Source: Niabella sp. (GTDB lineage: Bacteria > Bacteroidota > Bacteroidia > Chitinophagales > Chitinophagaceae). From it: a stretch of 64,000 nt of DNA. The stretch spans positions 47,366 through 111,365 of the forward strand of contig JAPUDO010000024.1 of NCBI GenBank assembly GCA_027493055.1. The letters are read 5' to 3'. The position numbers were made by a program, and so were the translations under genes. This document shows positions 1-64,000 of the stretch, one piece after another (the stretch's first letter is position 1; every line of letters starts with the position of its first letter). The notes below the pieces were generated by a model, which saw nothing but the letters and a program-made list of their open reading frames with translations, made no database searches and had not been told where the DNA came from.

Positions 1-667
1 GCGAAAACAATGTTGGCAATCCTGGCTTCACGGGTAGATCAAAATTGCAAACTTCCAATTCAATAGCTATCGACTCCTTTTGGCCGTCCAGCTGAATTTC
101 TACGGCCCCATTATAAATCCCCGCTGCAGCGCCCGCTGGCACTGAACAATTAACCCAAATGCAATTGGACCAGTTCTTTATTAAAACCGGATTATCTTTC
201 TTCAATAACGGATCGGGGTACCAGCCGGGTAACTGGCCCGAAACATCCTGGGAAACAGGATGTCCGTTAAAAGTTTGCACATACACATACCCTACCTGGA
301 ACCATTCCAGCCCGTTGATGCGATTGGTTCCGTTGAAAAGACTCCCTGTTTTGACCGTGACATTTTTAATGTCTGTTTGCGGACGTATCACTATTTGGAA
401 GCTTTCTGTTTCATTGCGGCCGGCTTTTAAACGAATAGCTTTTCCTTCTTCGGGTATGTCATTGGGCATTACTTTCCTGGATCCTGAAACAGTAGCGATC
501 GTATATAACAGTTTACCGGAAGAACTGCCTTCCTGCGTTTCCTTGATCTTCCTTGCGCAGGAAACCTGCGGCTCAAACAGTAACAGTCCGGATCCTGCTA
601 TTGCCGTTCGCTTGATAAAATTTCTTCTTGTAGTGAAATGACTGCCGGTATTACTTGATTTTTTCAT
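1..667 (-). CDS. Tat-exported DUF4091/GH123-like glycosidase, N-terminal part
   Basis: The reading frame is open from the ATG at 667 down to the window edge, giving 222 residues without the C-terminus. Residues 12-20 (TRRNFIKRT) followed by a hydrophobic stretch form a twin-arginine signal. The part after it (ETESFQIVI, then a beta-rich stretch) resembles the N-terminal region of DUF4091/GH123-type proteins, which act on amino-sugar glycans; the catalytic domain lies outside the window. Its ATG overlaps the stop of the upstream NHL lipoprotein gene (ATGA), so the two are translationally coupled and belong to the SusC/SusD locus. Family assignment is from remembered sequence character, not a search, so the exact GH family is uncertain. 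Confidence 0.6.
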   Translation of the reverse strand, partial: MKKSSNTGSHFTTRRNFIKRTAIAGSGLLLFEPQVSCARKIKETQEGSSSGKLLYTIATVSGSRKVMPNDIPEEGKAIRLKAGRNETESFQIVIRPQTDIKNVTVKTGSLFNGTNRINGLEWFQVGYVYVQTFNGHPVSQDVSGQLPGWYPDPLLKKDNPVLIKNWSNCIWVNCSVPAGAAAGIYNGAVEIQLDGQKESIAIELEVCNFDLPVKPGLPTLFS

Positions 668-1989
668 AAGATCTCTTCCTGGTATATTTTACGTATACTG
701 TGATTATTGGCATCAACAACATAAACCTCTCCATTAGGGCCAGTGGCTACACCTGTAGGATTATTGAATAGTCCTTCTGCTTTCAGGCCATCCTTAAAGC
801 CGCTCTTTGTACCGCCAAAAAAAGTTGACACATTATTGTTTCTAACGTTAATGAACCGAATACTTTGATCGGTGTGGTTACCTCCGTCATTATACCAGGG
901 GCCTCCGTAAGGGCCGGAATCTCCGGCCACATAAAGGTTTCCGGTAGCAGCATCCACCGCTATGCCCCAGGGCCTGTCAAACTTAGCCGAAGTGCCTATT
1001 CCATCTTCATAGCCCGCAACCCCGGCCGTTCCTGCAATAATAGTTGTGCTTAACGGATTACCGGCAAATGCTTTCAGGTCTACACTGTGAATAACCGACT
1101 TCCCTGTTTCTACGATGTACATTATACCCTGCTGATTGATGGTAATGCCACTGGTCCAGCCCAAATTGGTAACAACAGCCGAAAGGTTGCCATTGGGTTC
1201 TACACGGTATACCGCCCCGTTCGTAAGTGAGCCAACGTATACCTGGCCATTCCTTGGGTCAACGGCAAGCCCCACAATGTCGCCCACACCTGTAACGGTG
1301 CTCACGGTCCCATTCCTGGAAATTTTCCGTAGCTTGGCATTCCAGGTATCGGCCACGTACACATTTTGATCTTTATCCACAGCTACATTAAACGGGGTGT
1401 CAAACCTGGCCTGTTCACCGGTACCGTCTGTGCTTCCGGCGGTGCCTTGTCCTGCTAAAGTTGTCACCACTCCATCGGGCGTAATTTTCCTGATCCGGTT
1501 ATTGCCTGCGTCGGCCACATACACATTACCTGCGGCATCTACTGAGAGGCCGGGCGCCCTTACAAAATTGAATTGCGCCACCTTTCCATCTCCGTCTGCA
1601 AAACCAGCAACGCCTGTTCCTGCCAATGTTTTCATTCTCCACTGGTATATAGGGGGAAACTTAAAAGCCGTTGCGCTCTTACCTACACTGTTACCTATTT
1701 TAACTTCTACCAGCCCTGTTCTGGCTTCGGGAACAATGAGCAGTATACGGTCTTTGGTAACACCTGTTATCTTTGCTTTCACGCCGTTGATGGTTACTTC
1801 CACGTCGGCTATATTGGTCGAAAAATTATTCCCGAATATCATCATTTCAACGCCCCCGCTTCCTTCCGACGGTATAAAACGGTCGATCGTAATGGGCTCT
1901 GAGGCATTGTGTTCCGGGTTATAGTCTTTTTTGCAGCTTGCCATTGATAAAATGAGCAGTGGGAACAGTAAGGTTATAAATATTTTCAT
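664..1989 (-). CDS. IPT/TIG and NHL-repeat lipoprotein
   Basis: 441 residues. A lipoprotein signal ends at Cys19 (lipobox region SMASCKK). Residues about 32-112 form an IPT/TIG immunoglobulin-like domain, and the rest is a run of NHL-type beta-propeller blades with repeated motifs such as GNVYVADAGNNRIRKI and GEVYVVDANNHSIRKI. Proteins of this build sit on the cell surface next to SusD in Bacteroidota glycan loci and are thought to bind ligand; no catalytic residues are evident. It lies 23 bp downstream of susD and overlaps the next gene by 4 bp, so it is part of the operon. The domain call is strong, the specific ligand unknown. Confidence 0.85.
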   Translation of the reverse strand: MKIFITLLFPLLILSMASCKKDYNPEHNASEPITIDRFIPSEGSGGVEMMIFGNNFSTNIADVEVTINGVKAKITGVTKDRILLIVPEARTGLVEVKIGNSVGKSATAFKFPPIYQWRMKTLAGTGVAGFADGDGKVAQFNFVRAPGLSVDAAGNVYVADAGNNRIRKITPDGVVTTLAGQGTAGSTDGTGEQARFDTPFNVAVDKDQNVYVADTWNAKLRKISRNGTVSTVTGVGDIVGLAVDPRNGQVYVGSLTNGAVYRVEPNGNLSAVVTNLGWTSGITINQQGIMYIVETGKSVIHSVDLKAFAGNPLSTTIIAGTAGVAGYEDGIGTSAKFDRPWGIAVDAATGNLYVAGDSGPYGGPWYNDGGNHTDQSIRFINVRNNNVSTFFGGTKSGFKDGLKAEGLFNNPTGVATGPNGEVYVVDANNHSIRKIYQEEIL

Positions 1990-2012
1990 CTGTAATATTT
2001 TTTATTTTTTTA

Positions 2013-3653
2013 TCAATTGTATCCGGGGTTTTGTACCAGATTCTTGTTCCTGTTTAATTCTGTTTGCGGAATGGGGAACAGGTCATATTTATTGTTATAG
2101 AACCGGTTTTCTACAATAAAAGGCTCATACTTCCAGTTTGCGCCTGTTCGGGTTATCTTCATACCATGTACCTCTTTTAACACCTGCTCGCCGATTCTCC
2201 ATCGCCTGATATCCCAAAACCTGTGCGATTCAAAAGCCAGTTCGATACGCCTTTCATTCCGGATTCGTTCGCGCATCTGAACTTTTGTTAATCCTCCTGG
2301 CAAAGGTGGCATGTTTACGCCCGGACGGGCCCTGATTTGATTAATGGCATCGTATACCGATTGATCGGGAGCGTCTAATGCTTCATTTTGTGCTTCTGCA
2401 TAATTCAGCAGCACTTCGGCGAAGCGCATATAAATAAAATAATGACTTCCAGGCCGCCAGATAGGGGTTATACTACCTGTTTCGTCTAATGTTTTAGCTA
2501 AGTAATAACCCGTGCGGGTATAGTTATTTCCCGGGCCATTCAGGCCATCCAATCCACCTTCGAAAGTTTCGATGGGTACACTTCGCCAGGGCATATTGTT
2601 ATGAATAACAGTCATTTTAAATCTCGGATCCCGGTTTTCGTAGGGGTTCAACGCATCGTAAAGCGGTGATTCTTTATAAGATTTTCCATCTTTCATTTCA
2701 AAGGCATCTACCAGTTCCTGGCTGGGCTGCACAATAGAAAAGCCACCCTGGCTTGGCATTAAGTTGTTACGGAGCTGATCTTCATAATTGCCCGTATACT
2801 GAAAAATGGTCTCGACCGACTGACGTGTATGCAGCATTCCTTTAAATGATTCGTGCAGGCGATACTGATTTAAATCCATCACTTCCTTAGCGGCTGCGGC
2901 GGCCTTCTGCCATTTTTGAACTTTTTGTTCAGGGTTATGCAGTAAGCTTGCCGCGTAAAGCAGGGTGCGGGCTTTAAGTGCCATGGCAGCTCCTTTTGTG
3001 GCTCTGCCCAGATCCCTTAGGCTATAGGTTAGCGGAAGCAGCGCTATTGCATTGTTACAGTCATCTGCAATCTGATCAACCACTTCTTCGCCTGTGGCCC
3101 GGGGGATAGCAAGGTCATCGCTCGCCTGCAGCACACGGTTTACCAGTGGCACTCCTCCATAACGTTTAAAAAGTTCGGCGTATACCCAGGCCCGCAGAAA
3201 GTAGGCTTCTCCTTTCATACGGATCTTACCCGCCTGTTCTTCTTCGCGATTGTTTGTAGATATTGGCAGGCCATCAATTTTCTCAAGAAACAGGTTCACC
3301 TTCCGAAGCGTTACATAGGCAGATGCCCACTGATCAATAGGATTGTTATTAGGTGTAAAATTCCCATCGTATGTAAATTTTGGACTTGGCCAATAGGCAT
3401 AAGCGCAATAGCCGTTATCTGTGGCTCCATCGTAGGAAAAAGACCAAAGGTTACCGCCTACCCAGTCAATCGTAAGGCCCGATCCGTAAACCTGTGCCAG
3501 GAAACGTTCTGTTTGCCTGTAATTACCGAATACTTCTTCGTCGGACATTCCACCTGATTCTGCTTTATCAAGATATGCATCTAATTTTTTACAGCCGGTG
3601 AAAAGAAGAAGAATCCCCAGAATGATATTTAATTTTTTAAATGAGCAAGACAT
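2013..3653 (-). CDS. SusD/RagB-family surface glycan-binding lipoprotein
   Basis: 546 residues with a lipobox (LLFTGC, Cys21), an alpha-helical TPR-like body and the usual SusD ending (FPIPQTELNRN...QNPGYN). SusD proteins cap the SusC barrel outside the cell and deliver bound oligosaccharide. The gene starts 21 bp after susC in the direction of transcription, the standard arrangement. Length and both ends fit the family. The substrate cannot be told from sequence; the neighbouring GH123-like and SGNH hydrolase genes hint at a substituted glycan. Confidence 0.93.
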   Translation of the reverse strand: MSCSFKKLNIILGILLLFTGCKKLDAYLDKAESGGMSDEEVFGNYRQTERFLAQVYGSGLTIDWVGGNLWSFSYDGATDNGYCAYAYWPSPKFTYDGNFTPNNNPIDQWASAYVTLRKVNLFLEKIDGLPISTNNREEEQAGKIRMKGEAYFLRAWVYAELFKRYGGVPLVNRVLQASDDLAIPRATGEEVVDQIADDCNNAIALLPLTYSLRDLGRATKGAAMALKARTLLYAASLLHNPEQKVQKWQKAAAAAKEVMDLNQYRLHESFKGMLHTRQSVETIFQYTGNYEDQLRNNLMPSQGGFSIVQPSQELVDAFEMKDGKSYKESPLYDALNPYENRDPRFKMTVIHNNMPWRSVPIETFEGGLDGLNGPGNNYTRTGYYLAKTLDETGSITPIWRPGSHYFIYMRFAEVLLNYAEAQNEALDAPDQSVYDAINQIRARPGVNMPPLPGGLTKVQMRERIRNERRIELAFESHRFWDIRRWRIGEQVLKEVHGMKITRTGANWKYEPFIVENRFYNNKYDLFPIPQTELNRNKNLVQNPGYN

Positions 3654-3674
3654 AATTGATATTGTTTAATCGTA

Positions 3675-6600
3675 TTAGAGATTTACCGATAATCCGAAAT
3701 TGTATACTTTCTGTTGGGGGTAATTGTTACCACTTCCGCTTCTTGTTTCCGGATCATATGATCCGCCTATTTTATCCCAGGTAAAGAGGTTCATTCCATT
3801 AGTATATATTCTTAAAGAATTGAATTGTTTTGTTTTCGTGAGCTTTAACTTTCTAAACGTATAGCCTATTTCGGCATTTTTTAACCTGATATAAGAAGCA
3901 TCCTTCAGGAAAAAAGAAGTAGGCCGGTGGTTATTATTGTTGTACCCGTAGTGTAATACAGGGTAGCTGGCAGATGCCGCGGTTTCGGGTGTCCACCGGT
4001 TCAGGTGATGGCGAAGAACATTTTTGCCTTCTACAAATTCGTAAGCCGCCTGGTCGCTCAGCATTACATTCGAACCGGAAGCTCCCTGGAAAAGACAGCT
4101 CAGATCAAAGCCTTTCCAGCTCATCCCTAAATTAATGCCATAGAATTTTTCAGGCACATTTGTTTTGCCAATTGGGCCTGCGTCGTTGTCATCAATAACC
4201 TGATCGTCGTTTAGATCGCGGTAACGGATATCGCCCGGTATCACCTGCCCAAACTGTTTGGCGTGGTTTTCGATTTCCTCCTTATTGCTAAAGAATCCGT
4301 CTGCCTGCAGCCCAAAAAATTGTCCCAATGAATGGCCTGTCAGCATGAGGTAAGGATATGGCTTAGGCTCCTCATCCATAAAAACGATCTTATTCTTTGC
4401 CAAAGACATATTTGCCCGTATGAAATAGTTAACCTGTCCTACTCTTTTCCGGTGATTCAATTCAATTTCGTATCCCGTATTGGAGACTTCTCCAAAATTG
4501 ACTGGCGCAAGATTTCCGGCAGGAATACCTATGGTAGAAGGAACAGAACCTCTTGTAATTAAAATGTTATCTCTTTTTTCCTTAAACAGGTCTACATTCA
4601 ATTCAAACAAACCGTTCCACATTTTTATTTCTACGCCGACATTTGCCTTACGACCTATTTCCCAGGAAATATCGGGGTTTGACATAGCGCCTTCTCCCAC
4701 ACCGCTCATCCATATAAGAGGGTCGCCAAAATTGTACCCCGACTGATCGTTGTATTCTGAAATGAACAGCCATCTTCTCCCATTTAGCTGGTCGTTACCC
4801 GTTAAGCCATAAGAACCCCTGAGTTTCAGGAAAGACAATACCTTGTTGTTTTTTAAAAACTTTTCCTGGGAAATGATCCAGCCGGCCGAAAGGGCAGGGA
4901 AGAAACCATACCGGTTTTTTTCTGCAAAATTATCTGTACCATTATAGCCAGCGTTAAACTCTGCGAAATAGCGGTTGTCAAAATTATACGTAATACGTGT
5001 CACCAGGCCCTGCGAAACATATGGGATCTGGCCACCAATTACTTTTTGGGTACGATTGGCTAACAATAGCCCTGTAACAAAATGTTTGCTGAAAGCCCCT
5101 GCATAGTTAAGCGACATGTCCATCCAAACATCCCTGTTCTGGCCAAAGGAGGAAGAAGGAGCAGAAAGGGGTAGGTCTTCTCCAATGTAAGTATAACTGG
5201 CCAGATCAGAAAAGTCGCCAAAACCATTGTAGTATGCCGATCGCTCACTTCTCGTTCTTCCAAACCGGTTCCTGAAATACCCGTCAAACGAATAGTTACC
5301 CTTAATGGAAAGCCCTTTTAAAATAAAATCCAGCTTATGGGATGCCGATAACATTCCTGATAAAGAAGAATTAAAGTTCTGGTAATACCCCTGTGTATTG
5401 AGCCAGTAAAAGGGATTTAATAAGGCAGGTGTTTGAGCATAAAAACCTGTAGGATATTTTACCGGATATGCGTTGGGGGTTACCTTCTGGAGCATGTCAA
5501 ACAACTGCGAAGCAGAAGCTCTTGGATACCGCCCGTTTTCTATGGCACCGAAAAGATTGAGCGACAGCGAAAAATCTTTATTGAAGTCAATATCAATGTT
5601 AGAACGGAAGTTGTATCGTTTAAAAGATATGTTAGGGTCATATTTAGGTTGCTTCTCCGATTTGTAAATGCCATCCTGGTTGGTATATCCTATGTTTACA
5701 AAATACTTTGTTTGCGGGCTGCCACCACTGATATTAAAATTTGTTTGAGAAAGTAATGAATTTTTCAGCGCTTCATCCATCCAGTTTACATCCGGGTACT
5801 TCAGGGGGTTGATACCGGTTCGGTAAGCCTCCAGTGCGATTTCGTTGTAAGGAATCAATATGCCATCGGGGTTATCGTTACGGTAAGCTTCATTAGCCAG
5901 GGTGGCATAGTCGTAAGAACCCAGTATCTGCGGCAGCCGTGTTGGCGTTTGTACGGCGTATTGTGATGATATCTGTATGCCCGGTGCACCCAGTTTTCCT
6001 CTTCTTGTAGTGATGATAACAACACCGTTAGCGCCTTTAACACCATACAAAGCGGTAGCAGATGCGTCTTTTAGGATAGTGATGTTTTCAATTTCATTTA
6101 CGTCCAGCAGGTTAATAGCACTATAATCCTTTTGCACTCCGTCAATCGTTATCAACGGCGATACGCTGTTAAACGTTGCCCGGCCCCGGATCAGCAGGTC
6201 GGCATTATCGTAACCGGGCTCGCCGCTTCGCTGCATGGTTATTAATCCCGGAAGGCGACCAGCCAGCGCGTTTGTTACATTGGCAACAGGGCTTTGCTTG
6301 AGCTCTTTGGTAGAAACGGATGCCAGTGAACCTGTTTGTGCAATTTTTTTCTGTGATTGCCCAAACCCAAGTATAACAATCTCTTCCATACTTTCTTCTT
6401 TGGGACGCATAATAATATGCAGGGGTTTGTAATCAATAATCCTGTACCGGTAAGGCTGGTAACCAACTGCCGTAAAAATAATATGGTCGCCAATCTCAGC
6501 CGAAATGCTGAATTGCCCCTGCTGATCGGTAGACGCAGCCGTTTTCTTTTCTTCTACGCTAACAGAAACACCCGCTATAGGATTACCTGCCGAATCTACC

Positions 6601-7085
6601 ACCAAACCGCTGACCTCCTGTTGCCTGTCCTGCGTCAGGTCGGGCTGTTGTTGTACCTGTTTTTGGGAGAGGTTATTCAGCTCATTTTTTTTAATTACAA
6701 TAACCTTGTCATGCAGCTCATAGGTCAGCGGCTGGTTGTTGAATACAATATCCAACGCTTTATTCAATGCAGCCTGTTGTACGGCAATGCTAACAGCAGA
6801 TGCTTTTTTCAGGTCGGGGCTATTATAAAAAAGCGTGTAGCCTGTTTGCTTCTCAATTTTTTTCAGCACCGTAAGCATGGAAGCGTTCTTTTCATTCAAG
6901 CTGATTTGCTGGGCAAATACGCCTGCAGACACGCTTAGGCAGGAAACAGATAAGAGGAGTATAGTGATTTTTACTTTAATAAGAATCAAATGCATTGTAA
7001 GTTTTCTGAGAAGAAAGCTTTTGTGGGATCGCTCCAGTTTGGCATGCAGAATAGAGTGATAACCGAATTTTTGTGTAAAATTCAT
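3675..7085 (-). CDS. SusC/RagA TonB-dependent receptor with STN signalling domain
   Basis: 1136 residues. In order: signal peptide; an STN (secretin/TonB N-terminal) domain at about 62-133; a carboxypeptidase-regulatory-like domain at about 155-225; a plug domain at about 240-362 with the SusC signature (LLIRGRATFN, ILKDASATALYGVKGANGVVIITT); and a 22-strand outer-membrane barrel. The STN domain is the part that contacts a FecR-type anti-sigma factor, which fits the fecR and sigma genes immediately upstream. The annotated N-terminus is long for a signal peptide. An internal Met at residue 31 (codon at 6993-6995, MHLILIKVKITILLL) would give a normal one, so the true start may be there. Confidence 0.95.
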   Translation of the reverse strand: MNFTQKFGYHSILHAKLERSHKSFLLRKLTMHLILIKVKITILLLSVSCLSVSAGVFAQQISLNEKNASMLTVLKKIEKQTGYTLFYNSPDLKKASAVSIAVQQAALNKALDIVFNNQPLTYELHDKVIVIKKNELNNLSQKQVQQQPDLTQDRQQEVSGLVVDSAGNPIAGVSVSVEEKKTAASTDQQGQFSISAEIGDHIIFTAVGYQPYRYRIIDYKPLHIIMRPKEESMEEIVILGFGQSQKKIAQTGSLASVSTKELKQSPVANVTNALAGRLPGLITMQRSGEPGYDNADLLIRGRATFNSVSPLITIDGVQKDYSAINLLDVNEIENITILKDASATALYGVKGANGVVIITTRRGKLGAPGIQISSQYAVQTPTRLPQILGSYDYATLANEAYRNDNPDGILIPYNEIALEAYRTGINPLKYPDVNWMDEALKNSLLSQTNFNISGGSPQTKYFVNIGYTNQDGIYKSEKQPKYDPNISFKRYNFRSNIDIDFNKDFSLSLNLFGAIENGRYPRASASQLFDMLQKVTPNAYPVKYPTGFYAQTPALLNPFYWLNTQGYYQNFNSSLSGMLSASHKLDFILKGLSIKGNYSFDGYFRNRFGRTRSERSAYYNGFGDFSDLASYTYIGEDLPLSAPSSSFGQNRDVWMDMSLNYAGAFSKHFVTGLLLANRTQKVIGGQIPYVSQGLVTRITYNFDNRYFAEFNAGYNGTDNFAEKNRYGFFPALSAGWIISQEKFLKNNKVLSFLKLRGSYGLTGNDQLNGRRWLFISEYNDQSGYNFGDPLIWMSGVGEGAMSNPDISWEIGRKANVGVEIKMWNGLFELNVDLFKEKRDNILITRGSVPSTIGIPAGNLAPVNFGEVSNTGYEIELNHRKRVGQVNYFIRANMSLAKNKIVFMDEEPKPYPYLMLTGHSLGQFFGLQADGFFSNKEEIENHAKQFGQVIPGDIRYRDLNDDQVIDDNDAGPIGKTNVPEKFYGINLGMSWKGFDLSCLFQGASGSNVMLSDQAAYEFVEGKNVLRHHLNRWTPETAASASYPVLHYGYNNNNHRPTSFFLKDASYIRLKNAEIGYTFRKLKLTKTKQFNSLRIYTNGMNLFTWDKIGGSYDPETRSGSGNNYPQQKVYNFGLSVNL

Positions 7086-7237
7086 TTTGTTGATAATTAA
7101 GGTTTATAGTAAATGGACTGATCGCCTTATTTTAAAGGAGTTTGGAGCAATGCTTATTTTCTCCTGGCAATTGCAGTGTAGCAGTTTTTTTTATTGTTCC
7201 GGAATGTTTTTTTTGCTTCTTTCATATTGTATCGTTT

Positions 7238-8389
7238 TTAGTAAATAATTAATTTCCTGTTTTCCATTTTATAGTTAATGCCAGTGGTGGTTTTCAGGAT
7301 ATTTAATGCTGTGTGTAAGTTGGTGTTTCGTGGGATCTTTCCATAGAATGCGTCCGATTGCTCAGCGTTAGGATGTTTGTTTTCTACTTCTATATTGTAC
7401 CAGCGGCTATAAGCATCCAGCACCGTTTGCAGGCTGGCGTTTTCAAAATAAAAGAACCCCTCCTTCCAGGCGGTCACACCCTCCAGAGGCACCTCTTTAA
7501 CACGCATTGTTTGGTCTGTTTTATTAAACAGCAGTTGCTGGCCGGGTTTTAGCGTTTTGTTAAAGAATTCTTTTTCTGCACTAACCTGTACCGAACCTTC
7601 AATTAAGGTTGTGCTTATATAGGCGCTTTCATAGGTATTGATATTAAATTGTGTTCCTAACACCTTCACCACCTGGTTGTTGACGGTAACGAAAAAAGGT
7701 ACAGGCTGTTTCCCTGCTTTAACCTTCGCAATGTTGAAAAATGCTTCTCCTTTTAAAAGCTGTACTTCGCGTTTTTCTTTCGAAAACGCAATCGGATAAC
7801 GCAGGGTGCTTTCATAATTCAGGACGATACTGGAACCATCTGGGAGAAACACTGTATACTCGCCACCGCGCGGCGTTGAAATAACATTCATAGCAGATGT
7901 AGCGCCTGTGGCTCTGTTACCGGTGGAATGGTAATACAGCTCTCCGTTTGCTTTTTTCTCGATGGTAAATCCCGAATCTGTTATAATGTTGCCGGGCTGG
8001 ATACTGTCCAGGTTCACCGTAATGCCGTTGGATAATGTTAACAAGGCTTTTTTGCCCCCGGGCAGAATATTGGTGACAATATCCGCTTCTAAATGGCTAT
8101 TCCTATAGAAAAAATAAAAACCTGCGCTAAATAACAACAGGAGTGAAGCTGCAACTGCGATGCGCCTGAATAAGCGGACTGGCATGTGCAGGATGAAAGC
8201 AGGTTTAACGGCTTGATCCTGAGCCATGCGTTCTTTAAAGCTCAGCAAGGATTTTTGCAACTCGTGTTCTTCAAGAGGCGTTGCGTCAGGATGCCTGAAT
8301 TCATCCAGCCAACGGTACAACAGCTGCTTTTTATGTTCGTTCAGATTTCCTTTCCTGAATTGCTTCAGCAGATTTTTTATGTGATCCAT
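7238..8389 (-). CDS. FecR-family transmembrane anti-sigma factor
   Basis: 383 residues. A cytoplasmic N-terminal anti-sigma region (about 1-70) precedes one membrane segment near residues 71-95 (IAVAASLLLLFSAGFYFFY). Next come the periplasmic FecR domain (STPRGGEYTVFLPDGSSIVLN..., about 165-265) and a C-terminal DUF4974 domain (about 310-383). It should hold the adjacent ECF sigma factor inactive until the SusC STN domain signals. It lies between the sigma gene and susC. Its first 45 or so codons are also present, broken, in the downstream duplication at 10725-10869. Confidence 0.95.
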   Translation of the reverse strand: MDHIKNLLKQFRKGNLNEHKKQLLYRWLDEFRHPDATPLEEHELQKSLLSFKERMAQDQAVKPAFILHMPVRLFRRIAVAASLLLLFSAGFYFFYRNSHLEADIVTNILPGGKKALLTLSNGITVNLDSIQPGNIITDSGFTIEKKANGELYYHSTGNRATGATSAMNVISTPRGGEYTVFLPDGSSIVLNYESTLRYPIAFSKEKREVQLLKGEAFFNIAKVKAGKQPVPFFVTVNNQVVKVLGTQFNINTYESAYISTTLIEGSVQVSAEKEFFNKTLKPGQQLLFNKTDQTMRVKEVPLEGVTAWKEGFFYFENASLQTVLDAYSRWYNIEVENKHPNAEQSDAFYGKIPRNTNLHTALNILKTTTGINYKMENRKLIIY

Positions 8390-8464
8390 ATTGCTTTTAC
8401 ATGGATGCCTTTACCAGCATCTATAACAATATGTCGATTGAAAATGTATTAATAGGTAGTCAGA

Positions 8465-9037
8465 TCAATAAAAAATCATAAAAAAAGAATAAATCAGTAA
8501 TTTCTTTTTTAGAATTTTAATGGCACTCTTAATATGGGTAGATACGGTGTGAACAGACAGCCCTAACTGAGCTGCAATTTCTTCGTGACTAAGATTTTCA
8601 TTCCGGCTTAGCAGGAAGGCCTGTCGCATACGTGGAGGCAGCTTCTCAATTTCACTCTCTATATAGTTTTTAAATAAAGATTCGCGTGCTGTAAAATCGG
8701 TATTGGCGATCACCTGGTGCATAAACTGGTTGATGCTTTGAAGATATACTTTCTGTCTTTTTGATTTGCTGATATGATCGAGTATTTTGTATTTGACTGC
8801 TTTGATGAGATAATTGTTAAGCTTTTCCTGTAGTACGATCTGTTTGCGGCGGTTCCATACCTGCAATAATATATCCTGCACTATATCTTCTGCCTCTTCA
8901 AGACTGGCCAGTTTACTATGTGCGTAGCGAAGCATATCGGGGTAGAATTTTACATATATCTTTTCATAGGCTGATCTGCTGTCGGCTATACATACGCTAT
9001 CCAGCAATTCTTCATCTGAAAGATTCTGCAAATTCAT
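8465..9037 (-). CDS. ECF RNA polymerase sigma factor, copy 1
   Basis: 190 residues, typical of Bacteroidota ECF sigma factors paired with FecR. Region 2 is visible around residues 36-70 (YAHSKLASLEEAEDIVQDILLQVWNRR). Region 4 is at about 130-180, with a helix-turn-helix LSHEEIAAQLGLSVHTVSTHIKSAI. The start ATG follows a perfect AGGAGG (on the reverse strand of 9048-9053), which is uncommon in this phylum. A 17-bp palindrome lies about 59 bp further upstream. fecR follows 75 bp downstream. A second copy at 10946-11518 differs by only two residues (Q4H, D34N). Confidence 0.95.
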   Translation of the reverse strand: MNLQNLSDEELLDSVCIADSRSAYEKIYVKFYPDMLRYAHSKLASLEEAEDIVQDILLQVWNRRKQIVLQEKLNNYLIKAVKYKILDHISKSKRQKVYLQSINQFMHQVIANTDFTARESLFKNYIESEIEKLPPRMRQAFLLSRNENLSHEEIAAQLGLSVHTVSTHIKSAIKILKKKLLIYSFFMIFY

Positions 9038-9123
9038 TTAATGAATACCTCCTGGCAATTTGTGAATGGTCTTAAATTGTTCATACGAAGTTAATAGTTT
9101 AGTAACTAAACTGCTTAATATGG
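9038..9123 (-). promoter_or_regulatory. Leader of sigma copy 1: palindrome and strong RBS
   Basis: Seen directly: AGTTTAG-taa-CTAAACT at 9096-9112, a 17-nt inverted repeat, and AGGAGG at 9048-9053 on the coding strand, 10 nt before the ATG. Both are kept in the duplicate leader (palindrome 11577-11593, RBS 11529-11534). Inference: the palindrome is an operator or part of the promoter of the sigma gene. Confidence 0.5.
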
Positions 9124-9139
9124 GCACACGCATTAAAAA

Positions 9140-9490
9140 TTATTGAGCATTCTTTAAAAGAGCGAGCAAATAGTCTTTATTTCTATCAGCCTTTTTTGTT
9201 TTCGCTTAATACTTAGCCTTTTCCCTCCCTTTTTTTCTTCGGATTGGTTAAGGAGGTTGAGCGCGATTTTGCTCATAAAGGAAAAGTTCCGGGCAGCATT
9301 TACCTGCTCTTTTTGTACTGGCCTCCTCATTAAAGCTGAGTCTAAGACCCAGTGGAGATTTTTTCTATGCCTCAATGTTCTCTTTGTAAAGCAGATGGGG
9401 CCCCTGTCGTTTGTTCAAAGACCTCCTTTATATCATCATGCAAGTGCTTTTGGTTGTCTTTCACCGCCAAAATGTATTCAGCTCCTACCA
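9140..9490 (-). pseudogene. ISAs1-type transposase relic, frameshifted and internally deleted
   Basis: No intact frame, but three pieces on the reverse strand read like an ISAs1-family transposase. One piece reads EYILAVKDNQKHLHDDIKEVF (about 9464-9402). The next, from 9375, contains NLHWVLDSAL...NAARNFSFMSKIALNLL. After a frameshift near 9190 comes the C-terminal tail DRNKDYLLALLKNAQ, ending at the TAA at 9140-9142. The expected stretch between EVF and HWVLD is far too short, so part of the middle is deleted; upstream stops also interrupt it. It lies between the SGNH hydrolase gene and the leader of sigma copy 1, directly at the edge of the 880-bp duplication. The family call rests on motif memory. 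Confidence 0.7.
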
Positions 9491-9554
9491 GGATTCATTG
9501 TCCTGGCCGTAATCTTCAATATAAAAGTGAAAACGCCTCTTTTCATACAAACAA

Positions 9555-10664
9555 CTACCGGTTCTTTTTTAGAATACGCTGTATAAGTTCCTTATAAGCT
9601 TTGGCATATTTTAACATGCCTATATCCGTTGGATGAATTTCGTCCACGGTATCATTCATATCCAAACCTATATCCTCATGTCTGAGATAGTATAAGTTTT
9701 TTATCCCTTGTTTTTGCAGCTCTTTATACGTAGAAAGGGAGGCGTCATTTATAGCCCAACTGGATGCCAAAAGAGAGGAGCTTATCCGGTTCCCAAATGT
9801 AGAAGAATGATCCACCAGGATAACAGGTGTTTCCGGATGTCTGGACCGAATTGTATTAACCGTATTTATGAGCCCAGGTCTGATACCATCCACACCCATA
9901 TTGGGCATACAATCCAGTATAAATATCCGGGCTTCTTTTTCTACGATCAGATCTACCACCTCTTTTTCTAACCGGCCATTCCCCGAAAAGCCGAGATTGA
10001 CTATGGGGATGTGAAGGTCTCTGTTCAAAATATTTGTCCAGGCCAAACCTGCTCTGGACACACAGCCTCCCTGGGCAATGGAAGTCCCATACACTACGAT
10101 AGGTTTTTCGGAAGACACAGGTACAAATTCAAAAGTATTGCCTTCAGGAATACCTATTTCCAACCATTCGACGGAATTGTATAACGGCAGGTACAAATGA
10201 AAGCTACCGCCTGGTTGGGGTTTTTCCTTATCCGGCGGCAAGACGGTGTAAGTATAAGTAATCGTATCCTGAAAGCTATACTTTCCATAGGACCATGACC
10301 AGCTCCCATCTGTATTTTCCATAAACAGATCCAGACCAGAAACTCCGGTGGCAGGGAAATGATCCATAGCATATCTTTTTTCAGCAACCACGTATCTTAC
10401 TATGATCTGCTTTGCATCTGTATTGAATATCAATTTCAATCCGGCTGCATTTTCAGACAGAGCCCACACCACTTTTCTGACCAGGTGCTCTGCTCTCGCA
10501 GGTAATCTGTCATAAAATGATTTTATTTCCTGACCCTTCCATAGCTGATTATGCACGGTAGAAAAACCGGCTGTAGAAGGATTATGCCAGACAAATTTCC
10601 TCTGTGCCGAACAAGGCAACCCCGGGAGCAGCATTAATAGAAAAAACAAAAATCTGTACATCAT
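9555..10664 (-). CDS. Secreted SGNH/GDSL-family esterase
   Basis: 369 residues with a signal peptide (about 1-20, ending CSAQ). An N-terminal jelly-roll-like region at about 30-175 includes a GLDLF motif as in the GxDLY domain. The SGNH hydrolase domain follows: nucleophile Ser195 in YGTSIAQGG, Gly225 and Asn229 in GFSGNG, and Asp341/His344 in DEIHPTDIGM. The catalytic set is complete. Such enzymes remove acyl or acetyl groups from carbohydrates in the periplasm or outside the cell. It lies between the two sigma copies, so it may be controlled with the nearby glycan locus; that link is inferred from position only. Confidence 0.88.
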   Translation of the reverse strand: MMYRFLFFLLMLLPGLPCSAQRKFVWHNPSTAGFSTVHNQLWKGQEIKSFYDRLPARAEHLVRKVVWALSENAAGLKLIFNTDAKQIIVRYVVAEKRYAMDHFPATGVSGLDLFMENTDGSWSWSYGKYSFQDTITYTYTVLPPDKEKPQPGGSFHLYLPLYNSVEWLEIGIPEGNTFEFVPVSSEKPIVVYGTSIAQGGCVSRAGLAWTNILNRDLHIPIVNLGFSGNGRLEKEVVDLIVEKEARIFILDCMPNMGVDGIRPGLINTVNTIRSRHPETPVILVDHSSTFGNRISSSLLASSWAINDASLSTYKELQKQGIKNLYYLRHEDIGLDMNDTVDEIHPTDIGMLKYAKAYKELIQRILKKNR

Positions 10665-10724
10665 ATTAAAAATAATAACCCGTTGGTAGAATTAATTATG
10701 ACAAAAAAATAAAAACATCCCCAT

Positions 10725-10869
10725 AGCAAGGATTTTTGCAATTCGTGCTCTTCAAGAGGCGTTGCGTCAGGATGATTGAATTCATCCAGCCAACGGTACG
10801 ACAGCTGCTTTTATATTCGTTCAGATTTCCTTTTCCTGAATTGCTTCAGCAGATTTTTTATGTGATCCA
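10725..10869 (-). pseudogene. Truncated, frameshifted stub of fecR
   Basis: Equivalent to the first 49 or so codons of the intact fecR at 7238-8389. The ATG is at 10867-10869. An extra base after codon 13 shifts the frame and gives a TAA at codon 20. A 1-bp loss a little further on restores the frame, but translation would already have stopped. Homology ends at 10725. No functional anti-sigma factor can be made here. Confidence 0.9.
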
Positions 10870-10945
10870 TATTGCTTTTACATGGATGCCTTTACCAGCA
10901 TCTATAACAATATGTCGATTGAAAATGTATTAATAGGTAGTCAGA

Positions 10946-11518
10946 TCAATAAAAAATCATAAAAAAAGAATAAATCAGTAATTTCTTTTTTAGAATTTTA
11001 ATGGCACTCTTAATATGGGTAGATACGGTGTGAACAGACAGCCCTAACTGAGCTGCAATTTCTTCGTGACTAAGATTTTCATTCCGGCTTAGCAGGAAGG
11101 CCTGTCGCATACGTGGAGGCAGCTTCTCAATTTCACTCTCTATATAGTTTTTAAATAAAGATTCGCGTGCTGTAAAATCGGTATTGGCGATCACCTGGTG
11201 CATAAACTGGTTGATGCTTTGAAGATATACTTTCTGTCTTTTTGATTTGCTGATATGATCGAGTATTTTGTATTTGACTGCTTTGATGAGATAATTGTTA
11301 AGCTTTTCCTGTAGTACGATCTGTTTGCGGCGGTTCCATACCTGCAATAATATATCCTGCACAATATCTTCTGCCTCTTCAAGGCTGGCCAGCTTACTAT
11401 GGGCGTAACGAAGCATATTGGGGTAGAATTTTACATATATCTTTTCATACGCAGACCTGCTATCGGCTATACATACGCTATCCAGCAATTCTTCATCTGA
11501 AAGATTGTGTAAATTCAT
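10946..11518 (-). CDS. ECF sigma factor, copy 2, without an intact anti-sigma gene
   Basis: 190 residues, identical to the sigma factor at 8465-9037 except Q4H and D34N, so regions 2 and 4 and the DNA-binding helix-turn-helix are unchanged. It keeps the AGGAGG ribosome-binding site and the leader palindrome. Its fecR partner is reduced to a dead stub (10725-10869). The product should recognise the same promoters and may be held by the FecR of copy 1, or may add unregulated sigma activity; which is true cannot be read from sequence. The open frame and low number of protein changes, against more silent changes in its 5' part, suggest it is still under selection. Confidence 0.93.
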   Translation of the reverse strand: MNLHNLSDEELLDSVCIADSRSAYEKIYVKFYPNMLRYAHSKLASLEEAEDIVQDILLQVWNRRKQIVLQEKLNNYLIKAVKYKILDHISKSKRQKVYLQSINQFMHQVIANTDFTARESLFKNYIESEIEKLPPRMRQAFLLSRNENLSHEEIAAQLGLSVHTVSTHIKSAIKILKKKLLIYSFFMIFY

Positions 11519-11604
11519 TTAATGAATACCTCCTCGCAATTTGTGAATGGTTTTATATTGTTCATACGAAGTTAATAGTTTAGTAACTAAACTGCTCAAT
11601 ATGG
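11518..11604 (-). promoter_or_regulatory. Leader of sigma copy 2
   Basis: Carries the same AGTTTAG-taa-CTAAACT palindrome (11577-11593) and AGGAGG ribosome-binding site (11529-11534) as copy 1, with a few base changes between them. Confidence 0.45.
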
Positions 11605-11750
11605 TGTCAGGAAGAAAAGGAGAATCCATCTCCAAAAGTGATTGAGGCGTTTTTTATTTTTTGGATATAGAGCTAAGCAGACAGTACTTCACATTGTGAA
11701 TTTAATAATATACTTTAAATCCCCGGCAGGTGTATTATACATAGCCTCCC

Positions 11751-12470
11751 TTAAAGTGAGCCCACAGCTGCTTCATCTAACATCCATACAATATCCCCTT
11801 TTTTAAGGTTTACGTTTTGAACAGGATATGTAGCTTTTGCATTTTTAGAAAAAATATGTTTAACAACCGGGGCTTTGGCGGCGCCGGCCACCAGGAACAT
11901 TACTTCTTTACTGTTATTAATAAAACGATAAGTAGAGCTGAGACGATAGGTTTGTTTACTTTCAACCCATACTTCCTTTATATATCTTTTCGTTTCGTTT
12001 AAAACATCTGTACCCGGAAATAAAGATGAGGTATGTCCATCATCGCCCATGCCAAGCAGCGTCAGGTCAATTTGCATTTTCTTACCCAATGTGCCTCCCA
12101 GTATTTTTTCGTATTGGTCAGCACAATTCCTGGCTTCACCTTTAACAGGCATTGCCAGCACATTTTTCCGTGGAATTTTTACATGATCTAACAAGGCTTC
12201 TTTTACCATCCTGTAATTGCTGTCTTCGTGCGTGTGCGGAACAAAGCGCTCATCACCCCAAAGCAATACTACCTTTTTCCAGTCTATATTTCTTGAGAAT
12301 GCAGGAGTTGCCAGCAACTGGTACAATCTTTTAGGGGTGCTTCCGCCTGAAAGGGATACTGAAAACCTGCCGGTATCTGCAATGCTTTTATTACATCTTT
12401 CTACAAAAAAATGAGCAGTTGCCACACTTAATGCCTCTGCATTTTCCCAAATCAGTTTTATCTGTTGCAT
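11751..12470 (-). CDS. pgl: 6-phosphogluconolactonase
   Basis: 239 residues, the usual length. Family motifs are visible: SLSGGSTPKRLYQLL near residue 40, LLWGDERFVPHTHEDSNYRMVKEALL near 70-95, and LLGMGDDGHTSSLFPG near 140. It hydrolyses 6-phosphogluconolactone to 6-phosphogluconate in the oxidative pentose phosphate pathway, in the cytoplasm. No zwf or gnd lies in the window, so it is not in the common zwf-pgl pair here. It ends about 147 bp from the duplicated sigma block and diverges from the amidase gene. Confidence 0.95.
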   Translation of the reverse strand: MQQIKLIWENAEALSVATAHFFVERCNKSIADTGRFSVSLSGGSTPKRLYQLLATPAFSRNIDWKKVVLLWGDERFVPHTHEDSNYRMVKEALLDHVKIPRKNVLAMPVKGEARNCADQYEKILGGTLGKKMQIDLTLLGMGDDGHTSSLFPGTDVLNETKRYIKEVWVESKQTYRLSSTYRFINNSKEVMFLVAGAAKAPVVKHIFSKNAKATYPVQNVNLKKGDIVWMLDEAAVGSL

Positions 12471-12644
12471 ATTTTTATTTTGATGTTTAAAGATAGGGCG
12501 GCATTAATAAAATCTTAAAATATTCTGTTGCAAGGCACAATTTTAGGGCCTTATTCACATTTTACGATGGATTTCGTTATTTTCACATTACGAACGGATA
12601 TATATTAAGATTAATTTTAGTTAAGAAAAAGAATAGTACCTGCA

Positions 12645-13730
12645 ATGTTTATCAAAAAAGCATTACCTGCCCTGGCATTATTAGCATGCTGCGCCTGCGG
12701 GAGTAAAATACCTCAAAAAACAAATGTCTTAAGCAAGCCTCCATCGCAGCAAAAGAAATCAACAACAAAGCCGGTAACTGATAAGCCTGAACAAACCGTA
12801 TTTACAAAACCTGAACAGAAAACCAGGGATAATAAGACCAATGATAAGCCTGAACCAACAAATGTAGAGGCCGAAAGACCTCAGATTACTTATACGCCAC
12901 CTGCTTCATTTAACGCGCTTCCGGAAATGGAATATGGATCCCGTTCTTTTTATCTAAATAAAGTAGATAGTTTGCAAAAGGCCTACTCAGTAAGTGATTA
13001 TAATAAAAATATACAAACCATTATTAACCAGATAACGGAAATTCCAGGCAAGAAGAAAAACCCTGCGGTAACCGCCGACTCCTGGTATGCCGCTATCGAT
13101 TTTAATATCCGGAAGCCTCATTTTGTTGTACTTCATCATACCGCTCAAACAAGCGCAGAGCAGACACTCTTTACCTTTTCCCTTCGCCGTCCTGGCCGGG
13201 AGTCCAGCTCGCATTATGTTGTAGGCAGAGATGGTTCTGTTTACCAGATGCTGAACGACTATGTAAGATCTTATCATGCAGGCCTGGGTAAGTGGGGCAG
13301 TATTACCGATATGAATTCCTGCAGTATTGGTATCGAAATAGATAATAACGGATCTGAACCTTTCTCCGATGAGCAAATCAAAGCGCTGTTAAAACTACTG
13401 GAAGTTTTAAAAAACAAATACGGTATCCCGCAAGCTAATTTTATCGGCCATTCTGATGTTGCTCCCGGCAGAAAAAGCGACCCAAGCAAATATTTTCCCT
13501 GGAAACGCTTAGCTGATGCCGGTTTTGGCTATTGGTATGATTCTTATAATTTGCCTACGCCTCCGGCAGACTTTAACGCGATAATGGCATTGAGAGCAAT
13601 AGGATATGATACCCGCGATGTCTCAAAAGCGATCGGCGCATTTAAGCTGCATTATATTCAAAACGACACGTCCTCTTCACTTACGGACTACGATAAAAAG
13701 GTTTTGTACAGCATATACAGGAAATACTGA
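12645..13730 (+). CDS. N-acetylmuramoyl-L-alanine amidase (Amidase_2) lipoprotein
   Basis: 361 residues. A lipoprotein signal (LLACCACGS) is followed by a Lys/Pro/Thr-rich linker to about residue 85 and a short helical segment. The Amidase_2 domain occupies about 150-290: FVVLHHTAQTS has the first zinc histidine, SSHYVVGRDGSVYQML the conserved core, and FIGHSDVAPGRKSDPSKYFPW the second zinc histidine with the Lys/Asp region. A C-terminal helical extension (about 300-361) follows. It should cleave the lactyl-amide bond in peptidoglycan at the outer-membrane inner face. The pairing of linker and domain fits envelope remodelling or muropeptide recycling. Confidence 0.9.
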   Translation: MFIKKALPALALLACCACGSKIPQKTNVLSKPPSQQKKSTTKPVTDKPEQTVFTKPEQKTRDNKTNDKPEPTNVEAERPQITYTPPASFNALPEMEYGSRSFYLNKVDSLQKAYSVSDYNKNIQTIINQITEIPGKKKNPAVTADSWYAAIDFNIRKPHFVVLHHTAQTSAEQTLFTFSLRRPGRESSSHYVVGRDGSVYQMLNDYVRSYHAGLGKWGSITDMNSCSIGIEIDNNGSEPFSDEQIKALLKLLEVLKNKYGIPQANFIGHSDVAPGRKSDPSKYFPWKRLADAGFGYWYDSYNLPTPPADFNAIMALRAIGYDTRDVSKAIGAFKLHYIQNDTSSSLTDYDKKVLYSIYRKY

Positions 13731-13940
13731 TACATTTTTTCTGCACTTCTCTTTTGTGTTATTAAGCTCAATGTTGGTTTTTCACATTGATTGCTGACAA
13801 TTTATGCTTAGGCAATAGTTATTCAACGCTTCAATCAATATATTTGTAACAGGGCTAAGCTATGCCTGGCACGTTATTTTATCCGGGATAGTATTTGCAC
13901 CGCCAGGTGTATGTACGGTTTTCCCGTAAAATCTGATATA

Positions 13941-16562
13941 ATGACTGAAGAACATAAACGACTGAGAGAAAACGCAAAAAAAGCTGTACCGTTGGAGAAA
14001 TGGGGTCCTTATGTAAGTGAGCGCCAATGGGGCACTGTACGTGAAGATTATGGCCCGTATGGAGATAGCTGGGGTTATTTCCCTTTCAACCACGCTCATT
14101 GCCGGGCTTATTTCTGGGGTGAAGACGGCCTGGCCGGTATTTCAGATTACTTTCAGAACTTATGCTTTGCCGTAGCATTGTGGAACGGTAAGGATCCTGT
14201 TTTAAAAGAGCGCCTTTTTGGTTTAGGAAATTATGAGGGCAACCATGGCGAAGATGTGAAGGAATTGTATTATTACCTGGATAACGTCCCATCGCATTAT
14301 TATATGGAATACCTGTATAAATATCCGCAGCAGGCATTTCCGTATGAGCAGCTCAGGGAGGAAAACTGGAATCGCTCCAAATTAGACCCTGAGTATGAAA
14401 TATTGGACACGGATGTATTTAAGGATAGCCAGTATTTTGATGTGCATATCACTTATGCAAAAACCGATAGCACTGATATCGGCATTAAAATCAGCATTAC
14501 CAACAGGTATCATAAACCCGCACCTGTAACCGTATTGCCAACACTTTGGTTCTACAATCGCTGGACCAGGCACGGAAGCCTTAAAACAAAACCCAATTTT
14601 TCTCCCGCAGGAACCAATACAATATTTGCGGAGCACGCCAGGCTGGGCAATTATTATTTTTATTACCAGGAAGCAGATGATGCGTTGTTTACTGATAACG
14701 AAACCAATACACAGATAGTGCAGGACATTCCTAATGAAAGCATTTTTACCAAAGATGCTTTTCATGATGCTATCATTGATAAAAAGAATATAAAAGAGCT
14801 GCGTGAAAGAAAATCGGGTACCAAATTCTCTTCCGTTTACAATTTCAATGTTAAGGCCGGAGAAACTGTTACTATTTTTTGCAGGCTTTCTGAAAAACCG
14901 GTGAGCAACCCTTTTGACAGTGATTTTGAGCAATTGTTTGACAAACGTAAAAAAGAAGCAGATCATTTCTATGCCGAAATATTTCCCAAAGGCATACCAA
15001 AACACCTGGCCAATGTACAGCGCCAGGCCCTGGCCGGCCTGCTTTGGAGCAAGCAATACTATCACTATGATATAGAAAAATGGCTTTCCAAATCAGATGG
15101 TATCACTCCCAACTCTGAGCAACGGAAACACGGAAGGAATAGTGAATGGAAGCACCTGAAAAACCAGGATGTCATTTCTATGCCCGATAAATGGGAGTAT
15201 CCCTGGTATGCTGCATGGGACCAGAGCTTTCAGTGTATTTCCATGGCAGTGGTAGATCCTGTGTTTGCCAAGAACCAGCTGTTGCTTTTAATGCGCGAGT
15301 GGTATATGAAGCCCGATGGACAACTGCCTTCTTACGAATGGAATTTTAGCGATGTCAATCCACCGGTACAGGCCTGGGCGGCAATGGAGATCTTCCAGAT
15401 TGAGAAAAAAACCAGGGGAAAGGGCGATATAGATTTTCTGAAAAAAGTGTTTCATAAGCTCCTCATCAATTTTACATGGTGGATCAACCGGAAAGACCTT
15501 AAAGGAGATAATATTTTTGAAGGAGGATTTTTAGGATTAGATAATATTGGTGTTTTTAACCGCAGCTATCATGATAAAGGCGAAATCCAGTTAGAACAGG
15601 CGGATGGTACCAGCTGGATGGGCGTGTATGCCCTGAGCATGATGGATATTGCCCTGGAAATAGCCCTGGTGGATAACAGCTTTGAAGATGCGGCTACCAA
15701 GTTCTTTGAGCATTTTATCCTGATAGCCGAAGCGCTGAATCAGCATCTGCTATGGAACGAGGAAGACCAGTTTTTTTATGATGTATTATGTATGCGTGAT
15801 GCCGCTCCGCAGCCGTTGCGCATCCAGTCTATTGTAGGGCTTACGTCGCTTTATGCTGTTTCCTCAATTCGCAAAGAAGTATTTGAGAAATTGCCTGACT
15901 TTGCAAAGCGGTTCAAATGGTATAGAGATTACCGCCTTAAAAATAACCGTTACTGGCCCGAAGAAGAGCATGGGGGTGGAGAAGAGACATTGCTGTCGCT
16001 GGTCTCAGTCGACAAGCTGAAAGCGATGCTTAAAAGGCTGCTGGATGAAAAAGAATTTTTATCAGACGGTGGTATAAGAGCATTGTCGAAATACCACGAA
16101 GAGCATCCTTATTCTGTAACTATCAATGGCGAGGTAAATACAATTCAGTATGACCCCGGGGATTCTACTTCCGATATGTTTGGCGGTAACTCTAACTGGC
16201 GTGGCCCGGTTTGGGTACCTATCAACTTTATTATTATTCAGTCCATACGCCGGCTGGGAAAATTTTATCACGATCATGTAATGGTTCAATATCCCACAGG
16301 GGCCGGCGTGGATATGAACCTTTTTAATGTTTCCACGGAGCTGTCCAAAAGAGTGATCAGTCTTTTTGAAAAAGATAAAAATGGTGACCGGCCTATTTAC
16401 GGTCCTTACAACTGGTTTTACCGGCAGCCTGAAAACGAAGACCTGATCCTGTTTTATGAATATTTCAATGGAGATACAGGGCGCGGGTTGGGTGCCAGTC
16501 ATCAAACAGGCTGGACCGCACTGGTAGCAGAGCTGATCAGTGAAATGGCAGATAAGGAGTAG
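13941..16562 (+). CDS. GH63/MGH1-like glycoside hydrolase
   Basis: The frame is open from 13911, but the ATG at 13941 (MTEEHKRLRENAKKAV) is the better start, giving 873 residues without a signal peptide, so a cytoplasmic enzyme. An N-terminal beta-sandwich is followed by an (alpha/alpha)6 barrel. Recognisable parts are YPWYAAWDQSFQCISMA, LPSYEWNFSDVNPPVQAWA, GTSWMGVYALSMMDIAL, WPEEEHGGGEETLLSLV and GNSNWRGPVWVPINFIII, as in large bacterial relatives of mannosyl-oligosaccharide glucosidase. Likely an alpha-glucosidase-type activity on an unknown saccharide. The sugar MFS transporter gene follows 149 bp downstream, consistent with a shared sugar-use role. A TATATTTG box at 13839-13846 could be its -7 promoter element, without a clear -33. 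Confidence 0.82.
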   Translation: MTEEHKRLRENAKKAVPLEKWGPYVSERQWGTVREDYGPYGDSWGYFPFNHAHCRAYFWGEDGLAGISDYFQNLCFAVALWNGKDPVLKERLFGLGNYEGNHGEDVKELYYYLDNVPSHYYMEYLYKYPQQAFPYEQLREENWNRSKLDPEYEILDTDVFKDSQYFDVHITYAKTDSTDIGIKISITNRYHKPAPVTVLPTLWFYNRWTRHGSLKTKPNFSPAGTNTIFAEHARLGNYYFYYQEADDALFTDNETNTQIVQDIPNESIFTKDAFHDAIIDKKNIKELRERKSGTKFSSVYNFNVKAGETVTIFCRLSEKPVSNPFDSDFEQLFDKRKKEADHFYAEIFPKGIPKHLANVQRQALAGLLWSKQYYHYDIEKWLSKSDGITPNSEQRKHGRNSEWKHLKNQDVISMPDKWEYPWYAAWDQSFQCISMAVVDPVFAKNQLLLLMREWYMKPDGQLPSYEWNFSDVNPPVQAWAAMEIFQIEKKTRGKGDIDFLKKVFHKLLINFTWWINRKDLKGDNIFEGGFLGLDNIGVFNRSYHDKGEIQLEQADGTSWMGVYALSMMDIALEIALVDNSFEDAATKFFEHFILIAEALNQHLLWNEEDQFFYDVLCMRDAAPQPLRIQSIVGLTSLYAVSSIRKEVFEKLPDFAKRFKWYRDYRLKNNRYWPEEEHGGGEETLLSLVSVDKLKAMLKRLLDEKEFLSDGGIRALSKYHEEHPYSVTINGEVNTIQYDPGDSTSDMFGGNSNWRGPVWVPINFIIIQSIRRLGKFYHDHVMVQYPTGAGVDMNLFNVSTELSKRVISLFEKDKNGDRPIYGPYNWFYRQPENEDLILFYEYFNGDTGRGLGASHQTGWTALVAELISEMADKE

Positions 16563-16711
16563 TGGGGTAAGCTGTATGCGTTCGGGGATTTTGCAGGGGT
16601 TGACCACGGTTTAAATACCCCGCAGCTATTTCTGCGCAACCGTTTGCTTAATTGATGGTTAGATCAATAACTTCCGTTATTTTTATTTTTTCATTAAACC
16701 TCCTGTTTTAT

Positions 16712-17986
16712 ATGACTGACATTGCAACGGCCCCCAGCAAAGAAAAAAGCTATTTAGTACCAACGATAATCATTGGTATTTTATTTTTTGTATTTGGTTT
16801 TGTAACATGGGTAAATGCTACCCTTATTCCTTACCTGCAAAAAGCCTGTGAACTAACGCCCGATCAGGCCGTACTGGTAACCTTTGCATCTTATATAGCC
16901 TATGCTGTAATGGCCTTCCCATCGTCCTGGGTATTAGGTAAAACAGGATTTAAAAAAGGAATGGTATTAGGACTGCTGATCATGGCTGTGGGTGCATTAG
17001 TATTTATTCCTGCAGCATACAGCCGTACTTTCGGAATGTTTTTAACCGGTTTATTCATTATAGGAATAGGATTGGCATTATTACAAACGGCAGTAAACCC
17101 ATATATAACCATCCTGGGTCCGATAGAAAGCGCTGCCAAGCGTATTAGTGTAATGGGGGTTTGTAACAAAGCAGCCGGAGCCATAGCACCGCTTGTAATG
17201 GGTGCCGTGCTGCTGAATGGTATGGAGAAATATGATAATGTGGGCAGCCTGCCTATAGATCAGAAAAACCTGCTGCTGGATGAGCTGGCTTCAAAAATTG
17301 TATCACCCTATATCATTATTGCTGTTTGTTTTGTAATACTGGCTGTAGCCATCAGGTTTTCAGCATTACCAGATATAAAGAACGAGGAAGAAACCAACCC
17401 CTCTCATGCCACTGCCGACAGGTCAAGCATTTTTTCTTACCCGTATTTGTGGCTGGGTTTTATTGCCCTGTTTCTTTATGTTGGCGCAGAGGTGATTGCC
17501 GGTGACATTATCCAGTTATATGGTAAAGAGGGATTGGGAATGCCGGTAGATACTATTAAGCATTTTACTTCCTATACTATGATAGGAATGCTTACGGGGT
17601 ATATACTCGGTATTTTATTAATTCCTAAAGTTGTTTCCCAGAATACTGCGCTTAAGTTTTCAGCCGTGCTGGGAATCATTCTTTCTTTGGGCGTTATATT
17701 TATGCCGGGCAAGTATTCTATTTTATGCCTGGCGCTTTTAGGATTTGCCAATGCACCTATATGGCCTGCACTCTGGCCTTTATCTATAGATGGGTTAGGG
17801 AAATATTTAAAAACAGGTTCTGCGCTTTTAATTGTTGGTATTGCGGGAGGAGCTATTATACCTAAAACCTGGGCGGCCATCAGCACCAGCACAGGTATGC
17901 AGCAGGCCTTTTGGATACTGGTTCCCAGTTATGCCTTCATACTGTTTTTTGCTGTAAAAGGTAACAAAATAGGGAAAACAGTGTAA
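16712..17986 (+). CDS. Sugar:proton MFS symporter (FucP/GluP type)
   Basis: About 424 residues from the ATG at 16712 (MTDIATAPSKEKSYLV); the frame extends up to 16652, but the added 20 residues do not look like part of the family. Twelve hydrophobic segments are visible. Family features include FVFGFVTWVNATLIPYLQKACEL in TM1, LLQTAVNPYITILGP in TM5 and GFANAPIWPALWPLSIDGLGKYLKTGSALLIVGIAGGAIIP. These match the fucose/glucose/galactose symporters of Bacteroidota. It follows the GH63-like gene and ends before a strong rho-independent terminator. Exact sugar unknown. Confidence 0.92.
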   Translation: MTDIATAPSKEKSYLVPTIIIGILFFVFGFVTWVNATLIPYLQKACELTPDQAVLVTFASYIAYAVMAFPSSWVLGKTGFKKGMVLGLLIMAVGALVFIPAAYSRTFGMFLTGLFIIGIGLALLQTAVNPYITILGPIESAAKRISVMGVCNKAAGAIAPLVMGAVLLNGMEKYDNVGSLPIDQKNLLLDELASKIVSPYIIIAVCFVILAVAIRFSALPDIKNEEETNPSHATADRSSIFSYPYLWLGFIALFLYVGAEVIAGDIIQLYGKEGLGMPVDTIKHFTSYTMIGMLTGYILGILLIPKVVSQNTALKFSAVLGIILSLGVIFMPGKYSILCLALLGFANAPIWPALWPLSIDGLGKYLKTGSALLIVGIAGGAIIPKTWAAISTSTGMQQAFWILVPSYAFILFFAVKGNKIGKTV

Positions 17987-18014
17987 CGGTGTAGCCGCAA
18001 CATATATTACTTAT

Positions 18015-18041
18015 AACAGGGCTTTGGCCCTGTTTTTATTT
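18015..18041 (+). terminator. Rho-independent terminator of the MFS transporter gene
   Basis: Perfect 8-bp stem AACAGGGC (18015-18022) and GCCCTGTT (18027-18034) with a TTTG loop, followed by a T-rich tail. It starts 29 bp after the stop codon. Confidence 0.88.
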
Positions 18042-18157
18042 AGAGATATATAAAGTGTCTGTCTCATTAAATCAATGGGGAACCAAAATGTAGGTGATCA
18101 AAGATTCGCTGATGGTTCTTAATTTGGTTTTGATGCACACTATATTATAACCGGTTT

Positions 18158-18844
18158 TTAAAGCCCTCTGATTGAAGTAAGCAAATCTTCAATTACTTCT
18201 AACCGTTCGTCCATGCCATAAGGGAGCACAGCTGTGATACATTCACTAATATTGGAGTTGTTTAGTAATTTACTACATTCATCTGCGAGGTATTGTTTTA
18301 CATCCGGGGCATTTGCTGCTTTAAGTGTTTCATATAAATTAATACTGTTGTCCATCACGTAGATAATGTCTTCAAAATCGTGGCTGGTTCGGAGGTCGTT
18401 GCTTCCGCGGCTGTTCATTGCTTCAAATTTTGAGGATAGATAGTAAGGGAGTGAAAATGTGAATATTGAAAGATCATCGGTAAGCGGTTGTGATATTTTA
18501 TTCGCGATTCCTGCCTCATACCAACGATTACTAAATCCAAGAATTTTTTCATTTGTAGGCATTATGTCAACGATTATATCTTCATAGGTCCACCTGCATA
18601 TCAAAGAAAATTTCGTCCTGTCGTTTACAAAGCCTAATTGTCTAAGCTTTTCTTCCAAATCGTAATAGGCAGCTCTGGTACTTATTTCCACTACACAATC
18701 AACGTCTTTGGTGGGCCTTATTTCGGTTGCTGCCGGATCGTCTGCATATAGCTCTGCTACAGCACCTTCAACAAAAACCATTTCATCTGCCAGCTGCTTT
18801 AATCCCCTCGCTACTCTTATTAACATTTCAGTATTAGCAGACAT
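18158..18844 (-). CDS. AbiEii-like nucleotidyltransferase (possible toxin)
   Basis: 228 residues. The nucleotidyltransferase core is visible: VFVEGAVAELY (residues 23-33), then the metal-binding pair Asp47 and Asp49 in TKDVDCVVEI, and the third acid Asp93 in DIIVDIMP. The usual Gly-Gly or Gly-Ser of this fold is Glu-Gly (26-27) here. Its start overlaps the end of the wHTH gene by 11 bp, so the two are coupled. This order, regulator first and nucleotidyltransferase second, is that of AbiE-type type IV toxin-antitoxin modules. Toxicity is inferred; it could also be a housekeeping nucleotidyltransferase. Confidence 0.75.
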   Translation of the reverse strand: MSANTEMLIRVARGLKQLADEMVFVEGAVAELYADDPAATEIRPTKDVDCVVEISTRAAYYDLEEKLRQLGFVNDRTKFSLICRWTYEDIIVDIMPTNEKILGFSNRWYEAGIANKISQPLTDDLSIFTFSLPYYLSSKFEAMNSRGSNDLRTSHDFEDIIYVMDNSINLYETLKAANAPDVKQYLADECSKLLNNSNISECITAVLPYGMDERLEVIEDLLTSIRGL

Positions 18845-19340
18845 CTTCTAATTTTTTATCGAGTTCAGCGATAGCGATCTCTATTTCTCTTACTTTCCCA
18901 ATCCGTAGGGTATCTACTATAACTAACAGTTCATAAAGTTCCGGATCCGTTGCTACTATTTTTGGAACAGTCTTGTATAGTGGATTTATTTCGATGCCTC
19001 TCCTGTTGCCTTTTGCTGACTTCCAGACATATATTTCCTCGCTTTCTATAATGTGCTGACGAATGGGGGGAGCGGAATGCCCTGTTGCGATACCTCTTAC
19101 CTTGGTACCCAACTGTGGTGGGAAAACATATTTTAGTCCGTGGATTAAAAATTCACGGATTGCCAGTTTTCGTACTTGTTGTTTAGAAGCGTCTATAAAC
19201 CTGCTCTTTTTCAATCTTTCAAACACTGCTGACATTTCAGCTGCACTGATCAGTAATGAGTCTGCAATTTGGGCCTGTGTCCAATCCTGCTTTCTAAGTG
19301 AAAGAAGTTTTAAGACGACTAAAATATCTTGTGGTTTCAT
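18834..19340 (-). CDS. Winged helix-turn-helix regulator, putative antitoxin
   Basis: 168 residues. The N-terminal 60 residues look like a winged HTH (LSLRKQDWTQAQIADSLLISAAEMSAVFERLKKSRFI). The middle is basic and Gly-rich, and the C-terminal 35 residues form a helix rich in Glu/Lys (VREIEIAIAELDKKLEDV) suited to partner binding. It is the first gene of a two-gene unit with the nucleotidyltransferase. An inverted repeat lies just upstream of its start. Function as antitoxin and autorepressor is inferred from arrangement. No close named family recognised. Confidence 0.7.
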   Translation of the reverse strand: MKPQDILVVLKLLSLRKQDWTQAQIADSLLISAAEMSAVFERLKKSRFIDASKQQVRKLAIREFLIHGLKYVFPPQLGTKVRGIATGHSAPPIRQHIIESEEIYVWKSAKGNRRGIEINPLYKTVPKIVATDPELYELLVIVDTLRIGKVREIEIAIAELDKKLEDVC

Positions 19341-19344
19341 AAAT

Positions 19345-19368
19345 ATTCACGATTCACGAATTGTGAAT
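19345..19368 (-). promoter_or_regulatory. ATTCAC/GTGAAT operator of the wHTH-nucleotidyltransferase pair
   Basis: Inverted repeat ATTCAC (19352-19357), GAATT spacer, GTGAAT (19363-19368), plus an extra ATTCACG half-site at 19345-19351. It sits 5-28 bp upstream of the wHTH start, as expected for autorepression. Confidence 0.6.
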
Positions 19369-19874
19369 TTATATATTTTAATAGATGGTTATCAAATGTT
19401 TATTGACGCTTATTTTCTATAAAAAAAGCTATGCTGAAAGATACTAATTTCTATTAAGATTTGGTGTAGAATCTAGGGTTTTCGCAAGGCAAACACGCCT
19501 TAAATTCAATTCTAAAGCTATTTATTCAGGCAAATAATACCATCTACCGCGGCGGATTTTAACCGGTGGTGTACATTTTTTATAATCATTGCACTCCTTT
19601 TACAAGTCAAACCCAAAGGGCTGGAAGGATTATAAAGATAAAAAGTAAGTATGCTAAAAACTCCGCAAGGAGTGGCATAAGGCATAAAAGCCTTCAAAAT
19701 GTTTGACTTTTTGAAGAATATTCTGTACCTAAACTACCAGGTCATTATGATTTATGATCCGACAATACTCCAAAAGGTAATGATTGTGTGCTTTGTTTTG
19801 GTAAGTTCCTGGTTTTACATCATCATGCAGTTCTTATTTAGAAAAGTATTTTATCCAAAATTGAAGAGCATCAA
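19369..19874. other. Non-coding gap between the wHTH gene and the AraC gene
   Basis: No convincing gene. Two small hairpins: AAGGC-N6-GCCTT at 19496-19511 and ACTCC-GCAA-GGAGT at 19660-19673. An open frame starting at 19699 on the plus strand runs into the AraC gene on the other strand and shows no family features. Confidence 0.5.
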
Positions 19875-20801
19875 TTATTTCAGCAGGTCACAGGGTTTCA
19901 GCCCCGTTTGCTTTTTAAAGGCAGTGCTAAAATGGGAGATAGAAGAATATCCCAGCATCATAGACACATCCGTAACATTAAGCCCTTTTTCGTACAAAAG
20001 ATATTTGGCATGTTCCATGCGCTGGTTCTGGTAAAAATCAAAAATAGTAGTGCCATACATTTCCTTAAAACCTTTTTTAAGATAGCACTCATTCATAGCC
20101 ACTTTACGGCTCAGCTCTTTAATAGTAATGGGCTGGCTGATGCTTTGGATCAGGATATCACGGGCCATCATGATCTTTTCCCGGTCCGTATCACTATTTA
20201 AAAACCGGCAGGATAACACTTCCTCCTTGTCGGAGATCCAGTCCATGCTGTACAGCAGCAGCATCTGAAGCTGGGCATTCACATATATATTTTCTAGGCT
20301 GCCGGTATATTTATGATTAACCAGGGCTGTAATTACGCTACGGGTCCTGCAGCACAGGGGAATGTTTTTTTGAAAAGAATCTTTTTTAGTAAAACGCAAC
20401 AGCACATCTGTGTCAGCCGGGGTGGTATTTTTCCCGCTGATAAACTGGGAAAGCTGTGGCGCAGCATAGTCTACAGATACTACATCATAGCAGGGCGTAC
20501 TTTGTACGCAGTTCCGGGCGTTACCTGCTGTGCATTTCTGGCAGTTTTCAGCTGGGCAGTACATATTTCCGGCAACACAGAACCTCAGTTTCAGGCTATT
20601 ATTCTCATCGCCGTGTCCTCTGTATTCGTAATTAACAATAGCAACATCTTCTGAAATATCTTCCTCATCACGCATAAATCGCTTAATAGAGTACTTCACC
20701 GAACCCGGGATATGCTGTTCCTTGCTGCAAATAGGTTGCAAGCTGATAAATGCCGGCATCCACTTGTCCGCAAGGCTTTCTGTTTTTTGTAGTTTGACCA
20801 T
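19875..20801 (-). CDS. AraC-family transcriptional regulator
   Basis: 308 residues. The C-terminal 100 residues hold the two helix-turn-helix units of AraC proteins: ITIKELSRKVAMNECYLKKGFKEMYGTTIFDFYQNQRMEHAKYLL and VTDVSMMLGYSSISHFSTAFKKQTGLKPCDLLK. The N-terminal part (about 1-200) is a sensor of unknown ligand. It contains a cluster of cysteines (CPAENCQKCTAGNARNCVQSTPC, about residues 76-98), which could bind metal or sense redox state. It is divergent from lpxA with a 172-bp gap; its targets are unknown. Confidence 0.9.
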   Translation of the reverse strand: MVKLQKTESLADKWMPAFISLQPICSKEQHIPGSVKYSIKRFMRDEEDISEDVAIVNYEYRGHGDENNSLKLRFCVAGNMYCPAENCQKCTAGNARNCVQSTPCYDVVSVDYAAPQLSQFISGKNTTPADTDVLLRFTKKDSFQKNIPLCCRTRSVITALVNHKYTGSLENIYVNAQLQMLLLYSMDWISDKEEVLSCRFLNSDTDREKIMMARDILIQSISQPITIKELSRKVAMNECYLKKGFKEMYGTTIFDFYQNQRMEHAKYLLYEKGLNVTDVSMMLGYSSISHFSTAFKKQTGLKPCDLLK

Positions 20802-20912
20802 TTAATTAGTGCAAAAATAATATTGTTTGTTAAAATAGTCAACTAACGGGTATTAGTTTATAAATTTGGGGGTTATAACCAATCGAATATAATCATAATA
20901 TTATCAAATGGT

Positions 20913-20920
20913 TAATTTTG
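20913..20920 (+). promoter_or_regulatory. Possible -7 box of lpxA
   Basis: TAATTTTG followed by C fits the Bacteroidota TAnnTTTG -7 consensus, 53 bp before the lpxA ATG. No good -33 TTG at the right distance, so weak. Confidence 0.3.
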
Positions 20921-20973
20921 CAGGCCGCCACTAATTAATAGTGTAGCGGGTATTGAAAATTTCAAAGCGCTTA

Positions 20974-21780
20974 ATGATACATTTTAATTCATACATACAC
21001 CCGGATGCCAGGGTGGCCACTAATGTTAAAATAGATCCGTTTACCGTTATTCATCCCAATGTGGAAATTGGTGAAGGCACATGGATAGGGTCCAATGTGA
21101 CCATTCAGGAGGGATCCAAGATCGGGAAAAACTGTAAGATCTTCCCTGGAGCTGTAATAGGGTCTGAACCGCAGGATAAAAAGTATGCGGGTGAAAAAAC
21201 AACGGTGGAAATAGGAGATAATTGTGTTATCCGTGAATTTGTAACTATACACCGGGGTACCAGCGACAGGTTGAAAACAGTGGTGGGCAATGGCTGCTGG
21301 ATATTGGCTTACAGCCATATAGGGCACGATTGTATCATTGGTAATCACTGCACTTTAAGTAATAGCACCCAAATTGCGGGGCATGTGGTAATGGGCGATT
21401 ATGTAGGTTTTGGGGGTGTTGTGGCGGTGCACCAGTTTGTAAAAATTGGCTCTCATTCATTTATAAGCGGCGGATCCCTGGTTAGTAAGGATGTACCTCC
21501 GTTTATTAAGGCCGCCAGGCAGCCTTTAAGCTATGCCGGTGTAAACTCCGTTGGCCTGAAAAGGAGAGGGTACAGTATTGATAAGATCAATCATATTCTT
21601 GATATTTACAGGATCCTTTATAATAAAGGACTTAATGTAACGCAGGCGGTACAGATACTGGAAGAGGAGTTCCCTGTAACAGAGGAAAGGGATGAAATAC
21701 TCACTTTTATACAGGAAAGCACCCGCGGAATAATAAAGCGTTACAGCAAAGGCAACGGGGATGACGATTCAATTGCATAA
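20974..21780 (+). CDS. lpxA: UDP-N-acetylglucosamine acyltransferase
   Basis: 268 residues from the ATG at 20974 (MIHFNSYIHPDARVA). The frame can be read from a TTG at 20953, but the family starts with this motif. A left-handed beta-helix of hexapeptide repeats fills residues about 5-185 (IHPNVEIGEGTWIGSNVTI and others). The catalytic His region is HQFVKIGSHSFISGGS. A helical C-terminus (NSVGLKRRGYSIDKINHILDIYRILYNKGLN) ends it. It performs the first step of lipid A synthesis in the cytoplasm. The next gene overlaps its end by 20 bp. Confidence 0.96.
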   Translation: MIHFNSYIHPDARVATNVKIDPFTVIHPNVEIGEGTWIGSNVTIQEGSKIGKNCKIFPGAVIGSEPQDKKYAGEKTTVEIGDNCVIREFVTIHRGTSDRLKTVVGNGCWILAYSHIGHDCIIGNHCTLSNSTQIAGHVVMGDYVGFGGVVAVHQFVKIGSHSFISGGSLVSKDVPPFIKAARQPLSYAGVNSVGLKRRGYSIDKINHILDIYRILYNKGLNVTQAVQILEEEFPVTEERDEILTFIQESTRGIIKRYSKGNGDDDSIA

Positions 21781-22375
21781 TGCCGGCAAACGCTATAACA
21801 GGGACTGGATTTTTCGTAATCTTACCTATACCTTTCAAACAGAGGCCTATGCCATTACAGGCCCTAACGGAAGTGGTAAAAGTACCCTTTTGCAAATTTT
21901 GAGCGGCGCTGTTTCTGTTAATGAAGGCAGTTGCTCGCATATTTTAAATAATACCACTGTTACTGCGGATAAAGTATTTAACTATACCTCGCTTTGTGCA
22001 CCTTATTTAGAGCTGGTGGAGGAATTTACACTTACCGAGTTTTTATCGTTCCACCAGTCTTTTAAACCTTTCCTGGGAGGACTAACCATTGACTTTATTA
22101 TCAAAAAAATACAGCTGGAACATACAAAAAGCAAAAAGATAAGTGAATACAGCAGTGGTATGAAACAACGGGTGAAGCTGGCTCAATGTATCTTTTCCGA
22201 TACCCCTGCGGTATTGCTGGATGAACCCTGCACCAATTTAGATGCTGCGGGAATAGCGCTGTACCAGGAGCTGATTGCAGATTATTGTGCTAACCGACTG
22301 GTTATTGTAAGCAGCAATGATCAAACAGAATATGGCTTTTGTGAGAATGTAATAGATATTACTGCTTATAAGTAA
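21761..22375 (+). CDS. ABC transporter ATP-binding protein
   Basis: 204 residues. Walker A GPNGSGKST (about 38-46), signature EYSSGMKQRVKLAQ, Walker B AVLLDEPCTNLD. It overlaps lpxA by 20 bp, so it is translated with it. No permease gene is next to it, and it lacks the residues expected of an LptB. The C-terminal H-loop region is unusual, with Ser-Ser-Asn (IVSSNDQTEYGF) where a His is expected. A role in envelope lipid or lipoprotein handling is possible but unsupported. Confidence 0.85.
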   Translation: MTIQLHNAGKRYNRDWIFRNLTYTFQTEAYAITGPNGSGKSTLLQILSGAVSVNEGSCSHILNNTTVTADKVFNYTSLCAPYLELVEEFTLTEFLSFHQSFKPFLGGLTIDFIIKKIQLEHTKSKKISEYSSGMKQRVKLAQCIFSDTPAVLLDEPCTNLDAAGIALYQELIADYCANRLVIVSSNDQTEYGFCENVIDITAYK

Positions 22376-22426
22376 CAGCTACGTTTTTCTTCATTTTAAA
22401 ATGAATTCTTAAAAATGGAAAAATAT

Positions 22427-22474
22427 TTTGTCATTATGTAAAATATATTTTACTTTTGGTAAAAATATTTTTAC
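22427..22474 (+). promoter_or_regulatory. Promoter with two 16-bp palindromic operators before the XRE gene
   Basis: -33 TTTG at 22427-22430, a 20-bp spacer, and -7 TACTTTTG at 22451-22458 (exact TAnnTTTG). Two perfect palindromes flank and overlap the -7 box: GTAAAATATATTTTAC (22438-22453) and GTAAAAATATTTTTAC (22459-22474). Their centres are 21 bp apart, two helical turns, so two dimers would bind the same face. Confidence 0.75.
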
Positions 22475-22522
22475 AATGCATAAACAACCCTTATTGTACA
22501 AAAACAGCAAGCTGCAGGCTTT

Positions 22523-22723
22523 ATGAAAAACACTTTAAAAATAGAGCGTGCTATAAAAAATATTACGCAGGATGAGCTGGCAAAAATCATTGGCGTAAGC
22601 AGGCAAACCATCAATGCCATGGAGGCCAATAAATATGTTCCATCTACCGTTTTGGCATTAAAAATTGCAAAGCATTTCGGAAAGCACGTAGAAGATATCT
22701 TTACGCTGGATGCAGAAGACTAA
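22523..22723 (+). CDS. Small XRE-family helix-turn-helix regulator
   Basis: 66 residues, essentially one HTH domain: ITQDELAKIIGVSRQTINAMEANKYVPSTVLALKIAKHFGKHVEDIF. This is the compact type often paired with a membrane protein gene, as here (22760-23179, 36 bp downstream). The two palindromes at its promoter are the likely binding sites for autorepression. Confidence 0.92.
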   Translation: MKNTLKIERAIKNITQDELAKIIGVSRQTINAMEANKYVPSTVLALKIAKHFGKHVEDIFTLDAED

Positions 22724-22759
22724 GCATTTGGCTATTATTAAAACTTTAAATAACAAAAA

Positions 22760-23179
22760 ATGAAAAACTGGTTTTTACTCCCTCATTATTTTAAGAAAAC
22801 AGGAATGATCATTTTCCCAATAGGGTTCCTGGTTTGGCTTTTGGTGCAATTGAAAGTAATGATCCCATACGCACCAGCAGCTATAAAGACTGTTCTTTTA
22901 ACAGGCAGTGCTTGCGCTTTTGTATTCGGGTTCTTCTTTGCCGTTTTTTCAAAGGAAAGAATCGAAGATGAGTTTATCAGTCAAAAACGTATGGAAACTC
23001 TTTTTATTTCGGCACTGATACAGGTTATATTGATTATTACCGGCTTTTTTGCCATTGGATTAGGCCCCTGGCCGCAAACAATCGAAAATCAGATGTTTTA
23101 TTTCCTGGGATGTATTTTTGTTTTTTATCTTTCCTATATCATCCGGTTTAATTACGTGTTGTATAAAAGGTGCGGATAG
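22760..23179 (+). CDS. Four-helix membrane protein of unknown function
   Basis: 139 residues with four hydrophobic segments at about 15-33, 42-64, 80-100 and 108-130, a short charged loop (SKERIEDEFISQKRMETL) between the second and third, and a basic C-terminus. The charged loop resembles the DUF of proteins encoded with small XRE regulators. No enzymatic motif. Cotranscribed with the XRE gene by spacing; probably regulated by it. Confidence 0.75.
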   Translation: MKNWFLLPHYFKKTGMIIFPIGFLVWLLVQLKVMIPYAPAAIKTVLLTGSACAFVFGFFFAVFSKERIEDEFISQKRMETLFISALIQVILIITGFFAIGLGPWPQTIENQMFYFLGCIFVFYLSYIIRFNYVLYKRCG

Positions 23180-23196
23180 ATATGCCTAAAGTATCA

Positions 23197-25356
23197 TTAT
23201 AAAACTTTTACAGGAGTTCCTGCTTCAATACCTTGTGGTAAAAGCGCTGAATATTTTTTATCATTAATAGAAAAGCCCAGGGACGTGTGTTTTTGAGCCG
23301 GATCACTTACATACACTTCAAATTTCTTCTTATTCTTTTTAACCTGGTATAGCCCGGGCGTGCCGGAGCTAAAGGAAAATCCGTTTGCCGTTGCCAGGGC
23401 ACCAGATTGATAAAGCGCTATGTAGTACGTTTGTGTTTCGGGTAAGAATATTGCCTGCATATCCTTGGTGTTTTCCAGTATTTGTACATTGCCTGCTTTC
23501 CATTTTAACAGCTCATCAGGTGATATATGAGGCAGTACTACATACGCATATTTTCCGCTTCCAGGTTTTATTCCATGGTCCAGCCACAATGTAAACACAT
23601 CCCCCTCCTGTGTAAAATTATCAGGATACATATTCATAATAGCGTTCCAGTGCCCTTGGCGCTTTTGCTGCTGCACATAGAACCCGGCAAGGCCTGGTTC
23701 CAGGTTTATATATCCTGTTTTGTCATGATACACCCTGTCTGTTTGCAGCAGGTGTGCATTCGTGTCTTTTATTGTTTTGAAACTATTCTTACCGGCTATC
23801 GAATATTTACCCACACCCAGCCTTTGCTCTAAAGTGGTATTCACAGGCAGCTGTGCTGAGCATTCTATCCCGGCACCCAAACAAATCATCATATTATCAG
23901 TAAATATCCATAGTTTTTTAGCCGTTAACCCGTCTCTTTCAAAGTCCATTGCCGTCATTCCGGTACGACCGTCATTTACGTTCCCTGTAAAATTGCTTTT
24001 GTTTCTGTATCCCTCATACGGCAACACCGGTAGCGGATTTACATCGTAAACAGCAGTGATGCCCGGAAGCCTGCGCCAGTCCCAAATGGGGAAGATGTTT
24101 TCGTATTCTTTTCCTGTAATGTACACATAAGTAGCCCCGTCTGCCAGGTGATAGCCCTTCAGATTATCTCCGTTTAAAGCTTCTGCTCCCTGCACACGGG
24201 GGGAGGACATTTTAACAGAGGCCATCCACTTGGATGTACGATGTATGGTAAGATCTGAAAACCAGAAATGATAATTGCCATTAAGCAAGGTATTGACTGA
24301 TGGCTGTTGGGAGAAATTGTTTGCAAGGAGGCCATAATAGTTCTTTTGGTGCAGGCTGTCTATATCAGCCAGGTTTTTTATAGCCTGTCCCGCTGCAAGT
24401 CCTTTATGGAACTGGGCATTATTGAAAAACTGCCTCCCTAATGCATTTACGTCTAAAAATCCTTTCCATAATATTCTTCCGTAGCCTTCATATAGCAGTT
24501 GGTACAAAATATTTAGCTGGTTTTGATCAAATGCCGCCTGCGTATTTGCAAATACTTTACCCCAGAAACCCATCGATGTGATGAAGGCCATCCCGTAATT
24601 GCCAAACTGCTGCTGCGGGCCGTGCTGGTGAAAACTTTGGTCAGGCTTTATACCTTCTTCGCGATCTGTTCTTATTTCGGAAGCAATAGTATCGCGTGCT
24701 TTCATTGCCAATAAGGCGCTATCCTGCAACAAGGCTCGCATAAATACATTTCCTGCAAGCCAAACCTTATTTTGCCCTGTCATGCCAAACCTGGCATTTT
24801 TCAGTATATGGATCACGGCCGCTTTTTCGGTTTTGGTGAGCTCGGCCTCTAACAGCAGCGCTGTTTCGCCCAGCACTTTAGGAATGCCTATTTGGTTATA
24901 CCACCAGTTAGGAGATACCAGCTTTTTATCGATCCAGAATTGTAATGCCTGATGAAGTAAGGAAAGAACCTTTTCGCTCCTGTAATACGGACTGCCTTTC
25001 TTTTTATAATTCCTGGCAAGATCCTGAAGCCTGTCCACATGCAACCTGGGTTCCCATCCCGACCTGTTTTGGGATTCATAATTGATATCCTTAAAAGAAC
25101 CATCAGGCAAGTACCTGGAAAAGATAATATCCAATGCTTCCCTGTCTTCAAATTTTTTTGACATCAGGTCTGCTACCACCTGGTCTGCCACGTAGTTTTC
25201 CCGTTTGGTAACATGCAGCTGGAAATCTGTTTCTGATAGTAATAGTTGCGTTACTATATTATGCTTTAATTGCTGTATGAGATCGGTCTGTGCTTTTGCT
25301 GAGCTACAGGCAATACCTGCCAGGAGCAATAAGATCTTAAGCTGTTTCATGTTCAA
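23197..25356 (-). CDS. Polysaccharide lyase family 8 (chondroitin AC/hyaluronate lyase type)
   Basis: 719 residues with a signal peptide ending at about 22 (CSSAKAQ). An alpha/alpha toroid (about 30-350) carries the catalytic features: Asn in KVWLAGNVFMRALL, His and Tyr in DQSFHQHGPQQQFGNYGMAF, and Arg in DVNALGRQFFNN. The C-terminal super-sandwich domains (about 360-719) complete the fold. Length matches chondroitin AC lyase. It should cleave uronic-acid-containing glycosaminoglycans by beta-elimination in the periplasm. It is not next to a SusC/SusD pair or a sulfatase, so the substrate is uncertain. Confidence 0.88.
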   Translation of the reverse strand: MNMKQLKILLLLAGIACSSAKAQTDLIQQLKHNIVTQLLLSETDFQLHVTKRENYVADQVVADLMSKKFEDREALDIIFSRYLPDGSFKDINYESQNRSGWEPRLHVDRLQDLARNYKKKGSPYYRSEKVLSLLHQALQFWIDKKLVSPNWWYNQIGIPKVLGETALLLEAELTKTEKAAVIHILKNARFGMTGQNKVWLAGNVFMRALLQDSALLAMKARDTIASEIRTDREEGIKPDQSFHQHGPQQQFGNYGMAFITSMGFWGKVFANTQAAFDQNQLNILYQLLYEGYGRILWKGFLDVNALGRQFFNNAQFHKGLAAGQAIKNLADIDSLHQKNYYGLLANNFSQQPSVNTLLNGNYHFWFSDLTIHRTSKWMASVKMSSPRVQGAEALNGDNLKGYHLADGATYVYITGKEYENIFPIWDWRRLPGITAVYDVNPLPVLPYEGYRNKSNFTGNVNDGRTGMTAMDFERDGLTAKKLWIFTDNMMICLGAGIECSAQLPVNTTLEQRLGVGKYSIAGKNSFKTIKDTNAHLLQTDRVYHDKTGYINLEPGLAGFYVQQQKRQGHWNAIMNMYPDNFTQEGDVFTLWLDHGIKPGSGKYAYVVLPHISPDELLKWKAGNVQILENTKDMQAIFLPETQTYYIALYQSGALATANGFSFSSGTPGLYQVKKNKKKFEVYVSDPAQKHTSLGFSINDKKYSALLPQGIEAGTPVKVL

Positions 25357-25406
25357 TGTTGATCAAAGAACCTAAAATTAACTATTTACCTGGTAAGATA
25401 AAGCGC

Positions 25407-26012
25407 TTAAATCTCCGGCAGCGTCAGTCTTTTTCTTTTAGAATAAATTCTTATGGCAACCACCAGTATCACACAAATGGTCAGGTCGAGGTTTTTAGAA
25501 GTGATAAGGTATTTATTAATAAGAATAAACACCGTACCTCCTATAGCGCTTGCAGTTGCATAAAGCTCGCCTTTCCGTAAAAGCATGGGAGGATAGCCGC
25601 AAAAGATATCAGCTATCAGGCCTCCGAATGTTGCAGTAATAACGCCCATAGTAAGGGAGTACACTTCGTTGGCTCCATAAAGAGAGCCCACTTCAATGCC
25701 TGCCGCTGTAAAAAGGCCCAGCCCCATAGCATCGGTAAAAAATATGGTACGCCTGAAATTATTGACCCTGTCTTTTACGAGGAACGTTACAAAGGTTCCT
25801 GCAAATACCAGCCCTATGGCCAGGTTATCGTTCATCCAGGTAAGCGGGCGCACTCCCAACAGCAGGTCGCGCAAAGTACCTCCGCCATAAGCAGAAACAA
25901 AGGCTACTACCAGGCCTCCAAACACGTCTAACTTTGCTCCGCGCGCTTTAAAAGCCCCGGCAAGTGCAAATACAAAAATACCTGTGTAGGTAATAATGGT
26001 TAAGAATTTCAC
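25407..26012 (-). CDS. TRIC-type cation channel family membrane protein
   Basis: 201 residues with seven hydrophobic segments in two similar halves. Family motifs: GIFVFALAGAFKARGAKLDVFGGLVVAFVSAYGGGTLRDLLLG and the related second half YSLTMGVITATFGGLIADIF. These are the YadS/UPF0126 proteins related to trimeric intracellular cation channels; some members have been proposed as glycine transporters. It lies 50 bp upstream of the PL8 lyase on the same strand. Confidence 0.9.
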   Translation of the reverse strand: MKFLTIITYTGIFVFALAGAFKARGAKLDVFGGLVVAFVSAYGGGTLRDLLLGVRPLTWMNDNLAIGLVFAGTFVTFLVKDRVNNFRRTIFFTDAMGLGLFTAAGIEVGSLYGANEVYSLTMGVITATFGGLIADIFCGYPPMLLRKGELYATASAIGGTVFILINKYLITSKNLDLTICVILVVAIRIYSKRKRLTLPEI

Positions 26013-26141
26013 GCCGCAAAATTAGCAGGGCTTTCTGTATTAATCTTTATTTAGGTTTATAAAGGGTTATTTATTTTTGTAAACCAGGTATGTACTTCCT
26101 TTTCGCTGCGGTTATGTCCTGGCTAAATTAAAAACAAAAGT

Positions 26142-26921
26142 ATGTTGTACACTACATTGAACTTTGAGATTAGTGATCAGACGGGGATCATTACCATTAA
26201 TCGCCCGGATAAGCTGAACGCTTTAAATAAAACTGTTTTTGATGAGCTGGATGCAGCATTGGATGAGATCATTAATGATCCCGGTATAAAATCGGCTATT
26301 ATTACCGGAAGCGGGGAAAAAGCATTTGTTGCCGGTGCAGATATTGCAGAGTTTACAGGCCTGGACGCTGAAAAGGGCGAGGCTTTGGCGCGGCGCGGAC
26401 AAATTATTTTTGATAAAATAGAGTATAGCCCTAAAATAATAGTAGCTGCTGTAAACGGCTATGCTTTGGGCGGAGGTTGTGAGCTGGCTATGGCCTGTCA
26501 TTTCAGGGTGGCCGCGGATAATGCAAAGTTTGGGCAGCCCGAAGTTAATTTAGGGCTGTTGCCTGGTTATGGTGGTACGCAGCGGCTTACGCGGCTCATT
26601 GGGAAAGGCAGAGCTATTGAGTTACTGGCCACCGGAAATATGATTGATGCTGTTACGGCGTTTAATTATGGCCTGGTAAACCATGTTGTAGCTGGTCATG
26701 AGCTATTGGTTAAGGCAAAATCTATTCTTGCTGTGATCCATACAAAAGCGCCTCTTGCAGTTGCCGCCTGTGTGGAAACGGTACAGTTAGCTTATGATAG
26801 TAATAACAGAGGTTACCTGCTGGAGGCCAAATCCTTTGGAGCGTTGCTGCAAACAGCAGATAGTAAAGAAGGCGTGGCTGCTTTTTTAGAAAAAAGAAAA
26901 CCAGCGTTTAAAGGTAGCTGA
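26142..26921 (+). CDS. Enoyl-CoA hydratase/isomerase family protein
   Basis: 259 residues, full-length crotonase fold. Oxyanion-hole and substrate motifs AFVAGADIAEF (about 64-74) and GYALGGGCELAMACHFRVA (about 105-125). Catalytic Glu region: FGQPEVNLGLLPGYGGTQRLTRLIG. Both expected glutamates (CELA and PEVNLG) are present, so it should hydrate enoyl-CoA in beta-oxidation. It stands alone here; the acyl-CoA dehydrogenase is 13 kb away. Confidence 0.93.
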   Translation: MLYTTLNFEISDQTGIITINRPDKLNALNKTVFDELDAALDEIINDPGIKSAIITGSGEKAFVAGADIAEFTGLDAEKGEALARRGQIIFDKIEYSPKIIVAAVNGYALGGGCELAMACHFRVAADNAKFGQPEVNLGLLPGYGGTQRLTRLIGKGRAIELLATGNMIDAVTAFNYGLVNHVVAGHELLVKAKSILAVIHTKAPLAVAACVETVQLAYDSNNRGYLLEAKSFGALLQTADSKEGVAAFLEKRKPAFKGS

Positions 26922-27005
26922 TCCTACAAAAATTAAGCTGATTTCAGGGGTTTACTAAAAACTGGAATAGGATTTGTATTAGCATGGATAAAATGCAGCA
27001 GCAGA

Positions 27006-27626
27006 ATGATGCCTATACGAGATAATGGATGCTATTGCTTTACTCTGGAGACTATAGATACTGTAGATATCTTTACCAAACCTATGTACAAACAGCTTAT
27101 CGTACATAGCCTTAATCATTTTATAGACAGTAAAGGGTTGATAGTGTATGGATGGTGTCTTATGTCCAACAAGTTATACCTGATCTGCCAGTCGCTTGAA
27201 AATGTTCCTCTTGAAGAATTGAGGTCACGTTTTCTTATGTTTACCTGCGAAAAGATTGTAGAGGTTATAAAAGAAGAGCATACTGTGCGTAATGCCTGGC
27301 TTTTAAAGCACTTTCAGCATCCTGCTTCTTTATTTGATGAAAGTATAGCACAAAGCTGCTGGGGTGAAGTAAAAACTACGGCCCAGATAGATATACAGCA
27401 GCCACAAAGTATGGCGGAACAGCTGGAGTTTATACATAGCATCCCGGTGAAAGAAAGGGTGGTACAATATCCTTCTGACTATATTTATAGCTCGGCAAGA
27501 GATTATGCCGGAATGCCGGGACTGGTAAAAATTACCCGGCCGGCGACAGTAGAAGGGGAGTTGTACGAAATTGAAAGCCGGAAAAATGGGTTCAGGGTCA
27601 ATTACAACCAGCGGTCACAATTGTAA
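27006..27626 (+). CDS. RAYT/Y1-transposase-like protein lacking catalytic residues
   Basis: 206 residues. The fold of a REP-associated tyrosine transposase can be followed: the segment GWCLMSNKLYLI (49-60) is where family members have MPNHVHLI, and QLEFIHSIPVKERVVQYPSDYIYSSARDYAG (139 onward) is where they have YIHxNPV...PxxYxxSSAxxY. The two HUH histidines are Lys56 and Tyr58, and the catalytic tyrosine position is Phe142. The frame is intact, with no stops, so the protein is probably kept for another purpose, such as DNA binding. It lies between enoyl-CoA hydratase and lysozyme genes, with no flanking inverted repeats seen. Confidence 0.75.
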   Translation: MMPIRDNGCYCFTLETIDTVDIFTKPMYKQLIVHSLNHFIDSKGLIVYGWCLMSNKLYLICQSLENVPLEELRSRFLMFTCEKIVEVIKEEHTVRNAWLLKHFQHPASLFDESIAQSCWGEVKTTAQIDIQQPQSMAEQLEFIHSIPVKERVVQYPSDYIYSSARDYAGMPGLVKITRPATVEGELYEIESRKNGFRVNYNQRSQL

Positions 27627-27652
27627 TAACCCCAACAATTAGCTTTAGCCAA

Positions 27653-27660
27653 TATATTTG
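27653..27660 (+). promoter_or_regulatory. Possible -7 box of the GH25 gene
   Basis: TATATTTG followed by C, matching TAnnTTTG, ends 17 bp before the ATG at 27677. No clear -33. Confidence 0.35.
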
Positions 27661-27676
27661 CACCAGCAAATAATTA

Positions 27677-28444
27677 ATGGCAAAGAAGAAGCAAAATAGG
27701 TACAACAGTTTAAAACTAATTGCTTCAGTGCTTTCAATAGGAGCGCTGGTGCTTTTTCTGCTGCAATGGATCCAGTCCCAAAAATTAAAATTTGTACATT
27801 ATGACGCTTTTGGTATTGATATGCCGGTAGCGTATTCTATTCACGGCATTGATGTATCGCGCTATCAGAAAAAAATTGCATGGCAGGGAGTGAAGGAAAT
27901 GAGTATAGAAGATATCCGGCTCAATTTTGTGTTTATGAAAGCCACAGAAGGAGTAACACTTACCGATCCTACTTTCACATACAACTGGCGTAATGCCAAA
28001 AAGCAGGAAATAGCACGCGGAGCCTACCATTTTTTTGCTCCTGCAGAAGATCCCGCCAAACAGGCAAATTTTTTTATATCCAGGGTAAAGCTGGAGCCGG
28101 GTGATCTGCCCCCGGTTCTGGATGCAGAGGTAGCCAGCATTTTCCCTGTGAATGTGTACCGTCAAAAAATAAAAGCCTGGCTGGATATGGTGGAAGCGCA
28201 TTACAAAATAAAGCCCATTATATATACCAATGCCGATTTCTATAAGAAATACATGGGACCTGAGTTTGATGAATATCCTTTATGGGTGGCCCATTATTAC
28301 GAAAAGAAACAGCCGCGTATTAACAGGGCCTGGACCTTCTGGCAGCATAACGACAGGGGGAATGTAAATGGTATCAATGCAAAAGTTGATTTCAATGTTT
28401 TTAACGGTGATATTATATCCTTTCAGCAGCTTCTGATGAAATAA
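27677..28444 (+). CDS. GH25 lysozyme (muramidase), membrane-anchored
   Basis: 255 residues. One N-terminal membrane helix (about 13-31), then the GH25 barrel. The Asp in HGIDVSRYQ starts the active site, FVFMKATEGVTLTDPTF is the conserved second strand, and the catalytic Asp-x-Glu is in PPVLDAEVA. Ends with the typical WTFWQHNDRGNVNGINAKVDFNVFNGD. It should cut the glycan backbone of peptidoglycan in the periplasm. Its stop abuts the stop of the convergent next gene. Confidence 0.93.
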   Translation: MAKKKQNRYNSLKLIASVLSIGALVLFLLQWIQSQKLKFVHYDAFGIDMPVAYSIHGIDVSRYQKKIAWQGVKEMSIEDIRLNFVFMKATEGVTLTDPTFTYNWRNAKKQEIARGAYHFFAPAEDPAKQANFFISRVKLEPGDLPPVLDAEVASIFPVNVYRQKIKAWLDMVEAHYKIKPIIYTNADFYKKYMGPEFDEYPLWVAHYYEKKQPRINRAWTFWQHNDRGNVNGINAKVDFNVFNGDIISFQQLLMK

Positions 28445-29350
28445 TTACCTTTTTCCCATTGGATAAAAGGAAAGGCCTATCGAAAACAGGAAATTACGGG
28501 ATTCAACATTATAGGTTTTTATATCAGGATAGTCATTACTCCTGGAATTTGAGGTAAACGGATCTGATGCAAAATTGAATCCCATGTCCAGCTTGAGCCA
28601 ATCGTTATTTTTAAAGCCCGCCTGCAATAGAACAGCAGGTTCAAACAGGCTGAACGTGCGTTTCCTGGCATATCCATAGCCCAGTGTAGCTTCTTCTGTT
28701 CCGGTATAGTTTGTTTTAATATTATTGAGCTTCAACACAGAAAATTTTGGCGCTACAGACATGCGGAAGTAGTCGTTAAAGAAGAAGTTAAAAGAAGGTT
28801 GCAAAAAATATTTCGTGACATTGGCATCGTAAGTGCGATGCCTGGCTGCATCGTAAGGAAGCGCATTATCAGTAGAGGACATCTTACCAAAACCAACGCC
28901 CAGCACCCCGTTAAAATAAACTTTTTTGCTTTTGCCCATAGGTGCATAAAATCCTGCGCCAATATCAAGCATACGCCGGTTATAGGTTACTTTACTCCCG
29001 CGGTCAATATCTGTAAGGTCATCATCATCGTATCTGTCCTGTTCGTTCCTGTAGGTACCGGAAGCTGTAAGCATAAAGTGGTTGGTCACTGCTACAGCAG
29101 CCTGGCCGTCAAAACCGTAAGAGTGGTTCAGTGTTTCGCCGTCGCTGTCATCGTCAATGCCTTCAATAATTTTAACAGGATTACCGGCGCCTGCTACTGA
29201 GAATTTAAAATCGCCCTGCTGCTTTAAAAAAGCGGCATTATGCACTGATGGGGAGTTGATATACCGCGGATTAGTGCAGGCAAACCATCCTACGGATAAA
29301 AGTAACAACAGGTTGATTAAAAATTTGGGAGTAAGGTTCTGATTAAACAT
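28445..29350 (-). CDS. Predicted outer-membrane beta-barrel lipoprotein
   Basis: 301 residues. N-terminal signal with a possible lipobox (VGWFACTN, Cys25). The rest alternates in beta strands with aromatic residues and ends ESRNFLFSIGLSFYPMGKR, typical of outer-membrane barrels. No named family recognised. Convergent with the GH25 gene. Confidence 0.7.
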   Translation of the reverse strand: MFNQNLTPKFLINLLLLLSVGWFACTNPRYINSPSVHNAAFLKQQGDFKFSVAGAGNPVKIIEGIDDDSDGETLNHSYGFDGQAAVAVTNHFMLTASGTYRNEQDRYDDDDLTDIDRGSKVTYNRRMLDIGAGFYAPMGKSKKVYFNGVLGVGFGKMSSTDNALPYDAARHRTYDANVTKYFLQPSFNFFFNDYFRMSVAPKFSVLKLNNIKTNYTGTEEATLGYGYARKRTFSLFEPAVLLQAGFKNNDWLKLDMGFNFASDPFTSNSRSNDYPDIKTYNVESRNFLFSIGLSFYPMGKR

Positions 29351-29446
29351 TTGTAAATATTGAGTTTTATGCTATTCATGTAAAAGACGGTAAATCAATT
29401 GCAAACGCAACACCGCTTATTTCTATTGTCAGTTCCTGCCTTTAAA

Positions 29447-30052
29447 TTATTCCCATGCGCCGGCCCCTGATCTTACCAGTTCATATTCATCATTCACACA
29501 GTTAATGATGGTAGAAGGAACGCTGCCGCCGGGTCCGCCATCGATTACTGTATCAACAAGGTTTTTATATTTTTCATAGATGATTTCCGGATCAGTATAA
29601 TCTTCTACAAATTCTCCTGGTAATGATGTGCTAAGAATAGGATGATCCAGTTCCTTTACCAGGGCCATAGCTATTTTATTATCGGGGATGCGTAACCCGA
29701 TTGTATCTTTTTTGCTTTGAAGGATTTTGGGCACCTGTTTGCTGGCGGGTAAAATAAAAGTATAAGGTCCCGGTAAATGTTCTTTTAAGATACGGTAGGT
29801 AGTATTGGATATTTGGCGGGCAAAATCGCTGAGATGGCTCAGGTCGCAGCAAATAAAAGAAAGCTGTGCTTTTTTAGGATCTATTTGTTTGATGCGGCAG
29901 ATCTGCTCAATGGCTTTAGTGTTATAAATATCGCATCCCAGTCCATATATCGTATCGGTGGGGTACACAATAATGCCCCCGTTTCGCAATGTTTCTGCAA
30001 CCTGCTTAATAAGCCTTTCCTGCGGATCTTTGGGATGGATTTGGAGTAACAT
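29447..30052 (-). CDS. L-threonylcarbamoyladenylate synthase family (YrdC/YciO)
   Basis: 201 residues, a single YrdC domain without the C-terminal Sua5 domain. Motifs: GGIIVYPTDTIYGLGCDIYN (about 29-48), KKAQLSFICCDLSHLSDFA, PGPYTFILPAS and IGLRIPDN. The threonylcarbamoyl-AMP it makes is used for t6A37 in ANN-decoding tRNAs. The PKKAQLSFI pattern is closer to YciO than to TsaC, so the true tRNA enzyme may be encoded elsewhere. Confidence 0.88.
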   Translation of the reverse strand: MLLQIHPKDPQERLIKQVAETLRNGGIIVYPTDTIYGLGCDIYNTKAIEQICRIKQIDPKKAQLSFICCDLSHLSDFARQISNTTYRILKEHLPGPYTFILPASKQVPKILQSKKDTIGLRIPDNKIAMALVKELDHPILSTSLPGEFVEDYTDPEIIYEKYKNLVDTVIDGGPGGSVPSTIINCVNDEYELVRSGAGAWE

Positions 30053-30062
30053 AGGGCAAAGT

Positions 30063-30125
30063 TAGTTAAAGTTGAGAGGTTTACTTTAAGTTGATAAGTT
30101 GAAAGGTTAACAAGTTGATAAGGAG
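30063..30125. repeat. Low-complexity AAGTTGA-type repeat
   Basis: Degenerate repeats of AAGTTGA/TAAGTTGATA units upstream of the YrdC-like gene. Similar filler occurs in several gaps of the window. Confidence 0.5.
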
Positions 30126-30171
30126 AGGCACTGCTGTTAAACTTTTTCAGCAGAATGTAACTTATCATTCG

Positions 30172-30201
30172 TTTGCAGTACGCAGAAAATTGGTAAATTT
30201 G
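30172..30201 (+). promoter_or_regulatory. Promoter of the 53-residue ORF
   Basis: -33 TTTG at 30172-30175, an 18-bp spacer, and -7 TAAATTTG at 30194-30201 (exact TAnnTTTG). The ATG at 30209 lies only 7 bp after the -7 box, so the transcript would have almost no leader. Confidence 0.5.
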
Positions 30202-30208
30202 AAGTAAT

Positions 30209-30370
30209 ATGAAAACAGCTCAAAAAGAAAAAGTAACAAAGAAAAAGCAGCAAAAGGATTATAAAATAAATCCTTCACTTAAAGGCAAGTATGATAACGA
30301 ACCTTTGTTTCAGGACAAAGTAGTCCGCGCTAACCATATCCTTAAGACAGCAGGCCTTCCCAAATTTTAA
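30209..30370 (+). CDS. Small basic protein of unknown function (53 residues)
   Basis: ATG at 30209, TAA at 30368-30370. The N-terminal 20 residues are very Lys-rich (KTAQKEKVTKKKQQKDYKI), and the rest reads LKGKYDNEPLFQDKVVRANHILKTAGLPKF. Codon use is ordinary, and a good TTTG/TAAATTTG promoter stands directly in front. I do not recognise a family. It may be a small conserved hypothetical; support is moderate. Confidence 0.6.
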   Translation: MKTAQKEKVTKKKQQKDYKINPSLKGKYDNEPLFQDKVVRANHILKTAGLPKF

Positions 30371-30632
30371 TTTACAGGAATGACACTTCTTGTAAGCGAA
30401 GTCTTTTGTATGACATTTCTGAAAAGGAAGTAAATTTTAAAAAAGAGATTTAATGTAATGGTAGTATTGCTCATAGAGATATAAAGCAGTTTTCTTGTGA
30501 AATTGAAAATAAGAATAGGTAATAACTACCGTTAATAACTAAACTTTTGCTGTGTTCAAAATGACGGCAATAAATGCATTATGGGGTTGACGCCTCGGGA
30601 TATTTTGAAGCGATGCTACAAAAAGTCAGACA

Positions 30633-31682
30633 ATGGATAATTTTGAAGAATATTTAAGACAAGGCGAACCCAACAAATCAGAAAAAGCAAGGGTTTGGAA
30701 AACAGCCATCGGTCTGCAAAAGGTTGATGGGCTAAAGCCGTCTGACTATCTCATAGAAACTGCCAGGCAAAATATTGAGGGCGACATTACCATTGAAGAA
30801 GCAAAACGCCGCATTGACAGTTACTACCAACAACATCCTATAGACAATGACGGGGACCGCACTGAAGAAGCCGACAAAGTTTCGGTACGCATTGCCGAAA
30901 TTTTGGGCGAAAAAACATTTACATTTTCACCCGTAGAGTATTTGACTATTCATCGCAGATTGTTTCAGGGCATTTATAAGCACGCAGGTAAAATAAGGGA
31001 TTACAATATCACCAAGCAGGAATGGGTGCTGAATGGTGAAACGGTTTTGTATGGCAGTGCCGGGAGTTTGAAAGCCACCCTGGAATACGATTTTGAACAG
31101 GAAAAAAAGTTTAGTTACAAAGGATTAAGTCAACAGGAAACTGTAGAACACATAGTACAGTTTATTTCCTACTTATGGCAGATCCATATTTTTGGTGAGG
31201 GTAATACAAGAGCAACAGCAATTTTTTTAATAAAATATCTGCGTACATTCAGCCTTAAAGTGAATAACGAATTATTTGAGCAACATTCCTGGTATTTCCG
31301 TAATGCTTTGGTACGGGCTAATTACAAAAATCATATAAAGAATATTCATGCGACAAATGCGTTTTTATTGCGTTTTTTCGGAAACCTGTTGTTTGGGGAA
31401 AATCACCCATTGAAAAACCGCGAAATGCATATTCATTACGTTACACGTATAAGCGGAAGTTCGGAGAAAAAGGAGAAAAGTTCGGAGAAAAAGGAGAAAA
31501 GTTCGGAGAAAATTATGAAATTAATAAAAAGCGATACCCATATAACAATTAAGGAATTAGCACAACAGTTAAACATATCAACAAGAGCAGTAGAAAAGAA
31601 TATAGCGAAGCTAAAAACAGAAGGGGTTATTGAACGCATTGGTGCCGACAAAGGCGGCCATTGGAATATTATTGAACAATGA
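30633..31682 (+). CDS. Fic-domain protein with N-terminal antitoxin-like and C-terminal wHTH domains
   Basis: 349 residues. The N-terminal 68 residues (TAIGLQKVDGLKPSDYL, NIEGDITIEEAKRRIDSYY) resemble the VbhA-type antitoxin helix region. The Fic domain follows at about 95-235, with the active-site motif HIFGEGNTR at 185-193 (His185 catalytic). This is the HxFxEGNTR form that usually allows AMP transfer. After a linker made of a 7-residue repeat (SSEKKEK, about 276-294), a winged HTH (ITIKELAQQLNISTRAVEKNIAKLKTEGVIERIG) ends the protein. It should AMPylate an unknown target, with built-in inhibition. It stands as a single gene. Confidence 0.85.
   Translation: MDNFEEYLRQGEPNKSEKARVWKTAIGLQKVDGLKPSDYLIETARQNIEGDITIEEAKRRIDSYYQQHPIDNDGDRTEEADKVSVRIAEILGEKTFTFSPVEYLTIHRRLFQGIYKHAGKIRDYNITKQEWVLNGETVLYGSAGSLKATLEYDFEQEKKFSYKGLSQQETVEHIVQFISYLWQIHIFGEGNTRATAIFLIKYLRTFSLKVNNELFEQHSWYFRNALVRANYKNHIKNIHATNAFLLRFFGNLLFGENHPLKNREMHIHYVTRISGSSEKKEKSSEKKEKSSEKIMKLIKSDTHITIKELAQQLNISTRAVEKNIAKLKTEGVIERIGADKGGHWNIIEQ
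31458..31511. repeat. 21-bp tandem repeat inside the Fic gene
   Basis: 2.6 copies of a 21-bp unit beginning AGTTCGGAGAAA, exact between copies one and two, giving SSEKKEK repeats in the linker. The unit is a multiple of three, so copy change keeps the frame. Confidence 0.9.
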
Positions 31683-31744
31683 TATATCTCGAAAGATCAG
31701 GCGTTTTGCAGGCAATGGCCCCCGGTCTAAAGTCATTCAATACA

Positions 31745-33112
31745 TTACAAACCCGGTATCCTGATATTTGCTTTTTTGTCTTTTACAATTAAAACAAAAT
31801 CACTCCCTCTGCCTTTGGCCCACGGCGTAAATACCGGCGTTTCATTGCTGTTATAATTGCCAATACGCACACTTTTGCCTGACCGGGGATTATACCAGAA
31901 GGCCTCTATCTGTGCGTATTTCATGGCCGGTAAATTTAATTGCACCGGCCTGCCCCAGGGAGTGTAGGCAATAATGAAGTCACGATCCTTTCCCATCGCG
32001 CTCACTATATATTGTTCGTCCTGCAGGTTCTTATTAAGAATTAATGTTGGATCATAGACCAGCTTTTGCCACGGAAAAGCCAGCAACAATTTTTTTAAGT
32101 ATAGCATTTGCTGAGAGCCCGGCAGGTGCAATGCCTCCTTCCAGTCGGTTCTGGCACTTGCAACAGGTTCCCTGCCAGTAGTGTACATCTGCCAGATATC
32201 GTGGCAGCCATAGGTATATCCTGCCGCTCCGGCCAGCATTGTCCAGTAAGCTGTTAGCCGCACATCCGAGTCGTCCATCCATTCGTGCTCACCCGGCTCC
32301 CAAAACCGGTCCAGTGAGTTCTCATACCGGGCCTCAGCTTCTATTACGGGCCGGGCCGGACTTGTCTTTTTACTTTCCAGCACAAAATTGTATTCCTTTT
32401 GGCTGCGGTCATGGCCGCTTTGAAACATATCAAAGTCCAGCCAGTCTTCATGAAAAGCATCTGTGGCCTTTTTACCGCCAAGGGGATGATAAGTAACCAG
32501 GTGCCTTGTATCCAGCTTTTTGATGCCTTTTACCATGGACCTAATAATGGCATACTGCTCTTCTGTTTCAGGCATCCTGTCGCCGCCTAATATCCAGATA
32601 ATATTGTTGTTTTTTACATATCTTTTAGCCAGGATCCCGCCATAGACCTCTGCATTTTCCGGGGTAAATATCACTGGTCCTTTGCCCCATTTCAGGTTGA
32701 ACTTATCGCCCCAGGTGGGTAATAACCCAATATACATCCCAAGTGTTCCGGCCTTTTTGATCACATAGTCCACCAGCTCAAAATATTTTTCATTGATGCG
32801 GGCAGGATCATTGTTTATTAACGGCTTGTGACCGTAAGCATTGGGTGTGTTCAACCCGTCAAGCTCAGCAAGAATAACCGTTTGAATAACAGTAAACCCT
32901 TTCCTGGCCCTGTCTTGCAGGTACAGGTCAATTTCTTCTTTTGTTAACCGGTGTATGAGTTCCCAGGCGGTCCCGCCCAGCCAGAAAAACGGCTGGCCAT
33001 CAGCGGTTGTAATATACCGCCGGTCATCGCTAACCTTTAATAAAGGCAGGTTTTGTCCCGTAGTTGCTGTGCAGGCAAGAATGAAGAGTGTGCAGGCAAT
33101 AATAGTTTTCAT
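31745..33112 (-). CDS. GH140/DUF4038-type secreted glycoside hydrolase
   Basis: 455 residues with a signal peptide ending near residue 20 (ATTGQ). A TIM barrel begins RYITTADGQPFFWLGGTAWELIHRLTKEEIDLYLQDRARKGFTVIQ, as in DUF4038 enzymes. ARPVIEAEARYEN and IIWILGGDRMPET carry likely catalytic acids. The C-terminal about 90 residues form a beta domain as in the collagen-binding-like domain PF12904. Relatives include apiosidase-type GH140 enzymes. It follows korB by 48 bp on the same strand, without obvious functional link. Confidence 0.82.
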   Translation of the reverse strand: MKTIIACTLFILACTATTGQNLPLLKVSDDRRYITTADGQPFFWLGGTAWELIHRLTKEEIDLYLQDRARKGFTVIQTVILAELDGLNTPNAYGHKPLINNDPARINEKYFELVDYVIKKAGTLGMYIGLLPTWGDKFNLKWGKGPVIFTPENAEVYGGILAKRYVKNNNIIWILGGDRMPETEEQYAIIRSMVKGIKKLDTRHLVTYHPLGGKKATDAFHEDWLDFDMFQSGHDRSQKEYNFVLESKKTSPARPVIEAEARYENSLDRFWEPGEHEWMDDSDVRLTAYWTMLAGAAGYTYGCHDIWQMYTTGREPVASARTDWKEALHLPGSQQMLYLKKLLLAFPWQKLVYDPTLILNKNLQDEQYIVSAMGKDRDFIIAYTPWGRPVQLNLPAMKYAQIEAFWYNPRSGKSVRIGNYNSNETPVFTPWAKGRGSDFVLIVKDKKANIRIPGL

Positions 33113-33160
33113 ATATATCTAATGGCACATACCTTCTGCAACCTTCAACTTTTAACTGGC

Positions 33161-34186
33161 TTACTGCACCTCCCATGTTTCTTTTCCGCGAAGCAGCGCA
33201 TTCAGATCGGGCGCTTTACGGGCGATGGCATCTTCAAGCTGCAGGGCCATCATTTCTTCATAACAAGGGCGGTCCGTTTCATAAAATACCCCGAATGGGC
33301 GTGGCAAATGTCCCTCAATGTTAGGGTCATCAAAAATGCGGGTAAGGATCTGTGCCTTGTAAATATCCTGCTCATCATGTATCCAGAGGTCGTCAAGCCC
33401 ATAACCTTCACCAATCGTAACTACCTGTGGCTTAAAGCCGTCTAAACGTAAGCCTTTATTGCCTTCGGCTCCAAATACTAACGGTTTACCCTGCTCCAGG
33501 AATAAGGTTTCTGCAAGCTTAGAGCCTTTTTCTGTGAATATTTCAAAAGCGCCATCATTAAAGATGTTACAATTCTGGTATATTTCAAGAAAAGAGGATC
33601 CTTTGTGATAATGTGCTCTCAATAGCATGGCCTGCAGGTGTTTAGGATCCCTGTCCATGCTCCTGGCCACAAAAGTGGCATCGGCTCCCAATGCCAAAGC
33701 AGCAGGATTAAAAGGATGGTCGATGCTGCCGAATGGCGTGGATTTGGTGATCTTATTAGCTTCCGAAGTGGGGGAATACTGCCCTTTTGTTAAACCGTAG
33801 ATCTGGTTGTTGAACAATAAGAAGGTTACGTCCAGGTTCCTGCGCAGCATGTGAATGGTATGGTTCCCGCCAATGCTCAGTCCATCTCCATCGCCACTTA
33901 CGATCCATACGCTCAGTTCCGGCCTTGAAGCTTTTAAGCCGCTGGCAATAGCTGTGGCACGTCCGTGAATAGAGTGCATACCATAGGTATTCATATAATA
34001 GGGAAAGCGGCTGCTGCAGCCAATCCCTGATATAAAAACAATATTTTCTTTCGGTATGCCGAGGCCCGGCATAATTCTTTGTACCTGGGCTAATATAGAA
34101 TAATCGCCACAGCCGGGGCACCAGCGTACCTCCTGGTCAGTAGCAAAATCTTTTGCTGTTAATGTGGGAGCTAAAACTTCTGACAT
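33161..34186 (-). CDS. korB: 2-oxoacid:ferredoxin oxidoreductase, beta subunit
   Basis: 341 residues from the ATG at 34184-34186 (MSEVLAPTLTAKDF); an in-frame ATG at 34207 adds seven residues. Thiamine diphosphate and Fe-S features: VRWCPGCGDYSILA, GIGCSSRFPYYMNTYGMHSIHGRA and SGDGDGLSIGGNHTIH. It should form the catalytic half of 2-oxoglutarate (or another 2-oxoacid):ferredoxin oxidoreductase. The alpha subunit gene normally lies beside it; none is in the window, because the upstream gene is a divergent cytochrome. Confidence 0.93.
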   Translation of the reverse strand: MSEVLAPTLTAKDFATDQEVRWCPGCGDYSILAQVQRIMPGLGIPKENIVFISGIGCSSRFPYYMNTYGMHSIHGRATAIASGLKASRPELSVWIVSGDGDGLSIGGNHTIHMLRRNLDVTFLLFNNQIYGLTKGQYSPTSEANKITKSTPFGSIDHPFNPAALALGADATFVARSMDRDPKHLQAMLLRAHYHKGSSFLEIYQNCNIFNDGAFEIFTEKGSKLAETLFLEQGKPLVFGAEGNKGLRLDGFKPQVVTIGEGYGLDDLWIHDEQDIYKAQILTRIFDDPNIEGHLPRPFGVFYETDRPCYEEMMALQLEDAIARKAPDLNALLRGKETWEVQ

Positions 34187-34276
34187 CTTTTTAAAAATCG
34201 AGCGCAAAGTTACGATATTAACGGGGGATTAGTATTGCGAATGACAATTACATGACGTTTTTTAGTAAATTGCTAT

Positions 34277-34669
34277 ATGCTTAAAAACAAAATATCCCTG
34301 GTAATGTTGCTGATAGCTTCAGTTTTAATGGTGGGCTTTATCAATACAAAGCCACTGAAGCAGCGCAATCTGAAGATATTACCCGCTGATATTACTGATG
34401 AAAAGCTGGACAGCCTGATGATAACTTACAACAAGGGGCTTGGTGTTACCTGCAATTTTTGCCATGTACAGGAAGTGAAAAACGGGGATACTACACTCAA
34501 TTTTGCATCAGATGATAATCCTGTTAAGGAAGAAGCCAGGCGAATGATACGGCTCACTATTGATATCAACCAGAAATATTTTAACTACGATTCTAAAATA
34601 CATCCGGCTTATTTAACCAGGATCAGCTGTAACACCTGCCATAAGGGAAATGCGTACCCTGAGGAATAG
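34277..34669 (+). CDS. Diheme c-type cytochrome (reaction-centre cytochrome-like family)
   Basis: 130 residues. A hydrophobic signal/anchor covers residues 5-22. Two CxxCH heme sites: C59-N-F-C62-H63 and C118-N-T-C121-H122. Spacing and the sequence ITDEKLDSLMITYNKGLGVTCNFCHV match the small cytochromes assigned to the photosynthetic reaction-centre cytochrome c family, found in many non-photosynthetic Bacteroidota. It is periplasmic or membrane anchored. Electron partners unknown. Confidence 0.85.
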   Translation: MLKNKISLVMLLIASVLMVGFINTKPLKQRNLKILPADITDEKLDSLMITYNKGLGVTCNFCHVQEVKNGDTTLNFASDDNPVKEEARRMIRLTIDINQKYFNYDSKIHPAYLTRISCNTCHKGNAYPEE

Positions 34670-34884
34670 TCGGAAAAGTCCGAAAGACGGAAAGTCTGGA
34701 AGAAGTTTGAAGGTTTGAAGTTCCGGGCTTCAGGTTGTTCTTAAAAGTATAGAATTTCTATATTGCGGTCAATGGTCGATAGTCCATGTAAAAATAGTCA
34801 GACTATGTGCCTGATAGGTTGACATTTTTTACAATACCCGATTTTCAATACGCAATCAAATCAATGAGTTGAACATTGAGCATT

Positions 34885-34906
34885 CCTGCCCGTCCGGTCA
34901 GGCGGG
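34885..34906. repeat. REP-like palindrome, copy 1
   Basis: CCTGCCCGTCCGG then TCAGGCGGG, an inverted repeat shared with 53892-53913 and 61346-61366 in the same orientation. Confidence 0.8.
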
Positions 34907-34972
34907 GATTGTTGATTATTAATTTCCAACTTTGAATGTCTGCCCCTGAACTTCAAACATTAAACCTCAAAC

Positions 34973-35021
34973 CCCATCCTGCTGCAGGCCTGTGCATACC
35001 AGCACACAGGCCGGAGGCCTG
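34973..35021. repeat. 27-bp dispersed repeat and GGCCTG hairpin
   Basis: 34973-34999 matches 35683-35709 (inside the DUF3857 gene) at 26 of 27 bases. GGCCTGTG (34987-34994) pairs with CACAGGCC (35005-35012), and CAGGCC-GGA-GGCCTG (35007-35021) is an alternative hairpin. Confidence 0.75.
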
Positions 35022-35145
35022 CGCGAGAGGGGCTATTGGATACTGGATGCTTGTTGCCGGATATTTGTCGTACACCAAACATCATACATCTTACAACAAC
35101 CTTTCACACCTGTCAACTTGCCGGTTACTGGCACCCGCTCACCAC

Positions 35146-37047
35146 TCACTCATTCTTCACAAAAACCATTCGTGCATTATCGGCTTTATAGATGGCGTTA
35201 GTGAATGCTACAAATTCTTTATAGTTGCTTGCAGGAAACCGCCCGCTGTTTCTTTCATAAATGCGGGTCATTTTTATTTTAGCACCATCTATAGTATAGG
35301 ATATATTGTATTTACCAAACTGGTTGGAAATACTTAATGGCGATGGCATGGCTTCTATTTTATAACCATCCGGTAAGTTTATATTCACTGTATCTGCATC
35401 AATAAAAGCATAGCTGTAAACAATATCATTTTCCCGCTCATCGTCCTCACTTAGCTTTGAGGCATAGGTTGCCAGTATATTGGGTTTTATAAACATTCGT
35501 TTACCGGTTACGCTGGCGTAGTTATTGGATACTATTTCCATTGTTTCGCTGACAGCAGGTATTGTTGCTGCTTTATTTTCATTATAGGTAAAAGCAGGAA
35601 CATCATAATTAGGAAGTGAAAACAGGTGGCGTAATCTTTTTTGCTGCTCTTCTCTTGATGAGTTATTAATAACCTCATGCAGCCCATCCTGCTGCAGGCC
35701 GGTGCATACGGTGGTTACTTTTGCATTTAATTTTCCTTCGGTGTCTATTGTTGCCTGTATAGTGCGGTTTTGCCGGTTTTCTGTTTTGGAATATACAGGT
35801 GTTTGAACAATGACGCTGTTGTTGTCATCCATCAGCAAAGCTTCGCGATTGCCGGTGAAACTGCCCATATAACCCGATGCAACAGTTTGGCTGGTGCATT
35901 CGAGCCAGGTGGTATCTTTCCTGCCCGGCACGCAAACTACCACATGGTTAAACTGGTTTGAGGGAAAATCGGCAATAATATCTTTTTCGGTGCTGCCGGC
36001 CCTGATCAACACATTATGGGCTTTGATACCGGCTTCTTTTAATAAGGCTACCATGTAGTTGGATAATGCCTTACAATCGCCATATTTTTTTTCGGCAACA
36101 TAAGTGGCATCTAATGGCTGCCATCCGCCAATGCCTAACTGTATGCTTATGTAATGCGTATTATCCTGTAAAAATTTGTACAGCGTGTTTATCTTTTCCT
36201 TATCGGTTTTAAGGTGATCTGTAAGCTGATGCACTTTGGCTTTTACTTCGGCTGGCAGAACATCCCGGCCACCATATAGTGCGGCCATGAACTTGCCAAA
36301 CTGCTGCCAGCTGTTCATATTGCCTTTATACCCCGCAATCTCGAAATCAGAAGGAGCTATTAAAACCCTTGTAGCAATTTCATCCCATTCCGGCGCAAGC
36401 ACTTCATTCTTTTTAGCTGGCTGGTTATTTAGCTGCCAGGTGTATATCTTAGATGATTTCTCCTCTTTGATAACCGGCAATCCATTATACCGGAACTGCT
36501 TATAGCGCAGCTCATAATTTTTAGGCACCGTTACGCTGAGCAATGATTTTTCCACCGCCATCTTCGGTGCTGAAACAGGTTGCCATTCCGGCAAATAGAA
36601 CATCCCGTTAAGAGCCACCTCTACTTCATACTCTATAGTATAGGGATAGCTTTTGTAATAAAAATTATGCATTTTATACCGGTCATCATAAGCCAGGTGT
36701 GCTCCGCTGTTACCTGTTTCATCACTGATATCTTTTTTCTTCACATTTTTTATTTTGTTGCCTGCGGCATCGTATAAGGTGCCTGAGATGCTTTGTATAT
36801 CCCGGAATTTATCATAATAATCATAGAAAAAAGCATATTCTTCGGCGGCCTCGTTCAGTAAGGTGTACACATAATGCCTGTAATAAGCAGCTTTGCCGGG
36901 GCTTTTGATTTCAACACGCAACTCGTCTAACCGCTTCACAATATCTGCGTTTTTAAGCAATGCCTGGGGTATATTGCCAGCCGCATATTGCGCAAGTCCA
37001 TCGCTGATAATTATAAAAAATAGAAAACCCAAAAGTGATTTTTTCAT
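35146..37047 (-). CDS. DUF3857/transglutaminase-fold protein
   Basis: 633 residues with a signal peptide ending near 19 (DGLAQ). The DUF3857 beta domain (about 40-210) is followed by a transglutaminase-like domain (about 250-385). This keeps Cys in KKYGDCKALSNYMVALLKEAGI and His in NQFNHVVVCV; the third position is Glu (WLECT) rather than the common Asp. A C-terminal beta domain follows. Protein class periplasmic; role in Bacteroidota unknown. A paralog lies 82 bp upstream on the same strand. A short stretch (TGLQQDGLH) is encoded by the 27-bp repeat at 35683-35709. Confidence 0.85.
   Translation of the reverse strand: MKKSLLGFLFFIIISDGLAQYAAGNIPQALLKNADIVKRLDELRVEIKSPGKAAYYRHYVYTLLNEAAEEYAFFYDYYDKFRDIQSISGTLYDAAGNKIKNVKKKDISDETGNSGAHLAYDDRYKMHNFYYKSYPYTIEYEVEVALNGMFYLPEWQPVSAPKMAVEKSLLSVTVPKNYELRYKQFRYNGLPVIKEEKSSKIYTWQLNNQPAKKNEVLAPEWDEIATRVLIAPSDFEIAGYKGNMNSWQQFGKFMAALYGGRDVLPAEVKAKVHQLTDHLKTDKEKINTLYKFLQDNTHYISIQLGIGGWQPLDATYVAEKKYGDCKALSNYMVALLKEAGIKAHNVLIRAGSTEKDIIADFPSNQFNHVVVCVPGRKDTTWLECTSQTVASGYMGSFTGNREALLMDDNNSVIVQTPVYSKTENRQNRTIQATIDTEGKLNAKVTTVCTGLQQDGLHEVINNSSREEQQKRLRHLFSLPNYDVPAFTYNENKAATIPAVSETMEIVSNNYASVTGKRMFIKPNILATYASKLSEDDERENDIVYSYAFIDADTVNINLPDGYKIEAMPSPLSISNQFGKYNISYTIDGAKIKMTRIYERNSGRFPASNYKEFVAFTNAIYKADNARMVFVKNE
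35683..35709. repeat. Copy of the 27-bp repeat inside the DUF3857 gene
   Basis: Differs from 34973-34999 by one base. It encodes CTGLQQDG within the protein. Confidence 0.7.
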
Positions 37048-37129
37048 GTGCTTTGTTTTGTCTTATCAAGCTTTAGCTCATTAATGGATTGCTACTGGCC
37101 ATAGATACGGGGCTTTGCAGCTGGTGTGA

Positions 37130-39148
37130 TCAGTTGATCTTTTTAAATACAATCTGTTCTGCCTGTTTTTTAACAATATAGCCAAAAAAATCCCTGAGCG
37201 TCTGGTAATCTTCAGGAGTAAAATTTGCCTTTTTAATATCTATCCTGCTGTTCAGCATTATTTTTTGATCCGTAGCAGAAATGAGGTATTCAAAAATACC
37301 TTCATTATCATTCAGTTTTACCCTGGTTGATTTGGGCAGCTCTTCCACTTTATACCCTTTGGGTATGTCCATATTAAGTATATACATCTCTGCTATTTTG
37401 AAAGGCATCTCTACAGGGTATTGCCTTTCCGCAGAGCTGAACGGGTTTTTAGTGGTGGCTTCGCTGAACATAGGATTAAGGTACACCATACCCTGATCTT
37501 CAAAATCAAACTGCATATTGTATTTAACCTGCACAGGATAATCATATTTATCTAATGAATCTATACTTGCATTGGTTATTTTTACAGGGAAAGAATATCT
37601 TTTGATGGTTTCTTTGGTAAGGTCTTCAAGACTTTCTTTTACTAATCTTTGCCTTAACCCGGATGACTCATAATATCCGGGACTAGTAGTAAAAGCGCCT
37701 TTCATACCATTCTTATCATCGTTCATTACAAATAAAAGCGTGGTCTTTGATTCTCTTAAAGAATCTGCTTCAAGTGATATCTTTCCCGGTGCTGTTTTTA
37801 CAACAAATCCCGGACCGTTATAACATTCGGTGGATAAACGGCCAAAACCCATTTTAGGCCCGGTAGCGTCCAGGAAGATATCTTTATTGTCAATTTGTGT
37901 ATAGCAAATAGTCAGATTGTATTTGGTCATTAAAGGGTAGAGAGGATGAGCCCACCCGTGGCCCCTGGTGCTTATCAAAACAGGATCGGCTGTAATGCCT
38001 GCCTGCCGCAGCATAGCAATCAATAATAAGTTGATCTCGCCGGCATTGCCACTTTTCTTCCTGAAAATATCCTTTAGGGTAGTATTGTCACTCATATAAA
38101 CCCCGGAGTGATAGGTAGCTGTAAAGTTATCCCGTACAAATGCGTAAATTCTTTTGGCCTTTTCTGCATTACCGGCCGCGCCTTCAATGATCTTGTTTAC
38201 ATCACTGCTTAGCCAGTTATTAGGACGCGTAATTTCAACACCGAAATCTTCCCGCTTTAACAGGGTTTCTGCGGCTTTAGCCCAATTATCCATATAGTCC
38301 CGGGGCGGATTATTGGGAAACTGTATTTGTTTGAGCTGGAAATCGATCTTGGAAATATGATTGTTCATAGTGGAGGTATAAGGCTCCTCTTTGAGAGCCG
38401 GAACATCCCTCGCTATCCACGTATTCTCGTTCTCATATCCGCTTAGTGAATAGCGTTCTGTAGCCTGAGTGCCGTTAGTTTCAGTTACATTGTACGATTT
38501 AAAATTGCTTTTATTTTCATGCTGAAGCTTGAAATAACCCTGCGATAAAAATACATAGGTAAAGAACTGAGGAATGCGAACCGTATATTGGGAGTAAACC
38601 CGTGGCCAGGAGGTTCCCTGAAATTCCCATGACCGTAAATGGCTTAAGAAATCTGACTCAATGGTATAGGTATATTCTAAGATAGAGCCTTCTTTTACGT
38701 TGGGAAATGTGAATTTTCTTACCAGTATATTTTTGTCTGCTTTTTCTTTAAATATATTTTTCGCATCAAGTTTTGTTTGCTTTACTTCTCCATTGTCAAG
38801 ATTGTAAGTAATAGCCTTACACTCTGTAAGCTTTTCCTCGTCTGAGCCGGAAGAATACAGCACAATAGAAACATCGGCTGCATCAAATCCTTTTTTGTTC
38901 AATACTTTTATGCGCCGGGTTTGTGTGTGGATCAGCGAAAAAAAGCCTTTGTTATTCCCGTCAATTTTTGAGCTGCCCACATCTGCCAGTATAACGGCAT
39001 TGCTTGAAGAGTCTATGGCGGGAGAGGCCGTGTGAAAATCTGCGACTGTAATTTTCCCAAATTTAATACCGGATTTGTCCTGCGCATTTAACAACGCCGA
39101 AAGCAGGCAGGCAACTATCATTGCTCCCTGGCGGAGAAATCTTTTCAT
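37130..39148 (-). CDS. DUF3857 paralog with inactive transglutaminase site
   Basis: 672 residues, signal peptide ending near 22 (LLNAQ). Same order as the neighbouring paralog: DUF3857 domain, transglutaminase-like domain (about 300-430), C-terminal beta domain. The aligned active site reads KKSGNAGEINLLLIAMLRQAGI, so the Cys is replaced by Ala, and the His position reads YNLTIC (Leu). The third acid is present (IFLDATG). It is thus probably non-catalytic and may act with the paralog downstream. The two genes form a likely operon. Confidence 0.85.
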   Translation of the reverse strand: MKRFLRQGAMIVACLLSALLNAQDKSGIKFGKITVADFHTASPAIDSSSNAVILADVGSSKIDGNNKGFFSLIHTQTRRIKVLNKKGFDAADVSIVLYSSGSDEEKLTECKAITYNLDNGEVKQTKLDAKNIFKEKADKNILVRKFTFPNVKEGSILEYTYTIESDFLSHLRSWEFQGTSWPRVYSQYTVRIPQFFTYVFLSQGYFKLQHENKSNFKSYNVTETNGTQATERYSLSGYENENTWIARDVPALKEEPYTSTMNNHISKIDFQLKQIQFPNNPPRDYMDNWAKAAETLLKREDFGVEITRPNNWLSSDVNKIIEGAAGNAEKAKRIYAFVRDNFTATYHSGVYMSDNTTLKDIFRKKSGNAGEINLLLIAMLRQAGITADPVLISTRGHGWAHPLYPLMTKYNLTICYTQIDNKDIFLDATGPKMGFGRLSTECYNGPGFVVKTAPGKISLEADSLRESKTTLLFVMNDDKNGMKGAFTTSPGYYESSGLRQRLVKESLEDLTKETIKRYSFPVKITNASIDSLDKYDYPVQVKYNMQFDFEDQGMVYLNPMFSEATTKNPFSSAERQYPVEMPFKIAEMYILNMDIPKGYKVEELPKSTRVKLNDNEGIFEYLISATDQKIMLNSRIDIKKANFTPEDYQTLRDFFGYIVKKQAEQIVFKKIN

Positions 39149-39265
39149 AACAGGTTAATTAAGATGAAGGGTAACGAAACAATTTTGGTTGTTTAGTTCT
39201 TTATTCAAACAAAGCTAAGCAAAAACCACATCCGCCTTAACACAAAATTTTATCCAGGAACTTCT

Positions 39266-40360
39266 TTATTTCAGCCCTTCTTTTACACCCTGCAACAAAC
39301 TGTCTTTCAATATATCCGAAGGAGTAAGCCAGCCTCCTTCGCCATATTCGTTCCAGGCGTACAGCATTCCTAATTTTTCTTTTGTTGCTGTAGCGGGATT
39401 TTCAAGTATCCATTTTTTGATACCTGCTATTGAGTTAGCCACCGATGCTTTGGAAAAACCGGTATAATACTTTTCAGTTTCAGGCGTATCGCTCCAGGGG
39501 CGTACATCCCAGTTAAGCGTGGATACAGGAATACAATAAGGGCCTTTGTTTACAAACCTGGGCCATAGCGTTCCATATTCGGCAGTTGCCATATTGCTGA
39601 TGGGTGTAGCCATATCCGCAGAAAATCCGGCAGTATGATAATTGTAACCTGTCAGCACATCGCATCCAACCTGTACTGCATAATTAATTCCGTTGGCAGA
39701 AGTTGGTGAGGGACAGCCGCCTATTGCAACATCGGGAAAACCCAGCGCTTTTACTTCATTCCTGAAAGCGGCAAACTCATTTTTAAGGTTTTGTATCGAT
39801 CCCCAATTGGTGATCATGTTATTAATGTCAAAGAAGATGATGAGCGGTTTGCCGTCTACTTTTAAATACGTCTCATCCCGGAACCATTTTTTCCAGTGCT
39901 CTTTTAATGAAGGCCAGTTTTGAGGCGTGATCCGGTAGCCATCATGATTCGCTACCAGGAGACAGAACTTCAGGCGTTTTTTATTCGGGGCATTAGCAAA
40001 TAACGTAATGGCATTGTTGGCCGGCCTGTTTTCAGAAAGGTCCTGTGTGTTAAAATACCAGCAAAAGCTAAAGAAGTACAGCCCTGCATCGGCCGCCAGG
40101 TCAATCTGGGCTTTCATAGCATCTGGCGTATTGGTTACCCATCCCCAGATAGGTTTACGCTCAGGAAAGTCATTTACAAGCGCTGTTCTTATATGGTGCG
40201 AGTTCTCATACCAGCCGCCGAAATAATAAGCGCCTAGCTTCACCAGCGGCGTATCAACCACTGGCGGTTCGGGCGTTTCGCCTTTTTTAGAATGATTACT
40301 GCACGATGCTATCAATAACGCTGCGCCTAAAATAAAAATGCTGCCGGAAAACCATTTCAT
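39266..40360 (-). CDS. GH99/GH71-like lipoprotein
   Basis: 364 residues with a lipobox (LLIASCSNH, Cys20). A TIM-barrel-type sequence: LGAYYFGGWYENSHHIRTAL, MKAQIDLAADAGLYFFSFCWYFN, GKPLIIFFDINNMI and GMLYAWNEYGEGGWLTPS. The ending with a conserved Trp-Asn-Glu is typical of GH99-like and WbsX-like proteins. Probably a surface or periplasmic glycosidase. Substrate unknown, and family boundary uncertain. Confidence 0.72.
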   Translation of the reverse strand: MKWFSGSIFILGAALLIASCSNHSKKGETPEPPVVDTPLVKLGAYYFGGWYENSHHIRTALVNDFPERKPIWGWVTNTPDAMKAQIDLAADAGLYFFSFCWYFNTQDLSENRPANNAITLFANAPNKKRLKFCLLVANHDGYRITPQNWPSLKEHWKKWFRDETYLKVDGKPLIIFFDINNMITNWGSIQNLKNEFAAFRNEVKALGFPDVAIGGCPSPTSANGINYAVQVGCDVLTGYNYHTAGFSADMATPISNMATAEYGTLWPRFVNKGPYCIPVSTLNWDVRPWSDTPETEKYYTGFSKASVANSIAGIKKWILENPATATKEKLGMLYAWNEYGEGGWLTPSDILKDSLLQGVKEGLK

Positions 40361-40398
40361 AAATAAGATCTTATGGTGTCCCGGTAACCAAAATCGTG

Positions 40399-42192
40399 CT
40401 ACAAATAATATGCACCCGCACTTAACATTGCGTCTGCAATTTTTCTTCTTGCCGCTTTTGTGTTAAATGGTTCGGCTTTGGTAAAGCGTTTCAAACCCAT
40501 TAAGATCATGCGCTGTTCATCACCTTCGGCGAAAGCGTTAATAGCGTCTTTACCACTTTTGTTTATTTTATCTGCAGCATCGTATAGAAAAGTTCGCATA
40601 ATAGCTGTATAAAGAGCGGCATTTTCTTCTCCCTTTTCTTCAACGATTTTAATCGTGCGCAGCAGCACACTTTCTGCATGGAAGGTTTCTATTGCCATAT
40701 CGGCAATATTCATCAGTAATTCCTGTTCGTTTTCAATCTGCATCATTAGTTTTTGTACGGCAGCACCTGCTACCATCAGGATGGCTTTTTTAAAGTTGGC
40801 TACCAGCTTTTTTTCTGCTGCAAACAGGGTTTCATCCCCGCTTCCAAAGTCTGGAATGCTCATCAGTTCTTTCTGCACTTCCATGGCCGGTCCCATCAGG
40901 TTCAAACGCCCCTGCATGGCGCGTTTCAGCGTCATGTCTAAAATAAGCAGTCGGTTGATCTCGTTTGTGCCTTCATATATCCTGTTAATGCGGCTGTCCC
41001 GGTAAGCCCGTGAAATATTATATTCTGCGCTAAACCCGTTGCCCCCATGAATCTGTACTCCTTCGTCCACAACAAAATCCAGCAGCTCACTGCCATACAC
41101 TTTTAGTATGGCGCATTCAATGGCGTATTCTTCAGCAGCGCCCAATAATGCCTCGTTAAAAGGCCGGCCTTCAGAAAGTAATTTTTTTTCAAGGTCGTTG
41201 ATCCATTTGGCAGTGCGATATAAAGCTGATTCTGCCGCAAATATGCGGACGGCCATTTCTGCAATCTTATGTTTGATAGCACCGAAGTTTGCAATAGGCT
41301 GCTTAAACTGTTCGCGCGTTTGAGCATATTCCACGCTGGTTCCAAAAGCTTTTTTAGCGCCTCCCAATGTGGCTGCGCAAAGCTTCAATCTCCCGATATT
41401 TAAAATATTAAAGGCTATTTTATGTCCTTTACCAACCTCACCCAGCACGTTTTCTACAGGTATCTTTGCATCCTGGAAGTAAAGCTGCACGGTTGAGGAG
41501 CCTTTGATGCCCATTTTGTGCTCTTCAGGACCATTGGTAAAACCTTCCATTCCCCTTTCTACAATAAAGCCGGTGAACTTATCTCCATCTACTTTTGCAA
41601 ATACGGTGTACACCTGTGCAAAACCTCCGTTGGTGATCCAGCATTTCTGTCCGTTTAAAATATAGTATTTCCCGTCATCGCTGAGCCTTGCTGTTGTTTT
41701 GGCGCTTAAAGCATCGCTGCCTGCATTGGGTTCTGTAAGTCCGTAAGCGCCTGCCCATTCGCCGCTGACCAGCCTGGGAATATATTTTTGCTTCTGCTCT
41801 GCTGTTCCGAAATATAAAATAGGTAAAGTGCCAATACCTGTATGCGCTGCAATTGCTACAGAAAAAGAATGACCGGGGCCCAGATATTCATTAATAATAG
41901 TGGAGGTGATAAAATCTTTTCCTAACCCGCCATACTCTTCCGGGAAGGCAGCGGCTAAAAGGCCCTGCTCGCCTGTCTTTTGTACCAGTGACTTCATTAA
42001 TCCCTCTTCAAGCGTATCAATCCGGTCCAGCAGGGGCCACACTTCGGTATTTAAAAACTGGGTGCACATATCGCGTATCATCAGCTCCTCTTCATCAAAC
42101 TGTTCGCTGGTAAAAGTTTGCGCGGGTTGCGATTCCTTAATGAGCCATTCAGCCCCCTTAATGATTTCTGTAGTTTCTGTAGCAGCGCTCAT
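40399..42192 (-). CDS. Acyl-CoA dehydrogenase
   Basis: 597 residues, longer than the usual 380-400 because of a C-terminal extension of about 170 residues, as in the VLCAD-like bacterial group. Flavin and substrate motifs: YGLTEPNAGSDALSAKT, WITNGGFAQVYTVFAKV, GIKGSSTVQLYF and GVQIHGGNGFSAEYNISRAYRDSRINRIYEGTNEINRLLI (catalytic Glu in YEGTNE). It catalyses the first step of fatty-acid beta-oxidation. The MarR gene lies 77 bp upstream on the same strand. Confidence 0.95.
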   Translation of the reverse strand: MSAATETTEIIKGAEWLIKESQPAQTFTSEQFDEEELMIRDMCTQFLNTEVWPLLDRIDTLEEGLMKSLVQKTGEQGLLAAAFPEEYGGLGKDFITSTIINEYLGPGHSFSVAIAAHTGIGTLPILYFGTAEQKQKYIPRLVSGEWAGAYGLTEPNAGSDALSAKTTARLSDDGKYYILNGQKCWITNGGFAQVYTVFAKVDGDKFTGFIVERGMEGFTNGPEEHKMGIKGSSTVQLYFQDAKIPVENVLGEVGKGHKIAFNILNIGRLKLCAATLGGAKKAFGTSVEYAQTREQFKQPIANFGAIKHKIAEMAVRIFAAESALYRTAKWINDLEKKLLSEGRPFNEALLGAAEEYAIECAILKVYGSELLDFVVDEGVQIHGGNGFSAEYNISRAYRDSRINRIYEGTNEINRLLILDMTLKRAMQGRLNLMGPAMEVQKELMSIPDFGSGDETLFAAEKKLVANFKKAILMVAGAAVQKLMMQIENEQELLMNIADMAIETFHAESVLLRTIKIVEEKGEENAALYTAIMRTFLYDAADKINKSGKDAINAFAEGDEQRMILMGLKRFTKAEPFNTKAARRKIADAMLSAGAYYL

Positions 42193-42224
42193 AATATTGA
42201 AAATTTAATATTGTTAAATTAATA

Positions 42225-42269
42225 AGTCGATAGTCCATTGTCCATAGACTATGGGCTATCGTCCATGGG
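42225..42269. repeat. GTCCATAG-type low-complexity repeat
   Basis: Degenerate units GTCGATAGTCCATTGTCCATAG and similar. The same type of filler occurs at 34768-34795 and 45305-45350. Confidence 0.6.
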
Positions 42270-42710
42270 CTATTTTAAATTCTCATACACCTGTTTCAAT
42301 ACTACCCGGCATGCTTCAATATCGGCATCTTTCACGCCATCTAAAGCTTCATCAACCGTTTCAGAAGCAAAAGCATGGCAGGTATCCTGTAATTCCTTTG
42401 CCTTATCCGTGAGGTTGATCAGGTTTTTACGCCTGTCGGTTTTTGAAGCAACGCGTTTTACCAGTCCTGCTTTTTCAAGATTGTCTACCAGCCTCGTCAT
42501 GCTTGGTTTATCCCTGAACGTGGCCAGGCACAGATCCTGCTGGCTGATACCTTCTTTTTTCCATAAATGGTATAACACACTCCACTGCTCAATTGTAAGG
42601 TTCAGCTCGGCCGCATTAAACTTTTTTTGCAACCGCCTGGCTATGGCCGTACTTGCAATACCCGTTATAAAACTATATAGCTCGCTTTTTTTAAATTGGT
42701 TGTTTGGCAT
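42270..42710 (-). CDS. MarR-family regulator
   Basis: 146 residues, the full winged-HTH dimer fold: LTIEQWSVLYHLWKKEGISQQDLCLATFRDKPSMTRLVDNLEKAGLVKRVASKTDRRKNLINLTDKAKEL. A 7-bp inverted repeat lies directly before the start. It may control itself and the acyl-CoA dehydrogenase gene downstream. Effector unknown. Confidence 0.92.
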   Translation of the reverse strand: MPNNQFKKSELYSFITGIASTAIARRLQKKFNAAELNLTIEQWSVLYHLWKKEGISQQDLCLATFRDKPSMTRLVDNLEKAGLVKRVASKTDRRKNLINLTDKAKELQDTCHAFASETVDEALDGVKDADIEACRVVLKQVYENLK

Positions 42711-42711
42711 A

Positions 42712-42729
42712 TAGTTGTTTTGACAACTA
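42712..42729 (-). promoter_or_regulatory. MarR operator
   Basis: TAGTTGT-TTTG-ACAACTA, a perfect 7-bp inverted repeat with 4-bp spacer ending 2 bp from the MarR start codon. Classic form of a MarR autoregulatory site. Confidence 0.7.
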
Positions 42730-42827
42730 CTTAAAGTTAGGAAGATTTCCCAATTACAAAAACTTAAAAAATTTTTATTGATCCGGCTTAAGAATAAATC
42801 ATGGATCTTACCGCTTAGTTTTGTCGC

Positions 42828-43988
42828 ATGGTATTTTTATTATTGACAGTGCTGCTGTTATGGGCTTTTTATACCGTTGTAATATATTACTACAACAGAA
42901 GCTGGCATGCCATGCCCGATTATCAGCCTGAAAGTATAATCATTCCCAATATTCGCTTTTCGGTGATCATCCCTGCAAGGAATGAAGAACGGAATATTGG
43001 CCGGTTACTGGAAAGTTTAAGTAATCAAACCTATCCAGAGGGTTTGTTTGAAATAATAGTTGTAGACGATCACTCTACAGATGCTACTGCAGAGGTTGTA
43101 AGGCAGTTTGAAAAGGTAAAGCTGATACAGCTTACAGATTCCGGTATCAATTCCTATAAAAAGAAAGCCATTGAGCGCGGCATTGCAGCTGCTCAAAATG
43201 AATGGATCGTTTGTACTGATGCGGATTGTATGGCAGGGCCCGAGTGGTTGCAGACTTTTGCGTTATTCATTGCGGATAATGACCCGGTGTTTATAGCTGC
43301 GCCAGTTGCGTTTTCTCTCCCCGCTTCTTCAGGAGAGGGGTTGGTCCGGAAGGACTCCTTTGGAGGGGTGAGGTTTATTTTCCAGGCATTGGATTTTTTA
43401 ACCTTACAAGGGATAACGGCGGCATCGGTACATACTAAAAAGCATAACATGTGCAATGGTGCTAACCTGGCTTATAAGCGCGATGTCTTTTATGAAGTAG
43501 ACGGATTTAAAGGCATCGACAATATCGCGTCCGGTGATGATATGCTGCTGATGTATAAGATATGGAAACAATACCCGTACCGGATCGCTTACCTGAAGTC
43601 AAAAGAGGTAATTGTGGAAACAGAAGCTGCACCCACCTGGAAGGCGTTTATTAACCAACGCATACGCTGGGCCAGCAAGGCCAAAAGCTATGATGATAAA
43701 AGGATCTTTGCTGTGCTATTACTGGTGTATCTTTTTAATTTTTCTTTCCTGGTGTTGCTGGTAGCATCGTTCTTTAATACCGGCTATTTATATGCTCTTA
43801 TGAGTTTCTGGATTTTGAAAACGGCAGTGGAATATCCGTTCGTATCTTCTGTAAGTAAATTTTTTAACCTGCAGCATTTAATGAAATACTTTTTCTTTTT
43901 TCAGCCTTTGCATGTAGCTTATACTATTCTTGCGGGCTTTCTGGGCAGCTTTGGCAAATATGAGTGGAAGGGAAGAAGGGTAAAGTAA
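42828..43988 (+). CDS. Family 2 glycosyltransferase, membrane-bound
   Basis: 386 residues. N-terminal membrane helix (1-20). The GT2 domain runs from SVIIPARNEERNIGRLLESLSNQTYPEGLFEIIVVDDHSTD (DD pair) to TDADCMAGPEWL (the DxD) and ends NQRIRWASKAKSYDD (QxxRW). Two or three membrane helices at 300-380. Between the DxD and QxxRW parts, about 20 residues (SLPASSGEGLVRKDSFGGVR) encoded by a palindrome-rich stretch (43313-43375) look inserted. Transfers a sugar to an unknown acceptor at the inner membrane. Confidence 0.9.
   Translation: MVFLLLTVLLLWAFYTVVIYYYNRSWHAMPDYQPESIIIPNIRFSVIIPARNEERNIGRLLESLSNQTYPEGLFEIIVVDDHSTDATAEVVRQFEKVKLIQLTDSGINSYKKKAIERGIAAAQNEWIVCTDADCMAGPEWLQTFALFIADNDPVFIAAPVAFSLPASSGEGLVRKDSFGGVRFIFQALDFLTLQGITAASVHTKKHNMCNGANLAYKRDVFYEVDGFKGIDNIASGDDMLLMYKIWKQYPYRIAYLKSKEVIVETEAAPTWKAFINQRIRWASKAKSYDDKRIFAVLLLVYLFNFSFLVLLVASFFNTGYLYALMSFWILKTAVEYPFVSSVSKFFNLQHLMKYFFFFQPLHVAYTILAGFLGSFGKYEWKGRRVK
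43313..43375. repeat. Palindrome-rich element in frame in the GT2 gene
   Basis: Three small inverted repeats in series: CTCTCC/GGAGAG (43315-43337), GTCC-GGAA-GGAC (43344-43355) and CTCC-TTT-GGAG (43355-43365). The last part resembles the inner arm of the element at 52718-52850 read on the other strand. Confidence 0.65.
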
Positions 43989-44027
43989 TTTGCCATTTAA
44001 AATTGCTTATTTGGTATTTTCGTAATA

Positions 44028-45107
44028 ATGACAGCATTTTTTAAGAGCCCTGCATGGCAAAGGCTTAAAAGGAATAAGGGAGCAATGGCCGGGTTGGCGG
44101 TTATTCTCATTTCTGTTATAGTTGCTGTTTTTTGCTATTTCATTGCGCCCGATCCATCACCTTATTCCAATCGCATCATTCTTGAAACAGGAGGAGAAAA
44201 GCCGGGGTTCACCAAACAATTTATTCAAATAAAAAAGGAAAACGAACCCCGCAGGGTAAGTTTCTTTAAAAGACTGATCAGCGGTCAGCCGGATACGTAT
44301 AATTATATCCCCGTCAATAAGTATGAAATGACCGGCGACAGCCTTATTGCTGATGTATATATTGATGAAACGGTAAGCGAGCGTACCGGTTTTGCTAAAA
44401 CAGTGCTGGCAGCAGATCCGGTTGTTACCAATACATACTGGTTGGGTACAGACAGTTACGGTCGTGATATTTTAAGCAGGCTGATAGTGGGTACAAGAGT
44501 AAGCTTAAGCGTAGGGTTAATAACTGTGATCATATCGGTAAGTATTGGCCTGATACTGGGATCGCTGGCTGGTTTTTATCGTGGCAGGATTGATGATCTG
44601 ATCATGTGGTTTATTAATGTGATCTGGAGCATTCCTACGCTGCTATTGGTTTTTGCCATTACGCTGGCATTGGGAAAGGGCTTCTGGCAGGTGTTTGTTG
44701 CGGTAGGCCTAACCATGTGGGTAAATGTAGCCCGGCTGGTGCGCGGCCAGGTATTGGCTGTTCGTGAGCTTGAATATGTAGAAGCCGCACGGGCACTGGG
44801 TTTTAAAGATATCCGTATCATAGCCGGTCATATCTGGCCTAATATTTTGGGGCCGGTGCTGGTTATTGCTGCAGCCAATTTTGCATCGGCCATTGTGATT
44901 GAGGCGGGGCTAAGCTTTTTGGGAGTAGGCGTACAGCCGCCAACACCCAGCTGGGGACTGATGATTAAAGAGAATTACAACTTCATTATAACACAAAACC
45001 CGATGCTGGCATTAGCACCGGGCTTTGCAATTATGATATTGGTGCTGGCTTTTAACCTTTTAGGTAACGGCCTGCGAGATGCTATGAACGTAAAAGGAAG
45101 GTTGTAA
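44028..45107 (+). CDS. Peptide/nickel-type ABC permease (OppC/DppC family)
   Basis: 359 residues. First membrane helix at about 19-41, then a long periplasmic region (about 42-145). The permease domain has five more helices and the EAA loop EAARALGFKDIRIIAGHIWPNILGPVLV. GLSFLGVGVQPPTPSWGLMI and LGNGLRDAMN are OppC/DppC hallmarks. The matching OppB-type permease, binding protein and ATPases are not in the window. It starts 40 bp after the GT2 gene. Confidence 0.92.
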   Translation: MTAFFKSPAWQRLKRNKGAMAGLAVILISVIVAVFCYFIAPDPSPYSNRIILETGGEKPGFTKQFIQIKKENEPRRVSFFKRLISGQPDTYNYIPVNKYEMTGDSLIADVYIDETVSERTGFAKTVLAADPVVTNTYWLGTDSYGRDILSRLIVGTRVSLSVGLITVIISVSIGLILGSLAGFYRGRIDDLIMWFINVIWSIPTLLLVFAITLALGKGFWQVFVAVGLTMWVNVARLVRGQVLAVRELEYVEAARALGFKDIRIIAGHIWPNILGPVLVIAAANFASAIVIEAGLSFLGVGVQPPTPSWGLMIKENYNFIITQNPMLALAPGFAIMILVLAFNLLGNGLRDAMNVKGRL

Positions 45108-45407
45108 TGTAAAATGTATGATGTTAGGAGTACGATGTACGCAGGAAGTCAGAAAGTCGGGAAGTCCGAGGTCAGAAGACGGAGGACAAACAGTTTGTAC
45201 AACCAGTATCCGGCATCCAGCATCTATGAGACATTAATCAAATAGTACAGAAATTCTATACTCGAATAATCAACAGTCAATGCTTGATAATTCGTTCATG
45301 GTTCATAGCCTGTGTCAGTCCATTGTCGATGGTCCATAGTCTATAGCCATTTTCCTCATTAACTTTTCAACTTTTCCTGTCATCCGTCATCTGCCATCTG
45401 TCCTCTT
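45108..45407. other. Low-complexity non-coding gap
   Basis: No gene. Degenerate units of several kinds: GAAGTCAGAAAGTCGG (45140-45186), GTCCATTGTCGATGGTCCATAG (45317-45345), and TCATCCGTCATCTGCCATCTGTCC (45380-45403). Confidence 0.6.
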
Positions 45408-46319
45408 CTAAAACAGTCCTTCAATGCTCAAATACCTTTCTCCTGTATCATAGTTAAAAGTAAGGATACGGGCGCCTGCCGGTATTTCGGGGAGCTTTTT
45501 AGCAACTGCTGCCAGTGCCGCACCGGTGGAAATACCTACAAAAATGCCTTCCTCTTTTGCAATTCTTTTGGCATAATCAAAAGACTCGTCTTTACCGGTT
45601 TGTATAGCTCCGTCTAAAATGGATGTATTTAAAATATCAGGAATAAAACCTGCGCCTAAGCCCTGCAACGGATGAGGGCCGGGTGCGCCGCCGCTGATAA
45701 CAGGCGATAGCTCGGGCTCTACAGCAAATACTTTAAGATTAGGGAACTTTTCTTTCAGGATCTCTGCAACGCCGGTAATATGTCCTCCTGTGCCCACTCC
45801 GCTGATCAGGTAATCAATACCTTCGGGAAAATCATTCAATATTTCCTGTGCCGTTGCCTTACGGTGTATTTCCGTATTAGCCTCATTAGCAAACTGCTGG
45901 GGCACCCATGAGTTGGGGGTTTCCTCTGCTAATTCCTTAGCTTTGGCTATAGCGCCGCTCATTCCTTTTTCGCGGGGCGTAAGTACAAATTCAGCACCAT
46001 ACACCGACATTAGTTTTCTGCGCTCTATGCTCATGCTTTCGGGCATTACCAGTATCAGCTTATAACCCTTAACAGCTGCTACCAGGGCCAGGCCAATGCC
46101 GGTATTACCGCTGGTGGGTTCAATAATAACCGAGTCCTTATTAAGCAAACCTTTTTGCTCGGCATCTTCTATCATGGAAAGGGCTATCCTGTCCTTAATG
46201 CTGCCGCCAGGATTTGCTTTTTCCAGCTTGATCCATACTTCGTGGCTGCTGCCAAAAAGCTTATTGAGCTTAACATGTGGGGTATTGCCGATGGTTTGCA
46301 GAATGTTTTGTGCTTTCAC
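45408..46319 (-). CDS. cysK: Cysteine synthase A
   Basis: 303 residues. PLP lysine Lys42 in [15 protein letters not shown], phosphate loop [10 protein letters not shown], substrate loop [18 protein letters not shown]. Makes cysteine from O-acetylserine and sulfide. It lies 67 bp downstream of cysE on the same strand, so substrate supply and use are coexpressed. Confidence 0.96.
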
Positions 46320-46386
46320 TTTTTTAATTTTTAGTTGTTAACCCGGGGACAGCTGATAAAGCTTGTTTGTGAGCGGCCTCCGGTAA

Positions 46387-47220
46387 TCAGATTACAAAAT
46401 TTAATACATTTTCATCGGGCGGCAGCATATCTTTTACGGTTATCTCGCTTTTGTGATAAACTACCGAGTTGCGGGGAACGCTGTAAGTAAGCCATACATT
46501 ACCGCCTATAATGCTGTCCTGGCCTATTATAGTATCTCCTCCTAAAATAGTGGCGCCTGAATAAATTACCACATTGTTCTCAATAGTGGGATGCCGCTTT
46601 TTAGCAGCCAGCTCTTTGGTAACGCTTAAGGCACCTAAAGTTACGCCCTGGTAAATTTTTACGTTTTTACCAATAACAGTGGTCTCTCCAATCACCACTC
46701 CAGTTCCGTGGTCTATGCTGAAGGATGGTCCGATGGTTGCGCCGGGGTGAATGTCTATGCCGGTTTTACCATGTGCATATTCGCTGAAGAGGCGGGGCAG
46801 CACCGGTACTTTGTGCTCATTCAGCTCACGTGCCAGGCGATGTACTGCAATTGCATAAAAGCCGGGGTAAGCGGTCATCACTTCTTCCACCGATTTAGCT
46901 GCAGGGTCCGACTGTAACAGGGCTTCCGCATCTTTTAAAAGGAAACTGTAAATAGAGGGTAGCTGTTCGAAATAGCTTTCGCTGATGGCTTTTATACGCT
47001 CGTCTTCCTGTATCACATCGCACAGCAGATGTGCAAATTTATCCTTAAGAGATACAAACTGGTCTCTCAGTTGCGCTTCGCATTTATGGTCGATATCGTT
47101 GGGAAGGAAAAGTAATGTATACAGCTCATCAATAAAACCTTCCACCGCGCCTTTATCAGGAAAGCCTGAAAAGCACCTGGAATTACGCTCAAAAAGTGAC
47201 TTTATAAAATCTTCACTCAT
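46387..47220 (-). CDS. cysE: Serine O-acetyltransferase
   Basis: 277 residues. A helical N-terminal part (about 1-135) precedes a left-handed beta-helix with hexapeptide repeats: SEYAHGKTGIDIHPGATIGPSFSIDHGTGVVIGETTVIGKNVKIYQGVTLGALS. The active-site His is in SIDHGTGVV. Makes O-acetylserine for CysK. First gene of the pair. Confidence 0.94.
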   Translation of the reverse strand: MSEDFIKSLFERNSRCFSGFPDKGAVEGFIDELYTLLFLPNDIDHKCEAQLRDQFVSLKDKFAHLLCDVIQEDERIKAISESYFEQLPSIYSFLLKDAEALLQSDPAAKSVEEVMTAYPGFYAIAVHRLARELNEHKVPVLPRLFSEYAHGKTGIDIHPGATIGPSFSIDHGTGVVIGETTVIGKNVKIYQGVTLGALSVTKELAAKKRHPTIENNVVIYSGATILGGDTIIGQDSIIGGNVWLTYSVPRNSVVYHKSEITVKDMLPPDENVLNFVI

Positions 47221-47319
47221 GCTTTATCCTATTAAAATGGTGGACAAAGGTAACTGATATACCCGGAAATGGGAAATATAGCGCCTAAAAAAATATTTTA
47301 AAGTTTGAGGAACAAGCAT

Positions 47320-47352
47320 TATGTTTGTAGTGTACTACTTAAATAGTACACT
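47320..47352 (+). promoter_or_regulatory. -7 box and YtrA-type operator of the ABC operon
   Basis: -7 TATGTTTG at 47320-47327 (exact TAnnTTTG), followed by an inverted repeat with perfect 9-bp arms: AGTGTACTA (47329-47337) and TAGTACACT (47344-47352), spacer CTTAAA. Repression would block transcription at the start site. The AGTGTA...TACACT form is that of YtrA-subfamily GntR regulators, one of which is encoded in the operon. Confidence 0.8.
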
Positions 47353-47364
47353 AAATCACTAAGT

Positions 47365-48210
47365 ATGATTGATATTAAAAACCTTCATTTTTCCTACAAA
47401 AAGAAAAAAGTGTTTAACGGTCTCAGTCTTTCTTTTGCTCCAGGGCATATTTACGGATTGCTTGGAAAAAACGGAACAGGGAAATCAACACTGCTAAAAA
47501 ATATCATCGGCTCTTTGTTCCCCAACGAAGGCAGCATTAACGCATTAGGGTTTGTGCCGGGTAAAAGGCAACCGGCGTTCTTGCAGGATGTATTTATTGT
47601 ACCGGAAGAATTTTATTTACCAGATGTGCCTATTAAAGAGTTTTTGAACTGCAATGCATCGTTCTACCCCAAATTCAACAGGCAGCAGTTTGAGACCTAT
47701 TTACAGGAGTTTGATATACCAATGGGCAACCGCCTCCAGCAAATGAGCTATGGTCAAAAAAAGAAAGTGCTCATCAGCTTTGCTTTGGCATGTAACACTT
47801 CTATACTGCTGATGGATGAACCATCGAACGGGCTGGACATTATGAGCAAAAGCCAGTTCAGGAAAGTGATTGCGGGCGCTATTGATGAAAGCAAATGTAT
47901 CATCATCAGCACCCACCAGGTGAAGGATCTGGAAAGCCTGATAGACCGTATTACCATTATTGATGAAGGAAAAATTTTGTTTGATCAGAACATTGATACC
48001 ATCAGCGCCGCACTATCTTTTAAAATATCTTTTGATGATGAAGAAACCAGGGCCGCGTTTTATAAAGAAGAATCGCTGAAGGGCAATGCCATCATTACCA
48101 CTAATACTTCGGACGGGGAAGGTAAAATAGATCTTGAAATGCTATACAAAGCTGTTGTTACCAATGGCGACGCACTAAATAAGGTTTTCACGAAATCAGC
48201 TAATCAGTAA
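47365..48210 (+). CDS. ABC transporter ATP-binding protein (first gene of the operon)
   Basis: 281 residues. Walker A GLLGKNGTGKSTLLK (about 33-47), signature QMSYGQKKKVLISFALA (variant of LSGGQ), Walker B ILLMDEPSNGLD, H-loop STHQVKD. C-terminal about 75 residues are an extension. It pairs with the permease gene 10 bp downstream. Substrate unknown; YtrA-linked transporters are typically exporters. Confidence 0.92.
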   Translation: MIDIKNLHFSYKKKKVFNGLSLSFAPGHIYGLLGKNGTGKSTLLKNIIGSLFPNEGSINALGFVPGKRQPAFLQDVFIVPEEFYLPDVPIKEFLNCNASFYPKFNRQQFETYLQEFDIPMGNRLQQMSYGQKKKVLISFALACNTSILLMDEPSNGLDIMSKSQFRKVIAGAIDESKCIIISTHQVKDLESLIDRITIIDEGKILFDQNIDTISAALSFKISFDDEETRAAFYKEESLKGNAIITTNTSDGEGKIDLEMLYKAVVTNGDALNKVFTKSANQ

Positions 48211-48220
48211 ACGAATTCTT

Positions 48221-49021
48221 ATGAGCAATTTTAGTTTTAAAAGAACCGGGCAATTAATAAAAAAGCAATGGGTTGAAAACCGCAGGTTATACAGTATGTC
48301 TGTATTGGCATTAACTGGAATTTTGGGCGTTACTTTTGTTTTATGGTTAAGTATGTCCGGTACCAGTTATAATGAAGAGTCAGCATATATATTTGGCCTG
48401 ATTGGCCTGTTTATTACAGGGGCCATTTTTGCAAGTACTACGTACAATATGCTGAATGCAAAAGATACAGGCATTTACTGGATCAGCTTTCCTGCCAGCC
48501 ATCTGGAAAAATTCCTGGTGACTTTATTTTTCAATGTGGTAGTCTTTACCGTGGTATATACGGCTTTATTTTTTGTATTGAAGTTCATCAGCGAAGCCTA
48601 TATTAACTATCTTATTGAAAATGGTCAGCGATTATATTCGTACAGGAGGATAGACTGGTCTCGCAGCGATGGATTTTCAGAAGCAATTCCTGTATTCTGC
48701 TATGTTTTTTTTGTTGTTCAGGCAGCGTTCCTGTTGGGTTCAGTTTCCTTTAAAAGGTTTTCTTTTATTATTACCACTATAGTTATTATCGGGATTCTTT
48801 TCCTTCTCGGCTGGTACGCTTTTAAGATTGGGAAAATAGCTTTTGGCAATGAATATGATTTTAATCCATTCAGGGTCCAGTCCCATTACGAAAATGGCGC
48901 TTACAAAGAGTATGAGCTTAATGCCTCTTTAAAAGCATGTGTGGAACTGTTCCTGAAGTTTTTACTGGCGCCGTTTTTATGGCTTGTAACCTGGTTTAAG
49001 CTTAAGGAAAAGCAGCTATAA
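48221..49021 (+). CDS. ABC-2-like permease, six helices
   Basis: 266 residues with six hydrophobic segments (about 25-45, 56-76, 100-125, 163-185, 190-210, 245-262) and a basic N-terminus (FKRTGQLIKKQWVENRRLY). No specific family features beyond this. Partner of the preceding ATPase by position. Confidence 0.82.
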   Translation: MSNFSFKRTGQLIKKQWVENRRLYSMSVLALTGILGVTFVLWLSMSGTSYNEESAYIFGLIGLFITGAIFASTTYNMLNAKDTGIYWISFPASHLEKFLVTLFFNVVVFTVVYTALFFVLKFISEAYINYLIENGQRLYSYRRIDWSRSDGFSEAIPVFCYVFFVVQAAFLLGSVSFKRFSFIITTIVIIGILFLLGWYAFKIGKIAFGNEYDFNPFRVQSHYENGAYKEYELNASLKACVELFLKFLLAPFLWLVTWFKLKEKQL

Positions 49022-49049
49022 TTATTAACATACAGAAACGATATTATTT

Positions 49050-49421
49050 ATGCAATTCAATAATAATGCACAGGCTATTTATTTACAGATAGCAGATTAT
49101 GTGTGCGAAAAAGTACTTTTAAAAGAATGGCCGCCGGATGCTAAAATACCCAGCGTACGGGAACTGGCCATGCAGTTGGAGGTAAACCCTAATACCGTTG
49201 CCCGTTCCTATGATTTTTTAAAGCAGCAGGATATCATTTATGATAAACGGGGCATTGGTTATTTTATAACAGCAGAAGGCATTAAAAATGCATCGGCATA
49301 CCGGAAACAGGAATTTCTTGAAAAAGAGCTGCCCCTGTTCTTCAGGAATATGTACCTGCTGGGTATAGAGCCTGACGACCTGAAAACGAAATACGAAAAA
49401 TTTAAGAAACAATACACTTAA
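49050..49421 (+). CDS. YtrA-subfamily GntR regulator
   Basis: 123 residues: a GntR winged HTH (AIYLQIADYVCEKVLLKEWPPDAKIPSVRELAMQLEVNPNTVARSYDFLKQQDIIYDKRGIGYFI) and only a short helical C-terminus, as in YtrA. It is in the same operon as the ABC genes. The operator at 47329-47352 is the likely target. Confidence 0.92.
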   Translation: MQFNNNAQAIYLQIADYVCEKVLLKEWPPDAKIPSVRELAMQLEVNPNTVARSYDFLKQQDIIYDKRGIGYFITAEGIKNASAYRKQEFLEKELPLFFRNMYLLGIEPDDLKTKYEKFKKQYT

Positions 49422-49425
49422 AAAC

Positions 49426-49541
49426 TTACGAATGAAACATGCATTATAAAATTTTCATTTTTATGACACAAGAGAATGAAAATTTTATACCTGGTAAGTT
49501 CCATTCGACCGGATTAAACAATAAAAAAATTACGAATGAAA
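49426..49541. repeat. Insertion-like segment with 12-bp direct repeats and a 15-bp hairpin
   Basis: TTACGAATGAAA occurs at 49426-49437 and 49530-49541; the second copy holds the start of the next gene. Between them, TATAAAATTTTCATT (49445-49459) and AATGAAAATTTTATA (49475-49489) form a perfect 15-bp stem with a 15-nt loop. Confidence 0.8.
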
Positions 49542-50309
49542 ACCAGCAACAAGCTATTAATACTCTTATTGGTATTGTTATTTTTAATTCCACTGATGAC
49601 AGTAATGGGATTCAAAGCAGCTATAAAAAACAATCAATATGTGGTGAAAAATACCTACGGAAATAATGTCTCGGATTTTAAAGATCTCAGGCCTTTTAAG
49701 GTTATAAAAATGGATGGGGATTCGCGGGATAAGTTACTGAAATGTAATATCCGGTATGGTGATAAATATGGATATAAATTTAATAATTATGATCCGCAGC
49801 GGCTTGAAGAGGGGAGATCAGATAGCTGTAATGTTGGTTTGGCCGGAGATATCCTGGTTGTCAGCTACGGCATCAGGGCAAATGAAGCGCTGAAAGCAAA
49901 CAATTACTATTATGGTGTTGAAGTTGAGATTACTATTCCTGAAACGATGCCCATAGTTGCCAGCGCTGCTATGGTAAATATGGATAGCAGTGCAGCGCGT
50001 TTCAGTAGTTTAAACTTTTCGCTTACAGGCAATACGTTATTGAACATTGTAAATGCAAATTCCCGCCGGGCAGAAAATGCAGATATTCACAAAGCAGTAT
50101 TTCCTAAAATAGTAATTGATGCAACCTCTTCACAAATTGACCTGAATGAAAACAGCGGTGTCAAGAATCTGCAGGTCAGCTTAAAAGAGCAATCCAGGCT
50201 TAATATCAATGAAAAGACTGCAGTGGATACATTAAGCGGCAGTATTTCTGATGAGTCTGTTATTAATGTTCCCTATAAATTCGTGCAACAACTGAAACCT
50301 CTACATTAA
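49536..50309 (+). CDS. Putative adhesin-like (GIN/DUF2807-type) exported protein
   Basis: 257 residues. Signal or anchor helix (about 5-25, LLILLLVLLFLIPLMTVMGF). The rest is beta-rich, with repeating strand patterns (SLNFSLTGNTLLNIVNANSRRAEN, IVIDATSSQIDLNENSGVKNLQVSLKEQSRLNINEKTAVDTLSGSI) like the parallel beta-helix of DUF2807/GIN proteins. Lies between the GntR gene and the second ABC pair, as in several Bacteroidota operons. Function unknown. Confidence 0.7.
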   Translation: MKTSNKLLILLLVLLFLIPLMTVMGFKAAIKNNQYVVKNTYGNNVSDFKDLRPFKVIKMDGDSRDKLLKCNIRYGDKYGYKFNNYDPQRLEEGRSDSCNVGLAGDILVVSYGIRANEALKANNYYYGVEVEITIPETMPIVASAAMVNMDSSAARFSSLNFSLTGNTLLNIVNANSRRAENADIHKAVFPKIVIDATSSQIDLNENSGVKNLQVSLKEQSRLNINEKTAVDTLSGSISDESVINVPYKFVQQLKPLH

Positions 50310-50326
50310 CCACTCAATTTTAGCAT

Positions 50327-51235
50327 TTGGAATACTGTGTTCAAACCACTGATCTCGCTTATACATTTTCCAACAGGCAACAAGTGCTGGATAATGTTTC
50401 GATACATGTGCCGGAACAGTGTATATATGGATTCCTGGGCCCAAACGGTGCTGGCAAAACAACAACGCTTAAATTAATTTTAGGATTGTTGCGCAACCAC
50501 CAGGGAACGATAAAAATCTTTAACAAACCTATCGCCGGGCACAGGGTAGAAATAATGCGATCTGTAGGTAGTCTTATTGAGTCGCCCTCTGTGTATGGTC
50601 ATCTTTCAGCAAAAGATAATTTGCGCATCTTTCAAAAAGTATATCAATGCCCCCAGGGCCGGATTGACGAAGTGCTGTCTATGACAGGGCTGGCCAATAC
50701 CGGCACTAAAAAGGCAGCACAGTTTTCATTGGGAATGAAGCAGCGCCTGGGCATTGCCATCGCCTTATTACACCATCCGGCTTTACTTATTCTTGATGAG
50801 CCTACCAATGGGTTGGATCCTAATGGCATGGTGGAGATAAGAGAATTTCTTAAGCTGCTAAACAGGGAGCATGGCACAACCATCCTTATTTCAAGTCATC
50901 TTTTAACCGAAATTGACAGGCTGGCCACACATATCGGCCTTATTAACAAAGGACGGATACTTTTTGAAGGAACTGCAGAACAGTTAAAAAAAGAAAAAAA
51001 CCGTGAAACATATATTCTTTATAAAACCAGCGATAACCAGGCTGCGGCAGCACTATTTGCCCGGCAAAATATAAAGCCGGCCTTACTGCCCGATACCATA
51101 AAAATTGCAGCAACATCCAAAGAAAACGTTGCCGGGTTAAACCGGCTGCTTGTGCACAATGGCCTGGACGTTTATGAAATTACTACGGAAAAAAATGACC
51201 TTGAGACAATTTTTATGAACCTGATAACGGATTAA
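50327..51235 (+). CDS. ABC transporter ATP-binding protein (second pair)
   Basis: 302 residues read from a TTG at 50327 (MEYCVQTTDLAYTFSNRQQVLDNVSIHV); no nearby ATG suits better. Walker A GFLGPNGAGKTTTLK, signature QFSLGMKQRLGIAIALL, Walker B LLILDEPTNGLDPNG, H-loop ISSHLLTEI. C-terminal extension as in bacitracin/lantibiotic-type exporters. Pairs with the next permease, 2 bp downstream. Confidence 0.92.
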   Translation: MEYCVQTTDLAYTFSNRQQVLDNVSIHVPEQCIYGFLGPNGAGKTTTLKLILGLLRNHQGTIKIFNKPIAGHRVEIMRSVGSLIESPSVYGHLSAKDNLRIFQKVYQCPQGRIDEVLSMTGLANTGTKKAAQFSLGMKQRLGIAIALLHHPALLILDEPTNGLDPNGMVEIREFLKLLNREHGTTILISSHLLTEIDRLATHIGLINKGRILFEGTAEQLKKEKNRETYILYKTSDNQAAAALFARQNIKPALLPDTIKIAATSKENVAGLNRLLVHNGLDVYEITTEKNDLETIFMNLITD

Positions 51236-51237
51236 AA

Positions 51238-51990
51238 ATGCGTATATTCTTTTATAGTGTACAAAGCGAGTGGCTGAAAACAAAAAATAGTATTGCCTCC
51301 TGGCTATGCCTGGTGGGAGGCTTTTTCATCCCCCTCCTCTATCTCATAGCTGATATTAAAAATAAAACCTTCATCAATAGCGCAGGTACAGAAATATGGC
51401 AAACACACTTTACGCGCCTCTGGATGAACATGTCGGGCTTCTTGCTTCCTATGGGCCTTATATTGGCAAGCAGCCTGATTACCCAGGTTGAGTTCAAGAA
51501 CAATTCCTGGAAGCAGGTACATGTTACACCGCAAAAATACAGCACTATTTTTTTTGCCAAGCTGGCAGTTCTTTTGGGAATGACATTGAAATTTTTCCTG
51601 TTCTTTAATATCGGAGTTATTATTGCAGGAACTGTACCATGTCTTATATTCGATCACTCTTTTCCTAAGGAAAATATTCCCTGGCTTTATTTTATAGAAA
51701 AGAATGCGCGCTATTTTATCGCCTGCCTTCCCATCATCGCGCTTCAGTATCTGCTAAGCCTTCAATTCAAAAACTTCGTAATTGCCGTGGGCGTTGGGCT
51801 CGCCGGATTAATAGGAACATTTATTGCCTTTCGATGGCAGTATATTTATTTAAGCCCTTTCAGCTATACCAACCCTTTTGCAGAACGTTCAGGATTTTCG
51901 GAAAATATTTTGTTATATGCAACCATCTATTTTGTGGTATTTACCATCATCAGCTTTTACCTTTATGTCAATAAAAAGATAAAAGGATGA
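51238..51990 (+). CDS. ABC-2 permease of the lantibiotic-resistance type
   Basis: 250 residues, six membrane segments. YSVQSEWLKTKNSIASWLCLVGGFFIPLLY at the start and EFKNNSWKQVHVTPQKYSTIFFAKLAVLLGMTLKFFLFFNIGVII are typical of MutE/EpiE-like or DUF4162-associated permeases. Last gene of the operon that starts at 47365. Confidence 0.87.
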   Translation: MRIFFYSVQSEWLKTKNSIASWLCLVGGFFIPLLYLIADIKNKTFINSAGTEIWQTHFTRLWMNMSGFLLPMGLILASSLITQVEFKNNSWKQVHVTPQKYSTIFFAKLAVLLGMTLKFFLFFNIGVIIAGTVPCLIFDHSFPKENIPWLYFIEKNARYFIACLPIIALQYLLSLQFKNFVIAVGVGLAGLIGTFIAFRWQYIYLSPFSYTNPFAERSGFSENILLYATIYFVVFTIISFYLYVNKKIKG

Positions 51991-52046
51991 TACCTGGCTC
52001 GTGATGCGTTGCTTCTGCACTATCTTAGCATGAAAATAACTTACTC

Positions 52047-52712
52047 ATGCTGCAACCGTCAACTTTACAATTTTTAAACGACCTTAAAAAGAATAACAAC
52101 AAACCCTGGTTCGATGAAAACCGTAAAGCTTATGAAGCGGCTAAGCAGGATTTTGCTGCGTTTGTTGATAAGATAATTGGGCTGTTTGGTAAAAAAGATC
52201 CGTCCATAGCGCATTTGAAAGCAAAGGATTGTCTGTTCCGGATCAACCGGGACATCCGCTTTTCAAAAGATAAAACACCCTATAAAACCAATTTTGGCGC
52301 TTTCATTAACGCCGAGGGGAAAAAGTCGATGACAGCAGGATATTATCTTCACGTAGCTCCGGGAGAGAGTTTTACCGGTGGTGGTATGTGGATGCCCCCG
52401 GCCGATATGCTGGCTAAAATACGCCAGGAGATAGATTACAACCTGGCAGATTTTAAAAAGATCATCAACGCCAAAAAATTCAAAACAACTTACGGCAGCC
52501 TTTCTGTTGAAGAGGGTCAACTGCTAAGCCGTGTGCCCAAAGGCTACGAGCCAGATAATCCTGCTGCGGAGTATTTAAAGCATAAAAGCTTTATTGGTGT
52601 ACTAAACATTAGCGATGCTGAATTAACAGGCAATTTGTTAACTGCAAAAATTGTGAATGCATTTGAAACCCTTCAGCCGCTTAATACATTTCTGAATAAT
52701 GCGTTGCAATAG
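52047..52712 (+). CDS. DUF2461 family protein
   Basis: 221 residues. Family features: LQFLNDLKKNNNKPWFDENRKAYEAAKQDF at the start, LFRINRDIRFSKDKTPYKTNFGAFI, and GYYLHVAPGESFTGGGMWMPPADMLAKIRQEID. Function unknown; widely found. It stands as a single gene 56 bp after the ABC operon. Confidence 0.93.
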   Translation: MLQPSTLQFLNDLKKNNNKPWFDENRKAYEAAKQDFAAFVDKIIGLFGKKDPSIAHLKAKDCLFRINRDIRFSKDKTPYKTNFGAFINAEGKKSMTAGYYLHVAPGESFTGGGMWMPPADMLAKIRQEIDYNLADFKKIINAKKFKTTYGSLSVEEGQLLSRVPKGYEPDNPAAEYLKHKSFIGVLNISDAELTGNLLTAKIVNAFETLQPLNTFLNNALQ

Positions 52713-52717
52713 CACTG

Positions 52718-52850
52718 TGGGGTTGACTAAAAAGTATTGTCAGCCTGAGCTTGTCGAAGGCTAACTGCTTGATTGTCTATATTTCGTCAGGCTCTCCGAA
52801 GGAGTCCCTTGGACAATATGACAATCAAGGAACCTTTTTAGTCGGCCCCA
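52718..52850. mobile_element. MITE-like 133-bp inverted-repeat element
   Basis: Outer 17-bp arms TGGGGTTGACTAAAAAG (52718-52734) and its near-complement (52834-52850) match at 15 of 17. Inside, CTTGATTGTC (52768-52777) pairs with GACAATCAAG (52820-52829). Two further hairpins are present: GCCT/AGGC at 52743-52761 and CTCC/GGAG near 52793-52803. No coding. No target duplication identified with certainty. Confidence 0.7.
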
Positions 52851-53222
52851 ATAGAAGATCAAAAACATACGAAATGATCTAAAAAAAGCAATCGTTTAAT
52901 CTGTTCCAAACGGACAATTCTGTTATTGTTGTAAATGCTTGTTTAGAATAAAGGTTACATGTCATTGTTCCGTAGGAACAAAAAGTTTGAAGGCATCAAA
53001 CACAAACGGTATCGCTGCGCGCCGTAGGTGCGCAACCGTTATTAAAATATATCTTCCGGCTCTTTTAATGATACATCAGCTTAAATTCAGGCCTGTTACC
53101 ATCGCAATTCAATTAAACGTTGGGTTTTTCTGAATCCTCCTGCGCCGCATCCATCGAAACGGCAAAAGCAAACGTTAGATGGAATGACTACTACACTTTA
53201 TTATAAACTTAACCTACATTAA
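52851..53222. other. Non-coding gap with paired hairpins
   Basis: TTGTTCC-GTA-GGAACAA (52965-52981) and TGCGCGCC-GTA-GGTGCGCA (53016-53034, one G-T pair) share a CCGTAGG tip. The second is framed by AACGGT (53005-53010) and ACCGTT (53035-53040). No gene seen. Confidence 0.65.
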
Positions 53223-53252
53223 TTGTTGTTGCAACAATGAATATTAGCTTTG
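53223..53252 (+). promoter_or_regulatory. Promoter of the YceI gene with palindrome
   Basis: -33 TTG (53223-53225), 19-bp spacer, -7 TAGCTTTG (53245-53252) followed by C, an exact TAnnTTTG match. A perfect 12-bp palindrome, TTGTTGCAACAA (53226-53237), fills the spacer and is a likely operator. The ATG is 32 bp after the -7 box. Confidence 0.7.
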
Positions 53253-53283
53253 CACCATCAAATAACAAAAAAATAAAATTCTT

Positions 53284-53808
53284 ATGGCAACCTGGACAAT
53301 AGACGCAATGCACTCCGAGATCGGGTTTAAAGTAAAGCACCTGGTAATTTCAACCGTTTCGGGAAAGTTTAAAACTTTTGAAGGAACCGTACAATCAGAA
53401 AAAGATGATTTCACTGATGCTGCTATCTCTTTCAGCGCTGATGTAGACAGTATTGATACCGGCGTTGAGCAGAGAGACCAGCATTTAAAATCTGCCGATT
53501 TTTTTGAAGCTGAAAAGTACCCTAAGCTCATTTTTGAATCCACAGAAATATTGAAAGATGGGGATGATTATAAGCTAACCGGGAATCTTACGTTGAAAGG
53601 GGTAACTAAACCTGTAACGCTGAATGTGGAATTGGGTGGTGTAGGTCCTAATATGTACGGGCAAACCGTAGCGGGCTTTGAAGTAACCGGTAAGATCAAC
53701 CGTAAAGAGTTTGGCCTAACCTGGGGCGCTGTTACCGAAGCAGGTGGTGTTGTAGTGAGTGATGATGTGAAGCTGACAGCAAATGTGGAGCTGGTAAAAG
53801 AAGCTTAA
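53284..53808 (+). CDS. YceI-family protein
   Basis: 174 residues, no signal peptide. Typical lipocalin-like YceI sequence: WTIDAMHSEIGFKVKHLVISTVSGKFKTFEGTV, DTGVEQRDQHLKSADFFEAEKYPKLIFEST, LTLKGVTKPVTLNVEL and FGLTWGAVTEAGGVVVSDDVKLTANVELVK. Binds polyisoprenoid-like lipids in family members; cytoplasmic forms are common in Bacteroidota and often under MarR control. Confidence 0.95.
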   Translation: MATWTIDAMHSEIGFKVKHLVISTVSGKFKTFEGTVQSEKDDFTDAAISFSADVDSIDTGVEQRDQHLKSADFFEAEKYPKLIFESTEILKDGDDYKLTGNLTLKGVTKPVTLNVELGGVGPNMYGQTVAGFEVTGKINRKEFGLTWGAVTEAGGVVVSDDVKLTANVELVKEA

Positions 53809-53831
53809 TATTGTTTTAAGTTATTCAGAAG

Positions 53832-53857
53832 AGGTTGTCTTAGGGCAACCTTTTTTA
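53832..53857 (+). terminator. Rho-independent terminator of the YceI gene
   Basis: 8-bp stem AGGTTGTC/GGCAACCT (one G-T pair) with TTAG loop and a run of six T. Confidence 0.85.
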
Positions 53858-53891
53858 TTGGGCCGCCATAAAACATAACTCATCGGTTTTG

Positions 53892-53913
53892 CCTGCCCGT
53901 CCGTTCAGGCGGG
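53892..53913. repeat. REP-like palindrome, copy 2
   Basis: CCTGCCCGTCCG then TTCAGGCGGG; same orientation as the copies at 34885 and 61346. It lies in the gap after the YceI terminator. Confidence 0.8.
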
Positions 53914-54018
53914 TGTCACACACTTTTATTTTGGTGCATTGCTCTGCCTGCATATTCGTTCGCTATGTTATCTTCGCAATAGCAGGTCTGATCGGAACTG
54001 TCAGACCTTGTACATACA

Positions 54019-54345
54019 ATGAAATATTTTACTATCAAGGAAAACTCCTTTATTGCCAGGCTTGCTGCGCGTAAATTACACAGCAAGAACGTGGCTATTG
54101 TTTTTGGTAGCTGTATTCATTTGTATGGAGTGCCTAAAGCAGATTTTTTATCCAATAAACACTGGCTGCGGCACGAGCTAAAACATATTGAGCAGTATGA
54201 GCGTTTGGGTTTTGTTCGGTTTATCTTTACTTATCTGTGGCAAACGATGCATGTGGGATATTACAGGTGCGGGCTGGAGTGTGAGGCACGGGAGGCAGAG
54301 CATGACGAGGAGATCATAAACAGGTTTCGGTATGCAGGGCAATAG
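54019..54345 (+). CDS. HExxH-containing DUF4157-like protein
   Basis: 108 residues, no signal. The putative zinc-protease motif HELKH is at 52-56, in LRHELKHIEQYERLGFVRFIFTYLW, with a later Glu/His-rich tail (LECEAREAEHDEEII) that may give the third ligand. Small members of this group are common in Bacteroidota; activity has not been shown to my knowledge. Overlaps the extended frame of the next gene, but not its likely true start (54398). Confidence 0.75.
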   Translation: MKYFTIKENSFIARLAARKLHSKNVAIVFGSCIHLYGVPKADFLSNKHWLRHELKHIEQYERLGFVRFIFTYLWQTMHVGYYRCGLECEAREAEHDEEIINRFRYAGQ

Positions 54346-54397
54346 GCATTATCCCATTGTTGCGCATAATTTTGATTCATTTTTAAGTCAATATTCG

Positions 54398-55318
54398 ATG
54401 AAAGCCAAAACAATTTTTGCTGTTATGTTATTCTTCCTGTGCGATGTTGTGGAAGCTCAGGATACGCTTGTTTTTAAGCCAACAAAACGACGTCCTTTTA
54501 CGGATACGTTGATGGTAAAGATTTTGAAATATATAGAGTTAGATGAGCTCATCTACATCCCTTATGATAAATTTGTCCTCAACAAAAAAGATACTGCTAA
54601 TATTGCTGCCGGCCGGCCTATTCGTAAAAAAGGGGAAAAGGGGGTACCCCTGAGGCATCTTGCAGAGGTACGCTTTGAGGAGTCTAAAAGACACATGGTT
54701 TTTATTGATAATGGGGCTGTTATTAGAAGAGAAAAACAATTGGAGTATTTTAAAGCGCGTAAGATTGCAACAGGTGGTATGGCGCTGTTAGCGGCAGACG
54801 GGTTCAGGCCAAAGCGTGGTATCGATTTTTCTGAAACAGTGCCTGCAGTTCCTATACTCTATTCTTTTGCATCGTATGAGTATTTGTTTCATAAAGGGAG
54901 AATGGGGGCTAAATTTACACCCATTGCAGTAGGGTTAAACATAAATTTTATTGGTACTGCCATTTCGTATCGCTTTTATCCGACAAAGCAGATGCCGGTA
55001 TCACTTTTCTTTGGATTCGATTTAATGTTTGCAAACAGTACAAGATCGCGCGATATACTGTCTCCCGAATCGGATGAAAGACCTTTCTATAAAACCGCCG
55101 CAGTTTCCCTGAGACAAAATCGGAACGAACTTTTTATAACTCCTGGCATTATTGGACTTTCAATAAATAAAAACCGGAATTTTTATTTAAGCACAGATAT
55201 GTCGGTGGGCGGACGTATAATGATGAGCGGGAAAAGCGTGATTTATAATAATGAGAGGTATGAGTATAGAATACCGGCATATTTTCAACTAAGGCTTTTG
55301 GTTGGAAAAAAGTACTAA
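54398..55318 (+). CDS. Exported protein of unknown function
   Basis: 306 residues from the ATG at 54398 (MKAKTIFAVMLFFLCDVVEAQ), which gives a good signal peptide; the frame is open from 54332. A Lys/Arg-rich middle is followed by a beta-rich C-terminal part (FTPIAVGLNINFIGTAISYRFYP, NRNFYLSTDMSVGGRIMMSGKS) suggesting an outer-membrane barrel. No family recognised. Confidence 0.7.
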   Translation: MKAKTIFAVMLFFLCDVVEAQDTLVFKPTKRRPFTDTLMVKILKYIELDELIYIPYDKFVLNKKDTANIAAGRPIRKKGEKGVPLRHLAEVRFEESKRHMVFIDNGAVIRREKQLEYFKARKIATGGMALLAADGFRPKRGIDFSETVPAVPILYSFASYEYLFHKGRMGAKFTPIAVGLNINFIGTAISYRFYPTKQMPVSLFFGFDLMFANSTRSRDILSPESDERPFYKTAAVSLRQNRNELFITPGIIGLSINKNRNFYLSTDMSVGGRIMMSGKSVIYNNERYEYRIPAYFQLRLLVGKKY

Positions 55319-55400
55319 AAACATTATTAAATTATAAACAAATTCTATTTTCGTTGTCTCATAGTTAGCAATCATTAAGAATAATAAAATAAATAAACAG

Positions 55401-56192
55401 ATGAAAAAAATAATATTGATCCTGTCTGTTACGGCAATTATGCTGTTTTCCTGTACCTCTCAAAAAGCAGTGGTGCGCACTCAAACGCCTTTTATGAACA
55501 AAGTAATTGCCCACCGTGGCGCATTTAAAAATACCGGTGCTCCTGAAAACTCTATAGCTTCACTGAAAGCGGCCATTGCAATGGGCTGCGGTGGAAGCGA
55601 ATTTGATATTCACATGACAAGCGATGAAGTTTTAGTAGTGAATCATGACGATAAGTTTTTGGGTATGGAGATAGAAACAAATACTTATCAGAACCTGCTT
55701 GCCAAAACATTGCACAATGGCGAAAAGATCCCTACGCTGGAGGCTTATCTTAAAACAGGATATGCGCAGCATAAAACAAAAATGGTGGCAGAAATAAAAA
55801 CGTCCAGGATCAGTAAAGAGCGCTCTTTAAGCCTTGCGAAGAAAGTAGTGGATATGGTAAAGCAATTTAAGGGTCAGGCTCAAACGGTTTATATAGCTTT
55901 CGATTATGATGTTTGTAAAAAGGTACGCGAGCTTGATCCGTCTGCACCTGTGCAATATTTAAACGGCGATGCTTCAGCGGAAAAGCTGAAAGGGGATAAG
56001 CTGGATGCCGATTATCATTATAGTGTTTTTCAAAAAGATAAAAACTGGATCGCGGGAGCAAAAAAGATAGGCGTTTTAACTAATGCCTGGACCGTTAATG
56101 ATGAGGCTTTAATGGACGATCTTTTAGCACAGGGTATAGATTTTATCACAACCAATGAACCTGAATTGTTACTGAAAAAACTGGGGAAATAA
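55401..56192 (+). CDS. Glycerophosphodiester phosphodiesterase lipoprotein
   Basis: 263 residues. Lipobox IMLFSC (Cys18). GDPD active-site motifs: HRGAFKNTGAPENSIAS (His38 with Glu49), GCGGSEFDIHMTSDEVLVVNHDDKFLG (Glu67, Asp69, His82). Late motifs NAWTVNDEALMDDLLAQGIDFITTNEPELLL fit the family C-terminus. Splits glycerophosphodiesters to glycerol-3-phosphate and an alcohol in the periplasm. Confidence 0.95.
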   Translation: MKKIILILSVTAIMLFSCTSQKAVVRTQTPFMNKVIAHRGAFKNTGAPENSIASLKAAIAMGCGGSEFDIHMTSDEVLVVNHDDKFLGMEIETNTYQNLLAKTLHNGEKIPTLEAYLKTGYAQHKTKMVAEIKTSRISKERSLSLAKKVVDMVKQFKGQAQTVYIAFDYDVCKKVRELDPSAPVQYLNGDASAEKLKGDKLDADYHYSVFQKDKNWIAGAKKIGVLTNAWTVNDEALMDDLLAQGIDFITTNEPELLLKKLGK

Positions 56193-56234
56193 AAGTATTA
56201 TATTAATAACAATGCTACCTTAAATACGATCGGG

Positions 56235-56594
56235 ATGAGAACAGATAACAAGCTTTTCATTTTAAGCAACGGGCGCGTTGCCGCTATTGACAAAAAATCA
56301 GGAGATATTGCCTGGGAGGTAAAGCTACGTGAGTATGTAAAAGGTGCTTCCCTTAGCTATGCGGTAGGGCAAATTGTACTGGAATGCGATAAGCTGTTTG
56401 TAGCGGTTTCTGGTATCCTGCTTTGCCTGAGCGCCAAAGACGGCTCGCTTATCTGGAAAAATGAATTGAAAGGGTGGGGTTATGCGTTTATCAGCATTGC
56501 CAATACAAATGCGGGCGATGCTGCACAGGAGCAGGCTAATGCTGCCGCTATGATGGCTGCCGCAGCAACTACTGCATCATCGTCTGCCACTTAA
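56235..56594 (+). CDS. Short PQQ-like beta-propeller repeat protein
   Basis: 119 residues without signal. Two PQQ-like blades (LFILSNGRVAAIDKKSGDIAWEVKL and LFVAVSGILLCLSAKDGSLIWKNEL) then an Ala-rich tail (about 95-119). Too short for a closed propeller; it may assemble from several copies. Follows the GDPD gene by 42 bp. Confidence 0.75.
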   Translation: MRTDNKLFILSNGRVAAIDKKSGDIAWEVKLREYVKGASLSYAVGQIVLECDKLFVAVSGILLCLSAKDGSLIWKNELKGWGYAFISIANTNAGDAAQEQANAAAMMAAAATTASSSAT

Positions 56595-56605
56595 TTAAAA
56601 GCCTG

Positions 56606-57397
56606 TTACTCGGCTATTCGGGGCGTCCTGCCTCCAATCCCTGTTATCCTGAAGCCTAATCCCAGCTCCGCTTGCAGCGGGCGGCTCTTCTTATAAACGT
56701 CTTCATGCGTTCCTTCTTTTTTATACAGGGAACTGAAAATTTTCTGACCACCTAATCTTACGTAAAAGTTTTTACCTACGTTATACCGGAGCCCTAATGT
56801 TGCACCGATGAGTAGTTTATTAACATCACCTTTGCCGTCACCTGCTATTGATAAATATTGCTTTTCGTTTTGTATGGTTTGCCAGCTTACCGCACTGACA
56901 TACTTTTTACTAACCAGGTAACTTAATTCAGGCCCCCCGGTTAGAGTAAGCCTGTCCCATTTTTTAGAAATATTGGCCAGGCGGGTGGTAAGGTAAGTAA
57001 GTTTAACGTCACCTATTTTACTGAGCGCATTCTTCAGGGTTTGGTCAGTTGTAATTACAAAAGCGGGAGTTTCATAGCCATAGGCTACCTGGTTAACGCC
57101 TAACAATGCACTGATGCCCCAATTGTTTCGCAACTGGCGCTCTATTTGTACATCTGCGAAAAAGCCGATCCTATTTTCAGTTTTTGTTTTATCAATGCCA
57201 ATACTGCTGACGGAATGGCCCTCTGCCATATCCAGAAACTCGTATGGATTTAAAGGTCTTTGCGCAGACGTATATTCGTTATCAAACTTTGAAATAAAAG
57301 AGGTATTCCCGCCGGCCTGCACACTAAGCTGGTATTTCTGGGCATTTGATACAAGCGTCCCACTGATCAAAGCTGCCAGCAATAAAAATTTTCTCAT
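56606..57397 (-). CDS. Outer-membrane beta-barrel protein
   Basis: 263 residues from the ATG at 57395-57397 (MRKFLLLAALISGTLVSNAQ, a good signal peptide); the frame begins at 57424. Beta strands with aromatic residues and the ending PLQAELGLGFRITGIGGR... fit a porin-like (PF13568) barrel. Function unknown. Confidence 0.8.
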   Translation of the reverse strand: MRKFLLLAALISGTLVSNAQKYQLSVQAGGNTSFISKFDNEYTSAQRPLNPYEFLDMAEGHSVSSIGIDKTKTENRIGFFADVQIERQLRNNWGISALLGVNQVAYGYETPAFVITTDQTLKNALSKIGDVKLTYLTTRLANISKKWDRLTLTGGPELSYLVSKKYVSAVSWQTIQNEKQYLSIAGDGKGDVNKLLIGATLGLRYNVGKNFYVRLGGQKIFSSLYKKEGTHEDVYKKSRPLQAELGLGFRITGIGGRTPRIAE

Positions 57398-57489
57398 AAG
57401 GTAAATTCTATTTTCAAAAGGCAAATGTAGGTAATAACAGCAGTTCAGTTACCTTTCACCTGGGGGTATAAAAGTTTTTCGCAGTATCC

Positions 57490-57506
57490 TTGGTGAAAAA
57501 CACCAA
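57490..57506. repeat. TTGGTG-AAAAA-CACCAA hairpin
   Basis: Perfect 6-bp stem in the gap between the barrel gene and the SCO gene. No T run after it. Confidence 0.5.
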
Positions 57507-57626
57507 CCACGGCCGTGCTGCGGCTGTTGTGTCTTTTGACCAACAGCCCAATTAATATTTATGCACCCTTTTACTTCGGCTGTTTGATGCGTTCTCGTCA
57601 GCTATTCGGAGCGTCCTCGCCTCGAA

Positions 57627-58202
57627 TTAACTGCTTCTCACAGTTTCATTTACCTTGCCAGCCACTTTTTCAGCATTGATGCCTGTTCCTTCTTCCTGCA
57701 GTATTAGTTCTCCATCCGGATTGAAAACGCTGATGATATTGGAATGCGAAAAATCTACAGGCGATATCTTTTTGTACTTCATCGACAGGACATTCGCAAA
57801 CTCCTGCGTAGCCGCTTCATTACTGCGCAAAAATACCCATTGGGGCGCATCCATTCCTCCGGTTTTAGCAAATTCAGCAAGACGTTCAGGGGTGTCTGTT
57901 TCGGGATCAATGCTTACCAGTACCAGCGATACTTTATCAAAATAAGCAGGCCTGATCTGCCTTTCTATTCTTTTCATATCGGCTACCAATATCGGGCAGG
58001 CGGTTTTGCAGGAGGTATAGATCATTACTACCACCAGTGTTTTCCCTCGTAACGTATTTAATGGATAAGATTGGTTACGTTGGTCCTGCCATTGGCTTGT
58101 CAGGTGAAATATAGAATCAGACGGCAGTTCTTTTTTAGTGTTGTTTTGCCCGCAGGAAAAGAATAAAATACCTGCTGTTAGTATAAAAAGTAGTTGTTTC
58201 AT
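57627..58202 (-). CDS. SCO1/SenC-family copper chaperone lipoprotein
   Basis: 191 residues. Lipobox LFFSC (Cys17). Thioredoxin-like SCO domain with the copper-binding CxxxC (Cys65, Cys69 in YTSCKTACP) and the conserved His in DFSHSNIISVFNPDGE. Third gene of the nirK cluster; likely loads copper into NirK. Also a possible oxidase assembly role. Confidence 0.93.
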   Translation of the reverse strand: MKQLLFILTAGILFFSCGQNNTKKELPSDSIFHLTSQWQDQRNQSYPLNTLRGKTLVVVMIYTSCKTACPILVADMKRIERQIRPAYFDKVSLVLVSIDPETDTPERLAEFAKTGGMDAPQWVFLRSNEAATQEFANVLSMKYKKISPVDFSHSNIISVFNPDGELILQEEGTGINAEKVAGKVNETVRSS

Positions 58203-58345
58203 TTTATTAGTTTTCTGCCATATCCATTTTACTGAATACTGATTAATGTTAACTTATTTTAAGTATGTATAAATATTCAACAATCAATGCCCAATATTCA
58301 CCGGCAATTTCAACTACCTTCAACTCACTCATCACTCACTATTCA

Positions 58346-59173
58346 TCACTCCACATCCTTCGCGCATCTAAACCCAAGGTTGCCCACGGTATAATGAGCT
58401 TTTAGCCCGGCCCGCATACTGAAACGCATAAAGGCAGCATAGTTCAATACATCCGTAGCGCTGGTAGCGCTGCCCGCACAAAAAAGATTATTATCGCTGT
58501 ACTCGCCTGAGCGGGAGTCGCCCGTTACCAGCACAGAATTAAAGTCATCTGTCCATTCCCACACCAGGTCAAAGAAATTATATACACCCCAATAGTTGGG
58601 CTGCGATTGCTTTACAGCATTATACTGCCTGTTCTTTACCAGGTAAAGGTCCACAATTCTGTCTGAATAAGATTTTTTCTGCCGGGCATTGGGTACTTTT
58701 TCATCTGCCATTGCCACCAGCTCCCATTCATCCAGCGTGGGCAGGCGTTTGCCTGTGGCTGTTGCATACGCTTTGGCTGCATACCAAGATAATTGAGTAA
58801 TCGGGGCATCAGCATCAATATTTTTAGGCAATATTGTGTCAGCTACCCAGGCACGCAGATAATTAGTATCGGCATATAGGCGCTTTACCTGCGAACGTTG
58901 CCATTGGGGGTAAGTTTTTACAAATGCCAGGAATTCACCGTTGGTTACAGGCTTTTCATCTATTAAAAATGGATCCACTTTTACCAATGCCGTGTCGGTA
59001 CCATAAAAAGGCTGGTATTCGCCACCTGGTATTTTTATCATTTTTGCCTGCGATGTAAGTCGGGGTGAATTGAATGCCGGAGATACAATATCCGGCGCAG
59101 CCTCCTGACAATTGCAGGAAGCGCACCAGATAACTACAAAAAAGACAACAATATGGAAGAGTTTAATGCTCAT
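58346..59173 (-). CDS. SUMF1/FGE-fold lipoprotein
   Basis: 275 residues. Lipoprotein signal with Cys near 20 (WCASCNC). Sulfatase-modifying-factor fold: MIKIPGGEYQPFYGTD, PFLIDEKPVTNGEFLAFVKTYPQW, PITQLSWYAAKAYATATGKRLPTLDEWEL, GVYNFFDLVWEWTDDF and NLGFRCAKDVE. I do not see the two active-site cysteines of true formylglycine enzymes, so it is probably a structural or NirK-assisting member. Lies between nirK and the SCO gene. Confidence 0.88.
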   Translation of the reverse strand: MSIKLFHIVVFFVVIWCASCNCQEAAPDIVSPAFNSPRLTSQAKMIKIPGGEYQPFYGTDTALVKVDPFLIDEKPVTNGEFLAFVKTYPQWQRSQVKRLYADTNYLRAWVADTILPKNIDADAPITQLSWYAAKAYATATGKRLPTLDEWELVAMADEKVPNARQKKSYSDRIVDLYLVKNRQYNAVKQSQPNYWGVYNFFDLVWEWTDDFNSVLVTGDSRSGEYSDNNLFCAGSATSATDVLNYAAFMRFSMRAGLKAHYTVGNLGFRCAKDVE

Positions 59174-59331
59174 TTTTTATCCGGAATGCATTTATTTAAA
59201 CAACAAACTGAACCGGGGTAACACAGCAGCTTTTATCGTAGATGAAACACTAAGTTTTACTAAGTCTTTTGTAATGGCCCGGCTTTTCATAACATTCATC
59301 TCTATGTATCTATGTGGTTATTTTAAGAATC

Positions 59332-60369
59332 TTAAAACCCACCTTTTTTAAACACTTTTTCGTTTCCTTCTCCGGTCACTTTCAGCTTGCCAATAGCACC
59401 TTTGTTGAAAGCGCGGAATATAGAGTGATCCACCAGCACATATTCGCCAGGAACATCTACTCTAAACTCAACTATGGCCGAGCCACCAGCAGGGATAAGC
59501 GTAGTTTGCACATTGTGATTTACAGTAGATCCGCCTTCGGGATAAACATTATCAAATATCTCACCTATAACGTGGAAAGAAGAAACCAGGTTGGGGCCGC
59601 CATTACCTATAAATAAACGAACGGTTTCGCCCACTTTAGCCTCCAGCATATTCTTGCCTAACAAAGAGCCCTTTTTACCGTTGAATAAAACATAATCCGG
59701 GTTCTCGGCATTGCCTTTATCATTATCAAACTCCAGCAGATCAGCAGAACGCGCTTTGGTATAAAATTCACCCTGCATAACATAATATTCCCTGTCCACT
59801 TTCTTCAGGCCACCGGCAGGCTCAACCAAAATCAAACCGTACATACCGTTGGCAATATGCATTGGCACAGGAGGGGCAGCACAATGGTACACGTACAGGC
59901 CGGGGTTCATTGCTTTGAATGTAAATATAGCCTCCTGTCCGGGTACAGCCGAGGTAGCTTCCGCACCACCGCCGGGCCCATTTACAGCGTGCAGGTCAAT
60001 ATTGTGTGGCAATACGCTGCTGGCATCGTTTTTAAGGTGCAGTTCCACTTCATCGCCTTCGCGTACCCTTATAAAGCTGCCCGGTACAATATTGTTGAAG
60101 GTCCAGAAGGTATATTTTTTCCCGTCTGCAATCTCTCCTTCTGTTTCGGAGGTAAGCAGCTTTACGATCAGCTTTTTAGGACCTCTGTCGCCTACCGGTG
60201 CAGGCACGTTAGGCGCTGCTGTAATTTCAGCTTCCTCGGGCTGCCCTTTGGCCTCTTCCATAGCAACCGATGACTTTCCACCGGAAGCATTTCCCTGTTC
60301 ACTGTTGGTTTTGCAGGCTCCAAATCCCAACAGCGCTGCCAGTAATAATAACATCAGTTTGTTTGTCAT
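59332..60369 (-). CDS. nirK: Copper-containing nitrite reductase lipoprotein
   Basis: 345 residues. Lipobox LGFGAC (Cys19), then a Glu/Ala-rich linker (about 20-60) and two cupredoxin domains. Type-1 copper ligands: His122, Cys163, His171, Met176 (motifs [11 protein letters not shown] and [18 protein letters not shown]). Type-2 ligands: His127, His162 and His315 (VDHSIF). Catalytic Asp125 and His266 (SSFHVIGE) are present. Reduces nitrite to NO in the periplasm. First gene of the nirK-SUMF1-SCO unit. Confidence 0.95.
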
Positions 60370-60511
60370 AATTTTTAGTATTTAGTTGAAAAAGTATTTT
60401 GTTATTGCGGGCAAAGCCGGTTCTTTAAAGAAATACGCCTGCAATCTCCGGTTACGGGGCAAAGGTAATCGTCAAAATAATAAAAGATAAAAACGTCCTT
60501 TATTTTTTTAT

Positions 60512-60525
60512 ATGATTCTCATCAT
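60512..60525 (-). promoter_or_regulatory. FNR/DNR-like box upstream of nirK
   Basis: ATGAT-TCTC-ATCAT, a perfect 5-bp inverted repeat with 4-bp spacer, 143 bp upstream of the nirK ATG. It resembles the FNR/DNR consensus TTGAT-N4-ATCAA, with one outer-base change per half. Confidence 0.5.
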
Positions 60526-60596
60526 GTTTTCTGCTGATAAAATATCAATGTGTTGTAAAAAATGTGATTTAAGTAATATCTGATGGTTGTTGTCCC

Positions 60597-61394
60597 CTAT
60601 TCTATCACCCAGCTCACATCGCCAAAATCAAAACACAGCTCCCGGTCTGTGTGTACTGCCAGCTGACCGTTTGTCAACACTTCCCTGACAACCGCTTCAA
60701 ACACCTGCCCGTCTTTTTCAAAGCGCGCTTTTTCGTCTTTTTTAAACAGGAACCGGTTGTATACTGTCATTAAATGGGGGCTGTTGATTTGCTCCATTCC
60801 TTGCAAAATATCATTTCTTAATTCGGTAGCCAGCAGCAGGCAATCAAACTCCCGGCCCGTTATCTGCCTTAACGAAACGGCTTTTTTGGCAATACTGTCA
60901 TCAAAGCAAGCCTGGTTAATGTTCAGGCCAATGCCTGCCACGGCCCATTTCCATTCGTTGCCGCTGATAATATTTTCAATTAAAATGCCACCTGCTTTTC
61001 TGTTCCTGAAGTAAATGTCATTAGGCCATTTAATACAGATATCACTTTGTGCATACCGGTCAAAAAAGTCCCTTACCGCCAGCGCTACCATTGCAATAAG
61101 GAGAAATTGTTGCTGTAAGTCTATTTTTCGGGGATCAAGCACCACGCTTAAATGTATATTCGCTCCTTTTTGCGACTGCCAGGTTTTTCCGCGCTGGCCT
61201 TTGCCGGCATATTGCTCATGCGCAAAAACAGCCGTTCCATGTCCTGTCATTTCCTGCCGCTCCGTCAGCTCAGGGTGCTTTAAAAGGCTTAGGGCATAAT
61301 TATTGGTGCTGTCAACTGATAAAAGTTCAATTAAAGGCGGAAAAGCCTGCCCGTCCGGCAGGCGGGCGCAATTATCTGTTGATTGTTGTGCCAA
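60597..61394 (-). CDS. birA: Biotin-[acetyl-CoA-carboxylase] ligase
   Basis: 265 residues, without the DNA-binding domain. Motifs: STNNYALSLL, GHGTAVFAHEQYAGKGQRGKTWQSQKGANIHLSVVLDP, IKWPNDIYFRNRKAGGILIEN and GIGLNINQ. Attaches biotin to carboxylase carrier protein. The first 20 or so residues include ARLPDGQAFP, encoded by a REP-like palindrome (61346-61366) lying within the N-terminal coding part. Confidence 0.94.
   Translation of the reverse strand: MAQQSTDNCARLPDGQAFPPLIELLSVDSTNNYALSLLKHPELTERQEMTGHGTAVFAHEQYAGKGQRGKTWQSQKGANIHLSVVLDPRKIDLQQQFLLIAMVALAVRDFFDRYAQSDICIKWPNDIYFRNRKAGGILIENIISGNEWKWAVAGIGLNINQACFDDSIAKKAVSLRQITGREFDCLLLATELRNDILQGMEQINSPHLMTVYNRFLFKKDEKARFEKDGQVFEAVVREVLTNGQLAVHTDRELCFDFGDVSWVIE
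61346..61366. repeat. REP-like palindrome, copy 3, inside birA
   Basis: CCTGCCCGTCCGG then CAGGCGGG. Same family as 34885-34906 and 53892-53913; read in frame on the minus strand it encodes ARLPDGQA. Confidence 0.8.
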
Positions 61395-61531
61395 TATTCG
61401 TTATTTTTGGGCAAATTAAATAAGGAATTCTGATATATGAATCAGGAAAGCAGGAAATCTGCATCCATAGTTGCGTATCATATTCCGTATTGTATGTAAA
61501 AGTCTTCTTATTAATTAAAATTGCATTTTAT

Positions 61532-61933
61532 TTGGAACCATTAGCTTCGCTAACAAAACGCAGGAACGCTGCATCCGTAAAACTTACTAAAAAATCTAAA
61601 TTATTTAAGACGATCATTGCCGCCATCCAGGAAAAAAAAGGCGAAAATATAGTATCGCTCGATTTAAGAAAGATCCCGGAGGCCGTAGCAGATTTTTTTA
61701 TTGTTTGTGAAGCAACCAGTGGCCCGCAAATAAAAGCTATTGCTGATAATGTAGTGGACAAAGTAAAGGAAATTTGCGGGGAGAACGTCTTTCACAAAGA
61801 GGGTTTTCAGAATTTGCAATGGGTGCTGATAGATTTTATAAATATAGTAGTACACGTTATGCACCCCGAAATGCGTAAATTTTATACCCTCGAGGAAATG
61901 TGGAGCGATGCGGCAGCAGAAGAGCATCAATAA
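61532..61933 (+). CDS. rsfS: Ribosomal silencing factor RsfS
   Basis: The frame opens with an ATG at 61490, but the extra 14 residues are hydrophobic and unlike the family. A TTG at 61532 (read as Met; LEPLASLTKRRNAASVKL) gives about 133 residues. Core motifs: LFKTIIAAIQEKKGENIVSLDLRKIPEAVADFFIVCEATSGPQIKAIADNV and VHVMHPEMRKFYTLEEMWSDA. Binds ribosomal protein uL14 and blocks subunit joining. ftsH follows 60 bp downstream. Confidence 0.92.
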   Translation: MEPLASLTKRRNAASVKLTKKSKLFKTIIAAIQEKKGENIVSLDLRKIPEAVADFFIVCEATSGPQIKAIADNVVDKVKEICGENVFHKEGFQNLQWVLIDFINIVVHVMHPEMRKFYTLEEMWSDAAAEEHQ

Positions 61934-61993
61934 CTTTATAACAACTTAACAAACAATTTACAGGGTTTTTACCTTATACATCAAACAGAAAAA

Positions 61994-64000
61994 ATGGCGA
62001 AGCAGGAAAAGAGAAATAGTCCGTTTTCTACAAATAATAAAAACAATACTCCAGGCGATCCTAAAAAGGCACCCAGGTTTGGCAGTTACTGGGCGTTCAT
62101 TATCATTCTGGCCATTATGCTGGCCTTCCAGTTTTTAAATCCCTTAGGTTCTGCCGGCCGCCAGGAAATTACCCTCACCGACTTTCAGCAGATGCTCGAA
62201 AAGGGAGATGTTGAGAAACATACTGTAATCAGCAATAAAGATGTGGTAAGGGTATGGATCAAAAAAGAGGCCATTTCCCGTTATCCTAATATTGACAAAA
62301 CACTGGTTAGCGGTGACAATGCAATGCCGCAGCTTTACTTTAAGATAATAGACGGCCCCACTTTTGTAAAGCAGATGGATGAGTTCTACAAAGACCACCC
62401 CAATGTGCCCAAACAAATACCGGGAACCGATGCCGACAATGATTTTCTTGGGAAAGCCATCGGCTACCTGCTTCCTTTTGTGCTTTTATTAGGCGTGTGG
62501 ATACTGCTGATGCGCAAAATGAGCGGTGGTGCCGGCGGCGCGGGTGGCCCCGGTGGTATTTTCAGTATCGGGAAATCCAAAGCTACCCTGTTTGATAAAG
62601 GTACCAAGGTAAATATCACGTTTGCTGATGTGGCGGGTTTGGACGAAGCAAAGGTAGAAGTGATGGAAATAGTAGATTTTCTCCGGAACCCTAAAAAATA
62701 TACCAGCCTGGGTGGTAAAATTCCCAAGGGCGCTTTATTGGTAGGCCCTCCGGGTACCGGTAAAACTTTACTGGCTAAAGCAATGGCGGGCGAAGCACAG
62801 GTGCCTTTCTTCAGCCTTAGCGGTTCGGACTTTGTGGAAATGTTTGTGGGTGTGGGCGCCAGCCGTGTACGTGACCTGTTTAAGCAGGCACGCGAAAAAG
62901 CGCCCTGTGTGATCTTTATTGATGAGATTGATGCCATAGGCCGTGCGCGTGGCAAAAATGCTATGATGAGCAACGATGAGCGTGAAAGTACCCTGAACCA
63001 GATGCTGGTGGAAATGGATGGTTTTGGAACAGACTCCGGTATTATTATATTAGCGGCAACCAACCGCCCCGATGTATTGGATTCTGCATTGTTACGCCCG
63101 GGCAGGTTTGACAGGCAGATATCCATAGATAAGCCTGATCTTGCCGGTCGTGAAGCTATCTTCAAAGTGCACCTTAAAGAGATCAAGACTTCTCAAAATC
63201 TTGATATTCACAAGTTGGCAGCCCAAACGCCTGGTTTTGCCGGTGCCGATATTGCCAATGTATGTAATGAAGCAGCCCTTATAGCCGCCCGGAACGGTAA
63301 GGCAGAAGTAGAGATGCAGGACTTTAATGATGCCATCGACCGTATTATCGGGGGCCTGGAAAAGAAGAACAAGATCATTTTGCCAGATGAAAAACGTGTG
63401 ATTGCTTATCACGAAGCAGGTCATGCTGTTACAGGATGGTTCCTGGAGCATGCGCATCCGCTATTAAAAGTAACCATTGTGCCAAGAGGAACGGCTGCAC
63501 TAGGTTTTGCCCAGTACCTGCCCAAAGAAAAATATTTGACCCTTACAGAAGAGCTGGAAGATGATATGTGTATGACCCTTGGCGGAAGGGCCAGCGAAGA
63601 GGTTTTCTTTGGAAAAATATCTACCGGCGCGTTAAGCGATCTGCAGCAGGTAACCCGCACCGGCTACGCTATGGTCAGCATTTATGGAATGAATGAGCGT
63701 ATTGGCAATATTTCTTTTTACGATCCGCAAAATGAAGGCGGGTTCCAAAAGCCCTATAGTGAAGAAACCGGTAAGCTGATTGATCAGGAAGTTAAAAAGC
63801 TTTCAGACAAAGCTTATGCAAGGGCTAAGGCTTTGATAGAAGAAAAGAAAGAAGAAGTTAGAATTATTGCAGAGGAATTGCTGGAGAAAGAGGTTTTATT
63901 TAAAGATGACCTGGAAAGGCTGATAGGTAAAAGGCCTTTTGAAGAAAAGAAAGCATTGACAGATGTAGTGTTGCCTACTACCAGTGGCGATGTGGATGTA
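61994..64000 (+). CDS. ftsH: ATP-dependent zinc metalloprotease FtsH, 3' end cut
   Basis: Open from the ATG at 61994 to the window edge, 669 residues, nearly the full length. Two membrane helices near 36-56 and 155-175, the AAA domain (Walker A GPPGTGKT, Walker B FIDEIDA, SRH NRPDVLDSALLRPGRFDRQ), then the zinc motif HEAGH in VIAYHEAGHAVTGW. Degrades membrane and soluble substrates. Classic neighbour of rsfS in Bacteroidota. Confidence 0.97.
   Translation, partial: MAKQEKRNSPFSTNNKNNTPGDPKKAPRFGSYWAFIIILAIMLAFQFLNPLGSAGRQEITLTDFQQMLEKGDVEKHTVISNKDVVRVWIKKEAISRYPNIDKTLVSGDNAMPQLYFKIIDGPTFVKQMDEFYKDHPNVPKQIPGTDADNDFLGKAIGYLLPFVLLLGVWILLMRKMSGGAGGAGGPGGIFSIGKSKATLFDKGTKVNITFADVAGLDEAKVEVMEIVDFLRNPKKYTSLGGKIPKGALLVGPPGTGKTLLAKAMAGEAQVPFFSLSGSDFVEMFVGVGASRVRDLFKQAREKAPCVIFIDEIDAIGRARGKNAMMSNDERESTLNQMLVEMDGFGTDSGIIILAATNRPDVLDSALLRPGRFDRQISIDKPDLAGREAIFKVHLKEIKTSQNLDIHKLAAQTPGFAGADIANVCNEAALIAARNGKAEVEMQDFNDAIDRIIGGLEKKNKIILPDEKRVIAYHEAGHAVTGWFLEHAHPLLKVTIVPRGTAALGFAQYLPKEKYLTLTEELEDDMCMTLGGRASEEVFFGKISTGALSDLQQVTRTGYAMVSIYGMNERIGNISFYDPQNEGGFQKPYSEETGKLIDQEVKKLSDKAYARAKALIEEKKEEVRIIAEELLEKEVLFKDDLERLIGKRPFEEKKALTDVVLPTTSGDVDV

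Follow-up and report, generated by a model that had tools for sequence, protein, structure and literature searches.

The second of two ECF sigma factor genes at the head of a glycan-uptake cluster in Niabella sp., here called sigma B, is best read, with a probability of roughly 60% judged from the DNA and its comparisons, as the survivor of a decayed tandem duplication that would share one FecR in trans with its sister, sigma A, and would head an esterase gene. In the window, i.e., the whole stretch of 64,000 nucleotides that was analysed, genes for an STN-type SusC, a SusD, a sigma factor, and FecR are adjacent, which defines a SusCD glycan-uptake cluster with FecI/FecR-type signalling. The order of transcription is 6-phosphogluconolactonase (PGL), a hairpin, leader B, sigma B, a fecR stub, an SGNH esterase, an IS remnant, leader A, sigma A, FecR, SusC, SusD, and an NHL-repeat protein. 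There is no other minus-strand ORF of at least 60 aa between sigma B and the esterase. The arrangement as a whole is unusual but understandable. Its genes are as follows.

664..1989, minus strand: NHL-repeat protein of the same cluster (domain match)
2013..3653, minus strand: SusD-type lipoprotein (domain match)
3675..7085, minus strand: SusC-type receptor with STN signalling domain (domain matches)
7238..8389, minus strand: intact FecR, 383 aa (PF04773, 60.0 bits; PF16344, 58.2 bits)
8465..9037, minus strand: sigma A, 190 aa (TIGR02985, 132.3 bits, cut-off 126.4)
9555..10664, minus strand: SGNH/GDSL hydrolase (GxDLY and Lipase_GDSL_3), 369 aa, the first gene after the stub
10725..10870, minus strand: fecR stub (19-codon frame 10811-10870 including the stop; homology ends at 10725)
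10946..11518, minus strand: sigma B, 190 aa, with Q4H and D34N relative to sigma A (TIGR02985, 132.0 bits, cut-off 126.4)
11751..12470, minus strand: 6-phosphogluconolactonase (PGL), a chromosomal neighbour at the cluster edge

The first-pass annotation of this DNA had described an 880-bp block present twice in the same orientation, 2481 bp apart, and the alignment of both blocks bears this out: each comprises 880 bp on the same strand, with 2481 bp from start to start. In the genome of origin (5.75 Mb, 131 contigs) blocks A and B are the sole matches reported (40 of 45 candidates scored). They differ by 24 events, all lying outside a central stretch of 531 bp that is identical in both.

8244..9123, minus strand: block A, with leader, sigma gene A, and first part of fecR (block alignment)
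10725..11604, minus strand: block B, with leader, sigma gene B, and fecR stub (block alignment)
8351..8881, minus strand: 531-bp identical stretch in block A, a probable conversion tract (alignment, 0 differences)
10832..11362, minus strand: the same 531-bp stretch in block B, corresponding to 8351-8881 of A (alignment)

Both sigma proteins belong to the Bacteroidota ECF sigma factors, scoring above the TIGR02985 cut-off and containing sigma regions 2 and 4 (PF04542 and PF08281). The earlier description of the second sigma gene as intact with two residue changes was correct, its frame of 190 aa being whole and 188 of the 190 residues common to both proteins. One of the replaced residues, 34, is a variable site (conservation rank 153 of 168 over 108 related loci), and the other, residue 4, has an aligned counterpart in just 13 of the 108. 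All 12 codon differences fall within codons 1-52; ten are synonymous and two are replacements, while random substitution would give approximately nine replacements out of the 12. For these codons dS is about 0.44, dN about 0.016, and omega about 0.04, figures that are somewhat flattering, as are the expected synonymous numbers given below, because they are based on 52 codons and the flank edge was chosen after the data had been viewed. Given the ten synonymous and two replacement changes, both sigma genes have long been under purifying selection and hence kept functional. The 10:2 pattern records past constraint on sigma B and says nothing of its present use.

The divergence of the blocks is mosaic. 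The upstream flank (8882-9123, 242 bp) has 16 substitutions and the downstream flank (8244-8350, 107 bp) has six, together with two one-base indels; a difference-free run of 531 bp did not arise in any of 300,000 trials in which the 24 events were placed at random. The identical core and the diverged flanks had thus been described properly at the outset, apart from the length, then put at about 525 bp; of the two causes offered, gene conversion or selection on the core, only the former is supported. At the silent rate of the flank approximately 28 synonymous differences would be expected in the rest of the sigma gene and none is observed, so selection on the protein is ruled out as the cause of the identity, which extends to synonymous and intergenic sites alike. 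Identity that includes silent sites, enclosed by diverged homologous flanks, is the mark of a gene conversion tract, and recent gene conversion is the explanation that fits best. In rRNA operons, according to the excerpted text of PMC8022953, parts of duplicated genes become identical through non-reciprocal copying that depends on RecA; here the partners differ from that case in being a pair of regulatory genes 2.5 kb apart with a single tract. The core could also be an effect of assembly, with a single repeat consensus written into both copies, since the genome is a draft of 131 contigs and an exact repeat of 531 bp exceeds the usual short-read length. Against this, the approximately 28 differences expected in the core would probably be too closely spaced to have been collapsed one by one, and two entries and two exits should permit only one linear order, loop copy number aside. 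An assembly effect is accordingly considered very improbable.

The intact FecR, copy A, combines the FecR and FecR_C domains in a single chain, each above its cut-off, and its residues 149-383 match the solved structures 4m0n and 4m0h of a putative anti-sigma factor. The stub in block B, by comparison with fecR A, is as dead as the first-pass annotation had it: the frame starting at 10870 is over after 19 codons, a second indel occurs further on, and homology is lost at 10725, near codon 49 of 383. As read from the sequence, it retains no usable N-terminal FecR domain. The frameshift and early end noted previously are real, but the truncation is the larger lesion. According to the excerpted text of a review (PMC9249621), fragments 1-46 and 1-56 of E. 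coli FecR are non-inducing, and the listed fragments from 1-59 upward activate FecI. By this analogy the product of the B stub is expected to be inert, being far shorter, at 19 codons, than the activating fragments.

It had also been proposed that sigma B escapes anti-sigma control; in that case it would drive the glycan locus without a signal. The fecR linked to it is indeed dead, and two sigma factors per FecR could leave some sigma unbound. In E. coli, however, FecI has no activity in the absence of FecR except when strongly overproduced (PMC9249621, as excerpted), so a sigma factor is not freed simply by having no FecR linked to it, and the 19-codon stub is far below the size of the inducing fragments. 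The argument carries little weight for FecR proteins outside the E. coli system, because the same review, in the text available, singles out FecI's need for FecR as unique among regulators that have anti-sigma activity, and other sigma factors may therefore be active once free. It also speaks against escape that sigma A and sigma B share 188 of 190 residues, with position 34 variable, and that an intact FecR gene lies 2.5 kb away, whose product should act in trans. The proposal is thus not upheld, and an unsignalled sigma B is regarded as quite unlikely. A parallel to FecR control in trans comes, for the sigma partner, from Bacteroides thetaiotaomicron, where a distant ECF sigma factor acts on part of a glycan cluster, according to the excerpted text of PMC12596196. 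Somewhat less unlikely, yet still well behind the preferred reading, is that sigma B no longer serves any function, as a spent duplicate whose core was kept identical through chance conversion. The decay that surrounds it, i.e., the fecR stub, the IS remnant, and a PGL 3' remnant, favours this view, while the intact frame of sigma B and its 10:2 ratio of synonymous to replacement changes do not.

According to the preferred reading, that of a surviving sigma gene under shared control, the course of events that we infer began with two heads, each of leader, sigma gene, and fecR, in tandem. The upstream head would have lost most of its fecR, along with any susCD genes behind it (the original extent is a guess), leaving a 146-bp stub followed by the esterase gene. 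The downstream copy would then have received an ISAs1 element at its leader, and this element would later have decayed together with a deletion next to it. Purifying selection would have held both sigma genes, and recent conversion would have made 531 bp of them identical. Today sigma A and sigma B would be functionally equal, the single FecR would relay the signal of SusC and control both in trans, and the esterase would be read from the sigma B leader. The change brought about by the duplication would then be one of dosage, with a single FecR for two sigma genes, and of a sigma leader placed before an esterase gene, rather than escape. Like the FecI/FecR/FecA system of E. coli and the SusCD-linked version of it found in Bacteroidota, the cluster has an ECF sigma factor, a two-domain FecR, and an STN-type SusC in this order. 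Unlike FecI/FecR/FecA, it has two sigma genes per intact FecR gene, the second followed by a stub and an esterase gene. No published sigma pair of this kind was found, judging by titles and the openings of abstracts, by which absence is unproven.

The signals in and near the leaders are listed below.

9096..9112, no strand: 17-bp palindrome of leader A (exact match)
11577..11593, no strand: 17-bp palindrome of leader B (exact match)
11619..11633, minus strand: terminator-like hairpin between PGL and leader B (consensus match only)

In the genome of origin the palindrome occurs exactly in the two leaders only, with one more site at two mismatches. The exact 17-bp sequence has no site in 148 other genomes, which rules it out as a general operator. 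It lies in an identical run of 40 bp, a length well within chance (P about 0.32). It is possible that the sigma B copy uses the palindrome of its leader, as had been supposed, and this use is putative. The search for a shared sigma-target motif returned only a 12-mer that leader A shares with the region upstream of susC and that leader B lacks. The promoter scan gave 10 sites versus 14.1 in shuffles and the terminator scan 5 versus 3.8, so neither counts as evidence. Should the hairpin at 11619-11633 act as the terminator of PGL, sigma B would have its promoter inside the duplicated leader.

Between the esterase gene and block A lies what is left of an insertion sequence, and the 3' end of PGL recurs at the cluster's far edge.

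9122..9494, minus strand: ISAs1-family transposase remnant (pieces 9154-9375 and 9375-9494) and likely IS end (9122-9133)
11767..11819, no strand: PGL 3' end, repeated beyond the cluster (53 bp, 92%, copy at L120:15272-15324)

The two ISAs1 pieces correspond to positions 160-188 and 278-314 (of 314) of the NF033564 profile and score 26.5 and 17.5 bits, both below its cut-off of 70, and neither has a Pfam match. The remnant aligns at 43% with an ISAs1 piece of genome G060 (L211) that is itself above the cut-off. From these alignments, the gap 9122-9494 is taken to hold an IS remnant and not an element. The motif GGGCNNACGCAT at 9122-9133, approximately 20 bases past the last transposase piece and a few bases from the upstream edge of block A, resembles the termini found in two ISAs1 relatives (L211 and L213). 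With up to one mismatch it occurs four times in the window versus 3.4 times in shuffles, the sole exact copy being that at 9122. Other loci, 2.93 million strand-bases in all, contain 62 such matches; L102 has two such motifs and no match to the transposase piece, and in L212, a locus with an ISAs1-like piece, none was found. The motif therefore supports an IS end by its place only. Because this IS-end-like motif meets the upstream edge of block A, that edge is probably the point of IS insertion in A rather than a breakpoint of the duplication.

In the genome of origin the cluster sits between argH and PGL. Only an empty gap of 43 bp separates the matched part of argH from that of PGL in the relative G008 (L200), and in G001 (L202, rich in frameshifts) the two lie approximately 3.5 kb apart. 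Of eight PGL regions from the same genus these are the two in which argH is present, the gene being outside the fetched stretch in the other six. One relative, G008, thus appears to lack the cluster at its argH-PGL junction, a conclusion resting mainly on one genome.

Block DNA compared with 38 other genomes gave matches of 38-49 bp in four and none in 34 (at most 12 candidates scored per genome). The best sigma match by E-value in 16 other genomes of the genus, among the matches listed, is 39% identical, as is the top relative in the GTDB scan, in which the best-scoring relatives (best 80 of 316) come from Bacteroidota such as Pedobacter and Sphingobacterium. The genome of origin has 43 other sigma matches, at most 31% identical to the pair among the matches listed; the rest of a cluster B was not found there, other SusD proteins being 37-41% identical among the matches listed (7 of 110 candidates scored). 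Clusters in G179 and G101 have a SusD at 55%, but their sigma and FecR matches are only 24-28% identical and these clusters are therefore unable to root the sigma pair; no esterase match was found in the 19.9-kb stretches fetched from them. A direct repeat of at least 200 bp and 80% identity over the sigma gene is present in none of the 80 GTDB loci (best 80 of 316), which span 3 to 20 kb, some being too short for a second copy; L007 and L024 do have such repeats, but elsewhere than the sigma gene.

A tandem duplication of sigma-fecR-susC was spotted by eye among the matches listed, and not by a survey, in G011 (L214), which is another species of the genus. It has a period of 5,320 bp, with 5,331 bp at 99.96%, on a 5.63-Mb contig; nothing but the last codons is missing from the upstream susC, and both fecR genes are intact. 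In 28 other loci of the genus (3-4 kb each) and two further regions of G006 no repeat of at least 150 bp was found. As in the present cluster, the head is duplicated in the same orientation, the downstream copy is complete, and the upstream one is cut within an operon gene. The G011 duplication is fresh with both fecR genes intact, whereas the one described here is old and mosaic, with most of one fecR lost and an esterase gene and an IS remnant in between. G011 may show what such an event looks like when fresh, and the two cases together suggest that heads of glycan clusters may duplicate and decay repeatedly in the genus. The G011 duplication, the ISAs1 remnant at the edge of block A, and the missing cluster at the argH-PGL junction of G008 are new here.

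With the anti-sigma gene of one duplicated head dead and its sigma gene constrained, sigma/anti-sigma pairs can evidently lose their one-to-one stoichiometry while recombination keeps both sigma genes alike. This raises the question of how a two-to-one ratio of sigma to FecR genes affects induction. A doubtful extension is that the 531-bp repeats would turn the intervening 2,481-bp segment (stub, esterase gene, IS remnant, leader A, and one sigma gene) into a cassette that can be removed or amplified. Recombination would then yield either an intact leader-sigma-fecR-susCD operon with no esterase gene or several copies of the esterase and sigma genes, and a population would vary in esterase content and in the sigma:FecR ratio with the cluster still working throughout. 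To the left of the window (L120) the gene order continues with a GH123-type protein and then a nucleoside hydrolase; a GH32 enzyme, whose gene makes fructan a candidate for the glycan, comes last.

The last part of the 6-phosphogluconolactonase gene (PGL), which lies at the edge of the SusCD-type cluster, is present on both sides of the cluster: the segment at window 11767-11819, the 3' end of PGL, recurs on the opposite side, at L120:15272-15324 of the longer locus of the same genome, over 53 bp with 92% identity. The repeat resembles an old integration or recombination scar. In the same-genus relative G008, PGL and argH, the gene at the other flank, are 43 bp apart. The sequence adjoining the PGL remnant (L120 about 14890-15590) includes stretches that, judged by eye, resemble fragments of an aspartic protease and an ApbE-type protein. 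On its other side, PGL is separated from the amidase gene by only 174 bp (window 12471-12644), whereas this interval is about 3 kb in eight same-genus PGL regions compared, indicating that something was lost or moved here.

Within the cluster, the 12-mer AATTGCCAGGAG occurs on the minus strand at only two sites in the window, with 0.05 expected: in the ribosome-site region of leader A, 5' of sigma A (9049-9060), and upstream of susC (7161-7172). It is absent from leader B, the corresponding region of sigma B, as searched in the window.

Repeats are also found at loci of other genomes. In the same-genus genome G011 (L214:2791-13441) the sigma-fecR-susC head is duplicated in tandem, with a period of 5,320 bp, 99.96% identity and a junction overlap of 11 bp. 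The Pedobacter steynii locus with a related sigma gene carries a long direct repeat (L007:7309-9481; offset 442 bp, 88% identical), close to the sigma gene but not covering it.
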